NCBI GenBank assembly: GCA_030587365.1
Contig: JAUQZE010000002.1
Span: forward strand, 1 to 64,000
DNA length: 64,000 nt
Reading direction: 5' to 3'
Source: Candidatus Freyarchaeota archaeon
Lineage (GTDB): Archaea > Asgardarchaeota > Jordiarchaeia > Jordiarchaeales > Jordiarchaeaceae
In this document: positions 1-64,000 of the stretch, one piece after another
How the letters are laid out: each line of letters opens with the position of its first letter
How positions within the stretch are numbered: the first letter of the stretch is position 1
Translations under genes and position numbers: made by a program
The notes under the pieces: generated by a model
Databases searched by the model: none
The model's input: the letters and a program-made list of their open reading frames with translations, nothing else
Told to the model about the DNA's origin: nothing

Positions 1-189
1 CCACAGGGATTTGACTGGTTCCAGAATCATGCGGGCCATGAACAGGACGCGGCTCGAGAGGCTGATTGAGGGGAGCTTGAATTCTTGGAGCGTGAGTCCT
101 CTCCATACTGTTTCTTTGATCTCCTTGAATCGGGGGAGGTGGTGGAGGTGTTCAGGGTTGGGTCCCTCAAAAACTTCTTCGACTAACAT
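1..189 (-). CDS. N-terminal part of an unidentified protein, cut by the window edge
   Basis: An open frame on the minus strand begins with ATG at 187-189 and stays open for 63 codons to base 1, where the window ends. The peptide starts MLVEEVFEGPNPEHLHHL and ends with a hydrophobic stretch before EPVKSLW. Only a weak GGGG stretch lies just upstream of the start. I do not recognise the family; the natural-looking composition and the absence of stops are the only support. It points away from the gene remnants that follow. Confidence 0.4.
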   Translation of the reverse strand, partial: MLVEEVFEGPNPEHLHHLPRFKEIKETVWRGLTLQEFKLPSISLSSRVLFMARMILEPVKSLW

Positions 190-243
190 ACCCCTATTTA
201 GACAAAAAGAGGTTAGTTAACCTAACTCCCAAAAACATAATTA

Positions 244-417
244 TTACATTGTGCCATCTATCCCCGAGCCAAAGCCTATTAGACTATACTCTTGAAGCTC
301 TTCAGGGTTTATTTGCTGTGGCGTTTTTATTTGTGCATCAAGAACTTTTGCGAAGACTTTAGCGATTTTCTCAGTATTATTGTGATGATATGAAAACAAA
401 ACCAATAGAGATTTCAT
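244..417 (-). pseudogene. Flavodoxin fragment, N-terminal part only
   Basis: The frame reads MKSLLVLFSYHHNNTEKIAK, which matches the first strand and FMN-phosphate loop of flavodoxins (S-Y/H-H-x-N-T-x-K-I/V-A), and continues to LIGFGSGIDG, the end of the second flavodoxin strand. It stops at TAA 244-246 after about 57 residues, whereas family members have about 150. The C-terminal FMN-binding half is absent and not found nearby. An upstream in-frame GTG at 424-426 is possible but gives only three more residues. Interpreted as a truncated, dead gene; the neighbouring remnants support that. Confidence 0.6.
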
Positions 418-478
418 TGGCAACACAACATTCTCTTAAATTTAATTGGAGTAATAAGATTATCGGACTAATAATAAG

Positions 479-742
479 TTACATAACTCCGTCAGGAAAT
501 CCTTTGTATTCGATAACACCTGATTCTTTGAAGAAATCCAACATATCAATGACTGAGCGCATTTCTACAACCTTGTTCTCAACTATACGATAGATGGTAA
601 AAGCCGTCATGGTTACCTTCTTGCCAGTAGGGGCTAATCCAAGATATTCGCCTTTGTGTGTTCCTGCACCTTTGAAACGAATCCACCCCTTGTCGCCTTC
701 AGCGATGATGTCCTCAATCGTTCCATGGAAATCGGGAAAGCC
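479..742 (-). pseudogene. SnoaL-like ester cyclase fragment, C-terminal part only
   Basis: Reading the minus strand from about 742 gives GFPDFHGTIEDIIAEGDKGW, then a GTHKGEYLGLAPTGKK segment, a VIDMLDFF segment and a TAA stop at 479-481. This is the typical C-terminal two thirds of SnoaL-like polyketide-cyclase/ester-cyclase proteins of the NTF2 fold. About 50-60 N-terminal residues and the start codon are missing; the sequence breaks off exactly where the zinc-ribbon remnant of the opposite strand starts (749). It is a rearrangement remnant, not an active gene. Confidence 0.65.
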
Positions 743-748
743 CTTGTA

Positions 749-802
749 TTTAAATGTAAAAAATGTGGGAAAGAGTTTGGTAGATTTATTGGTGAGGGTT
801 AA
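749..802 (+). pseudogene. Fossil of the zinc-ribbon gene's last 18 codons
   Basis: Codons 749-802 read FKCKKCGKEFGRFIGEG and stop. The same tail, FKCKKCGKEFGRFVGRD, ends the complete zinc-ribbon gene at 6065-6286 (its last 18 codons are 6233-6286). In both places the next gene is the SCP2-domain gene on the opposite strand. The fragment therefore marks one edge of the duplication that created the two SCP2-UroD pairs. No start codon or upstream half remains. Confidence 0.75.
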
Positions 803-807
803 CGTAG

Positions 808-1200
808 TTATTTTTTGTGCCTAGGATCCCCAGGCGGATAATAGGGCTCGTAGGAATCATAGGTTTGGTATTGCTGTAGAACCACAACGTCACCCTTGAC
901 TTGCATTTCTCCGGAAAAGTACTTATCAGCTAGACTCACTTCCTTCGTATGATGACCAACCCAGTCATCGCTAGACATATAGACAACAGCAGTAGCTTCT
1001 GGCGGTTTCCCAGTCACTATCTTTGAATCTCCAAGAATGCCGTCTTTTTCAAATTTATACCAGTATCCGCGGTTCAGGTCTTTCAGCCACATTACCACCG
1101 TGAAGGGGCTCCATCCCTCACCGAGACCCTCCTTATCTATACCTTTAATTCTTTTAACACCAAAATTGAAACAGGCGTCTGAATCCTCTGCAGTCGCCAA
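808..1200 (-). CDS. SCP2 sterol-binding-domain protein, copy A
   Basis: A stand-alone SCP2 domain of 130 residues. The family signature GEMQVKGDVVVL lies near residues 97-108, preceded by the KDLNRGYWYKFEKDG strand pair typical of SCP2 folds. SCP2 domains form a hydrophobic pocket for lipids or acyl groups; no signal peptide is seen, so it should be cytoplasmic. The start is TTG at 1198-1200, chosen because a strong AGGAGGTG site sits seven bases upstream. It lies directly downstream of the UroD-fold methyltransferase (66-bp gap), likely in one transcript. The same pair recurs at 6296-8101, so the partnership is conserved. The substrate is unknown; a role as a ligand-binding partner of the methyltransferase is inference. 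Confidence 0.85.
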   Translation of the reverse strand: MATAEDSDACFNFGVKRIKGIDKEGLGEGWSPFTVVMWLKDLNRGYWYKFEKDGILGDSKIVTGKPPEATAVVYMSSDDWVGHHTKEVSLADKYFSGEMQVKGDVVVLQQYQTYDSYEPYYPPGDPRHKK

Positions 1201-1266
1201 GGTTTCACCTCCTAAGCCACATTCTCTAAACTATTAAGTTACACAAACGTCACTATTCAACTGGTT

Positions 1267-2643
1267 CTAGGACTGCTCCCAGCCATTGGGATAGGAGCCA
1301 TACTTTTTGCAGGCGTCAACCCAAGCTTGGTAGTTTTCCATTGAAATCCAATAATCAGAGGGGCCGGGATTCCAATACTTACTCTTAGGATCGGAGCATG
1401 CGATATTGTATCTCTCCTTTTCGTAAGCAGCGATTACGCTTTGAGGGCCGGCTTTGATTTTGTCCCAGTCGGGGAAGTCGAACCACATCTTATCATAGTG
1501 GAGACATGTTTTGAGAGCTTCGTCTATCGGCCACACATGGTCACTGCCTATGAGATAGGCATACTTGCCATGGGCCTGAAGCAATATGTCCGCATGGCGT
1601 CTCAAGTCTCCGCCCGTAATCAACGTTCCTCCCGGTGGCCAATGAACCTCCTTACAAAGGTCCACATGATACGGAATAAGATCCGCGGTCATATCAGTAC
1701 CCATAACGTTCAGCCCATCGCAGAAGAACATAATGTCCGTGCCGGCGTCTCTTACCGCTCTGTGGTGTCTTATACAGAATCTGAGCGCTTCCCTCATACA
1801 CATGTGCAACCACTCAGGGTTACGCTTATACATAAGAGCCCTTTCTCTATGGCCTAACGTTGGTCCTATGGCTGCTCCTGCGGTGGAAAGGGGTCCCACA
1901 CAAGTATTCGTCATAAGGGGCTGAACACCCCAGAGTCCCGCTCTTCTAAGATACTCTTTAATGACTTTGATCTCCCATAGTTGCATGGGGTACGCTCCGT
2001 AATCCGCCTCAGGCACTTTGTGTGAAAGAAATGGGGCGGTTCTGAAGGGTAACCAAGGTACCTGGAACCCTGTTTCCATTGCTCCGGCGCTCCTGCATAC
2101 TGGAGCTGATGTTTCCTTAAGATAGACGTGGCCGCCGTACTCGGCTTCAGAGTAAGTAATTTTATGGATGAATATTATGTCTGTTGCGAATTTTGCTACT
2201 GCCATATTTGATGCTAAAACGTGTAGCTTGGGATACTTGTGAAAGTCAGCGCTCTTTAATATTACTCCGTATGCGTCTAGTATTCTGGGAGCGTTTGTTG
2301 CCATGGCGTAAAGGCCACCCAAAAGCGGACAGCGGTCTCTCTCGACACCGTAAGCAGTCGCCCAATACCGGTCCATTGGGGTCATTTTCTCCTTAGCTAT
2401 GTTCTCCTGCATCTTAAGCATTATTCGCTCCATTATGACCTGCTCTTCCTCCGACCACTCAGGAGGCTTAAAATTCCAGTACCACTCAGGGATCTTGAGT
2501 TTTTCGTATATTTCCCATTCGCTGTAGGCGTAATCGCACCAGGGAGATGCCTTCTTCCCACCGGCTTCGGTTGGCTTCTCGGAGACGGTGGTGTATGGCT
2601 CGGGTTTCTTATACCAGGATAAGTATTCTTCACCTTCGGGCAT
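1267..2643 (-). CDS. Uroporphyrinogen-decarboxylase-fold corrinoid methyltransferase, copy A
   Basis: A 458-residue member of the UroD superfamily, which includes MtaA/MtbA and other corrinoid methyltransferases. Recognisable parts are the helix-strand unit ending AVRDAGTDIMFFCDG (about residues 295-310) and the late IGSDHVWPIDEALK segment. It has a roughly 100-residue N-terminal extension rich in W, Y and E. The HxC zinc motif expected on the strand after PYHVDLCKEVHWPPGG is replaced by LITGGD, so the standard thiol-binding zinc site of MtaA/MtbA is not apparent. Start ATG has GAGGTG eight bases upstream. It stops with TAG. Copy B at 6725-8101 has the same length and is plainly a duplicate. 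Likely role: methyl transfer between a donor and the corrinoid protein at 8123-8770. Confidence 0.8.
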   Translation of the reverse strand: MPEGEEYLSWYKKPEPYTTVSEKPTEAGGKKASPWCDYAYSEWEIYEKLKIPEWYWNFKPPEWSEEEQVIMERIMLKMQENIAKEKMTPMDRYWATAYGVERDRCPLLGGLYAMATNAPRILDAYGVILKSADFHKYPKLHVLASNMAVAKFATDIIFIHKITYSEAEYGGHVYLKETSAPVCRSAGAMETGFQVPWLPFRTAPFLSHKVPEADYGAYPMQLWEIKVIKEYLRRAGLWGVQPLMTNTCVGPLSTAGAAIGPTLGHRERALMYKRNPEWLHMCMREALRFCIRHHRAVRDAGTDIMFFCDGLNVMGTDMTADLIPYHVDLCKEVHWPPGGTLITGGDLRRHADILLQAHGKYAYLIGSDHVWPIDEALKTCLHYDKMWFDFPDWDKIKAGPQSVIAAYEKERYNIACSDPKSKYWNPGPSDYWISMENYQAWVDACKKYGSYPNGWEQS

Positions 2644-2874
2644 TTCTCTACACCTCTATTTATTAATGTTGGTGCTTGGGATGGCTTCTCGATTATTTAT
2701 TCTTTTGGAATTGCATCCCTTGCAATTTTTCATTTATATTTTCGTTTAACTTTCACTTAAATTTTATTATTATAAAAATAATTTTCCTATAAACATTTTT
2801 TGACCTAATATAAAAACATCTGGCTTTGGTATTCAAGAAGTAAGAATTGGAAACGTTTATAACGAACATAGCCT

Positions 2875-2887
2875 TTTAAATATAAAA
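2875..2887 (+). promoter_or_regulatory. TATA box for the radical SAM gene, in the 2644-2968 divergent spacer
   Basis: The 325-bp spacer between UroD copy A (minus) and the radical SAM gene (plus) is very AT-rich. TTTAAATATAAAA at 2875-2887 fits an archaeal TATA box, placing transcription start near 2910. GGAGGG at 2919-2924 then precedes an ATG (2937-2939) in another frame, opening a short leader frame of about 35 codons that overlaps the main start. Nothing else was recognised in the spacer. Confidence 0.4.
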
Positions 2888-2968
2888 CACTATAATTAAC
2901 CGTCTTATTATTACTATGGAGGGTGTTTGTTTATTAATGGAAACAAAGGCAATTAAACCTATCCCGAA

Positions 2969-4552
2969 GTGGCACCCACGCATACGGGTAAGGATCTTTC
3001 CCGATATCTCGTTGAAAAGCACCCTGTTCGGGAACCGCCCTATCAGACTAAGTCAATTTGTCCCTTGTGCAAACTCGAAGATGAAATAGTGACGGTTATA
3101 GATGCTACGGTCTACGAGGAAGACGGCAGGGTTATGATGAAGAAGACCTGCGACAAGCACGGTGAGTTTGTAGATGTGTATTGGTCTGACGCGGAGATGT
3201 TCAAACGTGTTATGCCCTACTGGTATAAGACGGTGGGTCTTGACAACCCAAGGACTAAGACTGTTGAGGGCTGTCCAAAGGACTGCGGCCAGTGTCCCAA
3301 TCACAAGTCGCACACCGCTCTGGCTATAATTGATGTAACCAATAGATGTAATTTGAGTTGTCCAATCTGCTTTGCCAATGCGGGCGAGTCCGGAACCGTT
3401 TATGAGCCGACTCCGGAAGAAGTGCTTGATATGATGAAGAATCTCCGGCGCAACCTACCAGTGCCTTGCCCAAGCATCCAGTTCGCGGGTGGTGAACCTA
3501 CACTCAGTGAGAACCTGCTCCAATACGTTAATTGGGCTAAAGAACTAGGTTTCAATCATATTATGATTGCTACCAACGGAATTAGGATGGCCAAGAGTGC
3601 CGATTACATACGTGAGCTTGTGGAAGCTGGTCTAAACACTATATATCTCCAGTTTGATGGCGTAACAGCTGAACCCTACTTGGCAGCTAGAGACGCGGAT
3701 CTGAGACCTATTAAGCAGAAGGTACTGGATAACTGTAAGGAAGCGGGTCTGGATGGCGTCATATTAGTACCAACAATTATAAAGGGAGTTAACGACGACC
3801 AAGTGGGGGCGATGATTCAGTTTGCATTGGAGAATCGAGACATTGTTCGATGCGTCAACTTTCAGCCCGTAAGTATTACTGGCCGAATCGACCACGAAAA
3901 ACTCGGTAAGATGCGTATCACTATACCGGAAGTAGTTCATCTTATTGAAGAGCAGACCCTCGGTAGGATCAAGGCAACGGACTGGTATACCATTCCTTCA
4001 ATGGTGTTGCTTGGAAGAGCGTTGGGGCTTATTAAAGGTAGTCCCGAGCTTGAGCTAAGTGCACACTTTGCGTGCGGTATGGCAAGTTTCTTGTTTCTTA
4101 AAGAGGATGGTTCCTATTACCCGATTACTGAGGTTATTGATATAGATAAAATCTTGAAGGTTCTGGGGGACATATGCAATCTCTACGCCGAGGGAAAGCG
4201 GTTTGCAGGTGTACGTGCTAAACTTAAACTCGCGGGTTCCCTCAGGCATATCAAGAAGAAGGGATTGATTAAGGATCTTACCTCAATGTTCCTAAAAAGA
4301 GGTAGCTATAGTTCACTAAGAGACTTTATGCACAACATAATTATGCTGGGGATGATGCATTTTATGGATCCGTACAATATTGACTTGGAGCGAGTCCAGT
4401 ACTGTGACATAAATTATCCTACTCCGGACGGCAGAATAATTCCCTTTTGTACTTACAATAATATTTATAGACAACAGGTGGAGGACAGATTCGGCAAGGC
4501 ACTAGAAGAGTGGCGTGTGGAGAAGAAGGCTGCACCCCCATTCAATTTATAG
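2969..4552 (+). CDS. Radical SAM protein of the tetraether synthase (Tes/MJ0619) family
   Basis: A 527-residue radical SAM enzyme. The SAM-cluster motif CNLSCPIC is at residues 127-134. Before it lie a zinc-like pair CPLC (31-34) and the family block CPKDCGQCPNHKSHT (102-116). Near the C-terminus HFMDPYNIDLERVQYC and PDGRIIPFCTYN provide further cysteines. This arrangement matches the MJ0619/Tes family, members of which join lipid tails to make archaeal tetraethers; other members may do different radical alkylations. The start is uncertain: GTG 2969 follows an in-frame TAA at 2954, lacks a good ribosome site, and is overlapped by an SD-led ATG in another frame. Adjacent to methyltransferase genes, so a methyl-related role cannot be excluded. 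Confidence 0.75.
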   Translation: MAPTHTGKDLSRYLVEKHPVREPPYQTKSICPLCKLEDEIVTVIDATVYEEDGRVMMKKTCDKHGEFVDVYWSDAEMFKRVMPYWYKTVGLDNPRTKTVEGCPKDCGQCPNHKSHTALAIIDVTNRCNLSCPICFANAGESGTVYEPTPEEVLDMMKNLRRNLPVPCPSIQFAGGEPTLSENLLQYVNWAKELGFNHIMIATNGIRMAKSADYIRELVEAGLNTIYLQFDGVTAEPYLAARDADLRPIKQKVLDNCKEAGLDGVILVPTIIKGVNDDQVGAMIQFALENRDIVRCVNFQPVSITGRIDHEKLGKMRITIPEVVHLIEEQTLGRIKATDWYTIPSMVLLGRALGLIKGSPELELSAHFACGMASFLFLKEDGSYYPITEVIDIDKILKVLGDICNLYAEGKRFAGVRAKLKLAGSLRHIKKKGLIKDLTSMFLKRGSYSSLRDFMHNIIMLGMMHFMDPYNIDLERVQYCDINYPTPDGRIIPFCTYNNIYRQQVEDRFGKALEEWRVEKKAAPPFNL

Positions 4553-4567
4553 TCAATAGTGACTAAG

Positions 4568-4577
4568 CTTATATAAT
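4568..4577 (+). promoter_or_regulatory. TATA box for the nuclease-like gene
   Basis: CTTATATAAT lies 33-42 bases upstream of the ATG at 4610, the usual archaeal spacing for a short leader. It sits right after the radical SAM gene's stop, so the next gene probably has its own promoter. Confidence 0.4.
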
Positions 4578-4609
4578 GAAATTAAGGTAAGATTGGTTGG
4601 GGTTGCAGA

Positions 4610-5074
4610 ATGTCTTTCAAAGATTTTTCTAAATATTTCGCTGAGAAGTCGAAGGGTAAGGATCAGGTTCAAAAGATAGTTGAGATGCTGGAAGTAGAGT
4701 TGAGTAAGGGGGTAAAAGACTTCGTGGATGAGGATGATTTGAAGGATTGGGTTAGAGACATTTGCTTATCCTTTGATTCTACTCTCTTACGTGACCAGAT
4801 TATACAAGGTTATATGGGTGCCCATAATGTGGATTTCATTCTCTTGGGGGGGTCACTGGCTATGGAGGTAAAACTGGTCAGAAATGAAGAGGATTTACAA
4901 GGAGCAGTGACCGCAATAATTTCTCACATTCCAGCTTTCAGCAGCTTATGTAGAAATGTTCTTTTTTTGGTATACGACAGCGGCGGGGTTATGGAAAATC
5001 CTGATGAGTTTAAAAGAAGCATTGAGAGTAGATCCGATAACGTAACAATGCTGGTAATAAAAGGGATGGGTTAA
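4610..5074 (+). CDS. PD-(D/E)xK nuclease-like protein
   Basis: A 154-residue protein whose centre reads GAHNVDFILLGGSLAMEVKL (about residues 70-89). An aspartate (D75) followed 11 residues later by E-V-K (86-88) at the end of a beta strand is the signature of the PD-(D/E)xK nuclease fold. The N-terminal 60 residues are helical and charged. It may be a DNA-cleaving or DNA-repair protein, or a degenerate member; the fold call is from the motif only. It has its own TATA box and no operon partner. Target and cofactor are unknown. Confidence 0.5.
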   Translation: MSFKDFSKYFAEKSKGKDQVQKIVEMLEVELSKGVKDFVDEDDLKDWVRDICLSFDSTLLRDQIIQGYMGAHNVDFILLGGSLAMEVKLVRNEEDLQGAVTAIISHIPAFSSLCRNVLFLVYDSGGVMENPDEFKRSIESRSDNVTMLVIKGMG

Positions 5075-5122
5075 TGTTTTAGAATATCCAAAAAAGAGGA
5101 GGTTTTTGATAAGTTAAGGTTA

Positions 5123-5638
5123 TCACGTTTCCTCAATGGTGTATCCTTGCTTTGCTTGTTCTGTGAGTCCCTCGTCTTCCGAGTACTCGATTATATCTTT
5201 AATAACCCACTTTACTGCTTCTTCGCCGGTTAGAAGATTTTTTATTTCCTTTTCGTAATTCGCTGGTTTCAGAATAAGGAACCAACCATCTGTGTAAGGA
5301 TTTCTAATATTATGGGGTGGAGAGGACACTCTATCCGGATTAACTTTGACAATGGTTCCGGCTAATGGTGCATAGAAAGGTCCAATATACTTTGCGGTTT
5401 CAAGAAGTCCGTAGGGTTGGTCCTGTTTGAGTTGCGTTCCTGTGGGGGGAAGTTCAATGAGGTATGGTAGGGGATGAGAAATGGTGGTAATCATTATGGG
5501 TATGGCACCGTAGTAGTCCAAGCCTATCTGGAGATTTCCGTCGTCCATTTTTTTAACCCAAGTATGGCCACGTTTAATGTGCGAATAGTGTAGATTTAGA
5601 GGGAAGAACATTTCTCCTATTTTTGCGACTTTGGCCAT
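5123..5638 (-). CDS. gcvH: GcvH-like lipoyl-carrier protein
   Basis: A 171-residue protein with the glycine-cleavage H-protein layout. HTWVKKMDDGNLQIGLDYYG (25-44) matches the H-protein opening, ETAKYIG (80-86) carries the lipoyl lysine K83, and FYAPLAGTIVKVN followed by YTDGWFLILKP completes the domain. The C-terminus is about 40 residues longer than usual. No P- or T-protein gene is nearby. In some organisms GcvH-like proteins (LbpA) serve sulfur-oxidising heterodisulfide-reductase-like systems, and DsrE-type genes are present in this window, but that link is inference. ATG start; a small zinc-ribbon gene lies upstream on the same strand. Confidence 0.75.
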   Translation of the reverse strand: MAKVAKIGEMFFPLNLHYSHIKRGHTWVKKMDDGNLQIGLDYYGAIPIMITTISHPLPYLIELPPTGTQLKQDQPYGLLETAKYIGPFYAPLAGTIVKVNPDRVSSPPHNIRNPYTDGWFLILKPANYEKEIKNLLTGEEAVKWVIKDIIEYSEDEGLTEQAKQGYTIEET

Positions 5639-5705
5639 TCCAATCCCTGAGTAGACTTATTTTGTAAACCCTTTCGGTATTATTCCCTTTATCTCTACTT
5701 CCCTT

Positions 5706-5885
5706 TTAGTGTGGTCGGGTAGTATAGTCAAGTTCTCTGAAATAAAATTCCGTATATCCGCAATTGAGGCAAACATATGCGTCAGCTGGGAAATTTCTTC
5801 CTACCTCAAGTATTGAGGGTACTGAGACTTCCTTCATCTGGATTTTTTCAGATTTGCATTTTGCGCATTTCGCTACTTTAGCCAT
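5706..5885 (-). CDS. Small two-CxxC zinc-ribbon protein
   Basis: Fifty-nine residues beginning MAKVAKCAKCKSEKIQMKEV and containing a second CLNC pair, a classic zinc ribbon. The ATG at 5883-5885 was chosen over an upstream in-frame start because GAGGTG lies nine bases before it. The opening MAKVAK equals the start of the GcvH-like protein just downstream (67 bp gap), hinting at co-expression or a shared leader. Function unknown; such ribbons bind nucleic acids or proteins. Confidence 0.65.
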   Translation of the reverse strand: MAKVAKCAKCKSEKIQMKEVSVPSILEVGRNFPADAYVCLNCGYTEFYFRELDYTTRPH

Positions 5886-5943
5886 GTAGAACCACACCTC
5901 TTTTTGAAATTTTTAGGCTCTAATTCACAAAATAAATTTGGCT

Positions 5944-5956
5944 TTTATATACTTTT
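5944..5956. promoter_or_regulatory. Near-palindromic TATA box between divergent zinc-ribbon genes
   Basis: TTTTATATACTTT in an AT-rich spacer reads as a TATA box on both strands. It is suitably placed to drive the minus-strand zinc-ribbon/GcvH pair and possibly the plus-strand zinc-ribbon gene. Confidence 0.35.
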
Positions 5957-6064
5957 CATTAACAATATATATTAGCTTTTCTACATTTTTAAGGAGAAAA
6001 ATTTGGTTTAATTCATTGAAAAAAATGTTTCGATAGGTTTCCAACAAGTCTGGTGGTGAGTTGT

Positions 6065-6286
6065 GTGCCCTTTGAACCGGAAGAAAAAGAACCATCTGGG
6101 AGTGATTCTGATGCTTTGTTTCCGCCGAGAGGTCCCGAATTTGATATCAGTCGGTTTCGGTGCCAGCATTGCGGCTCTTTTTCCGTGGAGGCTTTGAGGG
6201 ATGAGCCGGTGGTATCGGGGATTTTTCGGATTTTTAAATGTAAAAAATGTGGGAAGGAGTTTGGTAGATTCGTTGGTAGGGATTAG
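6065..6286 (+). CDS. Zinc-ribbon protein (parent of the fossil at 749-802)
   Basis: About 73 residues with an acidic, proline-containing N-terminus and two CxxC pairs, CQHC and CKKC, spaced for a zinc ribbon. The start is taken as GTG 6065 because GGTGAG sits five bases upstream; an in-frame GTG at 6053 would add four residues. It converges on SCP2 copy B, with nine bases between the stop codons. Its last 18 codons were copied with the SCP2-UroD block to 749-802. Function unknown. Confidence 0.6.
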   Translation: MPFEPEEKEPSGSDSDALFPPRGPEFDISRFRCQHCGSFSVEALRDEPVVSGIFRIFKCKKCGKEFGRFVGRD

Positions 6287-6295
6287 TTAGCGAAG

Positions 6296-6691
6296 TTATT
6301 TTTTGTATTTGGGGTGTCCCGGTGGGTAATAGGGTTCGTAGGACGCGAAGGTTTTGTATTGTTGTAGAACCGCGACGTCGCCTTTGATTTGCATTTCTCC
6401 AGAATAGTATTTCTCCTGTAAGTCCACTTCTTTTGTGTGCTGGCCGACCCAATCATCGCTGTTCATTATGATGACGGCGTTGATGCCTGTTGGTTCCTTG
6501 GTCACTATTTCTGTGCTTTCGAGTATGCCATCCTTTTTAAATGTAAACAGGTATCCCCGTTTCAGGTCTCTCATCCAGAAACACATTTTGAAGGGTTCCC
6601 ATCCTTCACCATATCCTTCCTCAGCCATAGCCTTGATTCTTTTAGCGCTGTGCTGATAACACGCATCAGCCATTTCTGCGGTAGCCACCAT
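6296..6691 (-). CDS. SCP2 sterol-binding-domain protein, copy B
   Basis: A 131-residue SCP2 domain, clearly the sister of the protein at 808-1200 (same length and motif, GEMQIKGDVAVL). ATG start with GAGGTG a few bases upstream. It is the last gene of the minus-strand run corrinoid protein - UroD-fold methyltransferase - SCP2, with a 33-bp gap to the methyltransferase. That the SCP2-UroD order is kept in both copies argues that the two proteins act together. A pocket for a hydrophobic methyl donor, or delivery of a lipid-like substrate, is a hypothesis only. Confidence 0.85.
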   Translation of the reverse strand: MVATAEMADACYQHSAKRIKAMAEEGYGEGWEPFKMCFWMRDLKRGYLFTFKKDGILESTEIVTKEPTGINAVIIMNSDDWVGQHTKEVDLQEKYYSGEMQIKGDVAVLQQYKTFASYEPYYPPGHPKYKK

Positions 6692-6724
6692 ATTTCACCT
6701 CGCTCGTAGGAGCTATCCTAATTT

Positions 6725-8101
6725 TTAGGGTTGTTCCCAGCCATTGGGGTAGGAACCATACTTTTTAGATGCGTCTGCCCAGGCTTGATAGTTTTCCATG
6801 GGTATCCAGTAGTCACCCGGTCCAGGGTTCCAGTACTTGCTCTTCGGATCCTGACAAGCAATCTTGAATCTCTCTTTCTCATAGGCAGCAATGTCCTCAA
6901 GTTTAGCCGCCTTAATCTTATCCCAGTCTGGGAAGTCGAACCACATCTTATCATAGTGGAGAACTGTGTTAAGAGCGTCCTGTATTGGCCACACGTGGTC
7001 GCTGCCCACCAAATATGCGTATTTTCCGTGCGCCTGAAGTATGATGTCCACATGGCGTCGGAAGTCTCCACCGGTTATACAGGTTCCTCCCGGAGGCCAG
7101 TGGACCTCTTTGCACAGATCCACATGATATGGTATCAGGTCTGCGGTCATGTCTGTACCCATAGTGTTAAGACCATCGCAGAAGAACATTATGTCCGTGC
7201 CGGCATCCCTTACCGCTCTGTGGTGTCTGATGCAGAATCTGAGAGCCTCTCTCATACACATGTGATACCATTCAGGATTTCGCTTGTACATTATGGCCCT
7301 CTCTCGAATGCCTAGAGTTGGACCGATGCCTGCTCCGGCTGTGCCGATGGGACCTACACAGGTGTTTGTCATGAGGGGCATTACTCCCCAGAGCCCTGCC
7401 TTTCTGAGATACTCCTTAATAATCCTGATTTCCCATAACTGGTGGGCGTATGCTCCATAGTCCGCTTCTGGTACTTTGTGTGAGAGAAAGGGCGCAGTCC
7501 GGTACGGTAACCATGGAACCTTGAAGCCGGTCTCCATTGCTCCAGCGCTTCTACACACAGGAGCAGAGGTTTCCTTTAGGTAAACGTGTCCACCCCACTC
7601 GGCTTCGGAGTAAGTGATTTTGTGGGTGAATATGATGTCTGTAGCGAACTTCGCCACAGCCATGGTGGTTGCCAGTACGTGTAGCTTAGGATACCTGTGA
7701 AAGTCCACTCCCTTCAAAATTACACCATAGGCATCCAATAGTCTTGGGGCGTTGGTTGCAAGTGCGTAGTTGCCTCCCATTACGGGGCAGCGGTCTCTCT
7801 CAACGCCGTAGGCAGTAGCCCAGTATCTGTCTAGGGGTGTCATTTTTTCCTTGGCGATATTCTCATGCATCTTAAGCAAGATGCGCTCCATTATGACCTG
7901 CTCTTCCTCGGACCATTCGGGGGGTTTGAAGTCCCAGTACCAGTCGGGTATTTTCAGCTTCTCGTATATTTCCCATTCGCTGTAGGCGTAGTCGCACCAG
8001 GGAGCTGCCTTCTTCCCACCGGCTTCGGTTGGCTTCTCGGAGACGGTGGTGTATGGCTCGGGTTTCTTATACCAGGATAAGTATTCTTCACCTTCGGTCA
8101 T
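6725..8101 (-). CDS. Uroporphyrinogen-decarboxylase-fold corrinoid methyltransferase, copy B
   Basis: A 458-residue duplicate of the protein at 1267-2643, differing mostly by conservative changes. The TIM-barrel landmarks (AVRDAGTDIMFFCDGLN, VGSDHVWPIQDALN) are kept, and again the expected zinc-site HxC strand reads CITGGD. This gives a free cysteine but no histidine. The start ATG has GAGGTG eight bases upstream. The corrinoid gene ends 21 bp upstream, so the two are almost certainly co-transcribed. That makes copy B the best candidate for the partner methyltransferase of the corrinoid protein. Whether it methylates or demethylates the cobalamin cannot be told from sequence. Confidence 0.85.
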   Translation of the reverse strand: MTEGEEYLSWYKKPEPYTTVSEKPTEAGGKKAAPWCDYAYSEWEIYEKLKIPDWYWDFKPPEWSEEEQVIMERILLKMHENIAKEKMTPLDRYWATAYGVERDRCPVMGGNYALATNAPRLLDAYGVILKGVDFHRYPKLHVLATTMAVAKFATDIIFTHKITYSEAEWGGHVYLKETSAPVCRSAGAMETGFKVPWLPYRTAPFLSHKVPEADYGAYAHQLWEIRIIKEYLRKAGLWGVMPLMTNTCVGPIGTAGAGIGPTLGIRERAIMYKRNPEWYHMCMREALRFCIRHHRAVRDAGTDIMFFCDGLNTMGTDMTADLIPYHVDLCKEVHWPPGGTCITGGDFRRHVDIILQAHGKYAYLVGSDHVWPIQDALNTVLHYDKMWFDFPDWDKIKAAKLEDIAAYEKERFKIACQDPKSKYWNPGPGDYWIPMENYQAWADASKKYGSYPNGWEQP

Positions 8102-8122
8102 TTCTCCACACCTCTAACTTCT

Positions 8123-8770
8123 TTATTCAGCCTCTTCCATTAGTTCTGAGGCTAACTGTACTGCTGCTAAAGCATCTCTTGCAAAGTATGCACCTACAGA
8201 TTTAGCTAATTCGGGGCCTGTAGCCCATCCGCCGATCATGTATTTGACGGGAAGCTTCTCCTTATCGATCATTTCCTTCAATGTTTTTAATTTGTCCAGA
8301 CAGCCGGTAATCGCGGATGCTGCGCCGATTATGTCTGCTTTTTCTCTTTTAGCACCTTCGATGAACTTTGGTAAAGGTACATCTTCACCCAAGTCCGTGA
8401 CCGCCCAGCCAGCGGATTCAAACATTGAGATAACAACGGATTTTCCTATGGTGTGCAGGTCTCCCTCCACCATTCCAATAACCAGTTTTCCGGCCGCTTC
8501 CGCCTTTTCCGCTTTCAGGTGGGGCCTTATTACTCCTAGTACCGCCTGCATAGATTCGCCGCTCATCAGGAGGTCGGTGAGTGAGGCTCCTCCGAGTCCG
8601 GATGCGTACATTTCTCCGGCTTTGAGCATTCCCGGGGTGCATCCCTTGTTCAGTATGTCTATGGCGGATATTCCTTGTTTCAGTGCCTGCTTAGCAAGGT
8701 CCGCAGCGAGTAAGTCGTCACCATCTATTAATGCTTTGGATAACTTATCAAAAATTTCTTCTTTCGACAT
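8123..8770 (-). CDS. Methyl-carrying corrinoid protein (MtaC/MtbC type)
   Basis: A 215-residue corrinoid carrier with a helical cap (residues 1-90, including LNKGCTPGMLKAGEMYASG) and a Rossmann-type cobalamin domain. DLHTIG (104-109) supplies the lower axial ligand His106; the usual form is DxHDIG. GGWATG near residue 180 forms the nucleotide-loop pocket. The length equals that of MtaC/MtbC proteins. It lies between the fused chaperonin (96 bp upstream) and UroD copy B (21 bp downstream). A TATA box at 8834-8843 gives it its own promoter. Expected role: shuttling a methyl group from donor to MtrH-like or UroD-fold acceptor enzymes. Confidence 0.9.
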   Translation of the reverse strand: MSKEEIFDKLSKALIDGDDLLAADLAKQALKQGISAIDILNKGCTPGMLKAGEMYASGLGGASLTDLLMSGESMQAVLGVIRPHLKAEKAEAAGKLVIGMVEGDLHTIGKSVVISMFESAGWAVTDLGEDVPLPKFIEGAKREKADIIGAASAITGCLDKLKTLKEMIDKEKLPVKYMIGGWATGPELAKSVGAYFARDALAAVQLASELMEEAE

Positions 8771-8833
8771 ACTATCACTCGCTCAAAATTATTTTCAAAA
8801 AGAAACACATACTCTATTATATTTTATTTAACA

Positions 8834-8843
8834 GTTATATAAG
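8834..8843 (-). promoter_or_regulatory. TATA box for the corrinoid protein operon
   Basis: On the minus strand CTTATATAAC lies in the 96-bp gap between the fused chaperonin and the corrinoid gene. It is about 65 bases before the ATG, so transcription would start near 8810. The corrinoid-UroD-SCP2 genes can thus be expressed apart from the chaperonin. Confidence 0.45.
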
Positions 8844-8866
8844 TTTTTACTCAAATTTAGAGGATA

Positions 8867-11800
8867 TCACTTTTCGTTTAACGCCTTTTCGGATTTATCC
8901 GCCGTTATTTTTTCTTTTTCTAATATTACCTCATCTATTCTCAGAATAGTTTCGGCTATCTCATTTGCTGACTTAATCAGATGTGTCTTGAGGCTTAACG
9001 GTTCTAAAACTTTTAGAGTCATAATGTTCTCTAGTTTTCCCTTATCGCTGATTCCGGCCCATACATTTTGGGGGTTTTCGTGCAGAGCCTTGAGCTCAGC
9101 CAAAGTTTCCAATGGATTCAATCCAGAGTTTTCCGCTAGGGTTTTGGGTATTGATTCAAGAGCCTTTGCGTATTTCTCTACTGCTAGTTGTTCTCTTCTA
9201 GAAAAATTCTTTGCATATCTTTTGATCTCTTTGGCAAGTTCTATTTCCACCGCCCCGCCTCCCGCGACTACTTTACCTTCCATAATTACAGCCTTTAAAA
9301 CTTTTAACACGCTACGGAATACTCTCTCCGCTTCACTCAGTATATCCTCGGTGCCCCCCCTGATTATAATACTGGCGCATCTTACCCCTGAACAGTTAAC
9401 GAAAACGAGTTTCTTCTCACCGATTCTTCTTTCCTCAACAATTTCCGCAATTCCAAGATTCTCCTCTCTCAAATCATTTAGGTCGGTTACGATTTTTCCC
9501 CCGGTTGCTTCAGATATTATTTTGAGATCCATGCTTGGTAGCTGAGCAACAGTTAAAATCCCGGATTCCGTGAGAAAATGTGCTGTTAAGTCATCAACGA
9601 CTTTTGTACATAAGACAACATTGGCTCCCCCACTCTCTATCTTCTTCACCATATCCCTCGCCAACTCGTTTAGAGTGTCTAGATGAACTTTATAATCATC
9701 GGAGCTTCGGATACGAATCTCCAGCTCTCTTCTAAAAATCTGTTGGGAGACCCTCAACCAACAATCCAGCAATGCGATCCTGGCTTGTTCAACTCTTTTT
9801 GGCATCTTGGGGTTGATGATTTCTCTTTCCAGAATAACTCCCGGGAAGAGTTCACTTTCATTAAGGCTTTTCCCCTTTTCTTTCAATATCTTGATTTTTC
9901 CAGTATCAATAGTGGGGGTTTTCTTTTCTTCTGCTACGCTGTTTATTGCTCTTACAGCCATTTCAGCGAATAACTCTTTTCCATCAGCGATTTTCCCGCC
10001 TATAGTTGTTAGGGCGACTTTTTTCAGAGTTTCAGAATCCTCGTGGCCTATGGTTAGTGCCATGTTGTTTAAAAGTTCCAAAACTTTTTTGGTCGCTTCT
10101 TTGTAACCGTTTATAATCACCGTGGGGTGTACTTTCTGGCTCAACAGTTCCTCGGCGTTCTTCAGCAGCTCTCCTGCTAGGATAACGCTGGCTTTCGTCC
10201 CATCACCTATGTATTTACTCTGAGCTTCTGTGAGGTCGACTAACATTTTTGCTGCGGGATGCTTAAGGTACATGAACCCAAGAATAGTTGCCCCATCACT
10301 GGTATATTTTAGGCCTCCTATGTTGTCTATGAGGAGTTTGCTTCTTCCTCGGGGACCAAAGCAGGGTTTTACTGCGTCAGCGATGACACTAAAAGCCGAT
10401 ATATTGTTGAGAGTGGTTTCGAAAACTTTTTCCCGCGTCTTGATTTCCTTTAGGGGACGCATATAATCCAGCTTTTCCGACTCTTCAAGTTCTTCGGCTG
10501 CAAATATATCATCTATTCTGAGAATCATTATTGCAGCCTCGTAGGCAGATTTTATAGCTTGGGTTTTCACAATGAAGGGTTCGTAGACTCCGAGACTCCT
10601 TAGATCTTTGATTTCCCCATCAGTTACATCTATGCCGACATAGGTTTCTCCTGAACCGTGTCTCCTTCTCAGCTCTGAGATCTTGGTCAATGCGTCAAGA
10701 CCCAAATTTTTGGCAAGCAAAGAGGTTAACGCTTCTAGAGATTCTGCGAAAGCCGTCCATGCCAATTGTTCTTTTCCGTTTCCTTGGGTGGTGGTTCTGA
10801 TTCTTTTCGAGGTTTCAGTTTCTGAGGCTCCCCCACCCACTAGTATCAGGGGGTTCTCGACCACATCCTTTACTGCACAAACTGCGTCATGAACTGCTCT
10901 TTCCACCTCATCCAGAATGCTTTGGGCTCCTCCCCTCAGAAGAACCGTCAAGGTGAATGGGTTTTCACACTGCTCAACGAGTATTATTCTTTCTTCTCCG
11001 AATTCCTTTTCTCGGACAACACCTGCGTATCCCAGATCTTCTGGTTTAAGGTCGTTAATATCCGCTACGAGTTTGCCGCCTGTTGCTGAAGCAGCGTTTT
11101 GGATATTAGCATTTCCCACCCACTCAGCACCGAGAATTCCTCTACTAGCCAAGTGGTACTGGGCGAGGTCGTCGATTCCTTTTTCGGAGAAGACAACGTT
11201 CACACTCAGTTCTGACAGTTTCTCAACCATTTGTTTTATTATTGCTTCTTCTTCTTCCAAAAAATCTTTTATTCGCTCTGGATTCTCTATTAGAATTTTG
11301 GTATCGAATTCGGTTTTTTCAATTTCCAGAGGGCACTTAATAAGAGCTATTCTTGCGTTTTCAACACTTTTCGGCATTTCCTTATGGGCGGCTTCCTTAT
11401 TTAATACCACGCCCTTAACCAACTCGCTGTCTGCAACTACGCCCCCCAATTTCTTTTCAATTACGATTTTTTGAACATCAACAAAACGCTTTTCACCAAC
11501 ATTTTTTGAAACGTGTAAGACAGCATCCACAACCATTTTCGAAAGAAATTCACACAGCTCTAAGGTGAGCTTACCCATCATAGCATTGACTGCTACTTTT
11601 TTCAGCATCTCCCTATTGGTTGGATCAATTAGGATGGCAATTTCTTCAAGAATCCTTAAGACCTCTTTGAAGGCCCTTGAGTATCCCCGTATTAGGGTTG
11701 TAGGATGAATTCCTTTATCAAGCAGTTGTTCAGCCCTGCTCAGAAGCTCACTGGCAAGAATCACCGTTGTCTTTGTTCCATCCCCAACCTCCAGGTCTTG

Positions 11801-12040
11801 CGTCTCGGCGGCGTCCTTAAGAACCTTGACTGCAGGGTGACCTCCCCCCACCTTATTCAAAATAGTAAAACCGTCCCTTGTTATCGTAACGTCCCCTTTT
11901 TCATCAACAATAAGTTTATTCATGCCGGTGGGGCCAAAGGAACTCTTAATGAAATCCGCTAAGGTTTTGACTGCGACGATACTCTCTCGTAGAGAAGACA
12001 AGTCCTCTGAAGAATTATAGGAATAGTTATCTCCAGACAA
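8867..12040 (-). CDS. Two group II chaperonin subunits fused in one polypeptide
   Basis: One uninterrupted frame of 1057 residues encodes two full thermosome-type subunits joined near residue 530. Normal subunits are about 540-560 residues. Each half has equatorial, intermediate and apical parts. First half: FGPTGMNKLIV (35-45), RDGFTIL, VGDGTKT (85-91), a D in VHDAV before GGGASE, and VKTQAIKSA. Second half: FGPRGRSKLLI, SDGATIL, IGDGTKA and GGGAVEIEL. There the position of the catalytic aspartate (Asp386 of the methanococcal chaperonin) reads FRSVL, with serine. The second half may therefore bind but not hydrolyse ATP. TTG start. Located upstream of the corrinoid operon. Likely builds mixed rings in which each fused chain fills two positions; this is inference. 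Confidence 0.9.
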   Translation of the reverse strand: MSGDNYSYNSSEDLSSLRESIVAVKTLADFIKSSFGPTGMNKLIVDEKGDVTITRDGFTILNKVGGGHPAVKVLKDAAETQDLEVGDGTKTTVILASELLSRAEQLLDKGIHPTTLIRGYSRAFKEVLRILEEIAILIDPTNREMLKKVAVNAMMGKLTLELCEFLSKMVVDAVLHVSKNVGEKRFVDVQKIVIEKKLGGVVADSELVKGVVLNKEAAHKEMPKSVENARIALIKCPLEIEKTEFDTKILIENPERIKDFLEEEEAIIKQMVEKLSELSVNVVFSEKGIDDLAQYHLASRGILGAEWVGNANIQNAASATGGKLVADINDLKPEDLGYAGVVREKEFGEERIILVEQCENPFTLTVLLRGGAQSILDEVERAVHDAVCAVKDVVENPLILVGGGASETETSKRIRTTTQGNGKEQLAWTAFAESLEALTSLLAKNLGLDALTKISELRRRHGSGETYVGIDVTDGEIKDLRSLGVYEPFIVKTQAIKSAYEAAIMILRIDDIFAAEELEESEKLDYMRPLKEIKTREKVFETTLNNISAFSVIADAVKPCFGPRGRSKLLIDNIGGLKYTSDGATILGFMYLKHPAAKMLVDLTEAQSKYIGDGTKASVILAGELLKNAEELLSQKVHPTVIINGYKEATKKVLELLNNMALTIGHEDSETLKKVALTTIGGKIADGKELFAEMAVRAINSVAEEKKTPTIDTGKIKILKEKGKSLNESELFPGVILEREIINPKMPKRVEQARIALLDCWLRVSQQIFRRELEIRIRSSDDYKVHLDTLNELARDMVKKIESGGANVVLCTKVVDDLTAHFLTESGILTVAQLPSMDLKIISEATGGKIVTDLNDLREENLGIAEIVEERRIGEKKLVFVNCSGVRCASIIIRGGTEDILSEAERVFRSVLKVLKAVIMEGKVVAGGGAVEIELAKEIKRYAKNFSRREQLAVEKYAKALESIPKTLAENSGLNPLETLAELKALHENPQNVWAGISDKGKLENIMTLKVLEPLSLKTHLIKSANEIAETILRIDEVILEKEKITADKSEKALNEK

Positions 12041-12404
12041 TTCGAGTCCCTTAGAATAAAAAATTCTTCTTACTGCTTGTAAAAAATTTGTAGATTTTCA
12101 GTTGAGGCATACTAAGTTTCTATACAGATTAATATTTTGTCCGACCCTTTCATTATATTTTATGGATTGCCTAGAAGTTTTGCACTGTTCTCATATTCTA
12201 TGGTTGAGATTTTCGCAATCACATAATAAAAATTAATAAGCTAAAATAATAACAAGTTCATATTCTACTACTCTATACGATTTAGAATCGCACAAACACA
12301 AAAAACGTGGATTAACAAACGAGCTTAGGTCGGATGGAAGACCCATTAACTCACTCTGATAACCGAGTGCAAGACCGTGAATGTTGAAAAGTGAGGTGTA
12401 CGAT
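12041..12404. other. Divergent spacer between fused chaperonin and mtrH
   Basis: About 360 bp with no convincing gene. It must carry promoters for the minus-strand chaperonin and plus-strand mtrH operon. ATAAAATATAAT on the minus strand near 12155-12166 resembles a TATA box but is over 100 bases from the chaperonin start. GAGGTG at 12393-12398 is the mtrH ribosome site. No clear operator was seen. Confidence 0.35.
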
Positions 12405-13325
12405 GTGTTTGCTTTTGAAAAGGAACAAAAGGTTTGGGACATTAATGGTGTAAAAATCGGTGGCCAACCGGGTGCTTATCCCACAGTATTGATCGGAAGC
12501 ATTTTTTATGATAAACACAAAATTGTTTCAGACCGTCAAAAGGGAATATTCGATAAGAAAAAGGCGGAAGAGCTAATCAACAAGCAGGATGAGATGTCCG
12601 ATAAAACCGGGAACCCCTGCATATTGGATATTGTGGGGGATACCGCGGAAGCTCTCGAAAAACACATTGATTTTGTGGCTTCAGTAACAAAGGCTCCCTT
12701 TCTCGTGGACAGCACTCTTCCAGACGCTCGTCTGGCGGCGATTAAATACGCTGTTGAAGCGGGATTAGTTGAGCGGGCTATCTACAATTCGATAGACGTG
12801 CACTCCAAAGAGAGTGAACTTAACACTCTTAAAGAACTCGGTGTAAAATCCAGCATGATACTCGTGTTTAGCCCCAAGGCTTTGATGCCGGAAGGCCGAA
12901 TAGAGTTGTTAAAGGGTGCTGGCGGTGAGAAGGGATTAATCCAAAAGGCGCAGGAGGCGGGAATCAAAAACATGCTTGTGGACACCGCGGTGCTTGACGT
13001 TGTGAGCATATCCTTCGCAGCGCAAACCATATACTCAGTGAAAAACGAGTTCGGACTTCCTTCAGGATGCGGCCCCGCAAACGCCATTACTGCCTGGAAA
13101 AAGATCAAAAAAGAATTCCCACCAGCCTCGTATAAGGCGTGCATATCCGGCTCTGTACTGGTAACGGCTATGGTGGGTGCAGACTTTGCCTTATACGGTC
13201 CCATTGAGGAGGCTGAATCAGTTTTCCCCGCCTGTGCTATGGTCAACGGTCTTGTAGCATACTATAACAAAAGAAAATATCGGATAAGACAGGAGCCTTC
13301 GCATCCTTTAAACAAAATATTCTAG
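12405..13325 (+). CDS. mtrH: MtrH-like methyl-tetrahydropterin:corrinoid methyltransferase
   Basis: A 306-residue protein opening VFAFEKEQKVWDINGVKIGG, the standard MtrH beginning, and containing VDSTLPDARLAAIKYAVEAG and the TAVLDVVSISFA strand of the pterin-binding barrel. The start is GTG 12405, because GAGGTG lies six bases before it and because homologues begin there; an ATG at 12381 would add eight residues containing the ribosome site. MtrH moves methyl groups between tetrahydromethanopterin and a corrinoid. The other Mtr subunits (A-G) are absent here, so it probably works with the soluble corrinoid protein at 8123-8770. It heads an operon with dsrE/F/H-like genes. Confidence 0.9.
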   Translation: MFAFEKEQKVWDINGVKIGGQPGAYPTVLIGSIFYDKHKIVSDRQKGIFDKKKAEELINKQDEMSDKTGNPCILDIVGDTAEALEKHIDFVASVTKAPFLVDSTLPDARLAAIKYAVEAGLVERAIYNSIDVHSKESELNTLKELGVKSSMILVFSPKALMPEGRIELLKGAGGEKGLIQKAQEAGIKNMLVDTAVLDVVSISFAAQTIYSVKNEFGLPSGCGPANAITAWKKIKKEFPPASYKACISGSVLVTAMVGADFALYGPIEEAESVFPACAMVNGLVAYYNKRKYRIRQEPSHPLNKIF

Positions 13326-13366
13326 GTAAAGATAGGCAGAATATAGTCCAAATGTGTGGTGATTGA

Positions 13367-13723
13367 ATGGGTAAAGTAGCAATTTTACTATTCACTACTC
13401 CTCTACAGTTTCAGAATTCGGATACCGCGATTGAGTTTATAAACGCGGCTCTTGAGAAGGGACACGAGGTAACTGTTATCGGTATGGGAGACGGTGTTTA
13501 TAATGCTGCCAAATTTTTGATCGTGGAGGATATGCCCTCTCCTGTGGGCAGGTTTAAGGAACTGAGTGAGAAAGGAGTGAAGTTCGTTAACTGCTTCCCT
13601 TGTTGCACCGCTCGTGGACTAAAACCCGAGACAGACTTCATTCCCAGTGCTTCCATAGAGAGCACAACCACAGTCCTGGAAATCATGAGGGATGCAGACC
13701 GATTTTTCGCTATTACGATATAG
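13367..13723 (+). CDS. DsrE-family sulfur-carrier-like protein
   Basis: A 118-residue DsrE/TusD-fold protein starting MGKVAILLFTTPLQFQNSDT. The family's first-strand-and-helix unit is followed by VIGMGDGVYNAA and a cysteine cluster CFPCC near residues 76-80, where DsrE/TusD carry the persulfide cysteine. ATG start. It is 41 bp after mtrH and 16 bp before the DsrF-like gene. DsrEFH proteins relay sulfane sulfur in sulfur oxidation or tRNA thiolation. Next to a methyl-transfer system the role may instead concern methyl-sulfur compounds or persulfide handling (inference). Confidence 0.75.
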   Translation: MGKVAILLFTTPLQFQNSDTAIEFINAALEKGHEVTVIGMGDGVYNAAKFLIVEDMPSPVGRFKELSEKGVKFVNCFPCCTARGLKPETDFIPSASIESTTTVLEIMRDADRFFAITI

Positions 13724-13739
13724 GGAGGGAGATAATGCG

Positions 13740-14096
13740 ATGAAATTGCTGCTTATAATTAGGAAGCCTCCGTTTGGCTGGATACATATTGTTGAAGCCG
13801 TCCGATTAGCAGCCGCGGCAGGGTCTCTCACAATTCCGGTAACTCTTCTTTTCATAGACGACGGCGTTTACTGTCCCATGAAGAATCAGTTTCCAAAAGC
13901 TATCGGATACTCAGCCATAGACCGGTTTCTTAAAATGTTACAGAATTTCGAGTCCAAATTATATGTGGTTAAAGAATCGCTTGATGAGAGGGGTCTCACT
14001 ATAGATGATTTAATTCCCGGCCTTCCCATTGAAAGTATCGTTCAGAGTGATGTAGCGAAAATTATTGCTGAAAATGATATCGCAATGGCTTTCTGA
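13740..14096 (+). CDS. DsrF/TusC-like protein
   Basis: A 118-residue protein starting MKLLLIIRKPPFGWIHIVEA, matching the DsrF/TusC opening, with LFIDDGVYCPMKNQ in mid-protein. The ATG at 13740 was chosen because GGGAGGGAG lies just upstream; the longer open frame from 13692 overlaps the previous gene. It sits between DsrE-like and DsrH-like genes in the standard E-F-H order. One cysteine (about residue 43) is present. Confidence 0.7.
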   Translation: MKLLLIIRKPPFGWIHIVEAVRLAAAAGSLTIPVTLLFIDDGVYCPMKNQFPKAIGYSAIDRFLKMLQNFESKLYVVKESLDERGLTIDDLIPGLPIESIVQSDVAKIIAENDIAMAF

Positions 14097-14105
14097 GGGA
14101 GATGA

Positions 14106-14450
14106 ATGAAGATGGCAACATTAATACTCGTATCCAAGTCGCCTTATATCACGAAGGATAACGTGTATGCGTTTGAAGCGTCCTTAAATTTGAAGAATAT
14201 GGACGAAGAAGTCGGTGTGATGTTAATACAGGATGCGGTGCTTAGCGCAATTCAGGGACAGAAGGGACAAATAGAAGAACTTCTGAAAACCGCCCTCGAC
14301 GCAGGCGTTAATGTGTACGTTTTGAAACCAGATGCTGCAGCTAGAGGAATTCCTGAGGAAAGAATGATAGAAGGAGTACAGCTGGTGGATTACGGAGGAT
14401 GGGTTGACCTCACTATGGAGAAATACCAGAAAATTGTGAGTTGGACATAA
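14106..14450 (+). CDS. DsrH/TusB-like protein lacking cysteine
   Basis: A 114-residue protein with the DsrH/TusB pattern: a hydrophobic first strand (ATLILVSKSPY), then GVMLIQDAVLSAIQGQKGQ and a C-terminal VDYGGWVDLTMEKYQKIVSW that matches the family tail. It has no cysteine at all, although classical DsrH has one near its loop. It may therefore be a structural rather than sulfur-binding subunit. It follows the DsrF-like gene by nine bases, with GGGAGATG overlapping the gap, and precedes an FMN-binding protein. Confidence 0.7.
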   Translation: MKMATLILVSKSPYITKDNVYAFEASLNLKNMDEEVGVMLIQDAVLSAIQGQKGQIEELLKTALDAGVNVYVLKPDAAARGIPEERMIEGVQLVDYGGWVDLTMEKYQKIVSWT

Positions 14451-14494
14451 AAATCTTTAAACCTAATGTTTATGTAAAGTAGAGGTTCGCCGCT

Positions 14495-14911
14495 GTGGTT
14501 AAAATCCCAAGAGAGATAGCCAATCTTTTTAACGACCCGGAATCGGTAAAGGTTCTAGTAACACTGAACGAGTCTAATGTCCCTCACTGTGTTCCTATAG
14601 GCTCCCTTTCAATTCCATCCCCTGACATTATAGCATTCGCCGTAATCATGGCCGAGGAAACGCACAAAAATTTGCTGAATAACCCCGATAAAATAGTGAC
14701 CACCACCGCGGTTAAGGGTTCTTTGAGCTATCAGATAAAGGCGAAACCAAAGGAGTACTTAACCGAAGGAGTGGCGTTTGATGCCTTCAAACAGAGATTC
14801 GGAATCATAATCATGGACTCAGGACTGGAAGTTAAGGGAGTTTGGTTTTTAGAGCCCTTAGAGATCTACAATCAATCAGTAGGCCCTGAAGCAGGCGAAA
14901 GAACAGCATAA
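14495..14911 (+). CDS. Pyridoxamine-phosphate-oxidase-like FMN-binding protein
   Basis: A 138-residue split-barrel flavoprotein: MVKIPREIANLFNDPESVKV, then VLVTLNESNVPHCVPIGSL and VIMAEETHKNLLNNPD, the usual N-terminal two strands of PNPOx-like proteins. GTG start behind GAGGTT. It sits between the DsrH-like and chaperonin genes in the mtrH operon. Proteins of this fold bind FMN or F420 and carry out small redox reactions, so a reductant role for the corrinoid or sulfur carrier is possible. Substrate not deducible. Confidence 0.65.
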   Translation: MVKIPREIANLFNDPESVKVLVTLNESNVPHCVPIGSLSIPSPDIIAFAVIMAEETHKNLLNNPDKIVTTTAVKGSLSYQIKAKPKEYLTEGVAFDAFKQRFGIIIMDSGLEVKGVWFLEPLEIYNQSVGPEAGERTA

Positions 14912-14968
14912 GTGAGTCCTTCGTCCTCTATATTCCATTGAGGTAAGAATTTGGGAAAGTGAGAGCTT

Positions 14969-16675
14969 TTGCTAGGAAAAGATACGTCTCTAAGCTTTAA
15001 GCCCGTGTACAAGCAGGAACGCGGGTTAGATTTAGCGATTCTTAAAAGTAACATCATGGTGGCCAGTATTATTTGCCAGATTGTAAGCAACACCATCGGA
15101 CCGTATAGTGTGAATAAGGCAATCCTCAAAAAGAATGGAGAAGTGCTGATAACTGGTGATGCATTCACCATACTGAAGAATCTTAAGGCAGAGCACCCTG
15201 TGGCTAAAATTTTGATTGGGATGGCGAAAGCGCAGGACGCCGTAGTGGGGGACGGAGTAGCCACCGCGGTAATTTTGGCTGGCGAGTTTCTCAGAAAGGC
15301 GGAAAACCTAATGGATCAAGGGCTTCTCCCCTCAACCATCCTAAAAGGATACGATTTAGCGTTAAAAAGGGCGACTAAAAAATTAGAGGAAATCGCTATT
15401 CCGGTAAAACCTGGTGATGAGGATATCTTAAGGAAGTCAGCTTCGACCGCGGTAAACACGAAGATTACCAGCTCACCCGAAACAGTAAATGAGTTCAGCA
15501 AAATGGCACTCGAAGTAACTAAACGAGTTATAAGTGAAGTTTCTGGAAAAACGAGACTGAAAATTGAAGACGTCAAAGTTATTAAAAAGAGGGGAGGTTC
15601 TCTCAGCGACTCCTACGTTGTGGACGGTTATGTTATAGAGGATAGGGAAATCGTTCACCCAGATATGCCGAGAAGGGTTGAAAACGCCAAGGTCGCTCTG
15701 TTGAGAAGTCTGGAATTAAAGGAAATTTCGGGGAGTTGGTGGGAAGCTTTGGGAAAAAATATGAAGATACAGGTCAGAGCACTGGAAGAACATAAAGCCT
15801 TCCTCGAAAAGAGAGTAGCGATAGTTAAAGAAATGGTAACTAGACTGGTTTCGTGTGGAGTGAATGTGGCTCTTGTGAATAAGGGCATAGATGAGATAGT
15901 TGAACATTATCTCGCACGAGCGGGGATACTGACTGTTAAGCGTGTTTTTCTACCGGATATTAACAGGATTGCCAAGTTGACTGGGGCATCTATCGTGTCC
16001 GACATTTTTAATGAGGATTTGACAAGTGATAAATTGGGAAAGGCGGAAGTGGTTGAAGAATGGAAGCCCTCCGAAAAAGAAAACTACATAGTAATTAGGG
16101 GATGCCCGGCTCAGGGGGCTTCAAGCGTCATTATAAGAGGGGGAAACGAATACGCTCTGGAAGAGGCTGAAAGAAGCCTCTACGACGCACTCCACGTTAT
16201 CAGGAACATTAAGGAAGACCCCCGAATTATACCCGGCGGCGGAGCATCAGAAATAGAACTCTCCAAGTGTTTAGGGGAATACGCACAGACATTTGAGGGA
16301 AAGGAACAGTTAGCGATTTTAGCTTACGCCGAAGCAATGCGAATAGTACCACAAACCCTAGCGGATAACGCGGGACTAGACACATTACACATTCTAACCG
16401 AACTAAAGGCAAAACACGGCGAGGGAATGATCTGGGCGGGTGTAAATGTGATCGACGGCCAGGTCGATGATATGCAAAAAATAGGGGTCTACGACCCGCT
16501 AAAGGTAAAGGTTCATGCGTTAAATGCAGCCACAGATGTTGCGAGAATAGTACTACGAATAGACCAAATCATACTAGCCAAGGACCGCAAGAAAGAAGAA
16601 GAACCCAAACCCGAAACAGAAACCGGAAAAAAGCAGATAGATGCTCTGAAAAAGGTTTATGATTTAAAGCTGTAA
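14969..16675 (+). CDS. Divergent group II chaperonin in the mtrH operon
   Basis: A 568-residue thermosome-type subunit of full length. GPYSVNKAIL replaces the usual GPKGMDK, ITGDAFTIL replaces TNDGATIL, and GDGVATAV replaces GDGTTTAV. The ATPase aspartates, including that of YDAL before GGGASEIEL, are retained. The second threonine-rich loop is changed, so activity may be altered. TTG start with GTGAG upstream. It closes the plus-strand operon after the FMN-binding protein, facing the RACE gene tail-to-tail with a 38-bp gap. Together with the fused chaperonin it gives three subunit types at one locus. Confidence 0.85.
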   Translation: MLGKDTSLSFKPVYKQERGLDLAILKSNIMVASIICQIVSNTIGPYSVNKAILKKNGEVLITGDAFTILKNLKAEHPVAKILIGMAKAQDAVVGDGVATAVILAGEFLRKAENLMDQGLLPSTILKGYDLALKRATKKLEEIAIPVKPGDEDILRKSASTAVNTKITSSPETVNEFSKMALEVTKRVISEVSGKTRLKIEDVKVIKKRGGSLSDSYVVDGYVIEDREIVHPDMPRRVENAKVALLRSLELKEISGSWWEALGKNMKIQVRALEEHKAFLEKRVAIVKEMVTRLVSCGVNVALVNKGIDEIVEHYLARAGILTVKRVFLPDINRIAKLTGASIVSDIFNEDLTSDKLGKAEVVEEWKPSEKENYIVIRGCPAQGASSVIIRGGNEYALEEAERSLYDALHVIRNIKEDPRIIPGGGASEIELSKCLGEYAQTFEGKEQLAILAYAEAMRIVPQTLADNAGLDTLHILTELKAKHGEGMIWAGVNVIDGQVDDMQKIGVYDPLKVKVHALNAATDVARIVLRIDQIILAKDRKKEEEPKPETETGKKQIDALKKVYDLKL

Positions 16676-16713
16676 AAAAGAAACAGAGAGAATTGACGAA
16701 ATGGAATGTTTCT

Positions 16714-18606
16714 TTATCGGTTTTCTTCTAAATATTTCTTTATTGAGGGATAACCTTCCAGATTCTTATAAGGAATCAGGTTTGATTTGACGAATTCACT
16801 TTTGAAGCCTGGTTCAGCCATAAGCTCCACGTATCTTATCCATCTAGACAGTCTTCGTGCGGTTTTTCGAACATCCTTTGATATAAGAGCCATTTTAGCT
16901 CCTGCGAGAGCGGTATTCCCTGCAAACGTTATTTTTTCGGTGGGAATATCGGGAATGAGACCCAGAAACTTTGCACTCTCCGGGTTAATGTAGCTGCCGA
17001 AAGCTCCAGCTATGAAAGCCTTGTCTATGTCGTTTTCAGTCACTTCTTTCTTCTTCATTAGAACCGCACAGCCCGTGTGTATGGCGGCTTTCGCCAATTG
17101 AATTTCTTCCACGTCTTTTATGGAGACAGTAATGTTCTTTTCAATGTCTGTTTCTTCTTTCCAAGCTACCACGAATTCGGGCTTTCCCTCTGTTCTAACT
17201 ATTCGCGGTGTGTCTAGGTCGTTAAATTTTCCTCTCTCGGTGATGATTCCACACTTGAACATCTCAGCCACAACATCAATTATTCCGGAACCGCATATAC
17301 CAACTGGCTTTGAGCCTCCAATTGTTTCGTATTTAACCTCAAAATTTTTGGGTTGTATTTGCACCCTTTCAATAGCCCCAGTCACAGCCTTCATACCGTA
17401 CTGGATATGGACACCCTCAAAAGCGGGGCCCGCAGCACAGGAGCAACAAACAAGTTCCTCCTTATTGCCCACAAAAACTTCGCCGTTGGTACCAACATCC
17501 ACAAGCAGGCACATTTCATCCAGTTCATGAATGCCAGTCGCTAATACGTCGCCAACCGCATCTGCGCCCACATAGCCCGCAATATTAGGCAGAACGTAAA
17601 CACTCCCCCTAGGGTTAACATTTATGTTTAGTGTTTTCGCCCCGGCTATGACCGGGAATTTTACTCCCGGAACATAGGGTGCCAGGTGCAAATACCGGGT
17701 TTGGATACCTAGAAATAGACTGAACATTGCTGTGTTGCCCACGACTGTCAACTCGTAAATTTCCTTGGAAGCTACACCTGATTCTTCGCAAGCCATCTGA
17801 ATTATTCTGTTAATTCCTTCTGTTGCCAGATTCTGTAATCTCTGCTTATTCTCGTATCCCTCTTCCGCATAGGAAATTCGAGAAAGTATGTCTTCACCAT
17901 AAGCAATCTGAGGATTCTCTATGGATCCAACACCCACAACCTCCCCACTATTCAAATCGACCAGATACCCAACAATTTTGGAAGTACCAATATCAACTGC
18001 AAATCCAAAAACTCTGGAAGCGGTATCAGCAGGTTCAAAATCTATAATTTTCTTACTATCCAAAACGGTAACCGTCGCATTCCAATTCCCCTCCCTCAGA
18101 ACATCGGGAAGTATTCTGAGCAACTCATACTCAAATTCCAATTCTCGAAGATTAGACACCTTCTCCAAATTGCTCAAAATATTTACATCATCCGCAATCG
18201 GATTCTGAACAGTAGGCCTGTCCAAAACTGAAACTAAATTAATTTTCTTAACATTTGGATCAAGCTTAACAGGCTGTTCCATGCCATGTATTTGTATCTT
18301 CCTAACACTCAACCGACTCTCACTGGGAACAAATACAAGGGAACCTCCACGGATTGAAGCCATGCAAGCCAATCGATATCCTCGATTAATCTCTTCGGGT
18401 GTCAAGTGTTCCCTCTCTGTTTCGGATACCTCACTTAAGTTACTCTGATCCTCAACTATGATCCTGCATTTTCCACATTTGCCTTTTCCACCGCATTCGG
18501 AGCGTATTCCCGCTCCTCTCTCTTTCGACACATCTAGTATGGTAGATCCGCCGTCTGCTGTGAGTTTCTTGCCCTCTGGCTCGAACCGAACAACAAATCG
18601 TTTCAT
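16714..18606 (-). CDS. RACE-type reductive activator of corrinoid proteins (ferredoxin + DUF4445)
   Basis: A 630-residue protein. Residues 1-90 form a [2Fe-2S] ferredoxin domain with C38, C44, C47 and C81 (SECGGKGKCGKC and RLACMAS). The rest is the DUF4445/RACE part with ASKHA-type sugar-kinase/actin folds: FAVDIGTSKIVGYLVDL, VGNTAMFSLFLG, LLVDVGTNGEVFVGN and IAGAFGSYINP. Such proteins use ATP and an electron to re-reduce Co(II) corrinoid back to Co(I). The start ATG 18604-18606 has GGAGG seven bases upstream; the frame is open further but without support. Its presence here strongly supports a corrinoid methyltransferase system. Confidence 0.9.
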   Translation of the reverse strand: MKRFVVRFEPEGKKLTADGGSTILDVSKERGAGIRSECGGKGKCGKCRIIVEDQSNLSEVSETEREHLTPEEINRGYRLACMASIRGGSLVFVPSESRLSVRKIQIHGMEQPVKLDPNVKKINLVSVLDRPTVQNPIADDVNILSNLEKVSNLRELEFEYELLRILPDVLREGNWNATVTVLDSKKIIDFEPADTASRVFGFAVDIGTSKIVGYLVDLNSGEVVGVGSIENPQIAYGEDILSRISYAEEGYENKQRLQNLATEGINRIIQMACEESGVASKEIYELTVVGNTAMFSLFLGIQTRYLHLAPYVPGVKFPVIAGAKTLNINVNPRGSVYVLPNIAGYVGADAVGDVLATGIHELDEMCLLVDVGTNGEVFVGNKEELVCCSCAAGPAFEGVHIQYGMKAVTGAIERVQIQPKNFEVKYETIGGSKPVGICGSGIIDVVAEMFKCGIITERGKFNDLDTPRIVRTEGKPEFVVAWKEETDIEKNITVSIKDVEEIQLAKAAIHTGCAVLMKKKEVTENDIDKAFIAGAFGSYINPESAKFLGLIPDIPTEKITFAGNTALAGAKMALISKDVRKTARRLSRWIRYVELMAEPGFKSEFVKSNLIPYKNLEGYPSIKKYLEENR

Positions 18607-19071
18607 GAATTTGCCTCCAGAGCTGATAAAAAATAATATAAACATTATATTGATGTTTTTTATAAATTAAATAATTTAAATCATATTTCATAAATATAAA
18701 ATCTGTATTAATTCAAGCTGATTTTCCTAGTACGCAGCTCTCAAATTTTTATTTTGCGTACTTTACGGATTATTATCGTGAAATCATTTAAAAATAATTT
18801 CAAGAGAAGGTTAATCGGGGTGCAGTAATTCTAATGTAATGAAGATTTTGAACACAGTTGGAGAGTTCAAAACGTAGGTTTACTACAAAAATTTTAATTT
18901 TGAGATTGTTTATTATTAAGGAAATTAATATTTTACACAAAAAATTTTTTATAAATCAAATTAATAAATAGAATTTTCAAATTATTCTATATAAAATTTT
19001 AAATATTTGTTTATATTAATTAATTTATAGGAATTAAAAAGGGGATAACCACCTTTAGAGGAGGGTCTTAA
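18607..19071. other. Very AT-rich divergent spacer between RACE and the first GlcD-like gene
   Basis: About 465 bp with no coding signal. It is almost pure A/T from 18900 to 19030, with many overlapping TATA-like stretches, so single promoters cannot be assigned. GGAGGG at 19060-19065 is the ribosome site of the downstream flavoprotein. No operator or RNA was recognised. Confidence 0.4.
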
Positions 19072-20892
19072 CTGAGTTTAGAAAAGAAGGAAGATAGTGA
19101 ATCTCTAGAAGAGAGGATTGAAAAAAAGGTTATTAGCAGAGCTGTTACAAAGGAAGTCATAGAGGAAGTTGAACACAAGCCAACTCCAGATGAGCTTAAA
19201 AAAATGGCTGTCGCCGAGCTTACTGCTCTTCTCGGAGAAGACCACGTCTCAACGGACCCAGTGGATCTCAAGGTATACAGTAAAGATTTCTATACACCAG
19301 TGGCCAAAGCCTTCCTCGGCTCCGTGGCCGAGGCCGGAATTCTGGTTCTACCCGCAAACACAGAAGAGGTTGCGGCGGCCGTTAGGATCGCTAACAAGTA
19401 CAGGATATCTGTGACTCCCTTCGCTCTGGGTACAAACATGGCGTCTAATGCTATTCCCTCAAAGGAAGGAGCAATAATAATGGATTTACGGCTAATGAGG
19501 GGAGTGAAGGTTAGCCCTGAAGCGCAGGCCGTCACCATTCAACCGGCAGTTTCGTTCGGCTATCTCCAGTCCATTTTGAATCAGTACGGATTGAAGGTGC
19601 CCTCACACATAGGCGGGGGACAGGGAGGGTTTATAGGTAACTGGATGCAGGCTAACGTCCGTCCCTGGAATGCTATGGGCGGAATGACCGACCCCGTGAT
19701 TACTGCGGAGATAGTTCTTCCTACAGGAGAGATTATGAGAACGGGTTCCCAAGCTATGAAGGATGAGAATTACAAGGAGAAAAACCCGTACGTTAGAATG
19801 GCATTTGGTCCAGATATTGTTGGACTATTCAGAGGTAGCATTGCTGCCTTTGGAATCGTTACAAGTGTAACCCTGAGGTGTTATAGTGGGGGAGAAGCTG
19901 AAAAACGTTTGAAAATTGGATTTAAGAACCTCGAATCCTTAATGAAAGCTTCAGACGAAATTCAGTACCATAGGATTGGAACAGCCACCCTTGGTGTGAA
20001 CCGTGAAAACGTTTTCTCAACAATAACAACGCCAGTTGAACGCAAGGACATGAACAAAAAGATGCTGGATCAAATAAAACAGAGCTTGTCAGAATGGATT
20101 CTGTTCATTAACCTTGAGGGTGCTAAAGAGCAGGTCAAAGCGGAGGAAAGGGTTGTTCAGAAGATCGTGGAAAAATATGGTGGAAAAGATGTGAAACTCT
20201 CCGAGTTGCTCATGGAACGGCTCGATGAGTTCTCTACACACCATGGGGGTGCGCAGATACGAGCATTAGCAGAGCCCACGAGTATGATAGCTCTTTGGTG
20301 CCAAGTCCCGAGGACGCACATTCTCCAATTCTATAACGATTCTAACGAGAAGATGAAGGAACTTGATATTAGGCACCCTACCACCAATGAACCATTCTTT
20401 GGGCGTTGGTTCTTTGTTCCTCACGATCGTGGTGTCACGAATCTGATAGGAGTGGACTTAGACTTCACTGTACTTGAGGAGGAGTCATTCAGGAAGGCTA
20501 AGGAGTTTCTAGTGAATTACCTGCCCATAATGGAAAAGAATTATGGAGCTATTCCTCTTGTAATGGGACCATTAGCAGATCTTATTCTGATGCCGTCCTA
20601 CACTGACTTGCTCAAGGCGCTTAAGAAACTCATCGACCACCGAAACATAATGAACCCAAACCGTTTAATCATGGGCATGGAGAACATTCACTTAACTGCG
20701 GAAATCGCGGGCTACAGGACGGGACTAAAGAAGTACTTCAAACTCCTAAAGAAAGCTTTGGAAACTGATGGTCAGAACATTGGGGACGCAGCTAGGAAAA
20801 TGATTAACGAATTAAGTGAAGAGATTGAGAAACTTGAAAAATTGGATGAGTCCCATTACACAACAAGTCTTGAAGGTTATCAAAGAATGTAG
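19072..20892 (+). CDS. GlcD-like FAD-binding oxidoreductase, copy 1, probable CTG start
   Basis: A VAO/PCMH-type flavoprotein with the FAD-binding block LVLPANTEEVAAAVRIANKY and PFALGTNMAS, then a C-terminal cap. The first ATG (19204) would remove 44 residues that are conserved in copy 2 (32729-34318). The frame opens at CTG 19072, directly after an in-frame TAA and six bases after GGAGGG, and copy 2 and a relic at 27624 have CTG at the same place. So CTG is the likely start (606 residues). The C-terminus is about 60 residues longer than in copy 2. Followed after 12 bp by the HdrD-like subunit. Probably oxidises a 2-hydroxyacid or similar substrate. Confidence 0.8.
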   Translation: MSLEKKEDSESLEERIEKKVISRAVTKEVIEEVEHKPTPDELKKMAVAELTALLGEDHVSTDPVDLKVYSKDFYTPVAKAFLGSVAEAGILVLPANTEEVAAAVRIANKYRISVTPFALGTNMASNAIPSKEGAIIMDLRLMRGVKVSPEAQAVTIQPAVSFGYLQSILNQYGLKVPSHIGGGQGGFIGNWMQANVRPWNAMGGMTDPVITAEIVLPTGEIMRTGSQAMKDENYKEKNPYVRMAFGPDIVGLFRGSIAAFGIVTSVTLRCYSGGEAEKRLKIGFKNLESLMKASDEIQYHRIGTATLGVNRENVFSTITTPVERKDMNKKMLDQIKQSLSEWILFINLEGAKEQVKAEERVVQKIVEKYGGKDVKLSELLMERLDEFSTHHGGAQIRALAEPTSMIALWCQVPRTHILQFYNDSNEKMKELDIRHPTTNEPFFGRWFFVPHDRGVTNLIGVDLDFTVLEEESFRKAKEFLVNYLPIMEKNYGAIPLVMGPLADLILMPSYTDLLKALKKLIDHRNIMNPNRLIMGMENIHLTAEIAGYRTGLKKYFKLLKKALETDGQNIGDAARKMINELSEEIEKLEKLDESHYTTSLEGYQRM

Positions 20893-20904
20893 GGGGCGGT
20901 AAAG

Positions 20905-22179
20905 ATGGTTAAGGTTAACTTGGCGGAATATATGGAGTTGCTGGAAAGATGTAACAAGTGTTCGGCTTGTACCGAGTATGTTGAGAACTACAGTTACGAG
21001 GCATTGTGCCCTATGGCTGAGAGATTTGTAAAGGAATCCTACCGCCCCTCGGGATTAATGGAGCTTGCGAGACAATTGGCACTTAAGGCAATTGAACTCA
21101 AAGGAACGCCCGCAGCCACAGATATAGTGGAACTGTGCAGACTTGTTGGATTTAATCCGAAGTCCCTGAGTGAACGATACTTCGCCTGTACGGAGTGTGG
21201 AGCGTGTGATGCTTCCTGCTTCCAGTATTCGGGGAAACATCCTCTGAAGATTTTCAAGGAAGTAAGAAAGGCACTGGCACAGAAGGACATCATTCCAGAG
21301 AAATTCAACGAGATTAGAGAGAACGTACTAGCTCATAGCTCCCCCTTCATAACTGGGAAATCTAGGGCGGCTAAAGTAGGGAAGTTCTTTCGAATACCCA
21401 AAATGGCAGAGATAACAGAGAAAAGTAAAACGCTCTACTTTATAGGGTGTACCACTGCTCACAGCCTCCCGCAGGTTGCAGGAGCTACAATGAGTGTTCT
21501 AAACAAGGCAGGCGTAGATTTTGCGATTATGCACAATGAGATGTGCTGCGGCTACCCGCTGATACACACTGGTCAACAGGACAAAGCCCGAGACCTAGTG
21601 AAAAGCAGTATTAAAAGGATTAGCGAAACGGGGGCTAAATTGGTTCTAACGAGTTGTGCTGGATGCTTCCAAGTTCTGAGTAAAGACTATCCAGAGCTTG
21701 TAGATACGGTTCCCTTTGAGGTTGTCCACACCACGAGGTTCTTTGAAACTTTGATTAACGATGGTTTAGCGCTTAAACCAATTAACGCAGTGGCTACTTA
21801 TCATGATCCGTGTAACATTGGTCGGAAGGCAGAAAATCCTATGTATGATGAGCCAAGAAACGTACTATCTAACATACCGAAAATGGAGCTGTTAGAGATG
21901 AAGAGAAACAGAAAGGGCAGTTTCTGCTGCGGTTCTGGCGGAGGCGTCGCCTGGTCCTACCCTTTCAAAATGGGGGCCTGGGTCTCCAACAACCGTGCAT
22001 CTGAAGCCACTCGAACTCTGGCAAACATAGGCGGTAAGCGTTCATCCTACTTGGTTTCTGCATGTCCCGCCTGCGAACTGGCACTAGGAAACGCACTCAA
22101 GCAGCACAACGGTTCTAAAGTTCTAGATATAAGCGAGGTTCTAGCCGAAGCAGTTAATGGTCGGCGACTAGCTAGTTGA
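20905..22179 (+). CDS. HdrD/GlcF-like iron-sulfur subunit, copy 1
   Basis: A 424-residue protein with two ferredoxin-type clusters in the N-terminal third (CNKCSAC, later CP, and CTECGACDASC) and two CCG domains (EMCCGYP with TSCAGC; YHDPC with FCCGSGGGV and ACPAC). CCG domains bind the non-cubane clusters of heterodisulfide reductase HdrD/HdrB or serve as electron relay in GlcF. ATG start, 12 bp after the GlcD-like gene, so the two form a flavoprotein/iron-sulfur pair. The electron acceptor, perhaps a disulfide or quinone, is not known. No membrane anchor is visible. Confidence 0.85.
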   Translation: MVKVNLAEYMELLERCNKCSACTEYVENYSYEALCPMAERFVKESYRPSGLMELARQLALKAIELKGTPAATDIVELCRLVGFNPKSLSERYFACTECGACDASCFQYSGKHPLKIFKEVRKALAQKDIIPEKFNEIRENVLAHSSPFITGKSRAAKVGKFFRIPKMAEITEKSKTLYFIGCTTAHSLPQVAGATMSVLNKAGVDFAIMHNEMCCGYPLIHTGQQDKARDLVKSSIKRISETGAKLVLTSCAGCFQVLSKDYPELVDTVPFEVVHTTRFFETLINDGLALKPINAVATYHDPCNIGRKAENPMYDEPRNVLSNIPKMELLEMKRNRKGSFCCGSGGGVAWSYPFKMGAWVSNNRASEATRTLANIGGKRSSYLVSACPACELALGNALKQHNGSKVLDISEVLAEAVNGRRLAS

Positions 22180-22189
22180 AAAGCGGAAT

Positions 22190-22266
22190 GGAAGCCCCTA
22201 AGACATAAGAGATTCCCGTTGCTGTGGGGAGATTTAAAAGAAAAGTAGGGGTTATTAGGGGCTTCC
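22190..22266. repeat. Perfect 12-bp inverted repeat with 53-bp loop
   Basis: GGAAGCCCCTAA at 22190-22201 is the exact reverse complement of TTAGGGGCTTCC at 22255-22266. It lies about 10 bp after the HdrD-like stop. It could form a long hairpin in the transcript tail or be the ends of a small lost insertion. The loop contains no gene. Confidence 0.55.
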
Positions 22267-22400
22267 TCCGCGTTAGTTTCAGCCCACCTAAGCAACACCT
22301 GCAAGCATGGTTTAGGTTTGGGGGATTTAAATAATTAGTTGCAGAATTTGAAATGCAAAGGCAATTGTATGAGAGGGCTATACATAAGGATCCATAACTG

Positions 22401-22598
22401 GGGAAATATCATATGATCACCGTTCCAAGTAACCTCAGTTTCAAATCGCCGACAGTTAAGGGATTATATTTCACGGGCGACACATAGAGAGTTCCTAGTG
22501 GAATCTTGTCGGATAAGGCCTTGGGCTGTGCCATTCAATGTGCAGAAGTAATCAAAAAAGAAAACAAGGAACTTAATTTTTTAGCGAAAAGTAAATAG
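22401..22598 (+). pseudogene. C-terminal remnant of a phytoene-desaturase-like FAD oxidoreductase
   Basis: The plus frame reads GKYHMITVPSNLSFKSPTVK, then GLYFTGDT, an in-frame TAG, and RVPSGILSDKALGCAIQCAE before a final TAG at 22596-22598. GLYFTGD-T-R followed by a small-residue helix is the C-terminal FAD-closing motif of phytoene-desaturase-type NAD(P)/FAD oxidoreductases. The several hundred N-terminal residues are gone, and the frame is broken both by the stop and apparently by a shift just upstream of 22401. It is a dead remnant. Confidence 0.6.
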
Positions 22599-22719
22599 CC
22601 TAATAAATTATAATTATTAACATGAAAAGAGAACTTTATAATATTTAAAAAATAAAAATAATATACTGCCTGAATTTTTCAGGTCCACGTCTTTAAAAAT
22701 TGATAGGAGACATGAGAAA

Positions 22720-23190
22720 ATGTTGAAAGTGAGGGAGTCTCTATACAATTCTATAGTAGTGTGTTCACTACTGAGCGCTGCAGATAGGATTGGACTAAAT
22801 CCTATGGTGCTTGGACGTCAAACAGCTACGGTATTAGTTCCCCTACTAGGTGATATATTCAAAAAGACTTTGGGTAAAAAACCCCCATCAAACATGGAAG
22901 AACTTGTAAAGGATATACAAGAGATGATGAAGGATGTTGGACTAGCGGATCCAGAAAGAAATGAAGTGAGTTTTTCTGGAAACCAGCTCATAATGAAATC
23001 AAGTGACTGTTTTTACCGAGAAATGGCTGAATTTGGAAAAACCCTTGGATATACTGCTTGCCCCCTGTGCGCTTTAAGTATTTTTTTGATGGGAACCATC
23101 AAAGCTCTAAATCTAGGTCAAATTTCAAGTGTCAAGGCGGAGTATGACGGAACCAAGTGTACGATGAAATTAGAAATGTTGGAAGAATAA
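22720..23190 (+). CDS. Small V4R-like cysteine protein
   Basis: A 156-residue protein: helical N-terminal part (LLSAADRIGLNPMVLGRQTA), then SSDCFYREMAEFGKTLGYTA and CPLC near residues 117-120, ending in a strand TKCTMKLEML. The pattern of a strand, helix and C-terminal cysteines resembles V4R-type small-molecule-binding domains, and the protein at 27769-28236 is a paralogue (CINRPLAEQ...CPLC). Ligand unknown. ATG start with GGAGA upstream. Lies alone between remnants. Confidence 0.5.
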   Translation: MLKVRESLYNSIVVCSLLSAADRIGLNPMVLGRQTATVLVPLLGDIFKKTLGKKPPSNMEELVKDIQEMMKDVGLADPERNEVSFSGNQLIMKSSDCFYREMAEFGKTLGYTACPLCALSIFLMGTIKALNLGQISSVKAEYDGTKCTMKLEMLEE

Positions 23191-23297
23191 TTAAAACTTA
23201 AAAATTAATTCGAAAAAATATTCTTTACCCTTTTTTATCATAAATAGTTAAGAATATTACAGATTCTATTTGGTTATAAAGTCTTTCAAAAAATCAA

Positions 23298-23337
23298 GCG
23301 GAGAAACTCGAGTTTTGCGTTTCTGCTTTGTTTTTTC
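23298..23337 (+). terminator. Hairpin followed by T-run
   Basis: AGCGGAGAAAC and GTTTCTGCT can pair (with a two-base bulge) around a short loop, followed by TTGTTTTTTCT. It lies about 110 bp downstream of the V4R-like gene and looks like a terminator hairpin, although archaea mostly rely on T-runs alone. Confidence 0.35.
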
Positions 23338-23407
23338 TATCAAATCAAGCTAAAAAAGGCTCTCTAATACCGAGGCAATCTAATAAAAAGGAAGCCACAA
23401 CTTTTCA

Positions 23408-23475
23408 TATGTATATAAAATAATTAATTCTCACACAGAATCGTAAGAATTTGAAGGCGTGAGTTTTTGACCAAA
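23408..23475 (+). repeat. Decayed copy of the leuB-type promoter and leader
   Basis: The stretch containing TATATAAAATAATTAATTC, CACACAGAATC, TTGAAGGCGTGA and TTGACCAAA parallels, feature for feature, the promoter, leader, ribosome site and TTG start of the dehydrogenase at 28382-28450. After the start the copy runs into a stop within eight codons. It is either a broken duplicate of that gene's front end or a shared promoter module. Confidence 0.5.
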
Positions 23476-23538
23476 TATCAAATTTTCTAGAGTATAAGGA
23501 AGCCCCGCGCAAATAGTTATGAAAGCGAGGAGGTGTTA

Positions 23539-23989
23539 ATAAAACAGGGGAAAGAAGATCTCGAAACCCGAGGACATTCCACCCGAAATCCTTCGATTTC
23601 TTCTTGAGCGTTGGTCAGAAAACATGAACACCATCCAGTAAAGGTTCGTAGAAGCGGATCGCATAGCAAAGAGCTTCACTGAAAAGGTTCCAGATAGCCC
23701 TTAGATAGGCTGAACTATTTTTTCACTTCGGAGGGCACTTATTTGATTTCAAATCAAAGAAAGACACGGGACAAACCATAATAAACTACAAGGACTTTTA
23801 CAACGGCTACCGCGCCCTTGAGGATAGAAAATATGAGTACAAATCCCTAAAGGAAGCATATTCGAAATAGCTCCCTCTGCAGATGACGCCCTCAAAATGG
23901 CACCAATGATGCCCGATATGATCGAGGCCCATATCAAAGCCGTAAGAGACGCGGAAAAGAGGTTTAAAGTGCAACTACCCAAGTACTGA
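23539..23989 (+). pseudogene. Frameshifted gene of unknown family
   Basis: A strong ribosome site GAGGAGGTG (23527-23535) is followed at start distance by ATA instead of ATG. Then protein-like segments appear in shifting frames: KPEDIPPEILRFLLERWSEN, RFVEADRIAKSFTEKVPDSP, INYKDFYNGYRALEDRKYEY and SADDALKMAPMMPDMIEAHI, ending at TGA 23987-23989. Several frameshifts and stops separate them. I do not recognise the family. The peptides are charged and helical, without membrane segments. Interpreted as a recently inactivated gene. Confidence 0.5.
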
Positions 23990-23999
23990 CAAAACAAAG

Positions 24000-25139
24000 T
24001 TATATTAGGCCTAGGGACTTTGCAAGCAATTCGTTAATGTCCAAAACCTTTAAGATTTTTCCTTTCTTGTTTACGGCTTCCGTAAGCATTTCTTTGCACT
24101 CTGGGCATGCTGAGGCTATTGCGTTTACCCCCCTTGATTCAGCCTCTTCCAGTCTCTTTGTGGCGGTCCAAAGGGCGAAGTCAGGGTAAGCTGCCTTTAC
24201 CATTGCTCCGGCTCCGCAGCACTAGGCATTTCCTGTGCGTCTGTTCATTTCCACCAGGTTGATTCCAGGTATGCTTCTCAATATTTCTCTTGGCTGGTCG
24301 TAAACCTTTCCACCCTGTCTTCCTAGGAGGCAGGGGTCGTGATAGGTTACTTTTTCCATAACAGGTGTCTTTGGCTTAAGTGCCCCGTCTTTTATCATTT
24401 CTGATAAGTATTCCGATGTGTGGAGAATTTTGAAGCCGAGCTCACTTCCAAGAATTTCGGGATAGTCGTACTTGAATATTCTGGTACAATGCGGGCAGCT
24501 TGATATGATTTTCTCGATGCCCAGGCTCTCTATGGCGTCTACGTTGCTGGTGACTATGTCTTTTGCCTGTTCCATCTGCCCTGTGTATATTATGGGGTAG
24601 CCGCAGCACCATGCTCTTGGTGAGGTAGCGAATTTTTCTCCTGCGGATTCTAGTATCTTGATTGTGGCTTCAGTTATGTGCTTGTTATAGCATGATAGAT
24701 CGCATCCCAAAAAGTACATTGCCTCAACTTCGGACATCTTTTTAACTGCTTCTTCTTGCCTCTCCCTATAATTCTTAAAGAATTTCTCATAGTTCTCGTA
24801 GCGCTGCTTGGGGTGTGGTCCTATTCCTCGCCTTACGAGTTCCTTTTCTACTTCTTCTATTACTTTAAGTAGGTGTCTCCCCATTTCTTTATAGCAGATC
24901 TCCGCGCAGGCTCCACACCTGAGGCAGGTGAAGTAGCGGTCAATAAGCCTTTCCGACCACTCTAGTTTCCCATCCATCAGACACCTAGCGTTCACCATTC
25001 TGCCCTCTGCGTAATACGATTCAAACAGGAATCTTTCTCCAGTCGGACATATAGGGTCGTCTAACGCCTCAAATGACCCAAGCCTACAACCCTCACACGC
25101 TGAGCACCAATACATGTCACGTTTATAGTCTTCCAGCAC
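24000..25139 (-). pseudogene. HdrD/GlcF-like iron-sulfur protein, copy 3, interrupted by an amber codon
   Basis: A GTG start at 25137-25139 (GGGAGG upstream) opens a 379-codon frame with CSACEGC, CLRCGACAEIC, WCCGYPIIYTG, SCPHC, TYHDPCLLGR, then NRRTGNA, TAG (24222-24224), CCGAG, and ACPEC near the end. In copies 1 and 2 the residue before CCG is F or W (NREASWCCG), so a single TGG-to-TAG change explains the stop. Everything after it stays in frame. Because TAG is a common normal stop in this window, pyrrolysine or routine read-through is unlikely. Truncation removes half of the second CCG domain. No GlcD partner adjoins it. Confidence 0.75.
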
Positions 25140-25939
25140 TATTCCTTAAACCTCCCATTCTTACATCTCAGCATCTTGAGCGGAATTACGCCTGTGAATA
25201 TTTTTGTTTGGTTCAATCCTTTTTTGATTTTACTTTCTTCTTCCAAAATTTTTCTGCTTTCACTATTTAAAATCCCCGCCTTATCTTAGGTTAAATTTCC
25301 CATCCAAGCTTAATAATATGGTATATAATTTAATTATTCTATTTAACTTTTTTTAAATTTTGCCTTGAAGCAGCCCGTAGTGTAGCTAGAGGAAAATCAT
25401 GAGAACTAGAGACTTCAGGGTCATGTGCTATGTGTGCCCTTCGGGGAATATTTCTCCCCAGGAAAACTCCTAAACCAAGAAATAGAATAGTCCACCTTAT
25501 GCTCAAAAAACCTTTTTTGAACTAAACACATCTGAAGAATTACTCGCTGGCGCTGGAGCTTTATTAGAACGTGATACGGCCAAATCACATGTATGGTAGT
25601 ACTAGTGGCTATTACAGCCTTGGAAGCATTTATTTACGATACAATGTTTAGTATTTTTCGTGGAGAAGCTTAACACCCTTTTGGTTAAATGGCTTAAGAA
25701 GACTAGTTCTAATTTTAATTCTTAGTCAAGATTCTCACACCAGTAGTCTTCGGTAAATATGTGATAAAAAGCTCTGATTTAGGGAACAACTATTCATAAA
25801 CAAAGGGCGGATGCCCTATTTTTTTTTAAAAAAATTTAAGAAGTAAAAATATACAATAATTATTCAAGAATATTTAAATTCTTAAAGATATATGAAAGTG
25901 TTATTTAAATTGCTTTGCCAGTGAGAGGTTGTGGATCGA
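25140..25939. other. Long spacer upstream of the tandem V4R-like genes
   Basis: About 800 bp without an intact gene. A tRNA-like relic is at 25372-25447 (separate entry). The last 130 bp are AT-rich with TATA-like stretches before the first V4R-like gene; part of this upstream region (from about 25780) is loosely repeated before the second copy. The open frame 25073-25270 on the plus strand is an antisense shadow and was not accepted. Confidence 0.35.
25372..25447 (+). other. Decayed tRNA-like sequence (possibly tRNA-Gln)
   Basis: AGCCCGTAGTGTAG at 25372-25385 looks like an archaeal tRNA acceptor stem plus D-arm start. AATCATG then leads into a poor anticodon stem-loop, and CGGG at 25442-25445 can pair with CCCG of the 5' end at nearly tRNA length. 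The T-loop consensus GGTTCGAATCC is absent and the anticodon stem is mispaired, so it is not a working tRNA. The resemblance could also be chance. Confidence 0.25.
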
Positions 25940-26614
25940 ATGGATAAAATAGATGCTCAATATGAGGATGTTAACGTTAATGCTCTCCTAGATTTTTGTA
26001 TTATATATTTACAAATCGAAGAGAAGATGTATGGATCAGTTTACAGTCGCATGGCAAAAAAGTATACTATGCAATTTGTAGCAAAAAAACTTGGAGAAGA
26101 GCCACCTGAAGGTTCAGATGAGTGGGAATGGCCTCAGGTAAAGGAGTACCTGGAGAAAAGACTTGAAAGGTATCCCTACATTTTTAACGCTCTGTTATAT
26201 GCTGGGGGTAAGACAGAGGCTTCTCTTCAGGGTGCAACCGGAACTAGTCGTATTATGGCAGCCAAGGTAGCTAAACAACTGGACGTTAGTCAGCCTGGTA
26301 AAGTCTTAAATTTTGCACAAGCGTGGAAACAATCCATGGGTAACTGGGTATCTTTCAGGGTTCTGCCACCAGAGATGAGTTACAGTATAGAGGATGAAAA
26401 CACAATCAAGTTTGTAATTAAAAACTGTCCTTTCAAAGACTCTTGTAAGGCATATATTGAAGAAAACATCACCCATTTTGGTGGTGGTCATATCTGCGGT
26501 ATAGGACGTGGATTAAGTTCTGATATTGGACAGAAAATAATTACAGGTTGCGATTACATCTTAGACGAGTTCGCAAACCCAAATTGTACTGTACGGATTG
26601 TAAAAATCCTTTAG
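25940..26614 (+). CDS. V4R-like cysteine protein, tandem copy 1
   Basis: A 224-residue protein with an N-terminal helical half (EEKMYGSVYSRMAKKYTMQF, EEPPEGSDEWEWPQVKEYLE) and a C-terminal half containing NCPFKDSC, GGGHICGIGRGLS, and a last strand NPNCTVRIVKI. The run of cysteines followed by a G-C-x-n-C-strand ending resembles V4R (4-vinyl-reductase-like) ligand domains. The ATG at 25940 was preferred over GTG 25931 because the sister gene starts there. Followed 262 bp later by a near-duplicate. Function unknown. Confidence 0.6.
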   Translation: MDKIDAQYEDVNVNALLDFCIIYLQIEEKMYGSVYSRMAKKYTMQFVAKKLGEEPPEGSDEWEWPQVKEYLEKRLERYPYIFNALLYAGGKTEASLQGATGTSRIMAAKVAKQLDVSQPGKVLNFAQAWKQSMGNWVSFRVLPPEMSYSIEDENTIKFVIKNCPFKDSCKAYIEENITHFGGGHICGIGRGLSSDIGQKIITGCDYILDEFANPNCTVRIVKIL

Positions 26615-26876
26615 GCCATTTACACCTGCCCCACTCTATTTTTTATTTTTAAAAAATTGGAGACAAGTTATACATCTAACTTATTAGGATAAATAGGTAA
26701 ATAAAAGCTCTAAACTATAGAACGGGTTATTTTGGGCAACTATTTATAAAGTAAAAGGATTCGCTCCAATTGGAAAGATTTAAGAAGAAAAATATAATTT
26801 ATTTATATAGTAATATATAAAAGTTTGTAGCTATATAAGTATGTTATATTCTCTGCAAGTGAGAGGCGCGAACTAA

Positions 26877-27551
26877 ATGAGTAAAATTGAGGTTGAATAT
26901 AAGCAAGTTGACATCAAGTCTCTATTGGATTTTTGTATTGTTTTTATTCAAAACGAAGAGAAGATGTACGGTCCAGTTTACACTCGTCTTGTAAAAAAGT
27001 ATGCTGTGGAGTTTGTGGCAAAAAGGCTTGGAGAAGAACCGCCTGAAGGTTCGGATGAGTGGGACTGGCCTCAGGTAAAGGAGTACCTGGAGAAAAACCT
27101 TGTGAGGTATCCCTACATTTTTAATGCTATAGTATATGCCGGGGCCAAGACAGAGATTACTCTTCAAGGTAAAACGGGAACTAGCCGCATTGCGGCAGCT
27201 AAGGTAGCTAAACAACTGAATGTTGGTCAGCATAGTGAAGCCTTAAATCTTGCGCAAGCTTGGAAACAAACTGTGGATGCTTTTGTAACTTTTAAGGTTA
27301 TGCCACCGGATACGAGCTACAGTATAGAGGATGAAAACACAATCAAAATTATAGTTGATAACTGCCCTTTCAAAGACTCGTGTGATGCATTTATCGCAGA
27401 AAACATTACCCGTTTTGGTGGTGGTTATATCTGTGGTATAGGACAATCGTTAAGTTATAACATCAGAGATCAAATAATCGCAGATTGCGATTTCGCTGTA
27501 CAGGAGTTCAGTAATCCCAAATGCACTGTACGAATTGTAAAAATCCCTTAG
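26877..27551 (+). CDS. V4R-like cysteine protein, tandem copy 2
   Basis: A 224-residue near-duplicate of the gene at 25940-26614, with the same length, the same NCPFKDSC, GGGYICGIGQSLS and NPKCTVRIVKI blocks, and similar flanks. GTGAGAGG precedes both starts, and GGAGACAAGTTATAC follows both stops. This is a recent tandem duplication. Most differences are in the helical N-terminal half and around the C-terminal loop, as if ligand specificity were drifting. Confidence 0.6.
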   Translation: MSKIEVEYKQVDIKSLLDFCIVFIQNEEKMYGPVYTRLVKKYAVEFVAKRLGEEPPEGSDEWDWPQVKEYLEKNLVRYPYIFNAIVYAGAKTEITLQGKTGTSRIAAAKVAKQLNVGQHSEALNLAQAWKQTVDAFVTFKVMPPDTSYSIEDENTIKIIVDNCPFKDSCDAFIAENITRFGGGYICGIGQSLSYNIRDQIIADCDFAVQEFSNPKCTVRIVKIP

Positions 27552-27623
27552 GCAATCTACACCTGCCTCACTTTTTAATAAATTTGGAGACAAGTTATAC
27601 ACCTAACTTATTTGGGGATTTAA

Positions 27624-27689
27624 CTGATTTTAGAAAAGAAGAAGGATACCGAATCTTTAGAAGGGAAGACCAAAAAAGGTAGAGATTGA
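27624..27689 (+). pseudogene. Remnant of the 5' end of a GlcD-like gene
   Basis: CTGATTTTAGAAAAGAAGAA and the following codons read LILEKKKDTESLEGK and stop at TGA 27687-27689. This matches the first codons of GlcD copy 1 (LSLEKKEDSESLEER at 19072). Like copy 1 it follows TAA directly and has a GGGG stretch upstream. Only about 15 codons of homology remain. It is a copied fragment or the residue of a deleted third GlcD gene, the possible partner of the amber-interrupted HdrD copy 3. Confidence 0.6.
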
Positions 27690-27768
27690 GAACTGAAAAA
27701 ATAATATAGGTAATAGCTTGAGTTGTTTTGTTCAGTTTCTCTGATTTCTTTCTTTACGTTTTTTGAAC

Positions 27769-28236
27769 CTATTTCTGGAACTTTATTTCGAATACACAGT
27801 GATCAGAGTTAGCTTTACCATAGAATTGGTCAATCTCAGCTACGTCAAAGGCTGATAGGGTCAACGACGCCATGAACGCTCCTAAACACAGGGGGCAACC
27901 CTCGTTACCTTGGGCTAATGATTGTTCAGCGAGAGGTCTATTTATGCAGTTCTTCATCTTGCATCTTGCCATGTTTGGCTCTGGAAACTCTGTCTCGATT
28001 TCTAAGCCAAAAGTCCTGTTTAAGAAGGGTATCACATTATCGGCTACATCCTGTACAGATTTGGGTATGTTTCCACCCAGCATCAGGTTAAGCATTTCTC
28101 TTATTTTGGGTTTCATATCGTGTGCCGCAGTTCTCGCTACCAGAGGCATGTTTAAACCCAATTTTACCAGAGCATTCAGTATGCCTGAATACCCATAAGT
28201 CATAAACTCAAACATTAGTGTATCTTTCGCAAGCAT
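27769..28236 (-). CDS. Small V4R-like cysteine protein, paralogue of 22720-23190
   Basis: A 155-residue protein with GLNMPLVARTAAHDMKPKIR in the first half, then MARCKMKNCINRPLAEQ, GCPLCLGAFMASLTLS and a C-terminal strand DHCVFEIKFQ. Cysteine positions match the 156-residue protein at 22720-23190. ATG start with GGTGA upstream. It stands divergent from the leuB-type gene, and the two may share a control region at 28240-28430. Ligand and role unknown. Confidence 0.5.
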   Translation of the reverse strand: MLAKDTLMFEFMTYGYSGILNALVKLGLNMPLVARTAAHDMKPKIREMLNLMLGGNIPKSVQDVADNVIPFLNRTFGLEIETEFPEPNMARCKMKNCINRPLAEQSLAQGNEGCPLCLGAFMASLTLSAFDVAEIDQFYGKANSDHCVFEIKFQK

Positions 28237-28381
28237 TAACTTTCACCCTTTTTCGTAATGTTTTTTGAATGGATTTTATATAAAGTACTTTTTCTATTTG
28301 TAATATTTTATAACATACTTTTAATCGTTGTTGGGTTTTTATAGAATAGAAGATGCAATTAAAAGATATAAATATAACGCT

Positions 28382-28393
28382 CTTATATATAAA
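28382..28393 (+). promoter_or_regulatory. TATA box of the leuBCD-type operon
   Basis: CTTATATATAAA lies about 50 bases upstream of the TTG start at 28441, giving transcription start near 28415. The whole promoter-leader is echoed in decayed form at 23408-23475. Confidence 0.5.
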
Positions 28394-28440
28394 GTTATTA
28401 ATCTGCACACCGAATTATTAGAATCTTGAAGGTGTGTGAT

Positions 28441-29511
28441 TTGACTAAGAAGATTGTTGCGCTAGGTGGAGACGGAATCGGACCGGAAGTGGTTGATGCC
28501 GCGATTCAAGTTTTGGAAAGTATGAATTTAGATTTAGAGATACTTAAACCGTTGTGCGGAGAAGCTGCGATAAAAAAGTTTGGAACTCCTTTTCCCAAGG
28601 AAGCTATGGATTTAACGAATCAGTCCGACGCCATACTCTTCGGGGCGACCGAACAAGCCAGTGTCATCATTCTAGCTTATCTAAGGTGGGTTCTTGACAC
28701 CTACGCCAACCTGAGACCGATTAAATACTATGAGGGTGTTTCAACCCCAATAAAGGATCCTGAAGGAATAGACTTTCTCATAGTTAGGGAGAACTCGGAA
28801 GGCATGTACCCGGGAAGGGAGGGAGACATCTCTCTGCTAGCAGAGAAGCTACCCGACTATAAAGATCTCATGGGAAAATCGTTTGCCGATTTCGGAAAAG
28901 GAAAATTCGCGATAAGAATTATCACAGAGAAAGGGTGTAAAAGGATAGCGAAGGCTGCCTGTGAAAAGGCGCGAGAGCGGAAAAAGAGAGGGTTCTCAGG
29001 GAAGGTGACCTGTGTCACCAAATCAAATGTTTTGAGAGAGAGTTGTGGACTGTTTCAGAAAACCTGCGAGGAGGTAATTAAGGGTTACCCTGAACTCAGA
29101 TACGAACACTTCTATGTTGACGACATGGCGAGAAGAATCGTCAGATTCCCCAAGGATATAGATGTTATAGTAACTTCCAACATGTTTGGGGATATACTGT
29201 CCGACCTTGCTGGTGAACTCATGGGTGGGTTGGGTATGGCTCCCAGTGCATGTATAGGCGATAGATACGCTTACTTTGAGCCAGTCCACGGATCCGCACC
29301 AGACATAGCGGGAAAAGGCGTCGCTAACCCCACCGCAACTATTCTATCCTCTGTTATGATGCTTGAGTATTTGGGAATGAGGGAGAAAGCTGAAGAATTG
29401 GAAAACGCGGTAAAAGCGGTCTACGAGGAAGGGAAAGTGTTAACACCAGATATGGGTGGTAAGTCAAAGACCCGCAATGTAACGAAGGCTATAATTCAGA
29501 AATTGAAATAA
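28441..29511 (+). CDS. leuB: Isopropylmalate/isocitrate dehydrogenase family enzyme
   Basis: A 356-residue beta-decarboxylating dehydrogenase: ALGGDGIGPEVVDAA at the start, substrate loop RENSEGMYPGREGD, catalytic KSNVLRESCGLF, metal-binding DDMARRIVRFPKDIDVIVTS, and the NAD region PVHGSAPDIAGKGVANP. The start TTG 28441 has AAGGTG about six bases before it; an upstream TTG at 28426 would contain that site. It is followed by LeuC- and LeuD-type genes, so the operon converts a 2-alkylmalate or citrate-like acid to a 2-oxoacid. LeuA is absent here. Leucine, methanogen-type homoaconitate (Aks) or isocitrate substrates cannot be told apart by eye. Confidence 0.85.
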   Translation: MTKKIVALGGDGIGPEVVDAAIQVLESMNLDLEILKPLCGEAAIKKFGTPFPKEAMDLTNQSDAILFGATEQASVIILAYLRWVLDTYANLRPIKYYEGVSTPIKDPEGIDFLIVRENSEGMYPGREGDISLLAEKLPDYKDLMGKSFADFGKGKFAIRIITEKGCKRIAKAACEKARERKKRGFSGKVTCVTKSNVLRESCGLFQKTCEEVIKGYPELRYEHFYVDDMARRIVRFPKDIDVIVTSNMFGDILSDLAGELMGGLGMAPSACIGDRYAYFEPVHGSAPDIAGKGVANPTATILSSVMMLEYLGMREKAEELENAVKAVYEEGKVLTPDMGGKSKTRNVTKAIIQKLK

Positions 29512-29540
29512 ATCGAATAAAATTTGGGATGGAATATTTT

Positions 29541-30794
29541 ATGGGTATGACATTAGCGGAAAAGATACTGACGAGGGCGTCGAGTAGAGAGTATGTGAAG
29601 CCGGGGGAGTATGTTACCGCTAATATCGATTTGGCTATGGCGCATGAGGGCTTCGGTGCAGCTTATTTGGGATTACTGGGTGCCGGAATCAGCAAGGTAT
29701 GGAATCCAGACAAAACTGTAATTCTCTTGGACCATGCGGCACCTGCTCCTAATGTGAGATACGCCGGAGTGCATAAAATGATCCGTGAGGCAGTAAAGAA
29801 GCTAGGAATAAAGAATTTTTACGATGAAAAGGCGGGGGTCTGTCACCAAGTTCTGGTTGAAAAAGGTCATGTGCTTCCCGGTATGCTGATTGTGGGTACG
29901 GATTCTCACACCACTACCTATGGGGCGTTAACCGCAGCTGGCACCGGAATAGGTTTTACAGAGATGGCCTACGTATTGGCAACCGGGAAACTCTGGTTCC
30001 GTGTTCCAGAAACCATCAAATTCGAAATCAGCGGAAAATTGCCCTACAATGTTATGTCCAAGGATGTAATCCTTAAACTCTTGGGTGAATACTCCGCGGA
30101 AGCGGCGCAGTACAAGTCCATTGAATTTACTGGAAGCCTATCCAAAGAGCTGAGCGTCTCTAGCCGAATGACTATGAGCAATATGGCTCTGGAGATGGGT
30201 GCAAAATTCGGTTTCTTCGAAACGGACAAGAAAATAGTTGACTACCTCAAAAACAAGACGAGGGAGCCAATTCAAAACTTGAAGGCAGACAAGGACGCCG
30301 AATACGAGAAAATCTATGAGAAGGATGTAACCCAACTCGAGCCACAGGTAGCGGAACCGTACACAGTGGACAACGTAAAACCTGTTACGGAGGTTGAGGG
30401 TATACCAGTCAACCAAGCGCTTCTAGGATCCTGTACAAACGGTAGGGTGGAAGACCTCCGGGTCGCCGCAAAAATTCTTGATGGCAAAAAGGTCCATCCA
30501 GATACCCGATTGATCGTAATACCTGCATCCACGGAAGTTTACTGGGAAGCCCTAAAAGAGGGGATTATTGAAACAATTATCGAGGCTGAGGGCATAATAT
30601 GCAACCCCAGTTGTGGAGCCTGCTTTGGATCTCACATGGGATTACTTGCTGCGGGTGAAGTTTGCATCGCCTCCATCAACAGAAACTTCAGGGGGAGGAT
30701 GGGTGACAGCGAATCCAAGGTTTATCTGGCATCGCCAGCAACCGTTGCCGCTTCGGCCGTTGAGGGCAAGATAGCGGATCCGAGAAAATATTAA
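29541..30794 (+). CDS. leuC: Isopropylmalate/homoaconitate dehydratase large subunit
   Basis: A 417-residue aconitase-family large subunit: MGMTLAEKILTRAS, LLDHAAPAP, VGTDSHTTTYGAL, the cluster cysteines in LGSCTNGR and NPSCGACFGSHMGL, and NRNFRGRMG near the end. The ATG at 29541 is the usual family start; an in-frame ATG at 29529 adds four residues. About 420 residues and a separate small subunit are typical of archaeal LeuC/AksD proteins. It holds a [4Fe-4S] cluster that binds substrate hydroxyl. Confidence 0.85.
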   Translation: MGMTLAEKILTRASSREYVKPGEYVTANIDLAMAHEGFGAAYLGLLGAGISKVWNPDKTVILLDHAAPAPNVRYAGVHKMIREAVKKLGIKNFYDEKAGVCHQVLVEKGHVLPGMLIVGTDSHTTTYGALTAAGTGIGFTEMAYVLATGKLWFRVPETIKFEISGKLPYNVMSKDVILKLLGEYSAEAAQYKSIEFTGSLSKELSVSSRMTMSNMALEMGAKFGFFETDKKIVDYLKNKTREPIQNLKADKDAEYEKIYEKDVTQLEPQVAEPYTVDNVKPVTEVEGIPVNQALLGSCTNGRVEDLRVAAKILDGKKVHPDTRLIVIPASTEVYWEALKEGIIETIIEAEGIICNPSCGACFGSHMGLLAAGEVCIASINRNFRGRMGDSESKVYLASPATVAASAVEGKIADPRKY

Positions 30795-30811
30795 GGAGTT
30801 GGGAAAGAAAA

Positions 30812-31315
30812 ATGTATGCGATTAAAGGAAAGGTTTGGAAGTTTGGAGACAATGTGGACACTGACGTAATATCTCCCTCCAAATATATAGAGGCTCCAAT
30901 GGAAGAACAAACAAAACATGTCATGGAGGCAGTAAATCCAAAATTTCCCAAAGAAGTGAAGCCAGGGGACATCATAGTCGCGGGAAGAAACTTTGGCTGT
31001 GGTTCAAGCAGGGAAACAGCCCCCGAACTGATAAAGAGGCTGGGAGTGGTGGCTGTTGTCGCAGAGTCTTTTGCCAGAATATTCTTCAGAAACTCAGTAG
31101 CCATCGGTCTACCCATACTCGAGTGCCCAAAAGTCTCTGAAGCATTTGGGGAAGGAGACACTCTAGAATTGGACCTAGAGAAAGCTAGGGTCAAAAACCT
31201 AAACAAAAACATCATACTAGAAGGAAAGCACCTATCACCAGATATGCTCAAAGTCTTGAAGAAAGGAGGAATCATGCCACTTCTCAAAGAAATTGCTCAA
31301 GAGCTACAAAAATAA
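30812..31315 (+). CDS. leuD: Isopropylmalate/homoaconitate dehydratase small subunit
   Basis: A 167-residue swivel-domain subunit: KFGDNVDTDVISPSKYIE, the substrate loop GRNFGCGSSRETAP and RIFFRNSVAIGLPI. ATG start with GGAG upstream, 17 bp after the large subunit. It completes the hydro-lyase. The loop between VDTDVI and PSKY that sets chain-length preference is seen, but I cannot assign leucine versus homoaconitate from it. Confidence 0.85.
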   Translation: MYAIKGKVWKFGDNVDTDVISPSKYIEAPMEEQTKHVMEAVNPKFPKEVKPGDIIVAGRNFGCGSSRETAPELIKRLGVVAVVAESFARIFFRNSVAIGLPILECPKVSEAFGEGDTLELDLEKARVKNLNKNIILEGKHLSPDMLKVLKKGGIMPLLKEIAQELQK

Positions 31316-31387
31316 GCTGCGATTTAAAAGGAGTGCTATCAAAGTTTTCAAAGACCACTTGCGATAAACGACCTTTTATTATAGGAC

Positions 31388-32614
31388 CTAGTATAGCAAA
31401 CTAGTTATAATATCAACTATGTCTAGGACCTTCAGGTTGTTATTTCCTTGATGTGTTTTTAATGCGTCTATAAATCCGCTTTCACACGCGGGGCATGCTG
31501 TTACTAAGATGGATGCCCCCACCGATTTAGCTTCGTTTATTCTTTCTTCCGCTGTCTTTTTGGAGAATTCTGGGAATGCTGTTTTAACTCCTCCACCTAC
31601 ACCGCAGCACCAAGAGGCCTCTCTATTTCTCAGCATCTCAACAAGCTTTACTCCTTTAAGGGATTCCAAGATTTTTCGAGGCGGATCGTAGATGCCGCTT
31701 TGTCGCCCCAAATGGCAGGGGTCATGATAAGTCACTACGACATCTTCTTCCCCGTTTTCTTTTCCATTTGGCTGTAATTTTCCTTCGTTTAATAGGTTGT
31801 ATATGAGTTCTGATGATGTGATGCATTCAAAGTTGGGCTCGACACCAAGCAGTTTTGAATACTCATATTTGAATGCTCTGTAGCAAGCGGGACATGTGAA
31901 GAGCACCTGTTCCGCTCCAGCTGAGTTGACTTTTTCAAATGCTTCTTTCATGTAGTCAATGATTAGGTTTTCTTGCCCGGTCTTAATCAGCACATGCGAG
32001 CAGCAAGGTTCATCGGGGAGAATCCTGAATTTAGTTTTGGTTTTCATCAGGATTCTAACCATGTTAGCTGCGTGTGACGGTAGGTTTTCGGAGTAGGATG
32101 AAACGCAACCTACAAAGTATAATAGAGGTGCATTTTTCGTCAGGTGGCGAGGGTTATTGATGAGATTTAGGATACGCTCAGGCCTCTTCTCCTCTGGCAT
32201 ACCCTGTGGGTTACCGTGTTTTAACACATTCTCGAGTAAAATGCTATGAGCGGGAGGTGGACCTACTTTGTTATTGACGAGTTCTTTTCGTACTTCCATA
32301 AAGACGCTTAAAGGGCTTTTCCCGGTTAACTCTCTGCATTTATAATCGCATGCGCCACATAATGTGCAGGAGTAGAATTTCTTTAAGAGTTCATCCATAT
32401 TTAAATTGGTTTCGACATTACTATACATGCCTATTAATGCTCTTGCTAACTCGAGGCGTCCCGCTGGGCGGTGGGAGGCTAAGTGAAAGTACTCGGTGGA
32501 AGGACAGATTGGCAAGTGAGACTTGGAATCCTCTAAGCAGTAAGCGCACTTGACACATCTTTCAATAAAATTCACCAAATCGTGGTTATTCTTAATTTTT
32601 AGAAAATTATTCAT
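31388..32614 (-). CDS. HdrD/GlcF-like iron-sulfur subunit, copy 2
   Basis: A 408-residue protein with CVKCAYC, CTLCGACDYKC, EPCCSHV, TCPACYR, YHDPCHLGRQ, SWCCGVGGGVK and ACPACESG, the two-ferredoxin plus two-CCG layout of copy 1. The first CCG motif reads PCCSH, so the usual glycine is serine. ATG start with GTGAGAGA upstream. It follows the GlcD-like copy 2 on the same strand with a 114-bp gap, mirroring the 19-22 kb pair. Acceptor unknown. Confidence 0.85.
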   Translation of the reverse strand: MNNFLKIKNNHDLVNFIERCVKCAYCLEDSKSHLPICPSTEYFHLASHRPAGRLELARALIGMYSNVETNLNMDELLKKFYSCTLCGACDYKCRELTGKSPLSVFMEVRKELVNNKVGPPPAHSILLENVLKHGNPQGMPEEKRPERILNLINNPRHLTKNAPLLYFVGCVSSYSENLPSHAANMVRILMKTKTKFRILPDEPCCSHVLIKTGQENLIIDYMKEAFEKVNSAGAEQVLFTCPACYRAFKYEYSKLLGVEPNFECITSSELIYNLLNEGKLQPNGKENGEEDVVVTYHDPCHLGRQSGIYDPPRKILESLKGVKLVEMLRNREASWCCGVGGGVKTAFPEFSKKTAEERINEAKSVGASILVTACPACESGFIDALKTHQGNNNLKVLDIVDIITSLLY

Positions 32615-32728
32615 TCTCTCACAAACTACATCATCTTGTTTATCTTATCCTTCTCGGTGAAAGAAGGCTTTTACGGGTCTCTTCCAAACCATGGGTGTGG
32701 TGTGAACATTTGAGATCTATTTGCTTTT

Positions 32729-34318
32729 TTAACATAATTTGTTTGGAACGAGTATGTTTTCTGGGTCTAGGAGCTTTTTGATGCCGCGTATTATGTTTGC
32801 GTAGCTTGGCATTAGCAACATGTTTGTTAGTGCCTGCATTGTTAGTGGAATTGTTCCACCGTGTTTTAACATGGTGATTATAAACGGTTGAATACTTTGA
32901 CTTAGTTTTTCCGCTAGTGCTTTGTCTAGTGGGTCGTATTCGATGCTGATTCCGCAGACCATTGTTGTTCCTCTGTCAAAGGGGATGATTGCCCATCTTA
33001 CAGTCATTGGCTCATCTGGGCGGATTAAGTCCTTTAATCCTAAGCTTTCCAATTGGGGGTTAGCTTCCTTTATGAATGGAATTATCTTACTGAGTGGCAT
33101 GCAGCACCAGAAGCCAAAGTACCCTCCGCTAAACTGATGCATTACAGCTTCTCCCCTGTGAGTTGTGAAGTCCTGTAAGTATTTCATCATCTTCTCAGAA
33201 GGGAAGCGCACTACCTTTCCATTGTTTTCCTTAAGACAGATCCTATCAGTTATATTCTTCTCAGCTTGAACCTTCTCGGCAGCTCCTTCGATTTCAATGA
33301 AAAGGTACCACGAGGACTCTGGAATCATAGATCTAATTCGTTTATCTGCCTCAGGGTCTATTCTGTCCCCGTAATCCGCTACAACCGAGTATACATGACT
33401 AGCATTGTAACCCATCACGGAGTTTCCGATATCATTTCTCTGCGTTTTTCTAACAGCGTTAAGCAAATCCTCTAAGCTGCTAAACTCATACCACAGGAAC
33501 TCGCACCTCTCACCAATAGGGTATAGACGAACAACCATCTTAGTTACGATGCCATAGGCACCCAAGCTCCCTCTAAATAGACCAGCTAAGTCCGGTCCGA
33601 AACTGAGCCTTACATACGGGTTAACCTTCTCAAAACCGGGAACAGCCTGTGACCCCGTCCTTAGTAACTCCCCATTTGGAAGAACCACCTCAAGCGAAAC
33701 AACAGGATCCGTCCAACCGTACCGAGCATTGTAGGGACGCATATTCGCGGAGACAAAGTTACTTACGAGGCTCCCGGTGTATCCCCCCACTTTACATACC
33801 GTTTTAAGCCCGTGTTTCTTAGCTTCCGAATCCAGCCTACCAAAGGAAACCGCTGGTTCAATGGTAGCAGTCATGGACTCCTCATCAATTTCGATTATTC
33901 TGTCTAACCTCTTCAGGTCAAGTATCATGCAGCCTTCGATTGATGGTATCGTGGTGCCTGCCATGTTTGTTCCGAAAGTAACCGGCATTATGGGAATCTT
34001 ATACTTGTTAGCAATCTTAACCACTTTTTGAACCTCTTCTGCGTTAGCAGGAAAAACCACGACGCTGGGCATGGCAGGTTTACCAAAAAACTTCTCAGCG
34101 AGAAGCGAAAACGAATCCCTCAGGTAGGGTATGAGGTCTTCAGGGCAGTTTGAAACAAATTGGTTCCCAACGGCGTCTCTTAACTCTAATTGAAGATTTT
34201 CCAAGGTTGCAATAAACTCGGTTGTTTTAACACCTTCCGTTAAGATAACCCTGTTAACTTCGGATTTTTCAACACTCTTTTTAGACGTTTCTGCATCTTT
34301 ATTCATTTCTAGAATCAG
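32729..34318 (-). CDS. GlcD-like FAD-binding oxidoreductase, copy 2, probable CTG start
   Basis: A 529-residue VAO/PCMH flavoprotein with VVFPANAEEVQKVVKIANKY, PVTFGTNMAG and the substrate-cap part, ending at LVPNKLC without the C-terminal extension of copy 1. The likely start is CTG at 34316-34318: GGAGG lies seven bases upstream, and the first residues (LILEMNKDAETS) align with those of copy 1 (LSLEKKEDSESL), which also starts at CTG. A TTG two codons upstream and an ATG four codons downstream are the alternatives. Upstream partner of HdrD-like copy 2. Likely a 2-hydroxyacid-type dehydrogenase. Confidence 0.8.
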   Translation of the reverse strand: MILEMNKDAETSKKSVEKSEVNRVILTEGVKTTEFIATLENLQLELRDAVGNQFVSNCPEDLIPYLRDSFSLLAEKFFGKPAMPSVVVFPANAEEVQKVVKIANKYKIPIMPVTFGTNMAGTTIPSIEGCMILDLKRLDRIIEIDEESMTATIEPAVSFGRLDSEAKKHGLKTVCKVGGYTGSLVSNFVSANMRPYNARYGWTDPVVSLEVVLPNGELLRTGSQAVPGFEKVNPYVRLSFGPDLAGLFRGSLGAYGIVTKMVVRLYPIGERCEFLWYEFSSLEDLLNAVRKTQRNDIGNSVMGYNASHVYSVVADYGDRIDPEADKRIRSMIPESSWYLFIEIEGAAEKVQAEKNITDRICLKENNGKVVRFPSEKMMKYLQDFTTHRGEAVMHQFSGGYFGFWCCMPLSKIIPFIKEANPQLESLGLKDLIRPDEPMTVRWAIIPFDRGTTMVCGISIEYDPLDKALAEKLSQSIQPFIITMLKHGGTIPLTMQALTNMLLMPSYANIIRGIKKLLDPENILVPNKLC

Positions 34319-34439
34319 GTGCAAGCCTCCAAAGAGTTATATGAGCATTTTTTTTAATTTATATTAATTTTTTATATTTAATTAAAAGATTTTTGACTTT
34401 ATAGTTTTATGTATTTTTTGTAAGATTTTAAGTTGGATG

Positions 34440-34508
34440 TTATGATGGCTCTTCGTATTTTGGACCTTTTTTCTTCTTCTTAGCTTCTTTTCTGCTCCTT
34501 TTTCTACT
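34440..34508 (-). other. Possible C-terminal coding remnant, lysine-rich
   Basis: In the 34319-34702 spacer the minus strand has a frame ending RKEAKKKKKGPKYEEPS and TAA at 34440-34442. Upstream it meets stops within about 25 codons. The tail looks like the end of a protein, but no body remains. The rest of the spacer is AT-rich, with nothing recognised. Confidence 0.2.
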
Positions 34509-34702
34509 GTTTTCTTTTTATCATCGTATCCGTTGGTGATGCAGATTTATTCGATTCCTTCCCCCTAATAAGGATCCCAATCGTGAAAGTAGCCTTATAA
34601 ACGCCCCTTTTTAAGGGGAAATCAAACCATTCTGCATTACCGTATCCTTTTAACATCTACCTTATTTATTGAATAAAATGGGAAAGTTTGAAGGATGTGG
34701 AT

Positions 34703-35431
34703 TTACCGTTTCTTTTTCATAACCTGCACCACACATTTGGGGTTTGCGAAATTATCCACGTTGTAGTCATAATCGTAATCAGAATCGGAAGGTAAATCCA
34801 CTCCATAATATGAACATATCATAGTTGCCAAAGCACAGACCCTAGTCCTAGTATACTTGACTACTTTGTCCGCTTGAAATGCACTGCAAACATCTGTAAA
34901 AGCACAGTCTTCAATATCGATCCTGACTGTTTTTTCATCTGCTACACTGTAATTTACACCCGGTGGTATTACTTTAAAAGCCACCAACTTGTCTGCTATC
35001 TGTTTGAAAACGCTTCCAATATCTGATTTTCCACTAGATTCGGAAAGACTGTTTGCGGCGGTCATCGACTTCCATTGTTTGTTCATAGCTTTAGCCATCT
35101 CATTTACTGTGATACGGCGAACCACTCCTGATGTACCTGCCAGATAAGCCTCTGTCCTAGCCATAGCGTAAAGTAGAGCACCAAAACCGCGGGGATATCT
35201 TCCAAGGTTTTTCCTCAAATAATCCTTTACCTGAGGCCAATCCCATTCATCTGAACCTAGTGGTGGCTCTTCTCCGAGTCTTTCTGCCTCAAACTGTATT
35301 GCAAACTTTTTTACAAAGCGGGTGTAAACTGGACCGAATAATTTATCATCTACAATTTTTGCATTCGAAATGCCTATATCCACAATAGTATCGAAGTCAA
35401 TTTGCTCATACGGTGTATCTATTCTATTCAT
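34703..35431 (-). CDS. V4R-like cysteine protein, diverged paralogue
   Basis: A 242-residue relative of the tandem pair at 25.9-27.6 kb. FGPVYTRFVKKFAIQFEAER and EEPPLGSDEWDWPQVKDYLR are nearly the same, then DCAFTDVCSAF, RTRVCALATMICS and NPKCVVQVMKK. The glycine-rich GGG-ICGIG loop is replaced by RTRVCALAT, and there is a short insertion in mid-protein. ATG start with GAGGTG eight bases upstream. Alone between two long spacers. Function unknown; likely a different ligand. Confidence 0.6.
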   Translation of the reverse strand: MNRIDTPYEQIDFDTIVDIGISNAKIVDDKLFGPVYTRFVKKFAIQFEAERLGEEPPLGSDEWDWPQVKDYLRKNLGRYPRGFGALLYAMARTEAYLAGTSGVVRRITVNEMAKAMNKQWKSMTAANSLSESSGKSDIGSVFKQIADKLVAFKVIPPGVNYSVADEKTVRIDIEDCAFTDVCSAFQADKVVKYTRTRVCALATMICSYYGVDLPSDSDYDYDYNVDNFANPKCVVQVMKKKR

Positions 35432-35795
35432 TTACCCACACCTCATAATTCCATAATGATTCAGTATTTAGATTACTCCATATACTGAAGGGTTAGGAGT
35501 TCCACGATTTTATTATGATTGGAAATGTGCTGCGGCCACCGCTTCGTTAAGGGCTTCCGCACTTTTTCAAGTAAACCAGCCCTATCACTTTACTTTCTTT
35601 TCCCTTTTTTCTGTATTTAAACCTGGCAATCTATCCCATCACTTATGGAAAAAGGGCTTTTGCTAAATTTCTGTAATGTAATAAATAATACAATTATCTT
35701 AAATAAAGTTTATTCCTTTTATTGCGAAAATCTCAATTTAAGTTGTATAAAATAAATATTATAACGGTTCTATATTGTAAATCTCATAATAAGAA

Positions 35796-35935
35796 GCCTT
35801 GTTGCATAATTGGTTAATTGTCTGTTCACCTTTTAATGAGGTAAACATTCTATAAGTATATAATTATAATTATTTTGTAAATGTTCAATTCTCTTATATG
35901 ATACAATAAACAAATGCAAGATTATGCAACAAGCC
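35796..35935. mobile_element. MITE-like element with 13-bp perfect terminal inverted repeats
   Basis: CTTGTTGCATAAT (35798-35810) and ATTATGCAACAAG (35921-35933) are exact reverse complements about 135 bp apart; one mismatch farther out, GC/CC pairs extend it. The inside is AT-rich and non-coding. The ends resemble the TTGTTGCA-type termini of IS6/IS240-like insertion sequences. No target duplication was clear. It lies in the 35432-36312 spacer, which otherwise holds only AT-rich sequence and the direct repeat listed next. Confidence 0.55.
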
Positions 35936-36122
35936 AGACAAGGATTATTGGACAATAATTCCTGAGAAGCATCCTCCCCCTTCTTTTGAAATTTAAGAAA
36001 TCGGAGTTGTTTTTACTACTTAGCGCATTTAAATTACTCATTTCATTTGTTTAATGCATTGTTTATAATAGCCGGATATTTATGAAATAATTTTGAATAA
36101 AATATTCATAGAATGCCTACCT

Positions 36123-36222
36123 AAATAATAAAGAGAACAGACAATTAATTAATTGCAATCTCTTTCCACATGTTAGAAGACCGAAAAAAATAATAAAGAG
36201 AAAAAACAATTAATTAATTGCA
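36123..36222 (+). repeat. Two 35-bp direct repeats upstream of a V4R-like gene
   Basis: AAATAATAAAGAGAA followed by ACAATTAATTAATTGCA occurs at 36123-36157 and 36188-36222, with two mismatches in 35 bases and a 65-bp period. Both lie 90-190 bp before the GTG at 36313, so they may be binding sites. Part of the first (GAACAGACAATTAA) is also found inverted in the MITE at about 35812-35826. Confidence 0.55.
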
Positions 36223-36312
36223 GTGAGGTAACATATTAACAAAAAGGTTTATAATACAATAAACTTTAATTATAACTATAAACTACTTATCTTATAATGT
36301 GAGGTGTTGGGA

Positions 36313-37017
36313 GTGTCAGACCTTAAGATTTCTGATTTTAAAATGTTTGATAAGGCTCCGTATGAACTACCCGATCCCAGAACCCAAACAGGACTAGCTA
36401 TAAAAGCGGCAAAGGAAGTAGAAAAAACCTATGGTCCCGTATTCAGCCTCAGATTCATAAAGCACGCTCTCTGGTTTATTGCTCAAAAAACCGGAGAGAA
36501 AACCCCCCAAAATATCAAAACCCTAGACCAGTTGGAAGAATATCTAGTCTCAATATCCAATAAATACCCCACTCCCTACTGCGCAACTACTTATGCCCAG
36601 GTTAAGACTGAAAACGAGTTACAAGGCCAAACTGGAGCCGGAACTCGGGTTGAAGCAATGAGTATCTCTAGAAATGTTGTGAAAGTTCAGGAGAGTGAGG
36701 TGAAGGATTTTGATGCAGATGATGCATTGTTAAAGGGTCGCGAGATTGGGGTTGCGATGAAAATTCTTCCCAGTGAAATGGGATACAAGAAAAATGAGGA
36801 TGGAAGTGTAGACATAATCTTCCCAAAGTGCCCCTTTATGGATGGATGCGAGTTAGCCTTTGAGGAGGTCTTGTTAAAACGGCCAGACGGCAGGACGAGA
36901 TGTATAATCGGTGAAGGTGTATGCCAGTATTTTAAAATATTTAGCGGTCATGAGTGGGACTATGACCTCTTAGAGTTTGATAAACCACATTGTATAAATA
37001 GATGTTACATTCTATAA
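36313..37017 (+). CDS. V4R-like cysteine protein, fourth large paralogue
   Basis: A 234-residue protein with YGPVFSLRFIKHALWFIAQK, TENELQGQTGAGTRVEAMS, CPFMDGCELAF, RCIIGEGVCQYF and a final KPHCINRCYI. It follows the plan of the other three large paralogues but has more divergent sequence. GTG 36313 is the likely start, as GAGGTG lies six bases upstream; GTG 36304 is in frame but inside that site. Direct repeats upstream suggest regulation. Function unknown. Confidence 0.55.
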   Translation: MSDLKISDFKMFDKAPYELPDPRTQTGLAIKAAKEVEKTYGPVFSLRFIKHALWFIAQKTGEKTPQNIKTLDQLEEYLVSISNKYPTPYCATTYAQVKTENELQGQTGAGTRVEAMSISRNVVKVQESEVKDFDADDALLKGREIGVAMKILPSEMGYKKNEDGSVDIIFPKCPFMDGCELAFEEVLLKRPDGRTRCIIGEGVCQYFKIFSGHEWDYDLLEFDKPHCINRCYIL

Positions 37018-37403
37018 TAATTAACTTGGTGAGAGGCTTTCGGAAAGATTTCCATAGGGTATAAAAAGGATATATTACTTTGAACTATTTTTAACAATCT
37101 CTTTTTGGCGTAAAAAGTCTCGTTTCTGGTGTAACTCGTGTGGTAGGGGCTTTGATTGACTGGCGGCGGGCCTTTACACTTGTTTTCTAACCACTCTTTT
37201 ATTCCTCCTTTTGCTTAACGGAGCCTTTTTAGAATTTCTTTTGAAAGAGATTGAAATCCTCAAAAACACTTCACCCTCTGTTCGAGGGTGTCACCAACCC
37301 CCGAAATGCAAAGATTTTTTACTTCCGTTCAGACTAATGAGATTAAGTTATTGATTTTGAATGTAGAGTTTCTTGAAGAAATATATGGCTTAAGGTGAAA
37401 CTA
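37018..37403. other. Spacer with a perfect small hairpin at 37272-37290
   Basis: Within this 386-bp spacer CACCCTC (37272-37278) and GAGGGTG (37284-37290) form a perfect 7-bp stem with loop TGTTC. It may be an RNA hairpin or protein site upstream of the phosphoribosyltransferase. TATAAAAAGGATATA near 37060 looks like a promoter, and GTGAGAGG at 37029-37036 echoes the leaders of the V4R-like genes. No gene recognised. Confidence 0.4.
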
Positions 37404-38036
37404 ATGTTTAAAGACCGGGTTGATGCAGGTACCAAGCTGGCTGAAGAATTGTTAGTGTATAAGAAAGATAATCCCGTCGTATTAGTCATTCCTAGAGGAG
37501 GAGTCGTGGTGGGTTATGAGGTAGCTAAAAAACTGGGTGCTCCATTGGATATAGTTGTTCCGCGTAAAATTCCCGCACCCTCTAATCCCGAATTGGGTAT
37601 TGGTGCTGTAACGCAGGATGGTACGGTGATAATTGACCAGCAGATAAAAGATTACTTATTTGTTTCAAACGAATACATCAAGGAAGAAACGGAGAGACAG
37701 ATTAAGGAAATTGAGAGAAGAATGAAAGCGTACCGCGGCGACAAGAAACTTATCCCTCTCGAGGATCGGGTTGTTATTCTGGTTGATGACGGAATAGCAA
37801 CTGGAGTCACTATGATAGCAGCCATCCGCTCGATAAGAAAACAGAACCCCAAAAAAATTGTGGTAGCCGTACCGGTAGGGCCTCCAAGCACTATCAAAAA
37901 AATTAAGGAGGAGGCTGACGAGGTCGTTTCCCTAATCACTTATGAACCATTCGAGGCAGTAGGACAGTTCTACACTGATTTTAGCCAAACAAGTGACGAT
38001 GAGGTTATAAAACTCCTTCAAAAAGCAAAAAACTGA
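37404..38036 (+). CDS. Phosphoribosyltransferase family protein
   Basis: A 210-residue protein with VLVIPRGGVVVGYEVAKKLG, VVPRKIPAPSNPELGIGAV and the PRPP loop VILVDDGIATGVTM. This is the long type-I phosphoribosyltransferase subgroup often found with stress or uncharacterised functions rather than a defined purine enzyme. The ATG 37404 was chosen because GGTGA lies five bases upstream; GTG 37395 contains that site. Stands alone. Substrate base unknown. Confidence 0.85.
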   Translation: MFKDRVDAGTKLAEELLVYKKDNPVVLVIPRGGVVVGYEVAKKLGAPLDIVVPRKIPAPSNPELGIGAVTQDGTVIIDQQIKDYLFVSNEYIKEETERQIKEIERRMKAYRGDKKLIPLEDRVVILVDDGIATGVTMIAAIRSIRKQNPKKIVVAVPVGPPSTIKKIKEEADEVVSLITYEPFEAVGQFYTDFSQTSDDEVIKLLQKAKN

Positions 38037-38379
38037 TTTAAAGATTACTATCAATTCAAGTTAAAATGAATGAATGGTTAGTCGTTTTATAGGTTGTAAT
38101 CTTCGAGGCTTGTTGGTTAGCCTAATTCTTTTGAGAAAGGCGGGTTATTGTGGATGTAGGAAGCGGAGAATTTTGACAGGCAATTTTCTATTCTATCTAT
38201 CATATAGCCTGTTTTCTGCATTCTTTTTAGCAAAGGGATCAGGGGTGAAAGTTGTTTCTTAGTGGAAGTTTCGTAGTACCACCTCAAATAGGGGTGTTAA
38301 AAATAAAGTCAAAAAAATCTTTTCAAGTCGAACAAATCTTCGTCACCACTATTGGTCCCACATAATTTATTTACGTTAG

Positions 38380-38389
38380 TTTTATATCT
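38380..38389 (+). promoter_or_regulatory. TATA box upstream of acyl-CoA synthetase alpha-type gene 1
   Basis: TTTTATATCT about 50 bases before the TTG start at 38437 fits an archaeal TATA box. The rest of the 38037-38436 spacer shows only a weak 62-codon frame (38074-38262) that I do not accept as a gene. Confidence 0.4.
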
Positions 38390-38436
38390 CAAGCTAGGAT
38401 AGTGTGCTTTACTTCTAGGTATCCGGGTGACTGATC

Positions 38437-39867
38437 TTGTCGAAGGACTTGGTGTCTGAAATAGATGAGATTTTTAGACCTCGTTCTGTAGCCGTGGTTG
38501 GTGTGAGCGACAAGGTGAACAGGCTCGGGAATTTGCTGCTCTACAGCTTTGTGGACATGGGGTTTGAGGGTAAACTTTATCCTATTAATCCGAAGGAAGA
38601 AACCGTTATGGGTTTTAAGAGTTACCCGAGTGTTAGGGATGTTGAGGGCCCTGTGGATCTTGTTGTGGTTTCGGTTCACCCGGAACGTGTTCCTGAGATT
38701 ATTGATGACTGTGTGGCTAAGGGTGTTAAGGCTGTTGTGATTTTCAGTTCGGGATTTAGGGAGAAGGGTGAGGAGGGAAGAAAGAGGGAGATGGAGCTCG
38801 TGGAGAGGGCTAGAGCGGGGGGTGTGCGGATTATTGGTCCTAACTGTATGGGTCTTTATTCTCCTTCGTCTAAGATTTCCTTCTTTCCTGGTATGCCGAA
38901 GGAGCGGGGGGTATCTGCTTTCCTTTCTCAGAGCGGGTCGCTGACGAATATAGTGGGGCTTTTTTCTAATCTGAGGGGAATACGCTTCAGCAAGATGATT
39001 AGCGTCGGTAATGCCAGTGACTTGGATGTTAACGATTTCTTGGAATACTTGGGGAGCGATCCTGAAACTAGGTTGATTGTCTGCTACATTGAGGGGGTGG
39101 AGGACGGACGTAGATTTCTAAAACTAGCAAAGGAGATCTCGAAGAGGAAGCCGATTCTTATATGGAAAGCTGGTGAAACAGAGGGAGGGGCGCGGGGTGT
39201 AAGCTCTCACACCGGCTCGCTTTCTGGTTCAAGAGAAATTTGGGGCGCGGTTATCAAGCAGGCTGGCCTGATAAAAATTGAGAATTTTATGGAACTCGCG
39301 GGCTTTGTCACTGTTTTTCAAAACCCCTACCTTCCAGGTGGGAACAGAGTAGTAGTTATGTCGGGTCCCGGAGGCCCTGCGGTTTCGACTGCTGACGCCT
39401 GTGAGAAAGCGGGACTCAGGCTAGCAATGCTCTCAGAAGAATCCAAAAGGAAACTCGCCGAGATTGTACCCGAATTCGGAACGAGTACGTCAAACCCTGT
39501 GGACCTCAGTCTATCATCGTCATTCGATGTGAAAATGTATCCTAAGGCTACTGAGATATGTGGATTGGACGAAAACGTGGATATGATTGTGGAGTTCATG
39601 CCTGTTCTGAGCAAAGAGATTATTGAGGGGCTTATGAATGCTCAGAAAAAGGTGAGAAAGCCCATCGCTATTATATCCTCTGTTGAATATGCTATGGTAG
39701 AAACGTCTGTTAGTAAACTCTTTGGGGTAACAGGGGGAATGAAGCTGATTGAAACCATAATGAAAATGTATGAATCGGGAATATCGGTACACTCATCAGA
39801 ACAAGAAGCTGCTAAGGCACTTGTTGCACTCCTAAACTATAGGAAATACTTGGAAAAAGCAGAGTGA
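38437..39867 (+). CDS. NDP-forming acyl-CoA synthetase alpha-type protein 1
   Basis: A 476-residue protein with a CoA-binding Rossmann domain (FRPRSVAVVGVSDKVNRLGN), a succinyl-CoA-ligase-like domain (IGPNCMGLYSP, FLSQSGSL), the phospho-histidine motif SSHTGSLSG with H258, and a third domain with VVMSGPGGPAVSTADACE. It matches the alpha part of NDP-forming acetyl/acyl-CoA synthetases, which conserve acyl-CoA energy as ATP. The ATP-grasp beta part is neither fused nor adjacent. TTG start with GGGTGA upstream. A paralogue follows at 39982. Third-position composition drifts from G/T-rich to A/C-rich along the gene. Confidence 0.8.
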   Translation: MSKDLVSEIDEIFRPRSVAVVGVSDKVNRLGNLLLYSFVDMGFEGKLYPINPKEETVMGFKSYPSVRDVEGPVDLVVVSVHPERVPEIIDDCVAKGVKAVVIFSSGFREKGEEGRKREMELVERARAGGVRIIGPNCMGLYSPSSKISFFPGMPKERGVSAFLSQSGSLTNIVGLFSNLRGIRFSKMISVGNASDLDVNDFLEYLGSDPETRLIVCYIEGVEDGRRFLKLAKEISKRKPILIWKAGETEGGARGVSSHTGSLSGSREIWGAVIKQAGLIKIENFMELAGFVTVFQNPYLPGGNRVVVMSGPGGPAVSTADACEKAGLRLAMLSEESKRKLAEIVPEFGTSTSNPVDLSLSSSFDVKMYPKATEICGLDENVDMIVEFMPVLSKEIIEGLMNAQKKVRKPIAIISSVEYAMVETSVSKLFGVTGGMKLIETIMKMYESGISVHSSEQEAAKALVALLNYRKYLEKAE

Positions 39868-39981
39868 AAAAAACAAAATTTAGTTATCAAAATGGTATTC
39901 TCCACATTGTTTCTTATCGTTATTTTTATATCATCAGCAGTAAACAGTAATTCTTAAGTTTAATCGCTTTGAGGTTTTACT

Positions 39982-41418
39982 TTGTCAGAGGATTTGATTT
40001 CTCAAATAGACGCAATTTTCAAGCCAAGGTCCATCGCAATAACTGGTGCCAGTGATAAAAGGCCTAGACTTGGAAATATGCTTCTCTATAACTTCATAGA
40101 TATTGGCTTCGAAGGAAAACTCTATCCCATTAATTCTGACGAGGAAAGAGTAATGGGATTGAAGAGCTATCCCAGCCTTAAAGACATCGAAGAACCGGTA
40201 GACCTTCTAGTGGTCTCATTGCATCCGGATAAAGTGTCCCAAATAATTGAAGAAGCCGTAGAGAAAGACGTTAAGGGAGCCATAATTTTTACTTCGGGTT
40301 ACCGAGAGCAGGGGGATGAGGGAAAGAAAAGAGAGCAGGAACTAGTCAGCATTGCTAGAAAGGGCAACCTAAGAATAATTGGCCCAAACTGCATGGGCCT
40401 TTACTGCCCCTCCACAAAGCTGTCTTTCATCCCAGGATTATCCAAAGAAAGCGGACCTGTAGCTTTTATCTCCCAGTCAGGGTCTTTAGCTATGTACATC
40501 GCCATGGCGGGAAAAATACGTGGGGTATCATTTAGTAAGATTATTAGCCTGGGAAACGCTTGTGATTTAGATGCTAACGATTTCTTGGAATATCTAGGAA
40601 ATGACCCTCAAACGGGAATCATTGCCTGTTATTTGGAGGGTGTGGAAGACGGACGAAGGTTTCTCAGATTGGCAAAACAAATCTCAAAGAAAAAACCAGT
40701 CATATTATGGAAGGTGGGGAGGACAACAGGTGGTGCTAAGGCGGCGGGCTCCCATACGGGGTCGCTTTGCGGAAAAAGTGAGGTATGGGATGCGGTGTTC
40801 AAACAAGCGGGTTTAATAAGAGTGGAAAACGTGTACGAATTGTTCGGAGGTATCACCGCTTTTATTAGTCCTAACCTACCCAAAAGCAATCGAGTAGCAA
40901 TTGTATCTGCGCCTGGAGGTCCTGCTGTTTCCGCTGCTGATGTATGTGAACAAGAAGGACTGAAGCTAGCTGAGCTGTCAGAGGACACCAAAAACAAACT
41001 TTCGGAAATAATTCCCAATCTTGGAACCAGCACCTCAAACCCAATTGACTTGGGGTTTACTGTGGCTTCTGATAATACCCTTTACATGCGTAGTGCAACA
41101 ATAGTTGGCCAAGATCAGGGTGTTGACCTGATATTAATCTACAACTTCAGGATGGATAAAAACTTTGCAGAAGAATTAGTTCAATTCAAAGAGAAAATAA
41201 AAAAACCCACTGCGATTGTAACTAACATCGACCAAATACAAGACAGAGAACTCAATGAACGTTTTAAAAATCTCGACGCACAGGAAATACCTAAGATACT
41301 AAAAGGACTCTACGAATCAGGAATTTCAATCCACCCCACTGAACAAAACGCCGCAAAAACACTAATGTCCCTATTTAAATATAGAGAATTCCTTGATAAA
41401 ACCAAGAGGGAAGAGTAA
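39982..41418 (+). CDS. NDP-forming acyl-CoA synthetase alpha-type protein 2
   Basis: A 478-residue paralogue of the preceding gene with the same layout: FKPRSIAITGASDKRPRLGN, IGPNCMGLYCPS, FISQSGSLAMY, SHTGSLCGKSEVWDAV and VSAPGGPAVSAADVCE. TTG start with GAGGTT upstream. The third domain differs most, which suggests another acyl substrate. No beta subunit is near, so either it is encoded elsewhere or the pair act as a mixed complex. Confidence 0.8.
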   Translation: MSEDLISQIDAIFKPRSIAITGASDKRPRLGNMLLYNFIDIGFEGKLYPINSDEERVMGLKSYPSLKDIEEPVDLLVVSLHPDKVSQIIEEAVEKDVKGAIIFTSGYREQGDEGKKREQELVSIARKGNLRIIGPNCMGLYCPSTKLSFIPGLSKESGPVAFISQSGSLAMYIAMAGKIRGVSFSKIISLGNACDLDANDFLEYLGNDPQTGIIACYLEGVEDGRRFLRLAKQISKKKPVILWKVGRTTGGAKAAGSHTGSLCGKSEVWDAVFKQAGLIRVENVYELFGGITAFISPNLPKSNRVAIVSAPGGPAVSAADVCEQEGLKLAELSEDTKNKLSEIIPNLGTSTSNPIDLGFTVASDNTLYMRSATIVGQDQGVDLILIYNFRMDKNFAEELVQFKEKIKKPTAIVTNIDQIQDRELNERFKNLDAQEIPKILKGLYESGISIHPTEQNAAKTLMSLFKYREFLDKTKREE

Positions 41419-41443
41419 GGATGAATTTTTCATAGTTTTTGGG

Positions 41444-41881
41444 TTACGGTAAATATGCCTGAGCTTTGCCTACAGCCACCTTGTCGCCGTTCTGGTTGTC
41501 CGCATAAAGCTCCAAGTCTACGAAGCTCATTTCCTTCGTTCTTGGATGTTTCACAACTACTTTTCCGTAAAACTTGACCGTATCTCCGGGTAGAACCGGT
41601 CTGATAAGTTTTATATCTATGGATTTCAGTCTGCCCCCATCAGCATAGCACCAGTTGGTGATTACTTGAGTCATCAAAGCGATGGTCCACTGTCCATGAG
41701 CAATCGTGCTTCCGATGCCAAAAAGGTTCACTTCTTTGGCCCAAACCGGGTCCACATGGATCGGGTTGAAATCGAGAGAACCGCAAGCGAATCTTGTGAT
41801 TAATTCCTGGGTGACGTGTATTTCTAGGGGTGGTAATTCGTAATCCAGTTCTACATCTTCAAATTTTACTTTTTGGGACAA
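41444..41881 (-). CDS. MaoC-type enoyl-CoA hydratase
   Basis: A 145-residue hot-dog protein. The catalytic signature FACGSLDFNPIHVDPVWAKE contains the Asp-Asn-His hydratase residues, and GIGSTIAHGQWTIALM forms the central helix. (R)-specific hydration of enoyl-CoA is the usual reaction. TTG start with GGTGA upstream. It follows the second MaoC-like gene on the same strand by 33 bp; the two may form one heterodimeric hydratase. It lies next to acyl-CoA synthetase genes. Confidence 0.85.
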   Translation of the reverse strand: MSQKVKFEDVELDYELPPLEIHVTQELITRFACGSLDFNPIHVDPVWAKEVNLFGIGSTIAHGQWTIALMTQVITNWCYADGGRLKSIDIKLIRPVLPGDTVKFYGKVVVKHPRTKEMSFVDLELYADNQNGDKVAVGKAQAYLP

Positions 41882-41914
41882 TTATTTCACCACTTCCTTT
41901 TTTTATGCGATTAC

Positions 41915-42493
41915 TTACTTTTTCGCTCCTTCTATTTTGTGCTCCTCTTCGCCCTTTGAAAACGGGAGTATTAGGGTTCCCCACCATTTGGCGACGAGTT
42001 CATCTCTCTGGTTTGTGATTTCTGAGTAATATGTTAGGTAGCGTTTTCCTCTCTTGATGTATTTGTCATAGGCTTGGGATTTGATTTTTAGCACATCGCC
42101 TTCTCGGACAGGTTCATAGAATTCTATCTTTTGCCCCGGATTAATTGCGCCGGGAGTTCTGATCCAGCTGCCGGAACCGGTACCCGCAATCCAGAAGGTC
42201 ACAGGGGTAATAAACATTGGAGGAGCGAGCAGTCCACCCCAAGGGCTTTCCTTAGCGAATTCTTCATCGTTAAAAACCGGGTTCTCGTCTTGAGTGCACT
42301 CCACATAAGCGTCAATGTCCTCTCTCTTTACCTCAAACTCTCTCCCTCCAAAGCCCTCAGTTCCTATCTCTACATCTTCCCATTTTTCGTATTTGGATTG
42401 ATCCACGAAAAAATCGTATTGAAACTCTTTCTGCTTCTCGGTTTTCTGAAACTTTTTTATTAGCTTTTCTGCTTCTTTAGAAATTTTTACCAA
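41915..42493 (-). CDS. MaoC N-terminal-type hot-dog protein
   Basis: A 192-residue hot-dog protein of the MaoC_dehydratase N-terminal type: WEDVEIGTEGFGGREFEVKR, DIDAYVECTQDENPVFNDEE, GLLAPPMFITPVTFW and GQKIEFYEPVREGDVLKIKS. The Asp/Asn are kept as DENPVF but the catalytic His is replaced by N-D-E, as in non-catalytic partners. It probably pairs with the downstream hydratase at 41444-41881. TTG start with GAGGAGG upstream. Confidence 0.75.
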   Translation of the reverse strand: MVKISKEAEKLIKKFQKTEKQKEFQYDFFVDQSKYEKWEDVEIGTEGFGGREFEVKREDIDAYVECTQDENPVFNDEEFAKESPWGGLLAPPMFITPVTFWIAGTGSGSWIRTPGAINPGQKIEFYEPVREGDVLKIKSQAYDKYIKRGKRYLTYYSEITNQRDELVAKWWGTLILPFSKGEEEHKIEGAKK

Positions 42494-42536
42494 AACTCTT
42501 CCTCCTCGGTAGATTAATTTAAAAAAGTTATTATAT

Positions 42537-43070
42537 TTAACGGAAAACTATGAACTCGCAGAATTCGTCTCCTTTGGCTCCACACTTGACTTCCTGTGAA
42601 ATAAACGAGGGTTTTCTCTCTTTCTCAGCGAAGTAATTCAGAACGCCTTCTACGGCGTAGCCAAAGGGACAGGACGCCGGAGGCTCCTTTCCTTTAAACC
42701 TAAGGTAGTTGCCAGCCTCTTCGCCATAGAGTGACGAGTAGACCTTGAAGGAAACTCTCGATTCACTGAATTCCGTAATCTCCGGCCGCCCCCATCCTAA
42801 AGCGGCGAAAAATTTTAGAAGGTGCTCCAAGGCGTTTTTGGCTCCGAGGTGCTCGTTTTCCTCTGCTGTCTTCCTGCCATATTTCTCAATGCTACGCCTG
42901 TAAATCGCTGTCATAGTGTCACCGAATCTTTCATAAGGAGCTGCCACAAAAGCTATCGACATGAGCACACTATTAGTAAAAACCATTCTTTCATCTCCGT
43001 AGAGGAGAGAACCATCCTCGGTTATCCTGAGAGAACTAAGAAACTCTTTAACCACCTTCTCAATATCCAT
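42537..43070 (-). CDS. V4R-domain protein
   Basis: A 177-residue protein ending in a clear V4R domain: ASCPFGYAVEGVLNYFAEK and VKCGAKGDEFCEFIVF. V4R domains bind small hydrophobic molecules, for example in 4-vinylphenol metabolism and archaeal regulators. It starts with ATG, whose A overlaps the stop TAA of the preceding gene (TAATG at 43068-43072), so the two are translationally coupled. The adjacent MaoC genes suggest sensing or binding of aromatic or acyl compounds. Confidence 0.75.
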   Translation of the reverse strand: MDIEKVVKEFLSSLRITEDGSLLYGDERMVFTNSVLMSIAFVAAPYERFGDTMTAIYRRSIEKYGRKTAEENEHLGAKNALEHLLKFFAALGWGRPEITEFSESRVSFKVYSSLYGEEAGNYLRFKGKEPPASCPFGYAVEGVLNYFAEKERKPSFISQEVKCGAKGDEFCEFIVFR

Positions 43071-43663
43071 TACTCCTCACCTCCCACAATCCATTCATCA
43101 TAGTCGTCGCCTAGAGCGAGAAACTTAACCTGTTCGCAAACCAGCTTGGGTATTGGACGCCCACTCCTCTCGATGACCTTTTGAACAGCTCCAATCCAAT
43201 TCGGCCCCCACGAGGATTCGAAGAATGGAAACTCACTTTTGAGATCCTTTATGTTGTCCCTAACCCAAGAAGAAAATAGCTCGTTGTGCATTCGAATAAC
43301 AACCTCGGGTTTTTCCAAGTTCGTTTTGACCGCCTCGGTAAGCCCCCAACCCCTAGGGTTGCTAAACTCGGCATAAGCCTCGAAAACCTTCTCTAGGGGG
43401 ACTCCCCGGTTTATCAACTGGTTCGCCACTGTAGCACCACTAAAACTTATGAAGGGCCAAAGGAGGGTTTTCACAGAGGCACCCATAACTTTAAGTATCT
43501 CCATAAAAATAATCATTAGCCAGCGCTGGGGAACAAAGACGTACCTCACACCCTCGAAGGTCATCTTCCCGTTTTCATCTACCTTAATTTTATCTAAAAT
43601 AGACTTCAAATCGGTCTTTAACTTGTCCAAAGATGGAGGGAAGCCACCCAAGTTCTCAACCAT
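43070..43663 (-). CDS. V4R-like protein, coupled partner of 42537-43070
   Basis: A 197-residue protein related to its downstream neighbour (PEVVIRMHNELFSSWV, then LVCEQVKFLALGDDYDEWIV at the end) but without the cysteines that define the V4R site. The ATG at 43661-43663 is chosen because GGAGGTG is six bases upstream; the open frame continues to TTG 43690. Overlapping TAATG couples it with the V4R gene. Possibly a structural half of a heterodimer. Confidence 0.6.
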   Translation of the reverse strand: MVENLGGFPPSLDKLKTDLKSILDKIKVDENGKMTFEGVRYVFVPQRWLMIIFMEILKVMGASVKTLLWPFISFSGATVANQLINRGVPLEKVFEAYAEFSNPRGWGLTEAVKTNLEKPEVVIRMHNELFSSWVRDNIKDLKSEFPFFESSWGPNWIGAVQKVIERSGRPIPKLVCEQVKFLALGDDYDEWIVGGEE

Positions 43664-44093
43664 ATTAAACACCTCCAAACTTAATACCAAAAATCAGACC
43701 TTAACTTAAGTAATAGAACCAATAATGTATATATTATTTTTGTCAATTTTACAGTTCTCTCAGAAAAGATACCCCACAATGAGTAAAGTGGCAAATCACC
43801 ACCATGATCCAACCGGAGTCTCCGCCACAAACATTTTTCAGAGAAGCGAACATCTTCCATTGAAGATCACGTTTCTCCATAAAAAACCGAAAGGGTAAAT
43901 ATGGACGTTAGTAAGATTGGTTCGAACTAAACGATAAAATAATTAAGTCGCAGATGGTCATAAAACCGACATAAGCTGCGCGTCTTAGACAAATTATGAA
44001 GTCTTTCAGATTTTTTATGACAAATTTTATATACCTTACGATTACAAGTCATGATTGGAGAGGCTCACACAATCCATTATTGGAGGAAGGTAG
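43664..44093. other. Spacer with TATA box at 44025-44034
   Basis: About 430 bp without a gene. TTTTATATAC at 44025-44034 (plus) is a good TATA box for the gene at 44094. AT-rich sequence at 43720-43740 could serve the minus-strand V4R pair. Nothing else recognised. Confidence 0.4.
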
Positions 44094-44606
44094 ATGTACA
44101 AAGCAGTGGAGAAAAGGGAAGAAGCAGAATCTCTAGAAACTTTTGAGGAAAAGAGTGCAAAGAGAGTAGAGAGACCCTGCAGAGGCTGTAAAAATCTTAT
44201 AGGAGTATCTATACAGCATGACCTGAACGAATGTGGTAGAGTACAATTAAATTATAATTACTCCTGTAGGGGTGGGCTATTTTTATCAGCCGTATCAAAG
44301 GAAGATGGTGGATGTCCTATTAATTCATTCAAACCTCGAGAGAGTGGAGAAGTAGGATTAACTCCTGAATCGTTAAGTAAGAATGGTTTCAGAAAATTGA
44401 ATTACGAAAACGATTTTGCAAAGAAGCTAGATCCAAATCACCCACAAGCTAAACGTTACGGTGAGATTGTCGTACACCCCGGCGAAGACTTCCTTAGGTT
44501 GGTGTACCAAATCTACGATGTTTGGGTAAATGAAAAAGATGAGAACAGCGGGAAGAACGCGTCGCAAGTGCTGAGACGAGTTCGAGTTAAGGATTCTCAG
44601 CTGTAG
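44094..44606 (+). CDS. Unrecognised cysteine-containing soluble protein
   Basis: A 170-residue protein. After a very acidic, Glu-rich start comes RPCRGCKNLIGVSIQHDLNE with cysteines about residues 29 and 32, then CGRVQLNYNYSC and GGCPINSF, five or six cysteines in 45 residues that may hold zinc or an Fe-S cluster. The second half is charged and lacks known motifs. ATG start. It has its own TATA box and no close partner. I do not recognise the family. Confidence 0.55.
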   Translation: MYKAVEKREEAESLETFEEKSAKRVERPCRGCKNLIGVSIQHDLNECGRVQLNYNYSCRGGLFLSAVSKEDGGCPINSFKPRESGEVGLTPESLSKNGFRKLNYENDFAKKLDPNHPQAKRYGEIVVHPGEDFLRLVYQIYDVWVNEKDENSGKNASQVLRRVRVKDSQL

Positions 44607-44858
44607 CTGCAACGATTGCCACCAGACAAACTGCAACGTTGAAACATAACTTGTTCCAAATAATCGGGAAAAGAAGTTATTGAAACATAATTGGTTCTAA
44701 TTTCCTTTTTTGTTAGAAGTATTCTATTTGTGAAACTTATCTTTAAAAAATGAAAATCTACTCAAAGTTTAAAAGTAGCTAACCGTTATAGGCTCCTAGT
44801 AATAAGTGTATTAGAGTTACTCTAAGTACTTCTAGCAAACCTAGTAGGATTGAGTTCT

Positions 44859-45809
44859 ATGATAATTATTGAGGATAGAGAGATTGAAGTCATAGATATT
44901 CATGTACACCCCCCTGATACACTCATGGATCCTGTTCCACCTGGTTTTGATTCCGTGGAGGGAGAACTAATTGCCAGAATGGATGAGGCAGGGGTTGATA
45001 GGGTAGCTCTTCTCGCTTTTGACGTTGACAAAAACGATATTGTAGCAAACCAAGATTTATTCTATAAACCAGTAAGATACACCAGAAACATAGGGGGAGG
45101 AACATTTGGAAGCATACTCATTGAAATTATGTCCTGGTTTGACAGAGTTTACAGATCTGAAGAAGACATAAACAAGTACGTTAAAAAAGATTCTAAAAGG
45201 GTAATTGGTTTTGGTTCCATTAATCCAAAGAGATCGGAGGAAGAGGTTAAAGAAAAGCTGAGAAAAATAAAGGAGTTTGGTTTTAAAGGAATAAAAATGA
45301 TACCCACCTTCCAGTTCTGTAATCCCACAGACGAGTGCTTAAATCCAGTGTATGAATATGCCCAGAAAGAGAAACTAGTGATATTGAGCCATACTGGATG
45401 TGATCCAGGATTATGGGAGTATCCTGATTTTTGTGAAGACGCAAGACCGATTCATTTGGCTGAGGTTGCTGAGAAATATCCGCGTTTGAAAATAGTGGCG
45501 GCTCATCTAGGAAGCTACAGCGCCGAGAACCCGGGAATATGGTTTGAGGAAATGATGCAAGTAGCCGCAGAGCATGATAACATTTACACTGATACATCAG
45601 CTGTTGACCCGGAGCTGGTAAGAAGAGCAGTAGCCAGAATAGGATCTGACAAAATCGTGTACGGAAGCGACTATCCAGTGGTTCTAACCTACTGCGATAG
45701 AACCGTGGGCATGCTACTAAACTTAAACAACATACTAAAACTCGACGTAAGCACAGACGATAAAGAAAAAATTCTGGGAAAAAATGCAAAAAACATACTA
45801 AAACCCTAA
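44859..45809 (+). CDS. Amidohydrolase of the ACMSD-like (Amidohydro_2) group
   Basis: About 316 residues. The metal-binding HxH is in EVIDIHVHPPD, followed by VILSHTGCDPG, IVAAHLGS and the terminal aspartate in VYGSDYPVVL, the TIM-barrel metal-hydrolase pattern. Relatives decarboxylate or hydrolyse aromatic and lactone acids. An in-frame TTG at 44850 adds three residues; neither has a strong ribosome site. It stands between unknown genes, but the nearby acyl-CoA and V4R genes agree with degradation of aromatic-type compounds (inference). Confidence 0.8.
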   Translation: MIIIEDREIEVIDIHVHPPDTLMDPVPPGFDSVEGELIARMDEAGVDRVALLAFDVDKNDIVANQDLFYKPVRYTRNIGGGTFGSILIEIMSWFDRVYRSEEDINKYVKKDSKRVIGFGSINPKRSEEEVKEKLRKIKEFGFKGIKMIPTFQFCNPTDECLNPVYEYAQKEKLVILSHTGCDPGLWEYPDFCEDARPIHLAEVAEKYPRLKIVAAHLGSYSAENPGIWFEEMMQVAAEHDNIYTDTSAVDPELVRRAVARIGSDKIVYGSDYPVVLTYCDRTVGMLLNLNNILKLDVSTDDKEKILGKNAKNILKP

Positions 45810-45994
45810 AACAAGGTTTCCCACAAAACTTGGTTATGGGAATTAGGAATTTTGAGGAATCGTAATTTAGAATATTGACACTCCCTTCTATAATGAATGA
45901 TTTTTTATTGTAAAAATTAAATTAGTGTTTGTGATGCCCAGTAGCTTTTAGTAGATGTTGTTTTATCATCAGTTACTTCTCAGATTTTTATGAA

Positions 45995-46450
45995 TTATTT
46001 TTCCTTTTGAGACTTGGAAGCAGATTTGATTCTTTCGAGTAAACCTCGCGTTTTAGTTAGCAGTCCACTTTCATCCAAAAAGTTTTCAATCTGGGGAACG
46101 ATTTTTAGTCTATCTTTCTCACTGAATGGAGCACTTGGATAGATTGATTGTATAAAAGATGAAACACTGTTGATTGCTTTTCGATATTTTTCTATTTTGT
46201 CACCGGATTCTACATGAAAGGCTATGAAAAACTTGGATTCGGTTTTTAATAAAAATTTCGACTTATACATATGAATTGCTTGCAAGTCTCCGCCACCCAT
46301 TCCAAGATCTTTTGCAAAGGTATTTAGTGCCGTTAAGAGACCACTCACAGACAATTCATCAAATTGCTCCAATTGACATGCATCATGACCCACACAATGG
46401 GCGTACACAGGCACACCGCTAATATCAACAACATAAATGTGCAGAATCAT
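45995..46450 (-). CDS. Longin/roadblock-like protein
   Basis: A 151-residue protein opening ILHIYVVDISGVPVYAHCVG, followed by LSVSGLLTALNTFAKDLGMG and AIHMYKSKFLLKTESKFFIA. This beta-alpha-beta pattern is that of small longin or roadblock-type regulatory domains that partner small GTPases. The last 60 residues are helical and Lys-rich, with no TM segment. ATG start. No GTPase gene is nearby. The call is by pattern, so other profilin-like folds are possible. Confidence 0.5.
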   Translation of the reverse strand: MILHIYVVDISGVPVYAHCVGHDACQLEQFDELSVSGLLTALNTFAKDLGMGGGDLQAIHMYKSKFLLKTESKFFIAFHVESGDKIEKYRKAINSVSSFIQSIYPSAPFSEKDRLKIVPQIENFLDESGLLTKTRGLLERIKSASKSQKEK

Positions 46451-46613
46451 AGTAGAACACCCTCTTGAAAAACAGAGCTTTTCTTTCCCATGTTAATATA
46501 CCTTCCATTATATGATGGTTCATCCCTCTAGACGTTAAAAAAATGGAGGAAATTATGGGTTTAATTCGGGATTCACTAAGTGACCGGTCTTCAGTATGCC
46601 TTTTAACTCGGCT

Positions 46614-47159
46614 TCACTCGAAAGTTCTGAATTTACTCTTGGGAGCATTGCATATGGGGCATTTATCAGGAGCGGCACCCTCAACTGTGTGACCGCACAC
46701 CGTGCATATCTGCATCGGGCCTAGTTTGATATCTTTTCCCTGATCCACAGTTTTTTTGGCCTTCTCATACATAGTTTTGTGGATCTTCTCGGCTTCCCAC
46801 GCATATCTGAAACTAGTCTCAGCACCTTTTTCTCCTTGAAATTTGGCTACATCCAAATAGGCGGGGTACATCTCGTTAATTTCGAATGTTTCCCCATCGA
46901 TGCCTGCCTGGAGGTCTTCAGAGGTATTCTTAGTGCCGAAGAGTGCACCTGAGACTACAGTAGCGGCTCCTTTACTCGCTATGTTCCTATAGTGGTTGGT
47001 TGCGTGGACTTCTTCAGCGAAAGCTATCGCGGTGAACAAACGCGCAACATTCGGAAACTTCTCCTTCGCCCTATCCGCATAAATCATGTACCTCATATGG
47101 GCCTGACTCTCACCACCATATGCGCTACGAAGATTGGTTTCAGTCATTTCCCTAACCAT
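46614..47159 (-). CDS. rbr: Rubrerythrin
   Basis: A 181-residue protein with the four-helix di-iron domain (SAYGGESQAHMRYMIYADRA, AIAFAEEVHATNHYRN, EWEAEKIHK-type ExxH ligands) and a C-terminal rubredoxin-like ribbon with CTVC and CPIC. It reduces hydrogen peroxide in anaerobes. The ATG 47157-47159 was chosen to match family starts; the open frame goes on upstream to 47201. A TATA box lies at 47213-47227. It is single and convenient for oxygen protection of the corrinoid and Fe-S enzymes. Confidence 0.9.
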   Translation of the reverse strand: MVREMTETNLRSAYGGESQAHMRYMIYADRAKEKFPNVARLFTAIAFAEEVHATNHYRNIASKGAATVVSGALFGTKNTSEDLQAGIDGETFEINEMYPAYLDVAKFQGEKGAETSFRYAWEAEKIHKTMYEKAKKTVDQGKDIKLGPMQICTVCGHTVEGAAPDKCPICNAPKSKFRTFE

Positions 47160-47212
47160 GTGTATCTGCGTCCCCTTTTTCCATTTATTAATGATAAACA
47201 AAGACTCTCGGA

Positions 47213-47227
47213 TTATTTATATATTTT
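47213..47227 (-). promoter_or_regulatory. TATA box of rubrerythrin
   Basis: On the minus strand AAAATATATAAATAA is 54-68 bases before the ATG, giving transcription start near 47190. Confidence 0.45.
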
Positions 47228-47770
47228 CAACGAATTTAGAGCAAAGTACAATGATTCTGCGAGTTAGTATGTGGTGTTTTTTTATTGTTCTTTTAATTGT
47301 TAATGCCCTCTTTTCTTCCACGTTTCAGAGGATTTTTTGGTGCTTCTCGCCCTTCCAACGCTTGGAATCCCTCTAAACACGGGTTTAAACTCAAAATCGT
47401 CACGGAAAAGCGGATACGAACTAATATAAAAATTAGAGAATACTAAAGTACAGAACTATTGGCAAAGTATTCAGATTTTTAGTTATTTAAAAATAATCTG
47501 CAATAATTTCTTTTTTTAGGGGTTTAAATCGCAAGGGAACCCCATGAATCACACCTTGGGGTATGCAAAAATAAAGCATCACTTCCCCGACAAGCTGCGT
47601 ATCTCGTTCGACACCCGATTCTGAAAAGAATACAAGCTCTGTTATGTATGGTTACGGTTTTTCAAGAGCATAACGGTTCGTTGTCAGAGTAGTTATCAAG
47701 CGCAAAAAAATAAAAGGAGGATAACCAATAATGATTAGTTTAAAAAAAATTGAGGAGAAGAGAAAAGATT
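47228..47770. other. Spacer with a short leader frame before the MFS gene
   Basis: About 540 bp. The first part shows nothing recognisable. Near the end AAAGGAGG (47715-47722) is a strong ribosome site for ATG 47731, which opens a different frame (MISLKKIEEKRKDYAEKE) from the MFS gene. A run of eight A at 47741-47748 between them would join the two frames if one A were missing. Confidence 0.4.
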
Positions 47771-49369
47771 ATGCCGAAAAAGAAAGATTCAACCAAAGCG
47801 GAAACAGAGGAGAAAATCCCGGGCAGAAAAAGAAGTATTGCATCCGTCGGTACAGCGTATTTTGTAAACAATGCAGACATGCAGGCACTACCCACCTACT
47901 TCAACTCCATAGGAAGAGAATTCGCAAAAGGACGAACCTCATTAGGCTTCGTAAACACGGTCAGCTCAGTAGTTCAAACAGCCGCACTACCCTTTTGGGG
48001 ATTCCTCTCAGACAAATTCTCCCGCAAAAAGACACTCATCGCAGGCATACTAATATGGGCAACCGCCACCTTCCTAATTTCATTTGCGGGAAGCTTTGAC
48101 CAACTACTATACTTCAGAATCTTAGTAGGGCTAGGACTAGCAACCATAACACCCACAGGCTTCTCAATAATAGTAGACATGTACAAGCCCGAAATCCGAG
48201 GCAGAATGTTCGGTATATTCCAGCTCATGGGATTGCTAGGAATCGTAGTCACAGTACCCATCCTAGGAATGCTGGACGCCCCCAGCCTAACATTTGGAAT
48301 AGAATCCAACCTAACCCAACTGCTCTACCTACAATTCGCAGATTTGTATTTTAATCTCTCACCCGGATTCATGGGCTTGCTAAGGAACGCACTATTTTTG
48401 GACTACTTTCTGAAACAAACAATATACCTAGGCGCATGGAGACAAGGATTTAGGATACTAGCCATAATCAGTTTTGTAATAGCAGGAATTATAGCGGTAT
48501 TCCTAAAAGAGCCAGTACGAGGAGCATCAGAGAAGGAACTAAAAGATGTCATCACAAAAGAAAACGTAGAAAAATACAAAATAGACCGCAAAGCAGCCGG
48601 CAACGTCTTAAGAATCCCCACCATGTGGGTCATCATCGCACAAGGCCTAACAGGATTTTTCCCGTGGATCGTGTACCAGGTTTGGCTTATTTACTGGTTG
48701 GAGAGTGTGCGTTATCTTACTCCAGAGCAGGCTACTTTGGTTTTTGCTATGATTGTTCTTGGTTCAGCTGTTGGTAACGTTATAGGCGGTTTTCTGGGGG
48801 ACAAAGCGGAGGCGCGGTCTCCCAAAAAGGGCAGGATAATTGTGGCGCAAATATCGGTTTTCATTGGTATTCCCATGTCTTGGATTATTTTGTTCGTGGT
48901 ACAGAACTTTATGGTGTTCATGATTTTTGCACTTGTTACAGCGGCTCTGATTAGCTGGGCGGGCCCTGGTGCTGTTACTCCCATTGTCGCGGCTGTTAAC
49001 AAGCCGGAAGTTAGGAGTACGGCGTATTCTTTGGAGCAGATTTTCGAGCAAGGGTTTGGTGCCTTCGCTGCGGTTCTTGTGGGTTTCTTTGCGGATAGTG
49101 TAATAAATGGTGGGATTGCTGGGTTTGCTATGGGTTGGATTAGCCCCTACATTGGTTTATGGCTGATTGTGGGTACTCCAGTGGTGTGGCTTCTGTTTTG
49201 GATGTCTTTGGCAGGTCAAGCTCTAACTTACTCCATGATGATTTTTGTCACAATTCCTTGGGCTTTATGTTTCTTATTCTGGTTCCTGGCTTACAGGTAC
49301 TATCCGAAGGATAGACAAAAGATAGCTGATCTGCTAATGCAGCGGCGAAAAGAAATTGCAAAGAAATAG
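47771..49369 (+). CDS. Major facilitator superfamily transporter
   Basis: A 532-residue membrane protein with about 12 hydrophobic helices. It includes the MFS loop motif GFLSDKFSRKKTLIAG and the second-half equivalent GGFLGDKAEARSPKKG. A short Lys/Arg-rich N-terminus precedes the first helix. The start is unclear: ATG 47771 is used, but the best ribosome site points to ATG 47731 in another frame. Codon choice switches sharply near 48665 from A/C-ending to G/T-ending codons. Substrate unknown; related transporters move organic acids or sugars. Confidence 0.85.
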   Translation: MPKKKDSTKAETEEKIPGRKRSIASVGTAYFVNNADMQALPTYFNSIGREFAKGRTSLGFVNTVSSVVQTAALPFWGFLSDKFSRKKTLIAGILIWATATFLISFAGSFDQLLYFRILVGLGLATITPTGFSIIVDMYKPEIRGRMFGIFQLMGLLGIVVTVPILGMLDAPSLTFGIESNLTQLLYLQFADLYFNLSPGFMGLLRNALFLDYFLKQTIYLGAWRQGFRILAIISFVIAGIIAVFLKEPVRGASEKELKDVITKENVEKYKIDRKAAGNVLRIPTMWVIIAQGLTGFFPWIVYQVWLIYWLESVRYLTPEQATLVFAMIVLGSAVGNVIGGFLGDKAEARSPKKGRIIVAQISVFIGIPMSWIILFVVQNFMVFMIFALVTAALISWAGPGAVTPIVAAVNKPEVRSTAYSLEQIFEQGFGAFAAVLVGFFADSVINGGIAGFAMGWISPYIGLWLIVGTPVVWLLFWMSLAGQALTYSMMIFVTIPWALCFLFWFLAYRYYPKDRQKIADLLMQRRKEIAKK

Positions 49370-49406
49370 TACAAGCAAACTATTATCGCAGATTCTTCCC
49401 ATCCCT

Positions 49407-49420
49407 ATTTTTTCTTTTTT
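49407..49420 (+). terminator. T-rich terminator after the MFS gene
   Basis: ATTTTTTCTTTTTT about 40 bp downstream of the MFS stop fits an archaeal oligo-T terminator. Confidence 0.3.
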
Positions 49421-49574
49421 ATAAGTTAAGCAGCTTAAGAAGTAGATCCGCTAATGCAAGTTCGAGTTTTTGAAATGCGGAAATGGAACACGTTTTGTAG
49501 TGTTTCTGCTTGAAAATTGATTTTATTCTGGAGGTTGGAATTAAAAATTAGGATGGGGAGATATTTTTCGTTGC

Positions 49575-50543
49575 TTAATTTTTTGTTATGTTGTTGTGGA
49601 AATATTTGGGGTTTATTCCATATATTTTGGATGATGTTTGGAGTTTTTTGATAGTGTCTTGGATGGTTTCTTCATTTTCGTGGGCTTTAATCTTCTTCAC
49701 GGCTTCTAAGGCGTCTTCCAGATATTTGATTGCATTCATGTAGTTTTTCAGCTTTGCATACGTTTCTCCAATTCTTCTGAGAATATCTCCTTCCTGTGTC
49801 CGGTTACCTAATTCTTGACGGATGTCTAATGTTTCCTCATAGCACAGAAGTGCATTTTCATAGTCTTCGAACTCATAGTACATGTTTCCAGCGCCTTGAA
49901 GGGACATCGCTTCGCCTTTACGGTTTCCTATTTCTTTCATGACTTTGAACGCTTCAAGGAAGCTTACTAGGGCGGCTGAGTATTTTCCGAGTTTAGCATA
50001 AATTTTTGCAGCCCGTAAGAGTCCTTCACCCTCATCTTCATATTTTCCCAAGTCATGGTTGATTCTTTCTGTTTCTTGGAAGCATCTGAACGCAGAGTAG
50101 TATTTCCCAAGCGTCTCGTATACGGTTCCTATGCCTAAAAGTACTATTCGCTCGCCCTCAAGATCCCCTATTTCACGAGTCAGGCTTAAAGCCTTTTTAA
50201 GATATTTTAGGACTGAAGGATAATTATGTAGTAAAAGGTGTATATGACTTATGCCCATGAGCGTTTCTATTTCTTCTTTACGGTTTCCGGTTTCGCTCAC
50301 TATTTCCAGCTTCTCTTCAAGGTCCTTCAACGCGGCTTGATAGTCCCCAATTTCGTAATGCATCTGGCCCATTTCGGTTAATAAGTTTTGGACCCAGTCC
50401 CTCTTGTTCACTTGTTTTAGAAGGGGTACAGCTTCGTTTAGCAGGTTGACTGCTTTTCTGATCTCGGAGTTATCGTAGGCTTTGAGCCCCTCCTCCACTA
50501 GTTTTTGGGCTCTTAGCTCCAGTGAATCGCCTGCTCTTCCCAT
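49575..50543 (-). CDS. TPR protein, about seven repeats
   Basis: A 322-residue all-helical protein built of TPR units of about 40 residues (TPR_12 type), e.g. YSAFRCFQETERINHDLGKY and YENALLCYEETLDIRQELGN. Such repeats bind peptides. No catalytic domain, TM segment or signal peptide. ATG with GAGGAG upstream. A perfect palindromic site lies just upstream (50564-50587), suggesting tight regulation. Shares style with the C-terminal half of the protein at 54568-56979. Confidence 0.8.
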   Translation of the reverse strand: MGRAGDSLELRAQKLVEEGLKAYDNSEIRKAVNLLNEAVPLLKQVNKRDWVQNLLTEMGQMHYEIGDYQAALKDLEEKLEIVSETGNRKEEIETLMGISHIHLLLHNYPSVLKYLKKALSLTREIGDLEGERIVLLGIGTVYETLGKYYSAFRCFQETERINHDLGKYEDEGEGLLRAAKIYAKLGKYSAALVSFLEAFKVMKEIGNRKGEAMSLQGAGNMYYEFEDYENALLCYEETLDIRQELGNRTQEGDILRRIGETYAKLKNYMNAIKYLEDALEAVKKIKAHENEETIQDTIKKLQTSSKIYGINPKYFHNNITKN

Positions 50544-50563
50544 GATTTATCTCCTCATTTCCC

Positions 50564-50587
50564 AAAAGTGGGAAAATTCCCACTTTT
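50564..50587. promoter_or_regulatory. Palindromic operator candidate before the TPR gene
   Basis: AAAAGTGGGAA and TTCCCACTTTT, 11-bp perfect arms separated by AA, lie 21-44 bases before the ATG of the TPR gene, within the leader or near the transcription start. This is a typical layout for a dimeric repressor site. Confidence 0.55.
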
Positions 50588-50623
50588 ACGCATTTACCCA
50601 CATATTTATAAATTTTTGCATAT

Positions 50624-50929
50624 TTAAAGTAACTCCTCAAAAAAGGCTCCAATTACAGAAAAAAGAGGAATGGGGATTTGTTTTTTAAAAATAACTTTAA
50701 TGAAGCCTGATTTCCAGATATCGAAGGAGAAGCGCCATATGTTTAATCTAAACTCCCGCGTACTAACTTGTTGTTGTGGTGGTGGGGCGACTTGGCTTGC
50801 CTCCGCATTCTGCTGCCCGTCTTTTTTTACACGATAGTGTTTAAACCAGATTAGAGGAAAGGAAACAAATAAGCACACGGCGAATAAATGACGGTTGAAA
50901 CTAGGAAACAGGTCTCTCCCCCAACTCAC
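50624..50929 (-). CDS. Doubtful small protein with one hydrophobic segment
   Basis: A 101-residue frame: a hydrophobic stretch HLFAVCLFVSFPLIWF, a low-complexity VAPPPQQQV linker and an aromatic-rich tail NIWRFSFDIWKSGF. It lies upstream of the TPR gene, with a 617-bp spacer from 50544 to 51160 otherwise empty. The linker looks protein-like, but there is no clear ribosome site. It could be chance. Confidence 0.2.
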   Translation of the reverse strand: MSWGRDLFPSFNRHLFAVCLFVSFPLIWFKHYRVKKDGQQNAEASQVAPPPQQQVSTREFRLNIWRFSFDIWKSGFIKVIFKKQIPIPLFSVIGAFFEELL

Positions 50930-51160
50930 CCACCACCGTAGACTCGTATGCAGGAAGTGGCGATTAAATATATGGTTCTACCAGCTAGTTTTAGCAGTTT
51001 CAGGGCGATTCTGGCCCAGAGTGGTGTGTCGCCGTAAACGGTGGTGACACTCTCCACAGTGAGTTCGGGAGATTTTGCAGCTAGAGAAATAGCGTACTAG
51101 TCATTAACATTCAAACCTATATCGGTGTCGATGATTATTTTCTTCAATTATTATCAATCC

Positions 51161-51451
51161 TTATTTCTGCTCCAATTTGTTTGGGGTTCGTGGTTTGTCC
51201 TTTTCTGTCGGGTTTTCGGAATCTTTTTCTTCGAGTAGTTTTCTTATCTCCTCTTGATCAAATGGGCAGTGGTTTCTCGCTAGAAAATCGTAGTGTTTTT
51301 TATATCTCCAGTGAGTCTTCCCTTTTGTGAAGGCTATCGCCCATTGGTATATGTGTTTGGCTTCGCTGCCAATTCCTTTGATGCGTTTACCACACACCCG
51401 ACAGAAATAAGGCAGAACAATCACTTCTCCTTTAGATGCGAATCTGTACAT
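51161..51451 (-). CDS. Small zinc-binding hypothetical protein
   Basis: Ninety-six residues with YFCRVCGKRIKGIGSEAKHI and later NHCPFD, i.e. C-x2-C plus H and C as possible zinc ligands, and a charged Lys/Glu-rich tail. ATG start. Family not recognised. The composition and the cysteine pair argue that it is a real gene. Confidence 0.45.
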   Translation of the reverse strand: MYRFASKGEVIVLPYFCRVCGKRIKGIGSEAKHIYQWAIAFTKGKTHWRYKKHYDFLARNHCPFDQEEIRKLLEEKDSENPTEKDKPRTPNKLEQK

Positions 51452-51622
51452 CCACTACTTAAGAAAATTATTTGTTGGTATTCCATAATTTAAAGATACC
51501 TGATGGAATTCAGTCGTTAATTCTTTTTACTCCATTAGAGAAAGTGAGTTGGTTGAAATAAATTTGTTAGTAGTTACTATGATTCAGGTTTCTGGGGATT
51601 AACTGACTTTATTTTGTGGTGT

Positions 51623-52408
51623 TTATTTCCCTTTGAATATGGGTTTTCTCTTTTCCTTTATGGCTTTTAGGGCTTCGTTATGGTCTTCTGTTTGGAACAG
51701 AAGAGTTTGCTGTAGAGCGACGCACTCTAATTCTTCTTTGAGCTGAGGTAGGATTCTCCTGTTTAGTGCGGCTTTGGTTGCGGCGATGGCTCTTGTGGCT
51801 CCATTCGCTAGTTTCTGAGCTAAGGCTTCCGCTTCTTCTTCGAGTTTTTCGGCGGGAATACACCTGTTAACCAGCCCTATTCGTTCCGCTTCTTTACCTT
51901 CGATGTCGTCACCCGTGAACAGAAGTTCACTGGCTCTTCCCAAACCCACGAGCAGGGGTAAAATGTAAGTGTCTCCGTCCCCGGGGAGTATGCCTATTCT
52001 CACAAATCTTTCACTGAACTTTGCGTCCTCCGAGGCGATTCTGATGTCGCAAGCTAACGCCAAGCCGCAGCCAATGCCCAGAGCATAACCGTTAACAGCA
52101 GCTATTATCGGTTTTTCTAAACTTCTGAGTGTGATTATCAGTCTTTGTACGAAGGAACGCATAAAGCTTATTGAGTCGAATGGATTGGGGCGGGCTCCGA
52201 GTTCTGTGAGTTCAGCGCCGGAGCAGAAGGATTTGCCAGCTCCGCTAATTATAACTGCTCTCACCTCATCATCGAGATCAATTTCGTCCAGAACGTCAAC
52301 CAGTTCGTCAACCATCTGAAAATTCATAGCGTTTAACTTATCGGGTCTATTCAGGGTTATCTTACCGATACCATCTTTTTTCTCATAAATAATGGTTTCA
52401 TAACCCAA
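51623..52408 (-). CDS. Enoyl-CoA hydratase/isomerase family protein without the two crotonase glutamates
   Basis: A 261-residue crotonase-fold protein: YETIIYEKKDGIGKITLNRP, the oxyanion hole in GAGKSFCSGAEL and AVNGYALGIGCGLALACDIR. At the first catalytic site GCGLA has glycine where crotonase has Glu144. In FSERFVRIGILPGDG the Glu164 position is phenylalanine, while the Asp resembles that of PaaG-type isomerases. So it is more likely an isomerase or ring-opening type than a simple hydratase. The start TTG 52408 is preceded by GGAGG; the open frame extends another 33 codons. Stands apart from the MaoC genes. Confidence 0.85.
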   Translation of the reverse strand: MGYETIIYEKKDGIGKITLNRPDKLNAMNFQMVDELVDVLDEIDLDDEVRAVIISGAGKSFCSGAELTELGARPNPFDSISFMRSFVQRLIITLRSLEKPIIAAVNGYALGIGCGLALACDIRIASEDAKFSERFVRIGILPGDGDTYILPLLVGLGRASELLFTGDDIEGKEAERIGLVNRCIPAEKLEEEAEALAQKLANGATRAIAATKAALNRRILPQLKEELECVALQQTLLFQTEDHNEALKAIKEKRKPIFKGK

Positions 52409-52678
52409 ACAAGCAACCTCCACAAAAATAATTACTAAAGTCTTATGATACACCAACCCTTTTAAAACTAGACCCCAAAAAGAATCATAAAAAACCTTAC
52501 TAACCATTTTCTAGCTTCCATAGAAAAAACTGCCTAAAAAGATTAAAGCGATAAAGACTAAGAAATGAAGTCAATAGAAAAAGCAAAGTAATCCCAAAGA
52601 AAATCAGGTGATTGCCTAAAGGAACCAAAATAATAAGAAAAAAATTGGAAATTAAATATTCAAAATGAGGAATTGAGA

Positions 52679-53584
52679 ATGGATGTGGAAGAATTTAAAA
52701 AGTGGATTACTAAGGAAATTAAAAGGTTTGTAAGGGAAGACCCTGGAAATCGGCTGGAAAAGTTGGATTGTTCTCCCATTTTTGAAGAACCCTTGGTTGG
52801 ATTTGTGGCGGGTGGTGACCCCATTTTCTACAAATTGAAAGAGGTTATTGGGGAGTTCCACCTTACGCCGTATGAGGCTATGTCAGAAGTTGCGAAGGAG
52901 AGAGGTGTTCCTGTTCCTTCCGAAGAAGAAATTGGAGTCATCTCGTATATACTTCCTATCTCCAAGAAGACAAGAAAAGAGAATGCCCGTATGAAGGATG
53001 GGCCTTCTGAGCGTTGGGCTCATACTCGCCTTTTTGGTGAGGAGTTTAATCGAAAGCTAGAAGCTCATATTGTTTCCTTTCTTGAAGAGAAAGGATATTT
53101 CGCTGTCGCACCTGAACTCGAAAGAAGCCTTTTTCGAATGTTGGTTGACGAAAAGGTCGGATGGGCTTCCACTTGGTCTCAACGCCATGTGGCCTTCGCC
53201 GCGAATTTGGGCACCTTCGGCCTTTCAGATGGGTTAATCAGCGAGAAGGGAAAGGCACACCGAGCTGGCAGTGTTATTGTGAACCAAAGGTTAGATTCTC
53301 CTCAGAGAACTAGTGATATCCATAGAGATTGTCGCTTTTTCCAAAAGGGAAGTTGCAAAAGGTGTGTAAAAAGATGCCCTGCTGGTGCAATTACTGAAGA
53401 AGGACACGACAAGAATAAATGCCAAGAGTTTGTATTCAAACAAATTCCAACAATTAAAGAAAAATACGATATTGATATTTACGCCTGCGGGTTGTGCCAA
53501 ACAGCCGTACCATGTGAAGAAAAAATTCCAAGAAAAAAAGAGAAGAGAGAAGAAAGAAGGAAGAGGAGAGGGAGAAGAAATTAG
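52679..53584 (+). CDS. QueG-like 4Fe-4S protein (epoxyqueuosine-reductase-related)
   Basis: A 301-residue protein. The middle reads FAANLGTFGLSDGLI and AGSVIVNQRLDSPQ, the cobalamin-fold landmarks of the QueG/reductive-dehalogenase superfamily. It then has ferredoxin cysteines CRFFQKGSCKRCVKRCPAG and a second set around CGLCQ...VPCEEK. The C-terminus is a Lys/Arg-Glu tail. The ATG 52679 has GAGGA seven bases upstream. It lacks the long QueG C-terminal HEAT part. The substrate is not queuosine for certain; a corrinoid-linked reductase is possible. Confidence 0.65.
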   Translation: MDVEEFKKWITKEIKRFVREDPGNRLEKLDCSPIFEEPLVGFVAGGDPIFYKLKEVIGEFHLTPYEAMSEVAKERGVPVPSEEEIGVISYILPISKKTRKENARMKDGPSERWAHTRLFGEEFNRKLEAHIVSFLEEKGYFAVAPELERSLFRMLVDEKVGWASTWSQRHVAFAANLGTFGLSDGLISEKGKAHRAGSVIVNQRLDSPQRTSDIHRDCRFFQKGSCKRCVKRCPAGAITEEGHDKNKCQEFVFKQIPTIKEKYDIDIYACGLCQTAVPCEEKIPRKKEKREERRKRRGRRN

Positions 53585-53849
53585 AGAGAAGAATAAAGAA
53601 ATAATATTCTTCAATTATAGTAGCAGAAGGTGATTTTCACAGATTACTAGAGTCGCGATAGTACATAGGAACAATGTCTCGGGATTTCCTGCTATTATAA
53701 TGAGAGTTAGAAAAAAACTAAAAATGAGAACTGGAAACATTTCATCAATACAAAATCCAGTGGACCATTTATTATCCGGAAGGGAAGTACCCAAAGGGGA
53801 AAGTAGTGTTTTTTCGGTGTTATTGTGTGGAGAAAGATCATTCATATGC

Positions 53850-54224
53850 TTATTTAATTACTGAGACCTTGTCCTCGCTTAAGTGTTCGGTTATGTGTTC
53901 CAAGATTGGTATTAGCCTTGCGGCGAGTACTTTTTTGTTATGTAGAATCATTTCTTGGATTGTGATTGCTAATCCATCTGTTCTATTTGCGAATTTTATC
54001 ATTCCTAGGTCGTGGAAAACCCACATACCGCAAAGCAACTTCCGCATCTCTTCATTACTGACATTTTCTTCGGTTGTAATCGCCTTTTTGAATCTTTCCA
54101 TCAGGTGTTTTGCTGTGTTGTTGCTAATTAGTTCAGAGAGTTCGTCGACTTCCATTACCTTGCAATGGAGTCTAAAGTGTGCGTTACCTAGATGTTTCTG
54201 TAGTTCCGAAAGCGTTATCTCCAA
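53850..54224 (-). CDS. Unrecognised small helical protein
   Basis: A 124-residue all-helical protein starting MEITLSELQKHLGNAHFRLH, with two hydrophobic helices near VFHDLGMIKFANRTDG and AARLIPILEHITEH. TTG start with GGTGA upstream. No cysteine motif, no TM segment. Family not recognised. It stands alone in an AT-rich area downstream of the large TPR gene. Confidence 0.4.
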   Translation of the reverse strand: MEITLSELQKHLGNAHFRLHCKVMEVDELSELISNNTAKHLMERFKKAITTEENVSNEEMRKLLCGMWVFHDLGMIKFANRTDGLAITIQEMILHNKKVLAARLIPILEHITEHLSEDKVSVIK

Positions 54225-54567
54225 GTTGTGTTCACCAGAATACAGCCATAACGTGGTTATAATTCATGTATACTTCAACAGTATTACATTATTTAAGATT
54301 TTTTTAGTTAAAAAATATACAAAAATCAAAATATATATCAAAATGAAGATTTAAGAAAACCGCTGGGATTAGGCTGAATTTCCTTAACTAATCACTTTTT
54401 TCTGAAGCTGGCCAGTTTTTCAATTATAGCCTCCTTGTATTTGAGCATTTCAATTTTTCTGAAATTAGTTGAACCATTTTTCACGAATTAGTTTTAGCTC
54501 TTCTACCGTCGGAAGCAAAAAGAATAGTTGCTAAAAGTTGTTCAGAATATTTGGTGGGTTTAGAAAA

Positions 54568-56979
54568 CTATAATTGTTTAGCTAGCTCAGGGAACTTGTT
54601 TAATACTCTGAGATAGAAGGTTTTTCCGGGTTCCTTTTTCTTTAGGAAGCCGTAGGATTTGAATATTGTGGGGAGTATTGATTCCGCCCATTTCAGGTAG
54701 TTTAATTCTTCTGAGAGTTTGAGGCAGAGTTCAAAGTAGGCGACTGCACTATGGATTTCACCCTTACTCATCAGAACTAATCCCATGTTAGAGTAGTCTG
54801 TTATAATCTCCTCCTTATTTCCAAGGTCTTTATGTATTTTTAGGGCTTTCTCAAAAAGTTCTAGGGAGGAATCTAAATTGTTTTCATCCGCCTTAATTTT
54901 CCCCATATCGGTGTAGTTCTCCGCAGCCATTTCGAAGTTTCCGAGTTCTTTGTTTAAACTTAGTGCTCTTTCAAGGTAGGCGAGAGCTTCCTTTCTCTTA
55001 CCGGATTCCCTCAAAACCGAGGCGATGTTACTACAGTTAGCAGCCAAGGCTTGTGTGCTTCCCATATCTTCATTGAGTCTTAGGGCCTGCTCAAAATGTT
55101 GGAAAGCCTCGCTCAAATTGCCTTTCGTTTTTAGAGTAACTCCCATATTATTGTATTCTATTGCTGTTTTTCGTTTGTCGCCCAGTTTCTTGTGAATCTC
55201 CAGTGCCCTCTCGTAGTACTTTAGGGCATCGTCAAGCCGCTCCTTCTTGTAATAAGCTGTTCCAATATTACTGTAGTCCTCCGAAACGGATTTGTCATCT
55301 TTTAGTTCTTGGTCTACTCCTAGAGCCATTCCATAATACTTTAGAGCTTCGTCAAACTTCCCTGTAAGGGAGAGTACAAATCCAAGGCCCTCGTAGGCGG
55401 CGGCTGAGAATTCTTTATAGTCGATGTTTTTAACGAGAGACTCGAGTTTCTTGAATTCTTGGAAGGCTTCCTCATACATCTTGAGATTTAGTGCACAGAC
55501 TCCCTTTTTACCCTGTATCGCAGCGATATCGTACTCTGTTCGAAGCAAACTCTGCGCATCTTCGAAAAACTGATAGGCCTCTTGAAGGTTTCCTAGAGAG
55601 TAGTGCACCATTCCAGTATAGTACGATGAGGCTCCTTTTAGTTTGGGCGAACCAGTTTTCTCGTAGCAGTTGTTCAACTCTTCAACAGCCTCATCAAATT
55701 GGCCCTTCCTAATTTTTATCAGTGCTTCTAGGATTTGTAGAATGGTTGGATCCACGCCTTCGGCGTATGAGTGAGCTTCCTTGATGCTCTCCTCGGATTT
55801 TGCTAAGTCACCGTACAGTAGAAGGTGGTAACCTAGTTGTGAGTAGTATTCAAATTGTAGTGATTTGTTCGTTACCGGTTTAATCGTGGAGAGTTCGTTT
55901 AAAGTGTGGTGGCTGGGAATTATTCTTCCCTCAATTATCGATAGGGCGGTTAATAACTCGTCCTTCTTTTTTGTAGTAAGGTGAATGATAAGGTCTCTCT
56001 TCAAATGCTCTAGGAAAACCAGCACCCTCAATTTTTGTTCTTTCTCCATAAATCGGAAAGGATCCGGTTCTAAAACCATCTGGTTCGTAAGTTGCTCTAG
56101 ATGCATCTTTTCTATCTCTAACAAGCTCTCACGAAAATCAACATCGTCCAGCGCATCAATAATGCTAGGATTTAGGGGAAGAAACATTTTGCAGAAATTA
56201 CTCTTCAGACTCCCCGCCCTCAAACCATACGATTTTTCACCTTCAAAAAAGCAGGGAAACTCAGAAATATTCAGAACGCTTTCATATTTAACTTGGTCGC
56301 TCTCCGTTATTCCCGGAATTCTGACTATACTCGGCAATTTCAAAAATTTCTTAATCTCCGATTCGGATTTCACCACACTAGGAGTAAATTCAAGAACTCT
56401 CCTGGCTGGCTTTTCAGGTTCTTCAACCCGAACCCCGCCGACTTGCGCTTTTTCAAAACTAGCTGAAAAAATAGCATAATTTTCCGGGTCTACGCTGACG
56501 AGCTCCTCCATAATTTTCGATACTCCCAAACTGCTCAGCGAACCGAAAAGCTTCTCCCTGAAGTTTTTAATTGAAATCCGGAAAGCCTCACCCAGCCCTT
56601 TAAGATCACCCAAATCTCCATAAAGGGAAAAAACGTTCAGAAGAGCATGAGTTAAAGTTTCGGGAACAATCCTATTCAATTCCAGAAGATCCGCCTCCCC
56701 TGAAGGCAGGAAAGCATCCTGAATTGGGAAAATTTTCACCGCCAACCCAAAGACTTCAGATAAGGTGTTCTCGTTAAGCCTGTCCAGAATAATCTTTTGA
56801 GCCCCTTTATCAACATTCTTCAACTCACTCTTAAAAAGGTCAAGAAACAGCCCAAACCTCTTCTTAGGCCACCAATCAATACAAGACTCAATAATCCTTA
56901 CGAGATTCTCAGAAGGCAAACCCATTACAAGGAACGTGACCGTCTCCGCCACAAAAACATCCTCCACTAATAGATACAT
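54568..56979 (-). CDS. Large TPR protein with unidentified N-terminal half
   Basis: An 803-residue soluble protein. Residues 1-350 have no recognised motif (helical, with DLGDLKGLGEAFRISIKNFR). From about 400 on there are some 10 TPR units, e.g. YSNIGTAYYKKERLDDALKY and YNNMGVTLKTKGNLSEAFQH, of the kinesin-light-chain/TPR_12 type with D-K-K-L-G linkers. Probably a scaffold or signalling adaptor. ATG 56979. Composition is G/T-rich at the 5' end and A/C-rich at the 3' end. Confidence 0.75.
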   Translation of the reverse strand: MYLLVEDVFVAETVTFLVMGLPSENLVRIIESCIDWWPKKRFGLFLDLFKSELKNVDKGAQKIILDRLNENTLSEVFGLAVKIFPIQDAFLPSGEADLLELNRIVPETLTHALLNVFSLYGDLGDLKGLGEAFRISIKNFREKLFGSLSSLGVSKIMEELVSVDPENYAIFSASFEKAQVGGVRVEEPEKPARRVLEFTPSVVKSESEIKKFLKLPSIVRIPGITESDQVKYESVLNISEFPCFFEGEKSYGLRAGSLKSNFCKMFLPLNPSIIDALDDVDFRESLLEIEKMHLEQLTNQMVLEPDPFRFMEKEQKLRVLVFLEHLKRDLIIHLTTKKKDELLTALSIIEGRIIPSHHTLNELSTIKPVTNKSLQFEYYSQLGYHLLLYGDLAKSEESIKEAHSYAEGVDPTILQILEALIKIRKGQFDEAVEELNNCYEKTGSPKLKGASSYYTGMVHYSLGNLQEAYQFFEDAQSLLRTEYDIAAIQGKKGVCALNLKMYEEAFQEFKKLESLVKNIDYKEFSAAAYEGLGFVLSLTGKFDEALKYYGMALGVDQELKDDKSVSEDYSNIGTAYYKKERLDDALKYYERALEIHKKLGDKRKTAIEYNNMGVTLKTKGNLSEAFQHFEQALRLNEDMGSTQALAANCSNIASVLRESGKRKEALAYLERALSLNKELGNFEMAAENYTDMGKIKADENNLDSSLELFEKALKIHKDLGNKEEIITDYSNMGLVLMSKGEIHSAVAYFELCLKLSEELNYLKWAESILPTIFKSYGFLKKKEPGKTFYLRVLNKFPELAKQL

Positions 56980-57233
56980 AACTCTAAATAGTTAATATAT
57001 TTATTTTGATTACTCTCTATTAATATTTTACCAGCCCTAAACAACTGGTTCCGCAAACCTTCCTTTAAGAAAGCTCGCAACGACCCTCCAAGAAAGAGAA
57101 ATCAAGGATAGTCAGAACATAAATTAAATCCAAAACAATAAAAATAATAACCACAAGAAACAAGAATTAAAAGGGGACGAAAGCAGCTCCGAATAGATTA
57201 TTTGAAAAATATAAACACCCGGAGTTAAAATTC

Positions 57234-58922
57234 ATGACGAAACAAAGTTCTAGAGAGAAAGACTGCAAGACCCAGCAGGAACCGGAGAAACCCCACTACC
57301 CCATCCAGGAGAGCTATAACTCTGGTGATATACATTACAAAAGGGGACTATCTTTTCATATCCTTGGTCTATTCGATGAGGCGATGCAGGAATACAGAGA
57401 AGCAATAAAAATAAACCCAGACCACCCCGAAGCACACCACAAACTTGGACTTATCCTTGAGAGTAAACGGCTGCTCGACGAGGCGATAAAAGAGTACAAG
57501 GAAGCAATACGAATAAACCCAGACCACCCCGACGCACATTACGACCTAGGGAATGTGCTTTATTCTAGTGCTCTGCTAGATGAGGCGAAAAAGGAATACA
57601 TAGAGGCGATAAAAATAAATCCAGACCATGCAGGAGCACACAACAACTTGGGAAACATATTTTATCTTAAAGGTCTGGTCGACGAGGCGATAAAGGAGTG
57701 GAAAGAGTCGATACGAATAAAACCGGACAACGCCGCAGCCCATAACAACCTGGGACTTGTCCTCGCGGATAAGGGGTTGCTGGACGAGGCAATACAGGAA
57801 TACAGAGAGGTATTAGAAATAAATCCAGACCATGCCGTAGCACACTACAACCTAGGAGTTGCCCTTTACAAGAAGAGACTGCTAGACGAGGCAATACAGG
57901 AACTCCGAGAGACGATAAGAATAATGCCAGACCAGACCTTCGCCCACGACAAGCTTGGAAACGCTCTTAGGGCTAAGGGTCTGTACGACGAGGCGATAAA
58001 AGAATACAAAGAAGCCATAAAAATAAGACCAGACTACTCCGACGCACACTACAACCTAGGGAACGCCTTTAAGGCTAAAGGCCTCCTCAACGAGGCGATG
58101 CAGGAATGGAGAGAGACGCTGCGAATAAACCCAGACTACGATGATGCACACAACAATCTGGGGAACGCCTTTAAGGCTAAAGGCCTCCTCGATGATGCGA
58201 TACGAGAATACAGGGAAGCATTAAAAATAAATCCAGACTATGCCGAAATCCACTACAACCTAGGAAACGCCCTTGCGGATAAGGGGCTGCTGGACGAGGC
58301 GATACAAGAATATAGAGAGACGATAAGAATAAAACCAAACTATGCTTTAGCCCACCTCAACTTGGGGAATACCCTTAGGGTTAAGGGACTGCTAGACGAG
58401 GCGATAAGGGAATACAAAGAGGTAATACGAATAAGCCCAGACGCCGCTGATGCACACAACAATCTGGGAGTCGCCCTCAGGGATAAGGGGCTGCTAGACG
58501 AGGCGATACAGGAATACAGAGAGACCCTAAGAATAAAACCAGACGATGTCGACACTCACTACAACCTAGGGGGTGTCCTTAGGGCTAAAGGTTTGCTTGA
58601 CGAAGCGATACTGGAATATAGGGAGGCACTAAGAATAAATCCAAATTACGCCAACGCCCACGTCAACCTTGGGATTGTCCTTTTTGATAAGGGGCTGCTA
58701 GACGAAGCGATACAGGAATACAGAGAAGCGTTAAAAATAAAGCCAGACCTTGCCTTAGCCCACTACAACCTGGGGCTTGCTCTCAAGGATGCGGCGGATT
58801 TTGACGAAGCCTTAGATGCCTACAAGAATTTCATCAAGTACGCGTCGCCGAAGAAGTACGCTCAATTTGTTGAGAAAGCTCATCAACACATTCAGGAGAT
58901 AAAAGGAGGAGGAAAAGCATGA
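57234..58922 (+). CDS. TPR protein 1 of a three-gene tandem family, about 15 repeats
   Basis: A 562-residue protein made almost only of canonical 34-residue TPRs (G-L-L-D-E-A-I-Q-E-Y-R-E-A-L-R-I-N-P-D), ending in a capping helix around FIKYASPKKYAQFVEKAHQH. A charged 35-residue leader precedes the first repeat. ATG start. The DNA shows a strong 102-bp period. Such superhelices bind peptide or protein partners. It is the longest of the three paralogues; a 76-bp spacer separates it from the next. Confidence 0.85.
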   Translation: MTKQSSREKDCKTQQEPEKPHYPIQESYNSGDIHYKRGLSFHILGLFDEAMQEYREAIKINPDHPEAHHKLGLILESKRLLDEAIKEYKEAIRINPDHPDAHYDLGNVLYSSALLDEAKKEYIEAIKINPDHAGAHNNLGNIFYLKGLVDEAIKEWKESIRIKPDNAAAHNNLGLVLADKGLLDEAIQEYREVLEINPDHAVAHYNLGVALYKKRLLDEAIQELRETIRIMPDQTFAHDKLGNALRAKGLYDEAIKEYKEAIKIRPDYSDAHYNLGNAFKAKGLLNEAMQEWRETLRINPDYDDAHNNLGNAFKAKGLLDDAIREYREALKINPDYAEIHYNLGNALADKGLLDEAIQEYRETIRIKPNYALAHLNLGNTLRVKGLLDEAIREYKEVIRISPDAADAHNNLGVALRDKGLLDEAIQEYRETLRIKPDDVDTHYNLGGVLRAKGLLDEAILEYREALRINPNYANAHVNLGIVLFDKGLLDEAIQEYREALKIKPDLALAHYNLGLALKDAADFDEALDAYKNFIKYASPKKYAQFVEKAHQHIQEIKGGGKA

Positions 58923-58998
58923 GGGACTTCAAAGATTTCATCGGTGGTAAGTTTGAAGATTCGAAGTATGAATATAAATTTTGTAGGAGTGATAGAAT

Positions 58999-60183
58999 TT
59001 GAGTGATGAGCATTTTAAAAAGGGACTGTCGTTTTATAATCGTGGTCTGGTTGATGAGGCAGTAAAAGAGTACAAGGAAGCGATAAAAATAAAACCGGAC
59101 AACGCCGAAGCCCACTACAACCTAGGAAATATATTTTACAAGAAAGGGACGCTTGATGAAGCGATTCAAGAGTACAGAGAAGCGATACGAATATGCCCAG
59201 AAGATGCTGACATCCACTACAACCTGGGGGTTGCCCTTTTTGATGAAGGGCTACTGGATGAGGCAATAAGAGAATGGCAAGAGGTTATAAAAATAAATCC
59301 AGAATATGCCTCAGCCCACTATAATTTAGGAAACGCCCTTTATGATAATGAACTGCTGGATGAGGCGATACAGGAATATCAAGAAGTACTAAGAATAAAT
59401 CCGGATCATGCAAACGCCCACCACAATCTGGGGCTTGCCCTGGCGGATAAGGGGCTGCTCGACGAGGCGATAAAAGAGTATAACGAAGCAATACGAGTAA
59501 ATCCAGACCATGCAGAAGCACACCTCAACTTGGGTAATGCACTTTATTGTGAAGGACTGCTTGAGGAGGCGATACAGGAATACAGAGAGGCAATACGAAC
59601 AGACCCAGACCTATTCGATGTTCACTATAACTTAGGGCGTGCCCTTTATGATGTGGGGCTGCTCGACGAAGCATTAGAAGAATACAGAGAGGCAATAAGA
59701 ATAAAACCAGATGAAGTCGACGCCCACTATAATCTGGGGCTTGCCTTTGAGGATAAAGGGCTACTCGATGAGGCGATGGAAGAATACAGAGAGGCAATAA
59801 GAATAGATCCAGAACAAGCCGACGCCCACCTCAACTTGGGGTTAACCCTTGTTACTAAGGGGCTAGTCGACGAGGCGATTAAGGAATTCAGAGAAGTGAT
59901 AAGAATAAACCCAGACGAGGCAGTAGCCCACAAAAATCTAGGGATTACCCTCGCCGATAAGGGACTGCTAGACGAGGCGATTAGGGAACTCGAAGAGGCA
60001 ATAAGAATAAAACCAGAATACCCCGAAGCATACTACAACCTGGGGCTTGCCCTAGAGGCTGTAGAAGACTTTGAAAAAGCCATAGAAGCGTACCAGAATT
60101 TCATCAAGTATGCTCCTCCGCAGTATGCAGAACAAGTTGAGGATACGCGTAAACACATCCGTGAGATGAAAGGAAAAAGATGA
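58999..60183 (+). CDS. TPR protein 2, about 11 repeats
   Basis: A 394-residue TPR protein whose beginning, MSDEHFKKGLSFYNRGLVDE, is repeated in the third paralogue and whose end (FEKAIEAYQNFIKYAPPQYA) matches both others. TTG start with GGAGTG upstream. Fewer repeats than copy 1, as expected if unequal recombination between 102-bp units adds and removes repeats. Confidence 0.85.
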   Translation: MSDEHFKKGLSFYNRGLVDEAVKEYKEAIKIKPDNAEAHYNLGNIFYKKGTLDEAIQEYREAIRICPEDADIHYNLGVALFDEGLLDEAIREWQEVIKINPEYASAHYNLGNALYDNELLDEAIQEYQEVLRINPDHANAHHNLGLALADKGLLDEAIKEYNEAIRVNPDHAEAHLNLGNALYCEGLLEEAIQEYREAIRTDPDLFDVHYNLGRALYDVGLLDEALEEYREAIRIKPDEVDAHYNLGLAFEDKGLLDEAMEEYREAIRIDPEQADAHLNLGLTLVTKGLVDEAIKEFREVIRINPDEAVAHKNLGITLADKGLLDEAIRELEEAIRIKPEYPEAYYNLGLALEAVEDFEKAIEAYQNFIKYAPPQYAEQVEDTRKHIREMKGKR

Positions 60184-60265
60184 AGGGCTCAGGATTTCTT
60201 TGGTTGTTTGTAAGTTTGAGATTACGAAAGAATAGAAGGTAAACTGTTAGCAGGAAGGTTGGAAC

Positions 60266-61252
60266 TTGAGCGATGAACATTTCAAAAAGGGAGCGTCATT
60301 CCATGATCGCGGTATGCTCGACGAGGCGATAAAAGAGTACAGGGAAGCGATACGAATAAAAAAAGACAACGCTGACGCGCACTACAATCTGGGAAATGCC
60401 CTTTATGAAAAGGTTTTGCTCGACGAAGCGATAAAGGAATGGAGGGAAGCGATAAGATTAAAACCAGACTTTGCGTCTGCCCACTTTAACCTTGGAAACG
60501 CCCTTTATAGTAAAGGGATGCTCAACGAGGCGATAAAACATTACAGGGAAACAATAAAGATAAAAAAAGACCACGCCAACGCACACTACAATTTGGGAAT
60601 TGCACTTAAGGATAAGGGTTTGCTTGATGAAGCTATCCAGGAATACAGGGAGGCGATAAAAATAAGCCCAGAACATGCTGACGCATATTACAACCTTGGA
60701 AACACCCTTTTTGCTAAAGAATTATTTGATGAGGCAGCACAGGAGTTCAGAGAGACGATAAAAATAAGACCCGACCACGCATCAGCCCACTACAACCTTG
60801 GCAGAGCCCTTTATAGTAAGGGATTGTTTGATTAGGCGACAGAGGAATGGAGAGAAACAATACGACTAAAACCAGATCATGCCTCAGCTCATATCAATTT
60901 AGGGATCGCCTTTGTTGCTAAAGGGCTGATAGATGAGGCGATAGAGGAGTGGAAAGAGGCAATAAGATTTAAACCGGAGGATGCCACAACCCACAACAAC
61001 CTTGGTAATGCTCTTCAGACCAAGGGGCTGCTAGACGAGGCGATACAGGAGTACAGGGAGGCTGTAAGACTAAAACCAGACTATGCCCTGGCATACAACA
61101 ATCTGGGGCTTGCCCTTGAGGCGGCAGGTGACTTTGATGGAGCTGTTGAAGCGTACCAGAATTTCATCAAGTATGCGTCTCCTCAATATATGCCACTGGT
61201 TGAGGATGCGTGTCAACGTATCCGAGAGATAAAAGGGAAAAGGGAAAAATGA
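60266..61252 (+). pseudogene. TPR protein 3, about 9 repeats, interrupted by an amber codon
   Basis: TTG 60266 opens a frame starting MSDEHFKKGASFHDRGMLDE. At 60833-60835 TAG stands where every other repeat has GAG (L-F-D-E-A becomes L-F-D-stop-A). After it the frame goes on for four more TPRs to the usual cap (AYQNFIKYASPQYM) and TGA 61250-61252. A single GAG-to-TAG change therefore splits a 328-codon gene. The first 189 residues could still make a short TPR protein. Otherwise undamaged, so the mutation looks recent. Confidence 0.75.
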
Positions 61253-61446
61253 GGGGTTCAAGTGAGTTCTCTGGCAGTACGTTTTGGAGATTTGATGAAG
61301 ACAGGACATGTGGTGTGGACTGGAGGACTGTGTGCCTGCTCGCGGTCCGGGCGTGAGGCTTGTGCGGGGCAGCTGCCTGAGGATTCTCTGCAAGGGAGGA
61401 TGTGTTCTTTACTGTTGGTTTCCGGTTGTAGTTTTTTGGGTTTTTG

Positions 61447-62331
61447 TCATGGGCTGAGACGAAATAGGATGTGGAGTGCTGTCGTATGGAAACCCGATTT
61501 TTCAAAAGCTTTTCTGGCTGCGACGTTAAATTGGCTTATGTACGAGATGGGTTGGTATCCTTTGCTCTCCAGGTAATCGGCTAATTTTGATATCATGTAG
61601 GAGCCGTAACCTCGTCTCCTATAGTTTCTTTGTACTACGGGGGCTATTGCTACATAATTGTTATACCTTTGTTTCGTCCAGTATGCAACCCCTGCCACTA
61701 TGCCTTCCCGAATCAAAGTCCAGTAGCTGTCGTTACCAATCTCTGATTTTATGCGGTGGTAATCCTCTTGTTTCACTCCTGCGTTCTCTGGCTCTTCACC
61801 GAGAAATAATTTGAATGCCTCATCAAGTGTTTCCTCAGTTATCGGCCTAAACTCTAGGTTTTCTTGGTGCTCCGTGTCTACTTTTTTCTCTCTCAATAAA
61901 ATGGGGTCCGCCACATCGAAATGGTAGCCCCTTTCAAGGAGGAATGAGAGTAGAAAGGTGTCGTCGGTACGCACATAAATTCCTCTAGGTTCAAACTGCT
62001 TGGTCACTAGATGAAGAATCTCATCGCTTATCGCCCTATATCCCCTTTTAATGTAAAGCTCTATGATGCTTTTCCCGTACAACGGAGCAAAGAATTTTTC
62101 CAAGTAAACCCAGTAACATATTGTCTCATCCCTCAAGCAAAGCCCCCAACAGGTGCCGTTTTTAACTGCTTGCTCCAAAAAATCAATAACTAGGGGTATT
62201 CTCAACTCCTTCATTCTTGTTTCTCTGAGGACTTTGACATCTTCTAGGTCAAATTGTTTAAGTTCCAAGCGGTGTGCCCTCCAACTCTGGCAGTATGCAC
62301 ATTTTATACCATTCTCTTTAGGCTTGAACAA
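61447..62331 (-). CDS. GNAT-family acetyltransferase
   Basis: A 294-residue protein. The C-terminal half holds the acetyl-CoA motif VVQRNYRRRGYGSYMISKLA and the following ISQFNVAARKAFEKSGF, both diagnostic of GNAT. The N-terminal half (residues 1-150) is a second, degenerate GNAT-like domain with CAYCQSW at the start. TTG start. Its 5' end lies 30 bp from the TnpB remnant, so the transposon inserted next to its promoter. Substrate unknown. Confidence 0.75.
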   Translation of the reverse strand: MFKPKENGIKCAYCQSWRAHRLELKQFDLEDVKVLRETRMKELRIPLVIDFLEQAVKNGTCWGLCLRDETICYWVYLEKFFAPLYGKSIIELYIKRGYRAISDEILHLVTKQFEPRGIYVRTDDTFLLSFLLERGYHFDVADPILLREKKVDTEHQENLEFRPITEETLDEAFKLFLGEEPENAGVKQEDYHRIKSEIGNDSYWTLIREGIVAGVAYWTKQRYNNYVAIAPVVQRNYRRRGYGSYMISKLADYLESKGYQPISYISQFNVAARKAFEKSGFHTTALHILFRLSP

Positions 62332-62361
62332 AATTAGTTGTGCCTTCTTAAAAATCCTTTG

Positions 62362-63569
62362 TTAGAATATTAAAACCATTCTAACTGGGTGAAGCCCTAC
62401 ACCCTCTATCCCGTCCGCGAAAGCTTTTGGGAATGCCTTCCGTATAATATTGTATGCAGCGTTCACGTCTGCATTAATTATTATCCCCTTTTTACTCCTG
62501 AATAATCCTCTGTTCATCCTCTTGCCAGCGTATTCATCGAGGTGCTTTATTGGTTCGCTGTCTAAGAAGCTGCATTTTGAGGTGTGATTCTCCTCCCGCA
62601 ATATCACCGTTATTCCCGCTTCCTCTGCCTTGTATTTGATCTGGCTTATCAGTTTGTGGAAGGGTAGCTGTACGAAGTTCTGGTTGTTTCTCCTCCCAAG
62701 ATTTGAGTTCTGCTTCCAGTTGTTGTTATGACCAAGCACTACTGTACCAATGTCGTGTTTAATACACCAACCTACGATTTCGCGGCTCAACTTGTGGAAT
62801 AGGTCTTTTATCTTCCGGTTTCTCTTCTCTGTAGTCTTTGCAGCTTGGAGCTTGTCTTAATCCCTTGCTTGTCATAAATGCTCTGCAGTCTGGCTCTCTC
62901 CTTGTTATAATATTGGTTTATGGATTTCGCCACACCGCCCTTAACAGCAATCGGCTTCTCCCCGATGTTGTTTACAATGGTTGCGATGTTTCTCAATCCC
63001 AAATCAATACCCGCAATCCTGCTTCCATCCAATCTCAAAGTTTCTACAACTTTATGGTAAACCACCTCAAGGATGTAACCCACACCCCTTGGAACTATTC
63101 TGATTTCCCTCAAGTCTGTTTTGTCATCCAGCCTCGTTTCAACCCTGAGACCAACCATTTCGGGAAAACAGATTTTCCCATTTTTTATTCTGCACTGCTG
63201 GTTGGTGAAGATTAGCAGGAACTCGCCGTCCTTCTCCTTGTATCTAGGCATTTTGGGCTGGTCGAAGTATTTTTCGGGGTGCTTTTTCCAGTCCTTTAGA
63301 GCGTTGAAGAAGGATTTCCAGCTCCTTTCCAAAACCCTTAGGATTTGCTGTGCGGTTTGTGCTGGAAGGGCTTTGTAGTTCTCGGAGCCCTTAAGCATCT
63401 CCGCAAGTTCATTATACCTTATCCATTTTTTGGTCTTGAATAGTGCCTGTCTCACGATGTAGTTGGTCTCGTTGTACAGGTTTTTGGAGTGGTGGCATAG
63501 CCTGCTCAGGTTGGCGCTTGGCTTGAGGTGAATCTGCTCCGTTCTGGTCACCATCGTCCCCGACACCAT
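62362..63569 (-). pseudogene. tnpB: IS200/IS605-family TnpB (OrfB) transposase, frameshifted
   Basis: The first part (62808-63569) carries the TnpB N-terminal domain and the first RuvC motif, RIAGIDLGLRNIATIVNN. It then ends at TAA after QRLQRRETGR. Shifting one base near 62825 restores REKRNRKIKDLFHKLSREIV and the rest, with the second acidic residue in VILREENHTSKC and the last in INADVNAAYNI. The zinc ribbon is reduced, with a single cysteine in KCSFLDSE. No TnpA gene lies in view. Probably inactive; a programmed shift cannot be excluded. Confidence 0.8.
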
Positions 63570-64000
63570 TCATGCACCATGATTTTCCGTTTTACTCATT
63601 AACTTTTTTGGCCGTTAAACTTTTTTAAGCCTTATTGGGATGAAACTGTCTTTTAAACTTACAAAGGTAGATTTCTTTCTGTTAGGATATCTGCTTCTTC
63701 CTTTTATGTTCTGATTGCTTGTTTCTAGTAAGTTTTGGGAGTGTACTCATCATGATGTGCGGAAGACAGAAAAAGTAGTGGTGGGTTTTATAAGATTGTA
63801 ACGCCGAGATTCACAGTGAAGGGTGTCGGTCTATCCCTCGGTGGAGAGATAAGCCCTTATAGACAAAGAGTTGAACTAATTTTGTTCCAGAGCATCCTTT
63901 ATATATTTCTTCTTGAATGGTAATTTAACTTTTATTCAAACAGAAGATATGAAAATTCTATGGGTAGGACTATTTTGTTTTAAAGGGTGGTTATTTTGAG
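63570..64000. other. Right-end spacer
   Basis: About 430 bp upstream of the TnpB remnant with no accepted gene. CAAGTAAGTTT-like AT-rich parts and short partial inverted repeats around 63830-63870 are present but not convincing. It may hold the left end of the IS element. Confidence 0.3.

Follow-up and report, generated by a model that had tools for sequence, protein, structure and literature searches.

A single gene encoding two fused, apparently unequal group II chaperonin subunits within a corrinoid methyl-transfer cluster of Ca. Jordarchaeia

The analyzed stretch of DNA (64,000 nucleotides, hereafter the window) belongs to a metagenome-assembled genome (MAG) of Ca. Jordarchaeia (Asgard). 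Its minus strand contains, at positions 8867-12040, an uninterrupted frame of 1057 codons with a TTG start codon, a TGA stop codon and no internal stop codons, which encodes a fused double group II chaperonin with a mass of ~117 kDa as estimated from its length. The TTG has AAGGGA upstream, and in relatives the corresponding start codon is ATG or GTG. A Pfam search of the fused protein matched PF00118 (Cpn60_TCP1) twice and at full length (1025 bits summed). In the whole-genome profile search, the N-terminal domain was placed at residues 27-515 (10496..11962; 547 bits for PF00118) and the C-terminal domain at residues 553-1042 (8915..10384; 491 bits), and between the two matches lies an inter-domain stretch that includes the linker (residues 516-552; 10385..10495). 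Using phmmer, residues 16-516 aligned to the thermosome 9rwp and residues 530-1044 to positions 11-524 of 1a6d_A, the latter given as a range only. A double-domain match by chance is not a concern. An earlier note had proposed that one gene codes here for two fused chaperonin subunits, which is confirmed by the two PF00118 domains in one frame and by the orthologous fusions described below. The continuous frame that it reported, without naming a strand, lies on the minus strand, and its junction at about residue 530 agrees with the first domain stopping near residue 515 and the well-conserved start of the second near residue 540. As seen in the DNA from the single 1057-codon frame, the gene departs from the separate subunits of ~60 kDa that are typical of group II chaperonins. 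No Rfam model matched within the 64-kb window at gathering thresholds. AlphaFold2 prediction of the fused chain from an alignment of 8 rows only yielded a mean pLDDT of 35.

The same uninterrupted fused gene was found at 67-68% identity in two congeners of the window genome, G003 (JAHAWU010000089) and G002 (JAHQXB010000150). In a third congener, G001, it is truncated inside the N half by a contig end. Hence, the fusion is kept in three of the four genomes of the genus, and the fourth ends at the contig edge. A far more divergent continuous fused gene (36% identity), which likewise adjoins MtrH and DsrE-type genes, is present in a second Asgard family on contig C260 of G179, a MAG with 90% completeness and 12% contamination; the GC content of the contig fits. 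The search for orthologous fusions suggested in the earlier note thus returned continuous genes in three further genomes. An alignment-based contig scan recovered four loci, three of them in Jordarchaeia and the fourth in Pelosinus (22% identity), and a single-protein contig scan confirmed no relatives; both genome scans rest on a few peptide patterns and poorly cover divergent or non-Asgard fusions. No relative of the fused gene was confirmed in a scan of viral contigs either.

Tandem chaperonin genes occur in other Asgard MAGs (G011, G021, G028, G035 and G183). Like the fused gene, these pairs consist of two adjacent group II genes that share a frame, but they are separated by one to three stop codons (four junctions read directly, that of G183 taken from the stop listing). 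Fused genes in G011, G021, G028 and G035, which an open-frame listing had suggested, were rejected because of these stop codons. The catalytic Asp is kept in the pairs of G011, G021 and G028, which are those in our motif table, and in the tree the tandem-pair genes branch away from the fused halves. Such pairs, together with an in-frame ATG at codon 527 of the window gene, would fit an artefact in which a stop codon between two adjacent genes was missed or the chains are split by internal initiation. We regard this as very improbable. The assemblies of the window genome, G002, G003 and G179 all lack a stop codon, and since they agree, a missed stop or misassembly is ruled out. Between residues 506 and 570, the window gene has no in-frame start codon other than that ATG, and G002 and G003 have no in-frame ATG, GTG or TTG in this region, so their chains are not split by reinitiation there. 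Moreover, the linker is conserved: dN/dS between G002 and G003 was 0.171 for the N half, 0.099 for the linker and 0.172 for the C half, showing that purifying selection acts on all three parts. The fused chain may still be cleaved after translation.

The fused gene is located in a conserved corrinoid/methyl-transfer (MtrH) cluster. Immediately downstream on the same strand, profile matches identified a corrinoid (B12-binding) protein (8123..8770), of which a gene fragment occupies the same place in G002. Further genes on the minus strand encode a distant URO-D-like protein that is possibly a corrinoid methyltransferase (6725..8101; URO-D E=0.0027, below the curated cut-off; top solved-structure match E=0.27), a small SCP2-like protein (6296..6691; PF02036 with 25.6 bits at a cut-off of 21.3) and, by profile match, a GcvH-like (lipoyl) protein (5123..5638), whose homologue in G179 adjoins the fused gene of that genome. 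Divergently oriented on the plus strand is a gene for an MtrH-family methyltransferase (12381..13325; PF02007 with 344 bits), followed by three small genes (13367..14450). The first two are DsrE-like (13367-13723) and DsrE/F-like (13692-14096) according to profile matches, and the third (14106-14450) is named ‘DsrH-like’ solely from its size and position. Next on the plus strand are a small PNPOx-like protein (14495..14911; below the curated cut-off) and a second divergent chaperonin, here referred to as CPN2 (14969..16675), which has a single domain with the catalytic Asp kept, as determined by profile and motifs. A RACo/AcsV-like corrinoid activation protein (16714..18645; profile match) follows on the minus strand. 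The order fused gene (minus), MtrH, DsrE, DsrF, PNPOx and CPN2 (plus), and RACo (minus) was found in all four genomes of the genus, and in G179 the order is fused gene (minus), then MtrH, DsrE and DsrF (plus).

The proximity of chaperonin and MtrH genes was compared across Asgard genomes. In G004, G005 and G007, divergent chaperonins are separated from MtrH by 177-186 bp and in G028 by 385 bp, and one is found inside an MtrH cluster in G183. Within 39 genomes, 12 of 104 merged chaperonin places were ≤10 kb from MtrH (2.15 expected), although many of these genomes are closely related and contig ends are not accounted for in the model. When each genus was represented by a single genome (25 genomes with 61 places, based on a reduced chaperonin list with some fragment rows omitted), three places were within ≤1 kb (0.20 expected, P = 0.001) and four within ≤10 kb (1.01 expected, P = 0.018). 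Here, genus g15 was represented by G028, which has a hit, and the less complete G021 and G035 have none. When the hits of the window genome were excluded and the expectation was kept, 2 of 61 places remained within 1 kb (P ~0.018, with the cut chosen afterwards), and at 10 kb P was ~0.27. Seen from the other side, most MtrH genes are not accompanied by a chaperonin: 10 of 83 merged MtrH places have one within 10 kb (hand count), and two of nine further MtrH stretches (L124-L132), several of them on short contigs, contain one. No MtrH was among the listed places on contig C28 of the window genome, which carries a relative of the MtrH-linked chaperonin of G004 and G005. Overall, the link between chaperonins and MtrH is modest.

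The two halves of the fused protein differ in their catalytic residues. The N half has the complete catalytic Asp pair, D385 (codon at 10886..10888, minus strand; equivalent to D386 of Mm-Cpn according to the aligned motifs) and D56. In the C half, the residue aligned with D386 is Ser910 (codon at 9311..9313, minus strand). Among the complete Jordarchaeial genes this position is Asp in all three N halves and Ser in all three C halves. The Asp of the NDG motif, which we take to be the second residue of the catalytic pair, is D582 in the C half of the window and His in G002 and G003. Hence, of the two full sets of chaperonin motifs described in the earlier note, the fold and the nucleotide-binding motifs stand, but the catalytic Asp is absent from the C half. 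As judged from these residues, the N half is apparently ATPase-competent and the C half apparently catalytically dead. Because the C half retains the GDGT (Asp: D613) and GGG motifs, it probably binds ATP and would stay in a pre-hydrolysis state while its neighbour cycles. In Mm-cpn, the D386A variant binds ATP and does not hydrolyse it (PMC5019054).

In G179, Lys is found at the D386 position of both halves, and an active N half therefore does not characterize the family as a whole. Branches of this fusion are long (1.4-1.9 changes per column). Such losses of catalytic residues and long branches, combined with the fixed gene neighbourhood, could also be expected if the protein, though built of chaperonin folds, had lost its folding function and served the methyl-transfer module as a scaffold or regulator. 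We consider this improbable, as the Jordarchaeial N half keeps D56, D87, D385 and GGG and aligns with thermosomes without large gaps. In the phylogenetic tree, the fused halves clustered half by half (support 99/96 for N and 100/98 for C), as they did in a second tree with two rows added and one omitted (99/95 and 100/98). The motif LLDCWL, picked post hoc, was present solely in the four fused C halves among 58 rows. An independent origin of the G179 fusion via local duplication is disfavoured, though not rejected (log-likelihood lower by 25.9, p-AU 0.09), and a topology with the two halves as mutual sisters is not rejected either (p-AU 0.458).

The whole-genome profile search detected six chaperonin genes with seven domains in the window genome, and the loss of the catalytic Asp extends to other Jordarchaeial paralogues (the C20 group in 4/4; the C28 group in G002 and G003, not in the window genome). 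These observations, together with the presence of CPN2 at the same locus in all four genomes of the genus, are compatible with a hetero-oligomer, in which the fused chain would join CPN2 or canonical thermosome subunits in a mixed ring and the dead half would tune cooperativity, similar to the differing positions of CCT. The G179 chain, neither half of which has Asp at the D386 position, would need active partners. However, a CPN2 orthologue was not found in this MAG, where the best match, at 42% identity, is at the level of canonical subunits; CPN2 is thus probably not an obligate partner there, although at 90% completeness the gene could have been missed. A mixed ring of this kind is a possibility that we take seriously, although we would not bet on it.

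We propose that the gene encodes two group II chaperonin subunits in natural covalent linkage, whose halves would occupy adjacent places of an eight-position ring. Group II chaperonins form double rings of eight or nine members, and four fused chains in a ring of eight, the example given in the earlier note, would be a plausible arrangement, with two such rings stacked as a pair. If the halves are neighbours in the ring, ATP-hydrolysing and non-hydrolysing positions would alternate by construction. The fused chaperonin may work alone or with CPN2, and could perhaps be dedicated to the neighbouring module, whose proteins it would fold or hold (the corrinoid protein, the URO-D-like protein, MtrH and the Dsr-type carriers), possibly at cofactor loading. 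We give close to an even chance to a group II chaperonin composed of ATPase-live/ATPase-dead neighbour pairs that perhaps serves the methyl-transfer module. Unlikely, yet worth stating, is the broader idea that divergent Asgard chaperonins are devoted to corrinoid methyl-transfer enzymes, and that in one line the fusion of neighbouring subunits led to rings alternating between ATP-hydrolysing and ATP-locked positions, as a covalent minimal route to the eight-gene asymmetry of CCT.

The step from symmetric group II rings to rings whose positions are fixed and unequal bears on how CCT arose on the way to eukaryotes. With a natural Asgard fusion, one half of which is apparently catalytically dead, both the order of subunits and the asymmetry of their ATPase activity can be addressed directly in a single gene. 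Should the connection to corrinoid methyl transfer hold up, the fusion would further exemplify a chaperonin associated with a single metabolic module.

The fused protein resembles archaeal thermosomes (PF00118, NF041082/NF041083) in its full-length domain, present twice, its nucleotide-binding motifs and its apical lid (helical protrusion) region, which by sequence alignment is of the thermosome rather than the GroES-dependent type, the N half aligning residue by residue over the apical region of 9rwp and 1q3r. It differs from them in having two subunits per chain and a C half without the catalytic Asp, and it lacks the Gly/Met-rich C-terminal tail that the canonical paralogue of the same genome (on contig C39) has. 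Thermosome models scored 1086-1110 bits over both domains versus ≤752 for CCT models, and by this comparison the protein is closer to the thermosome than to CCT subunits. According to a review (PMC6420498), archaeal genomes carry one to five group II genes, with five only in Methanosarcina acetivorans; the window genome resembles this species in having several such genes, with six genes and seven domains, one gene being fused. The literature searched on fused or linked chaperonins, a coverage mostly outside subscription journals, yielded no natural fused chaperonin. Engineered covalent GroEL, with subunits joined C-terminus to N-terminus, still forms rings; that construct is artificial and group I, whereas the fusion described here is natural, group II and has unequal halves. 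In eukaryotic CCT/TRiC, eight separate subunits adopt a fixed neighbour order with functionally unequal positions. Fixed order and unequal positions would be the common principle, but the order that CCT sets by eight separate subunits would be set covalently, pair by pair, in the fused gene.

We found that the unbroken frame of 1057 codons running from 12040 to 8867 on the minus strand, with a TTG start and a TGA stop, encodes the Cpn60_TCP1 domain twice at full length (Pfam), which bears out the reading in the earlier note of a single gene for two fused chaperonin subunits. In the genome search, the N-terminal domain (10496-11962, minus strand) scored 547 bits and the C-terminal domain (8915-10384, minus strand) 491 bits. 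The two halves are 38% identical to each other, and solved thermosomes match each of them over ~500 residues, the N half having also been aligned residue by residue. An upstream AAGGGA backs the TTG start, as does the presence of ATG or GTG in the equivalent place in relatives.

The genome containing the window (4.2 Mb, 50 contigs, completeness 88%, contamination 7%) has close named matches among the Ca. Jordarchaeia MAGs, namely JAHAWU010000089 (QZM_A3), JAHQXB010000150 (RPF2), and DXJA01000068 (Ca. Jordarchaeum madagascariense). Orthologous fusions were sought and found: the whole fused gene occurs in three of the four genomes of the genus (window included), at 67-68% identity to the window's, and in the fourth a contig end cuts it within the N half. 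An artefactual fusion was ruled out, as separate assemblies agree. Because in-frame ATG, GTG or TTG codons are absent at residues 506-570 in the congeners G002 and G003, a separate C half cannot arise there from another start at the junction. The comparison of these two genomes gave dN/dS values of 0.171 (N half), 0.099 (short linker, residues 516-545), and 0.172 (C half). Across 227 genomes of the phylum, a fused, full-length, stop-free match was present in at least four (the window's genome, G002, G003, and G179, an Asgard genome of another family code, f16); scoring covered no more than three candidates per genome and applied strict E-value limits, so that further fusions could be missed. 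The G179 protein is 36% identical to the window's, and the GC content of its contig (0.486) is close to that of 12 other readable G179 contigs (0.454-0.484). G029, which shares the genus code of G179, had a GC content of 0.35-0.37 in the contigs read and no fused match among the matches listed.

Downstream of the fused gene, on the same strand, lie genes for a corrinoid protein (8123-8770) and a protein distantly resembling URO-D (6725-8101), whose match (E 0.0027) falls short of the curated cut-off, followed by SCP2-like and GcvH-like genes. The opposite strand carries MtrH, two DsrE-family genes, a third small gene, a PNPOx-like gene, and CPN2, beyond which a RACo/AcsV-like gene lies on the minus strand. 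The order and orientation of MtrH, DsrE, DsrF, PNPOx, CPN2, and RACo are constant in all four genomes of the genus. In G179, GcvH borders the fused gene on one side, and MtrH, DsrE, and DsrF border it on the other, shortly before the end of the contig. CPN2, a very divergent single-domain chaperonin, likewise occurs in all four (window 14969-16675; L028 6668-8389; L029 6767-8491; L030 3821-5524), and the window's copy shows the unusual motifs GPYSV, TGDAFT, and GDGVAT. At 13367-14450, DsrE-family genes stand in a row adjoining MtrH, with GcvH-like and RACo-like genes nearby, a possible sulfur-carrier/methyl-transfer combination. Two 458-aa proteins (1267-2643 and 6725-8101), with sub-threshold matches to URO-D, are possibly unrecognised corrinoid methyltransferases. 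One Freyarchaeia paper, which equates its organisms with the Jordarchaeia of another group, describes MtrH as having MttB-like, corrinoid, and gcvH genes in its vicinity; the paper's main text contains 'chaperon' once, within a protein-category name (PMC11291895). Term counts found neither 'chaperonin' nor 'thermosome' in the main text of the Jordarchaeia description (PMC9723677).

Some other genomes have a divergent single chaperonin close to MtrH, 177-186 bp away in G004 (C3, L074), G005 (C75, L075), and G007 (C211), 385 bp away in G028 (C7, L125), and within an MtrH cluster in G183 (C78, L126); the clusters of G028 and G183 also contain corrinoid and RACo-like genes. The majority of MtrH genes lack a neighbouring chaperonin and, allowing for relatedness and post-hoc choice, the association is suggestive but not strong.

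Catalytic motifs were compared across 56 distinct chaperonin domains, each 280 residues or longer, drawn from the loci chosen for the tree, a subset of Asgard chaperonins; one row, a G001 fragment, stops before the position of D386, the catalytic Asp of Mm-Cpn. An Ala mutant of D386 binds ATP and does not hydrolyse it (PMC5019054). In all three complete jordarchaeial proteins this position is Asp in the N half and Ser in the C half. Both halves retain the GDGT and GGG motifs. The N half also preserves the NDG-motif Asp; at the same site, the window's C half has Asp and those of G002 and G003 have His. Group II subunits have their C- and N-termini at the equator, inside the cavity, and hence ring neighbours could be connected through a linker of roughly 25-35 residues. 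Four chains with neighbours covalently joined in this way would form an eight-position ring, around which hydrolysing and non-hydrolysing subunits would alternate; the likely clients would be proteins encoded in the adjoining cluster. In G179, Lys occupies the D386 position of both halves, which weighs against a simple account of one live and one dead half and favours the main rival, a mixed ring of the fused chain together with other subunits. CPN2 retains Asp at this position in all four genomes of the genus. Degeneration is also seen in other jordarchaeial paralogues. Within the C28 paralogue group, the residue is Ala in G002 and G003 and Asp in the window's genome. The C20-group paralogue (contig C20 of the window's genome, 7639-9156, L006; orthologues L041, L042, L045) carries GDGGK together with Asn at the D386 position in 4/4 and is apparently an ATPase-dead subunit.

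The tree placed the G179 N half with its jordarchaeial counterparts (support 99/96), and likewise the G179 C half with the jordarchaeial C halves (100/98). This grouping recurred (99/95 and 100/98) in a second tree to which the MtrH-linked chaperonins of G028 and G183 were added and from which the short G001 fragment was omitted. The motif LLDCWL, noticed first and tested afterwards, is present in the four fused C halves and absent from the other 54 rows. Together with the neighbours in common, these results point to one ancient fusion, through descent or transfer. This reading has limits: the G179 branches are long and were flagged with a warning by the tree tool. In BLAST, the G179 N half scored highest against canonical subunits (up to 370 bits), with the N half of the window's protein slightly behind (355); the G179 C half matched the window's C half best (322), just above a canonical subunit (316). 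Constraining both G179 halves to join was 25.9 log units worse (p-AU 0.09), and a single clade of N and C halves was not rejected (p 0.458), so that the pair may have arisen through tandem duplication. A chaperonin in G174 (C83, L061), a MAG that has 9% contamination and a different family code, is very near the jordarchaeial canonical subunit, perhaps through a binning error or recent transfer.

The window's genome has six chaperonin genes with seven domains, and its three congeners have six chaperonin places each, some partial; a review gives one to five group II genes per archaeal genome (PMC6420498). No natural fused chaperonin appeared among the titles and abstract openings listed in the literature searches. 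Same-frame tandem chaperonin genes occur at L032 (G021), L033 (G028), L034 (G035), and on contig C98 of G183, separated by TAG alone in G021 and by TAG and TAA in the others. In G021, reading through the TAG would result in a fused chain. Unlike the fused gene, the tandem pairs of G011, G021, G028, and G035 have one to three stop codons between the genes. The fused Asgard chaperonin is a variation on the known group II chaperonin type.
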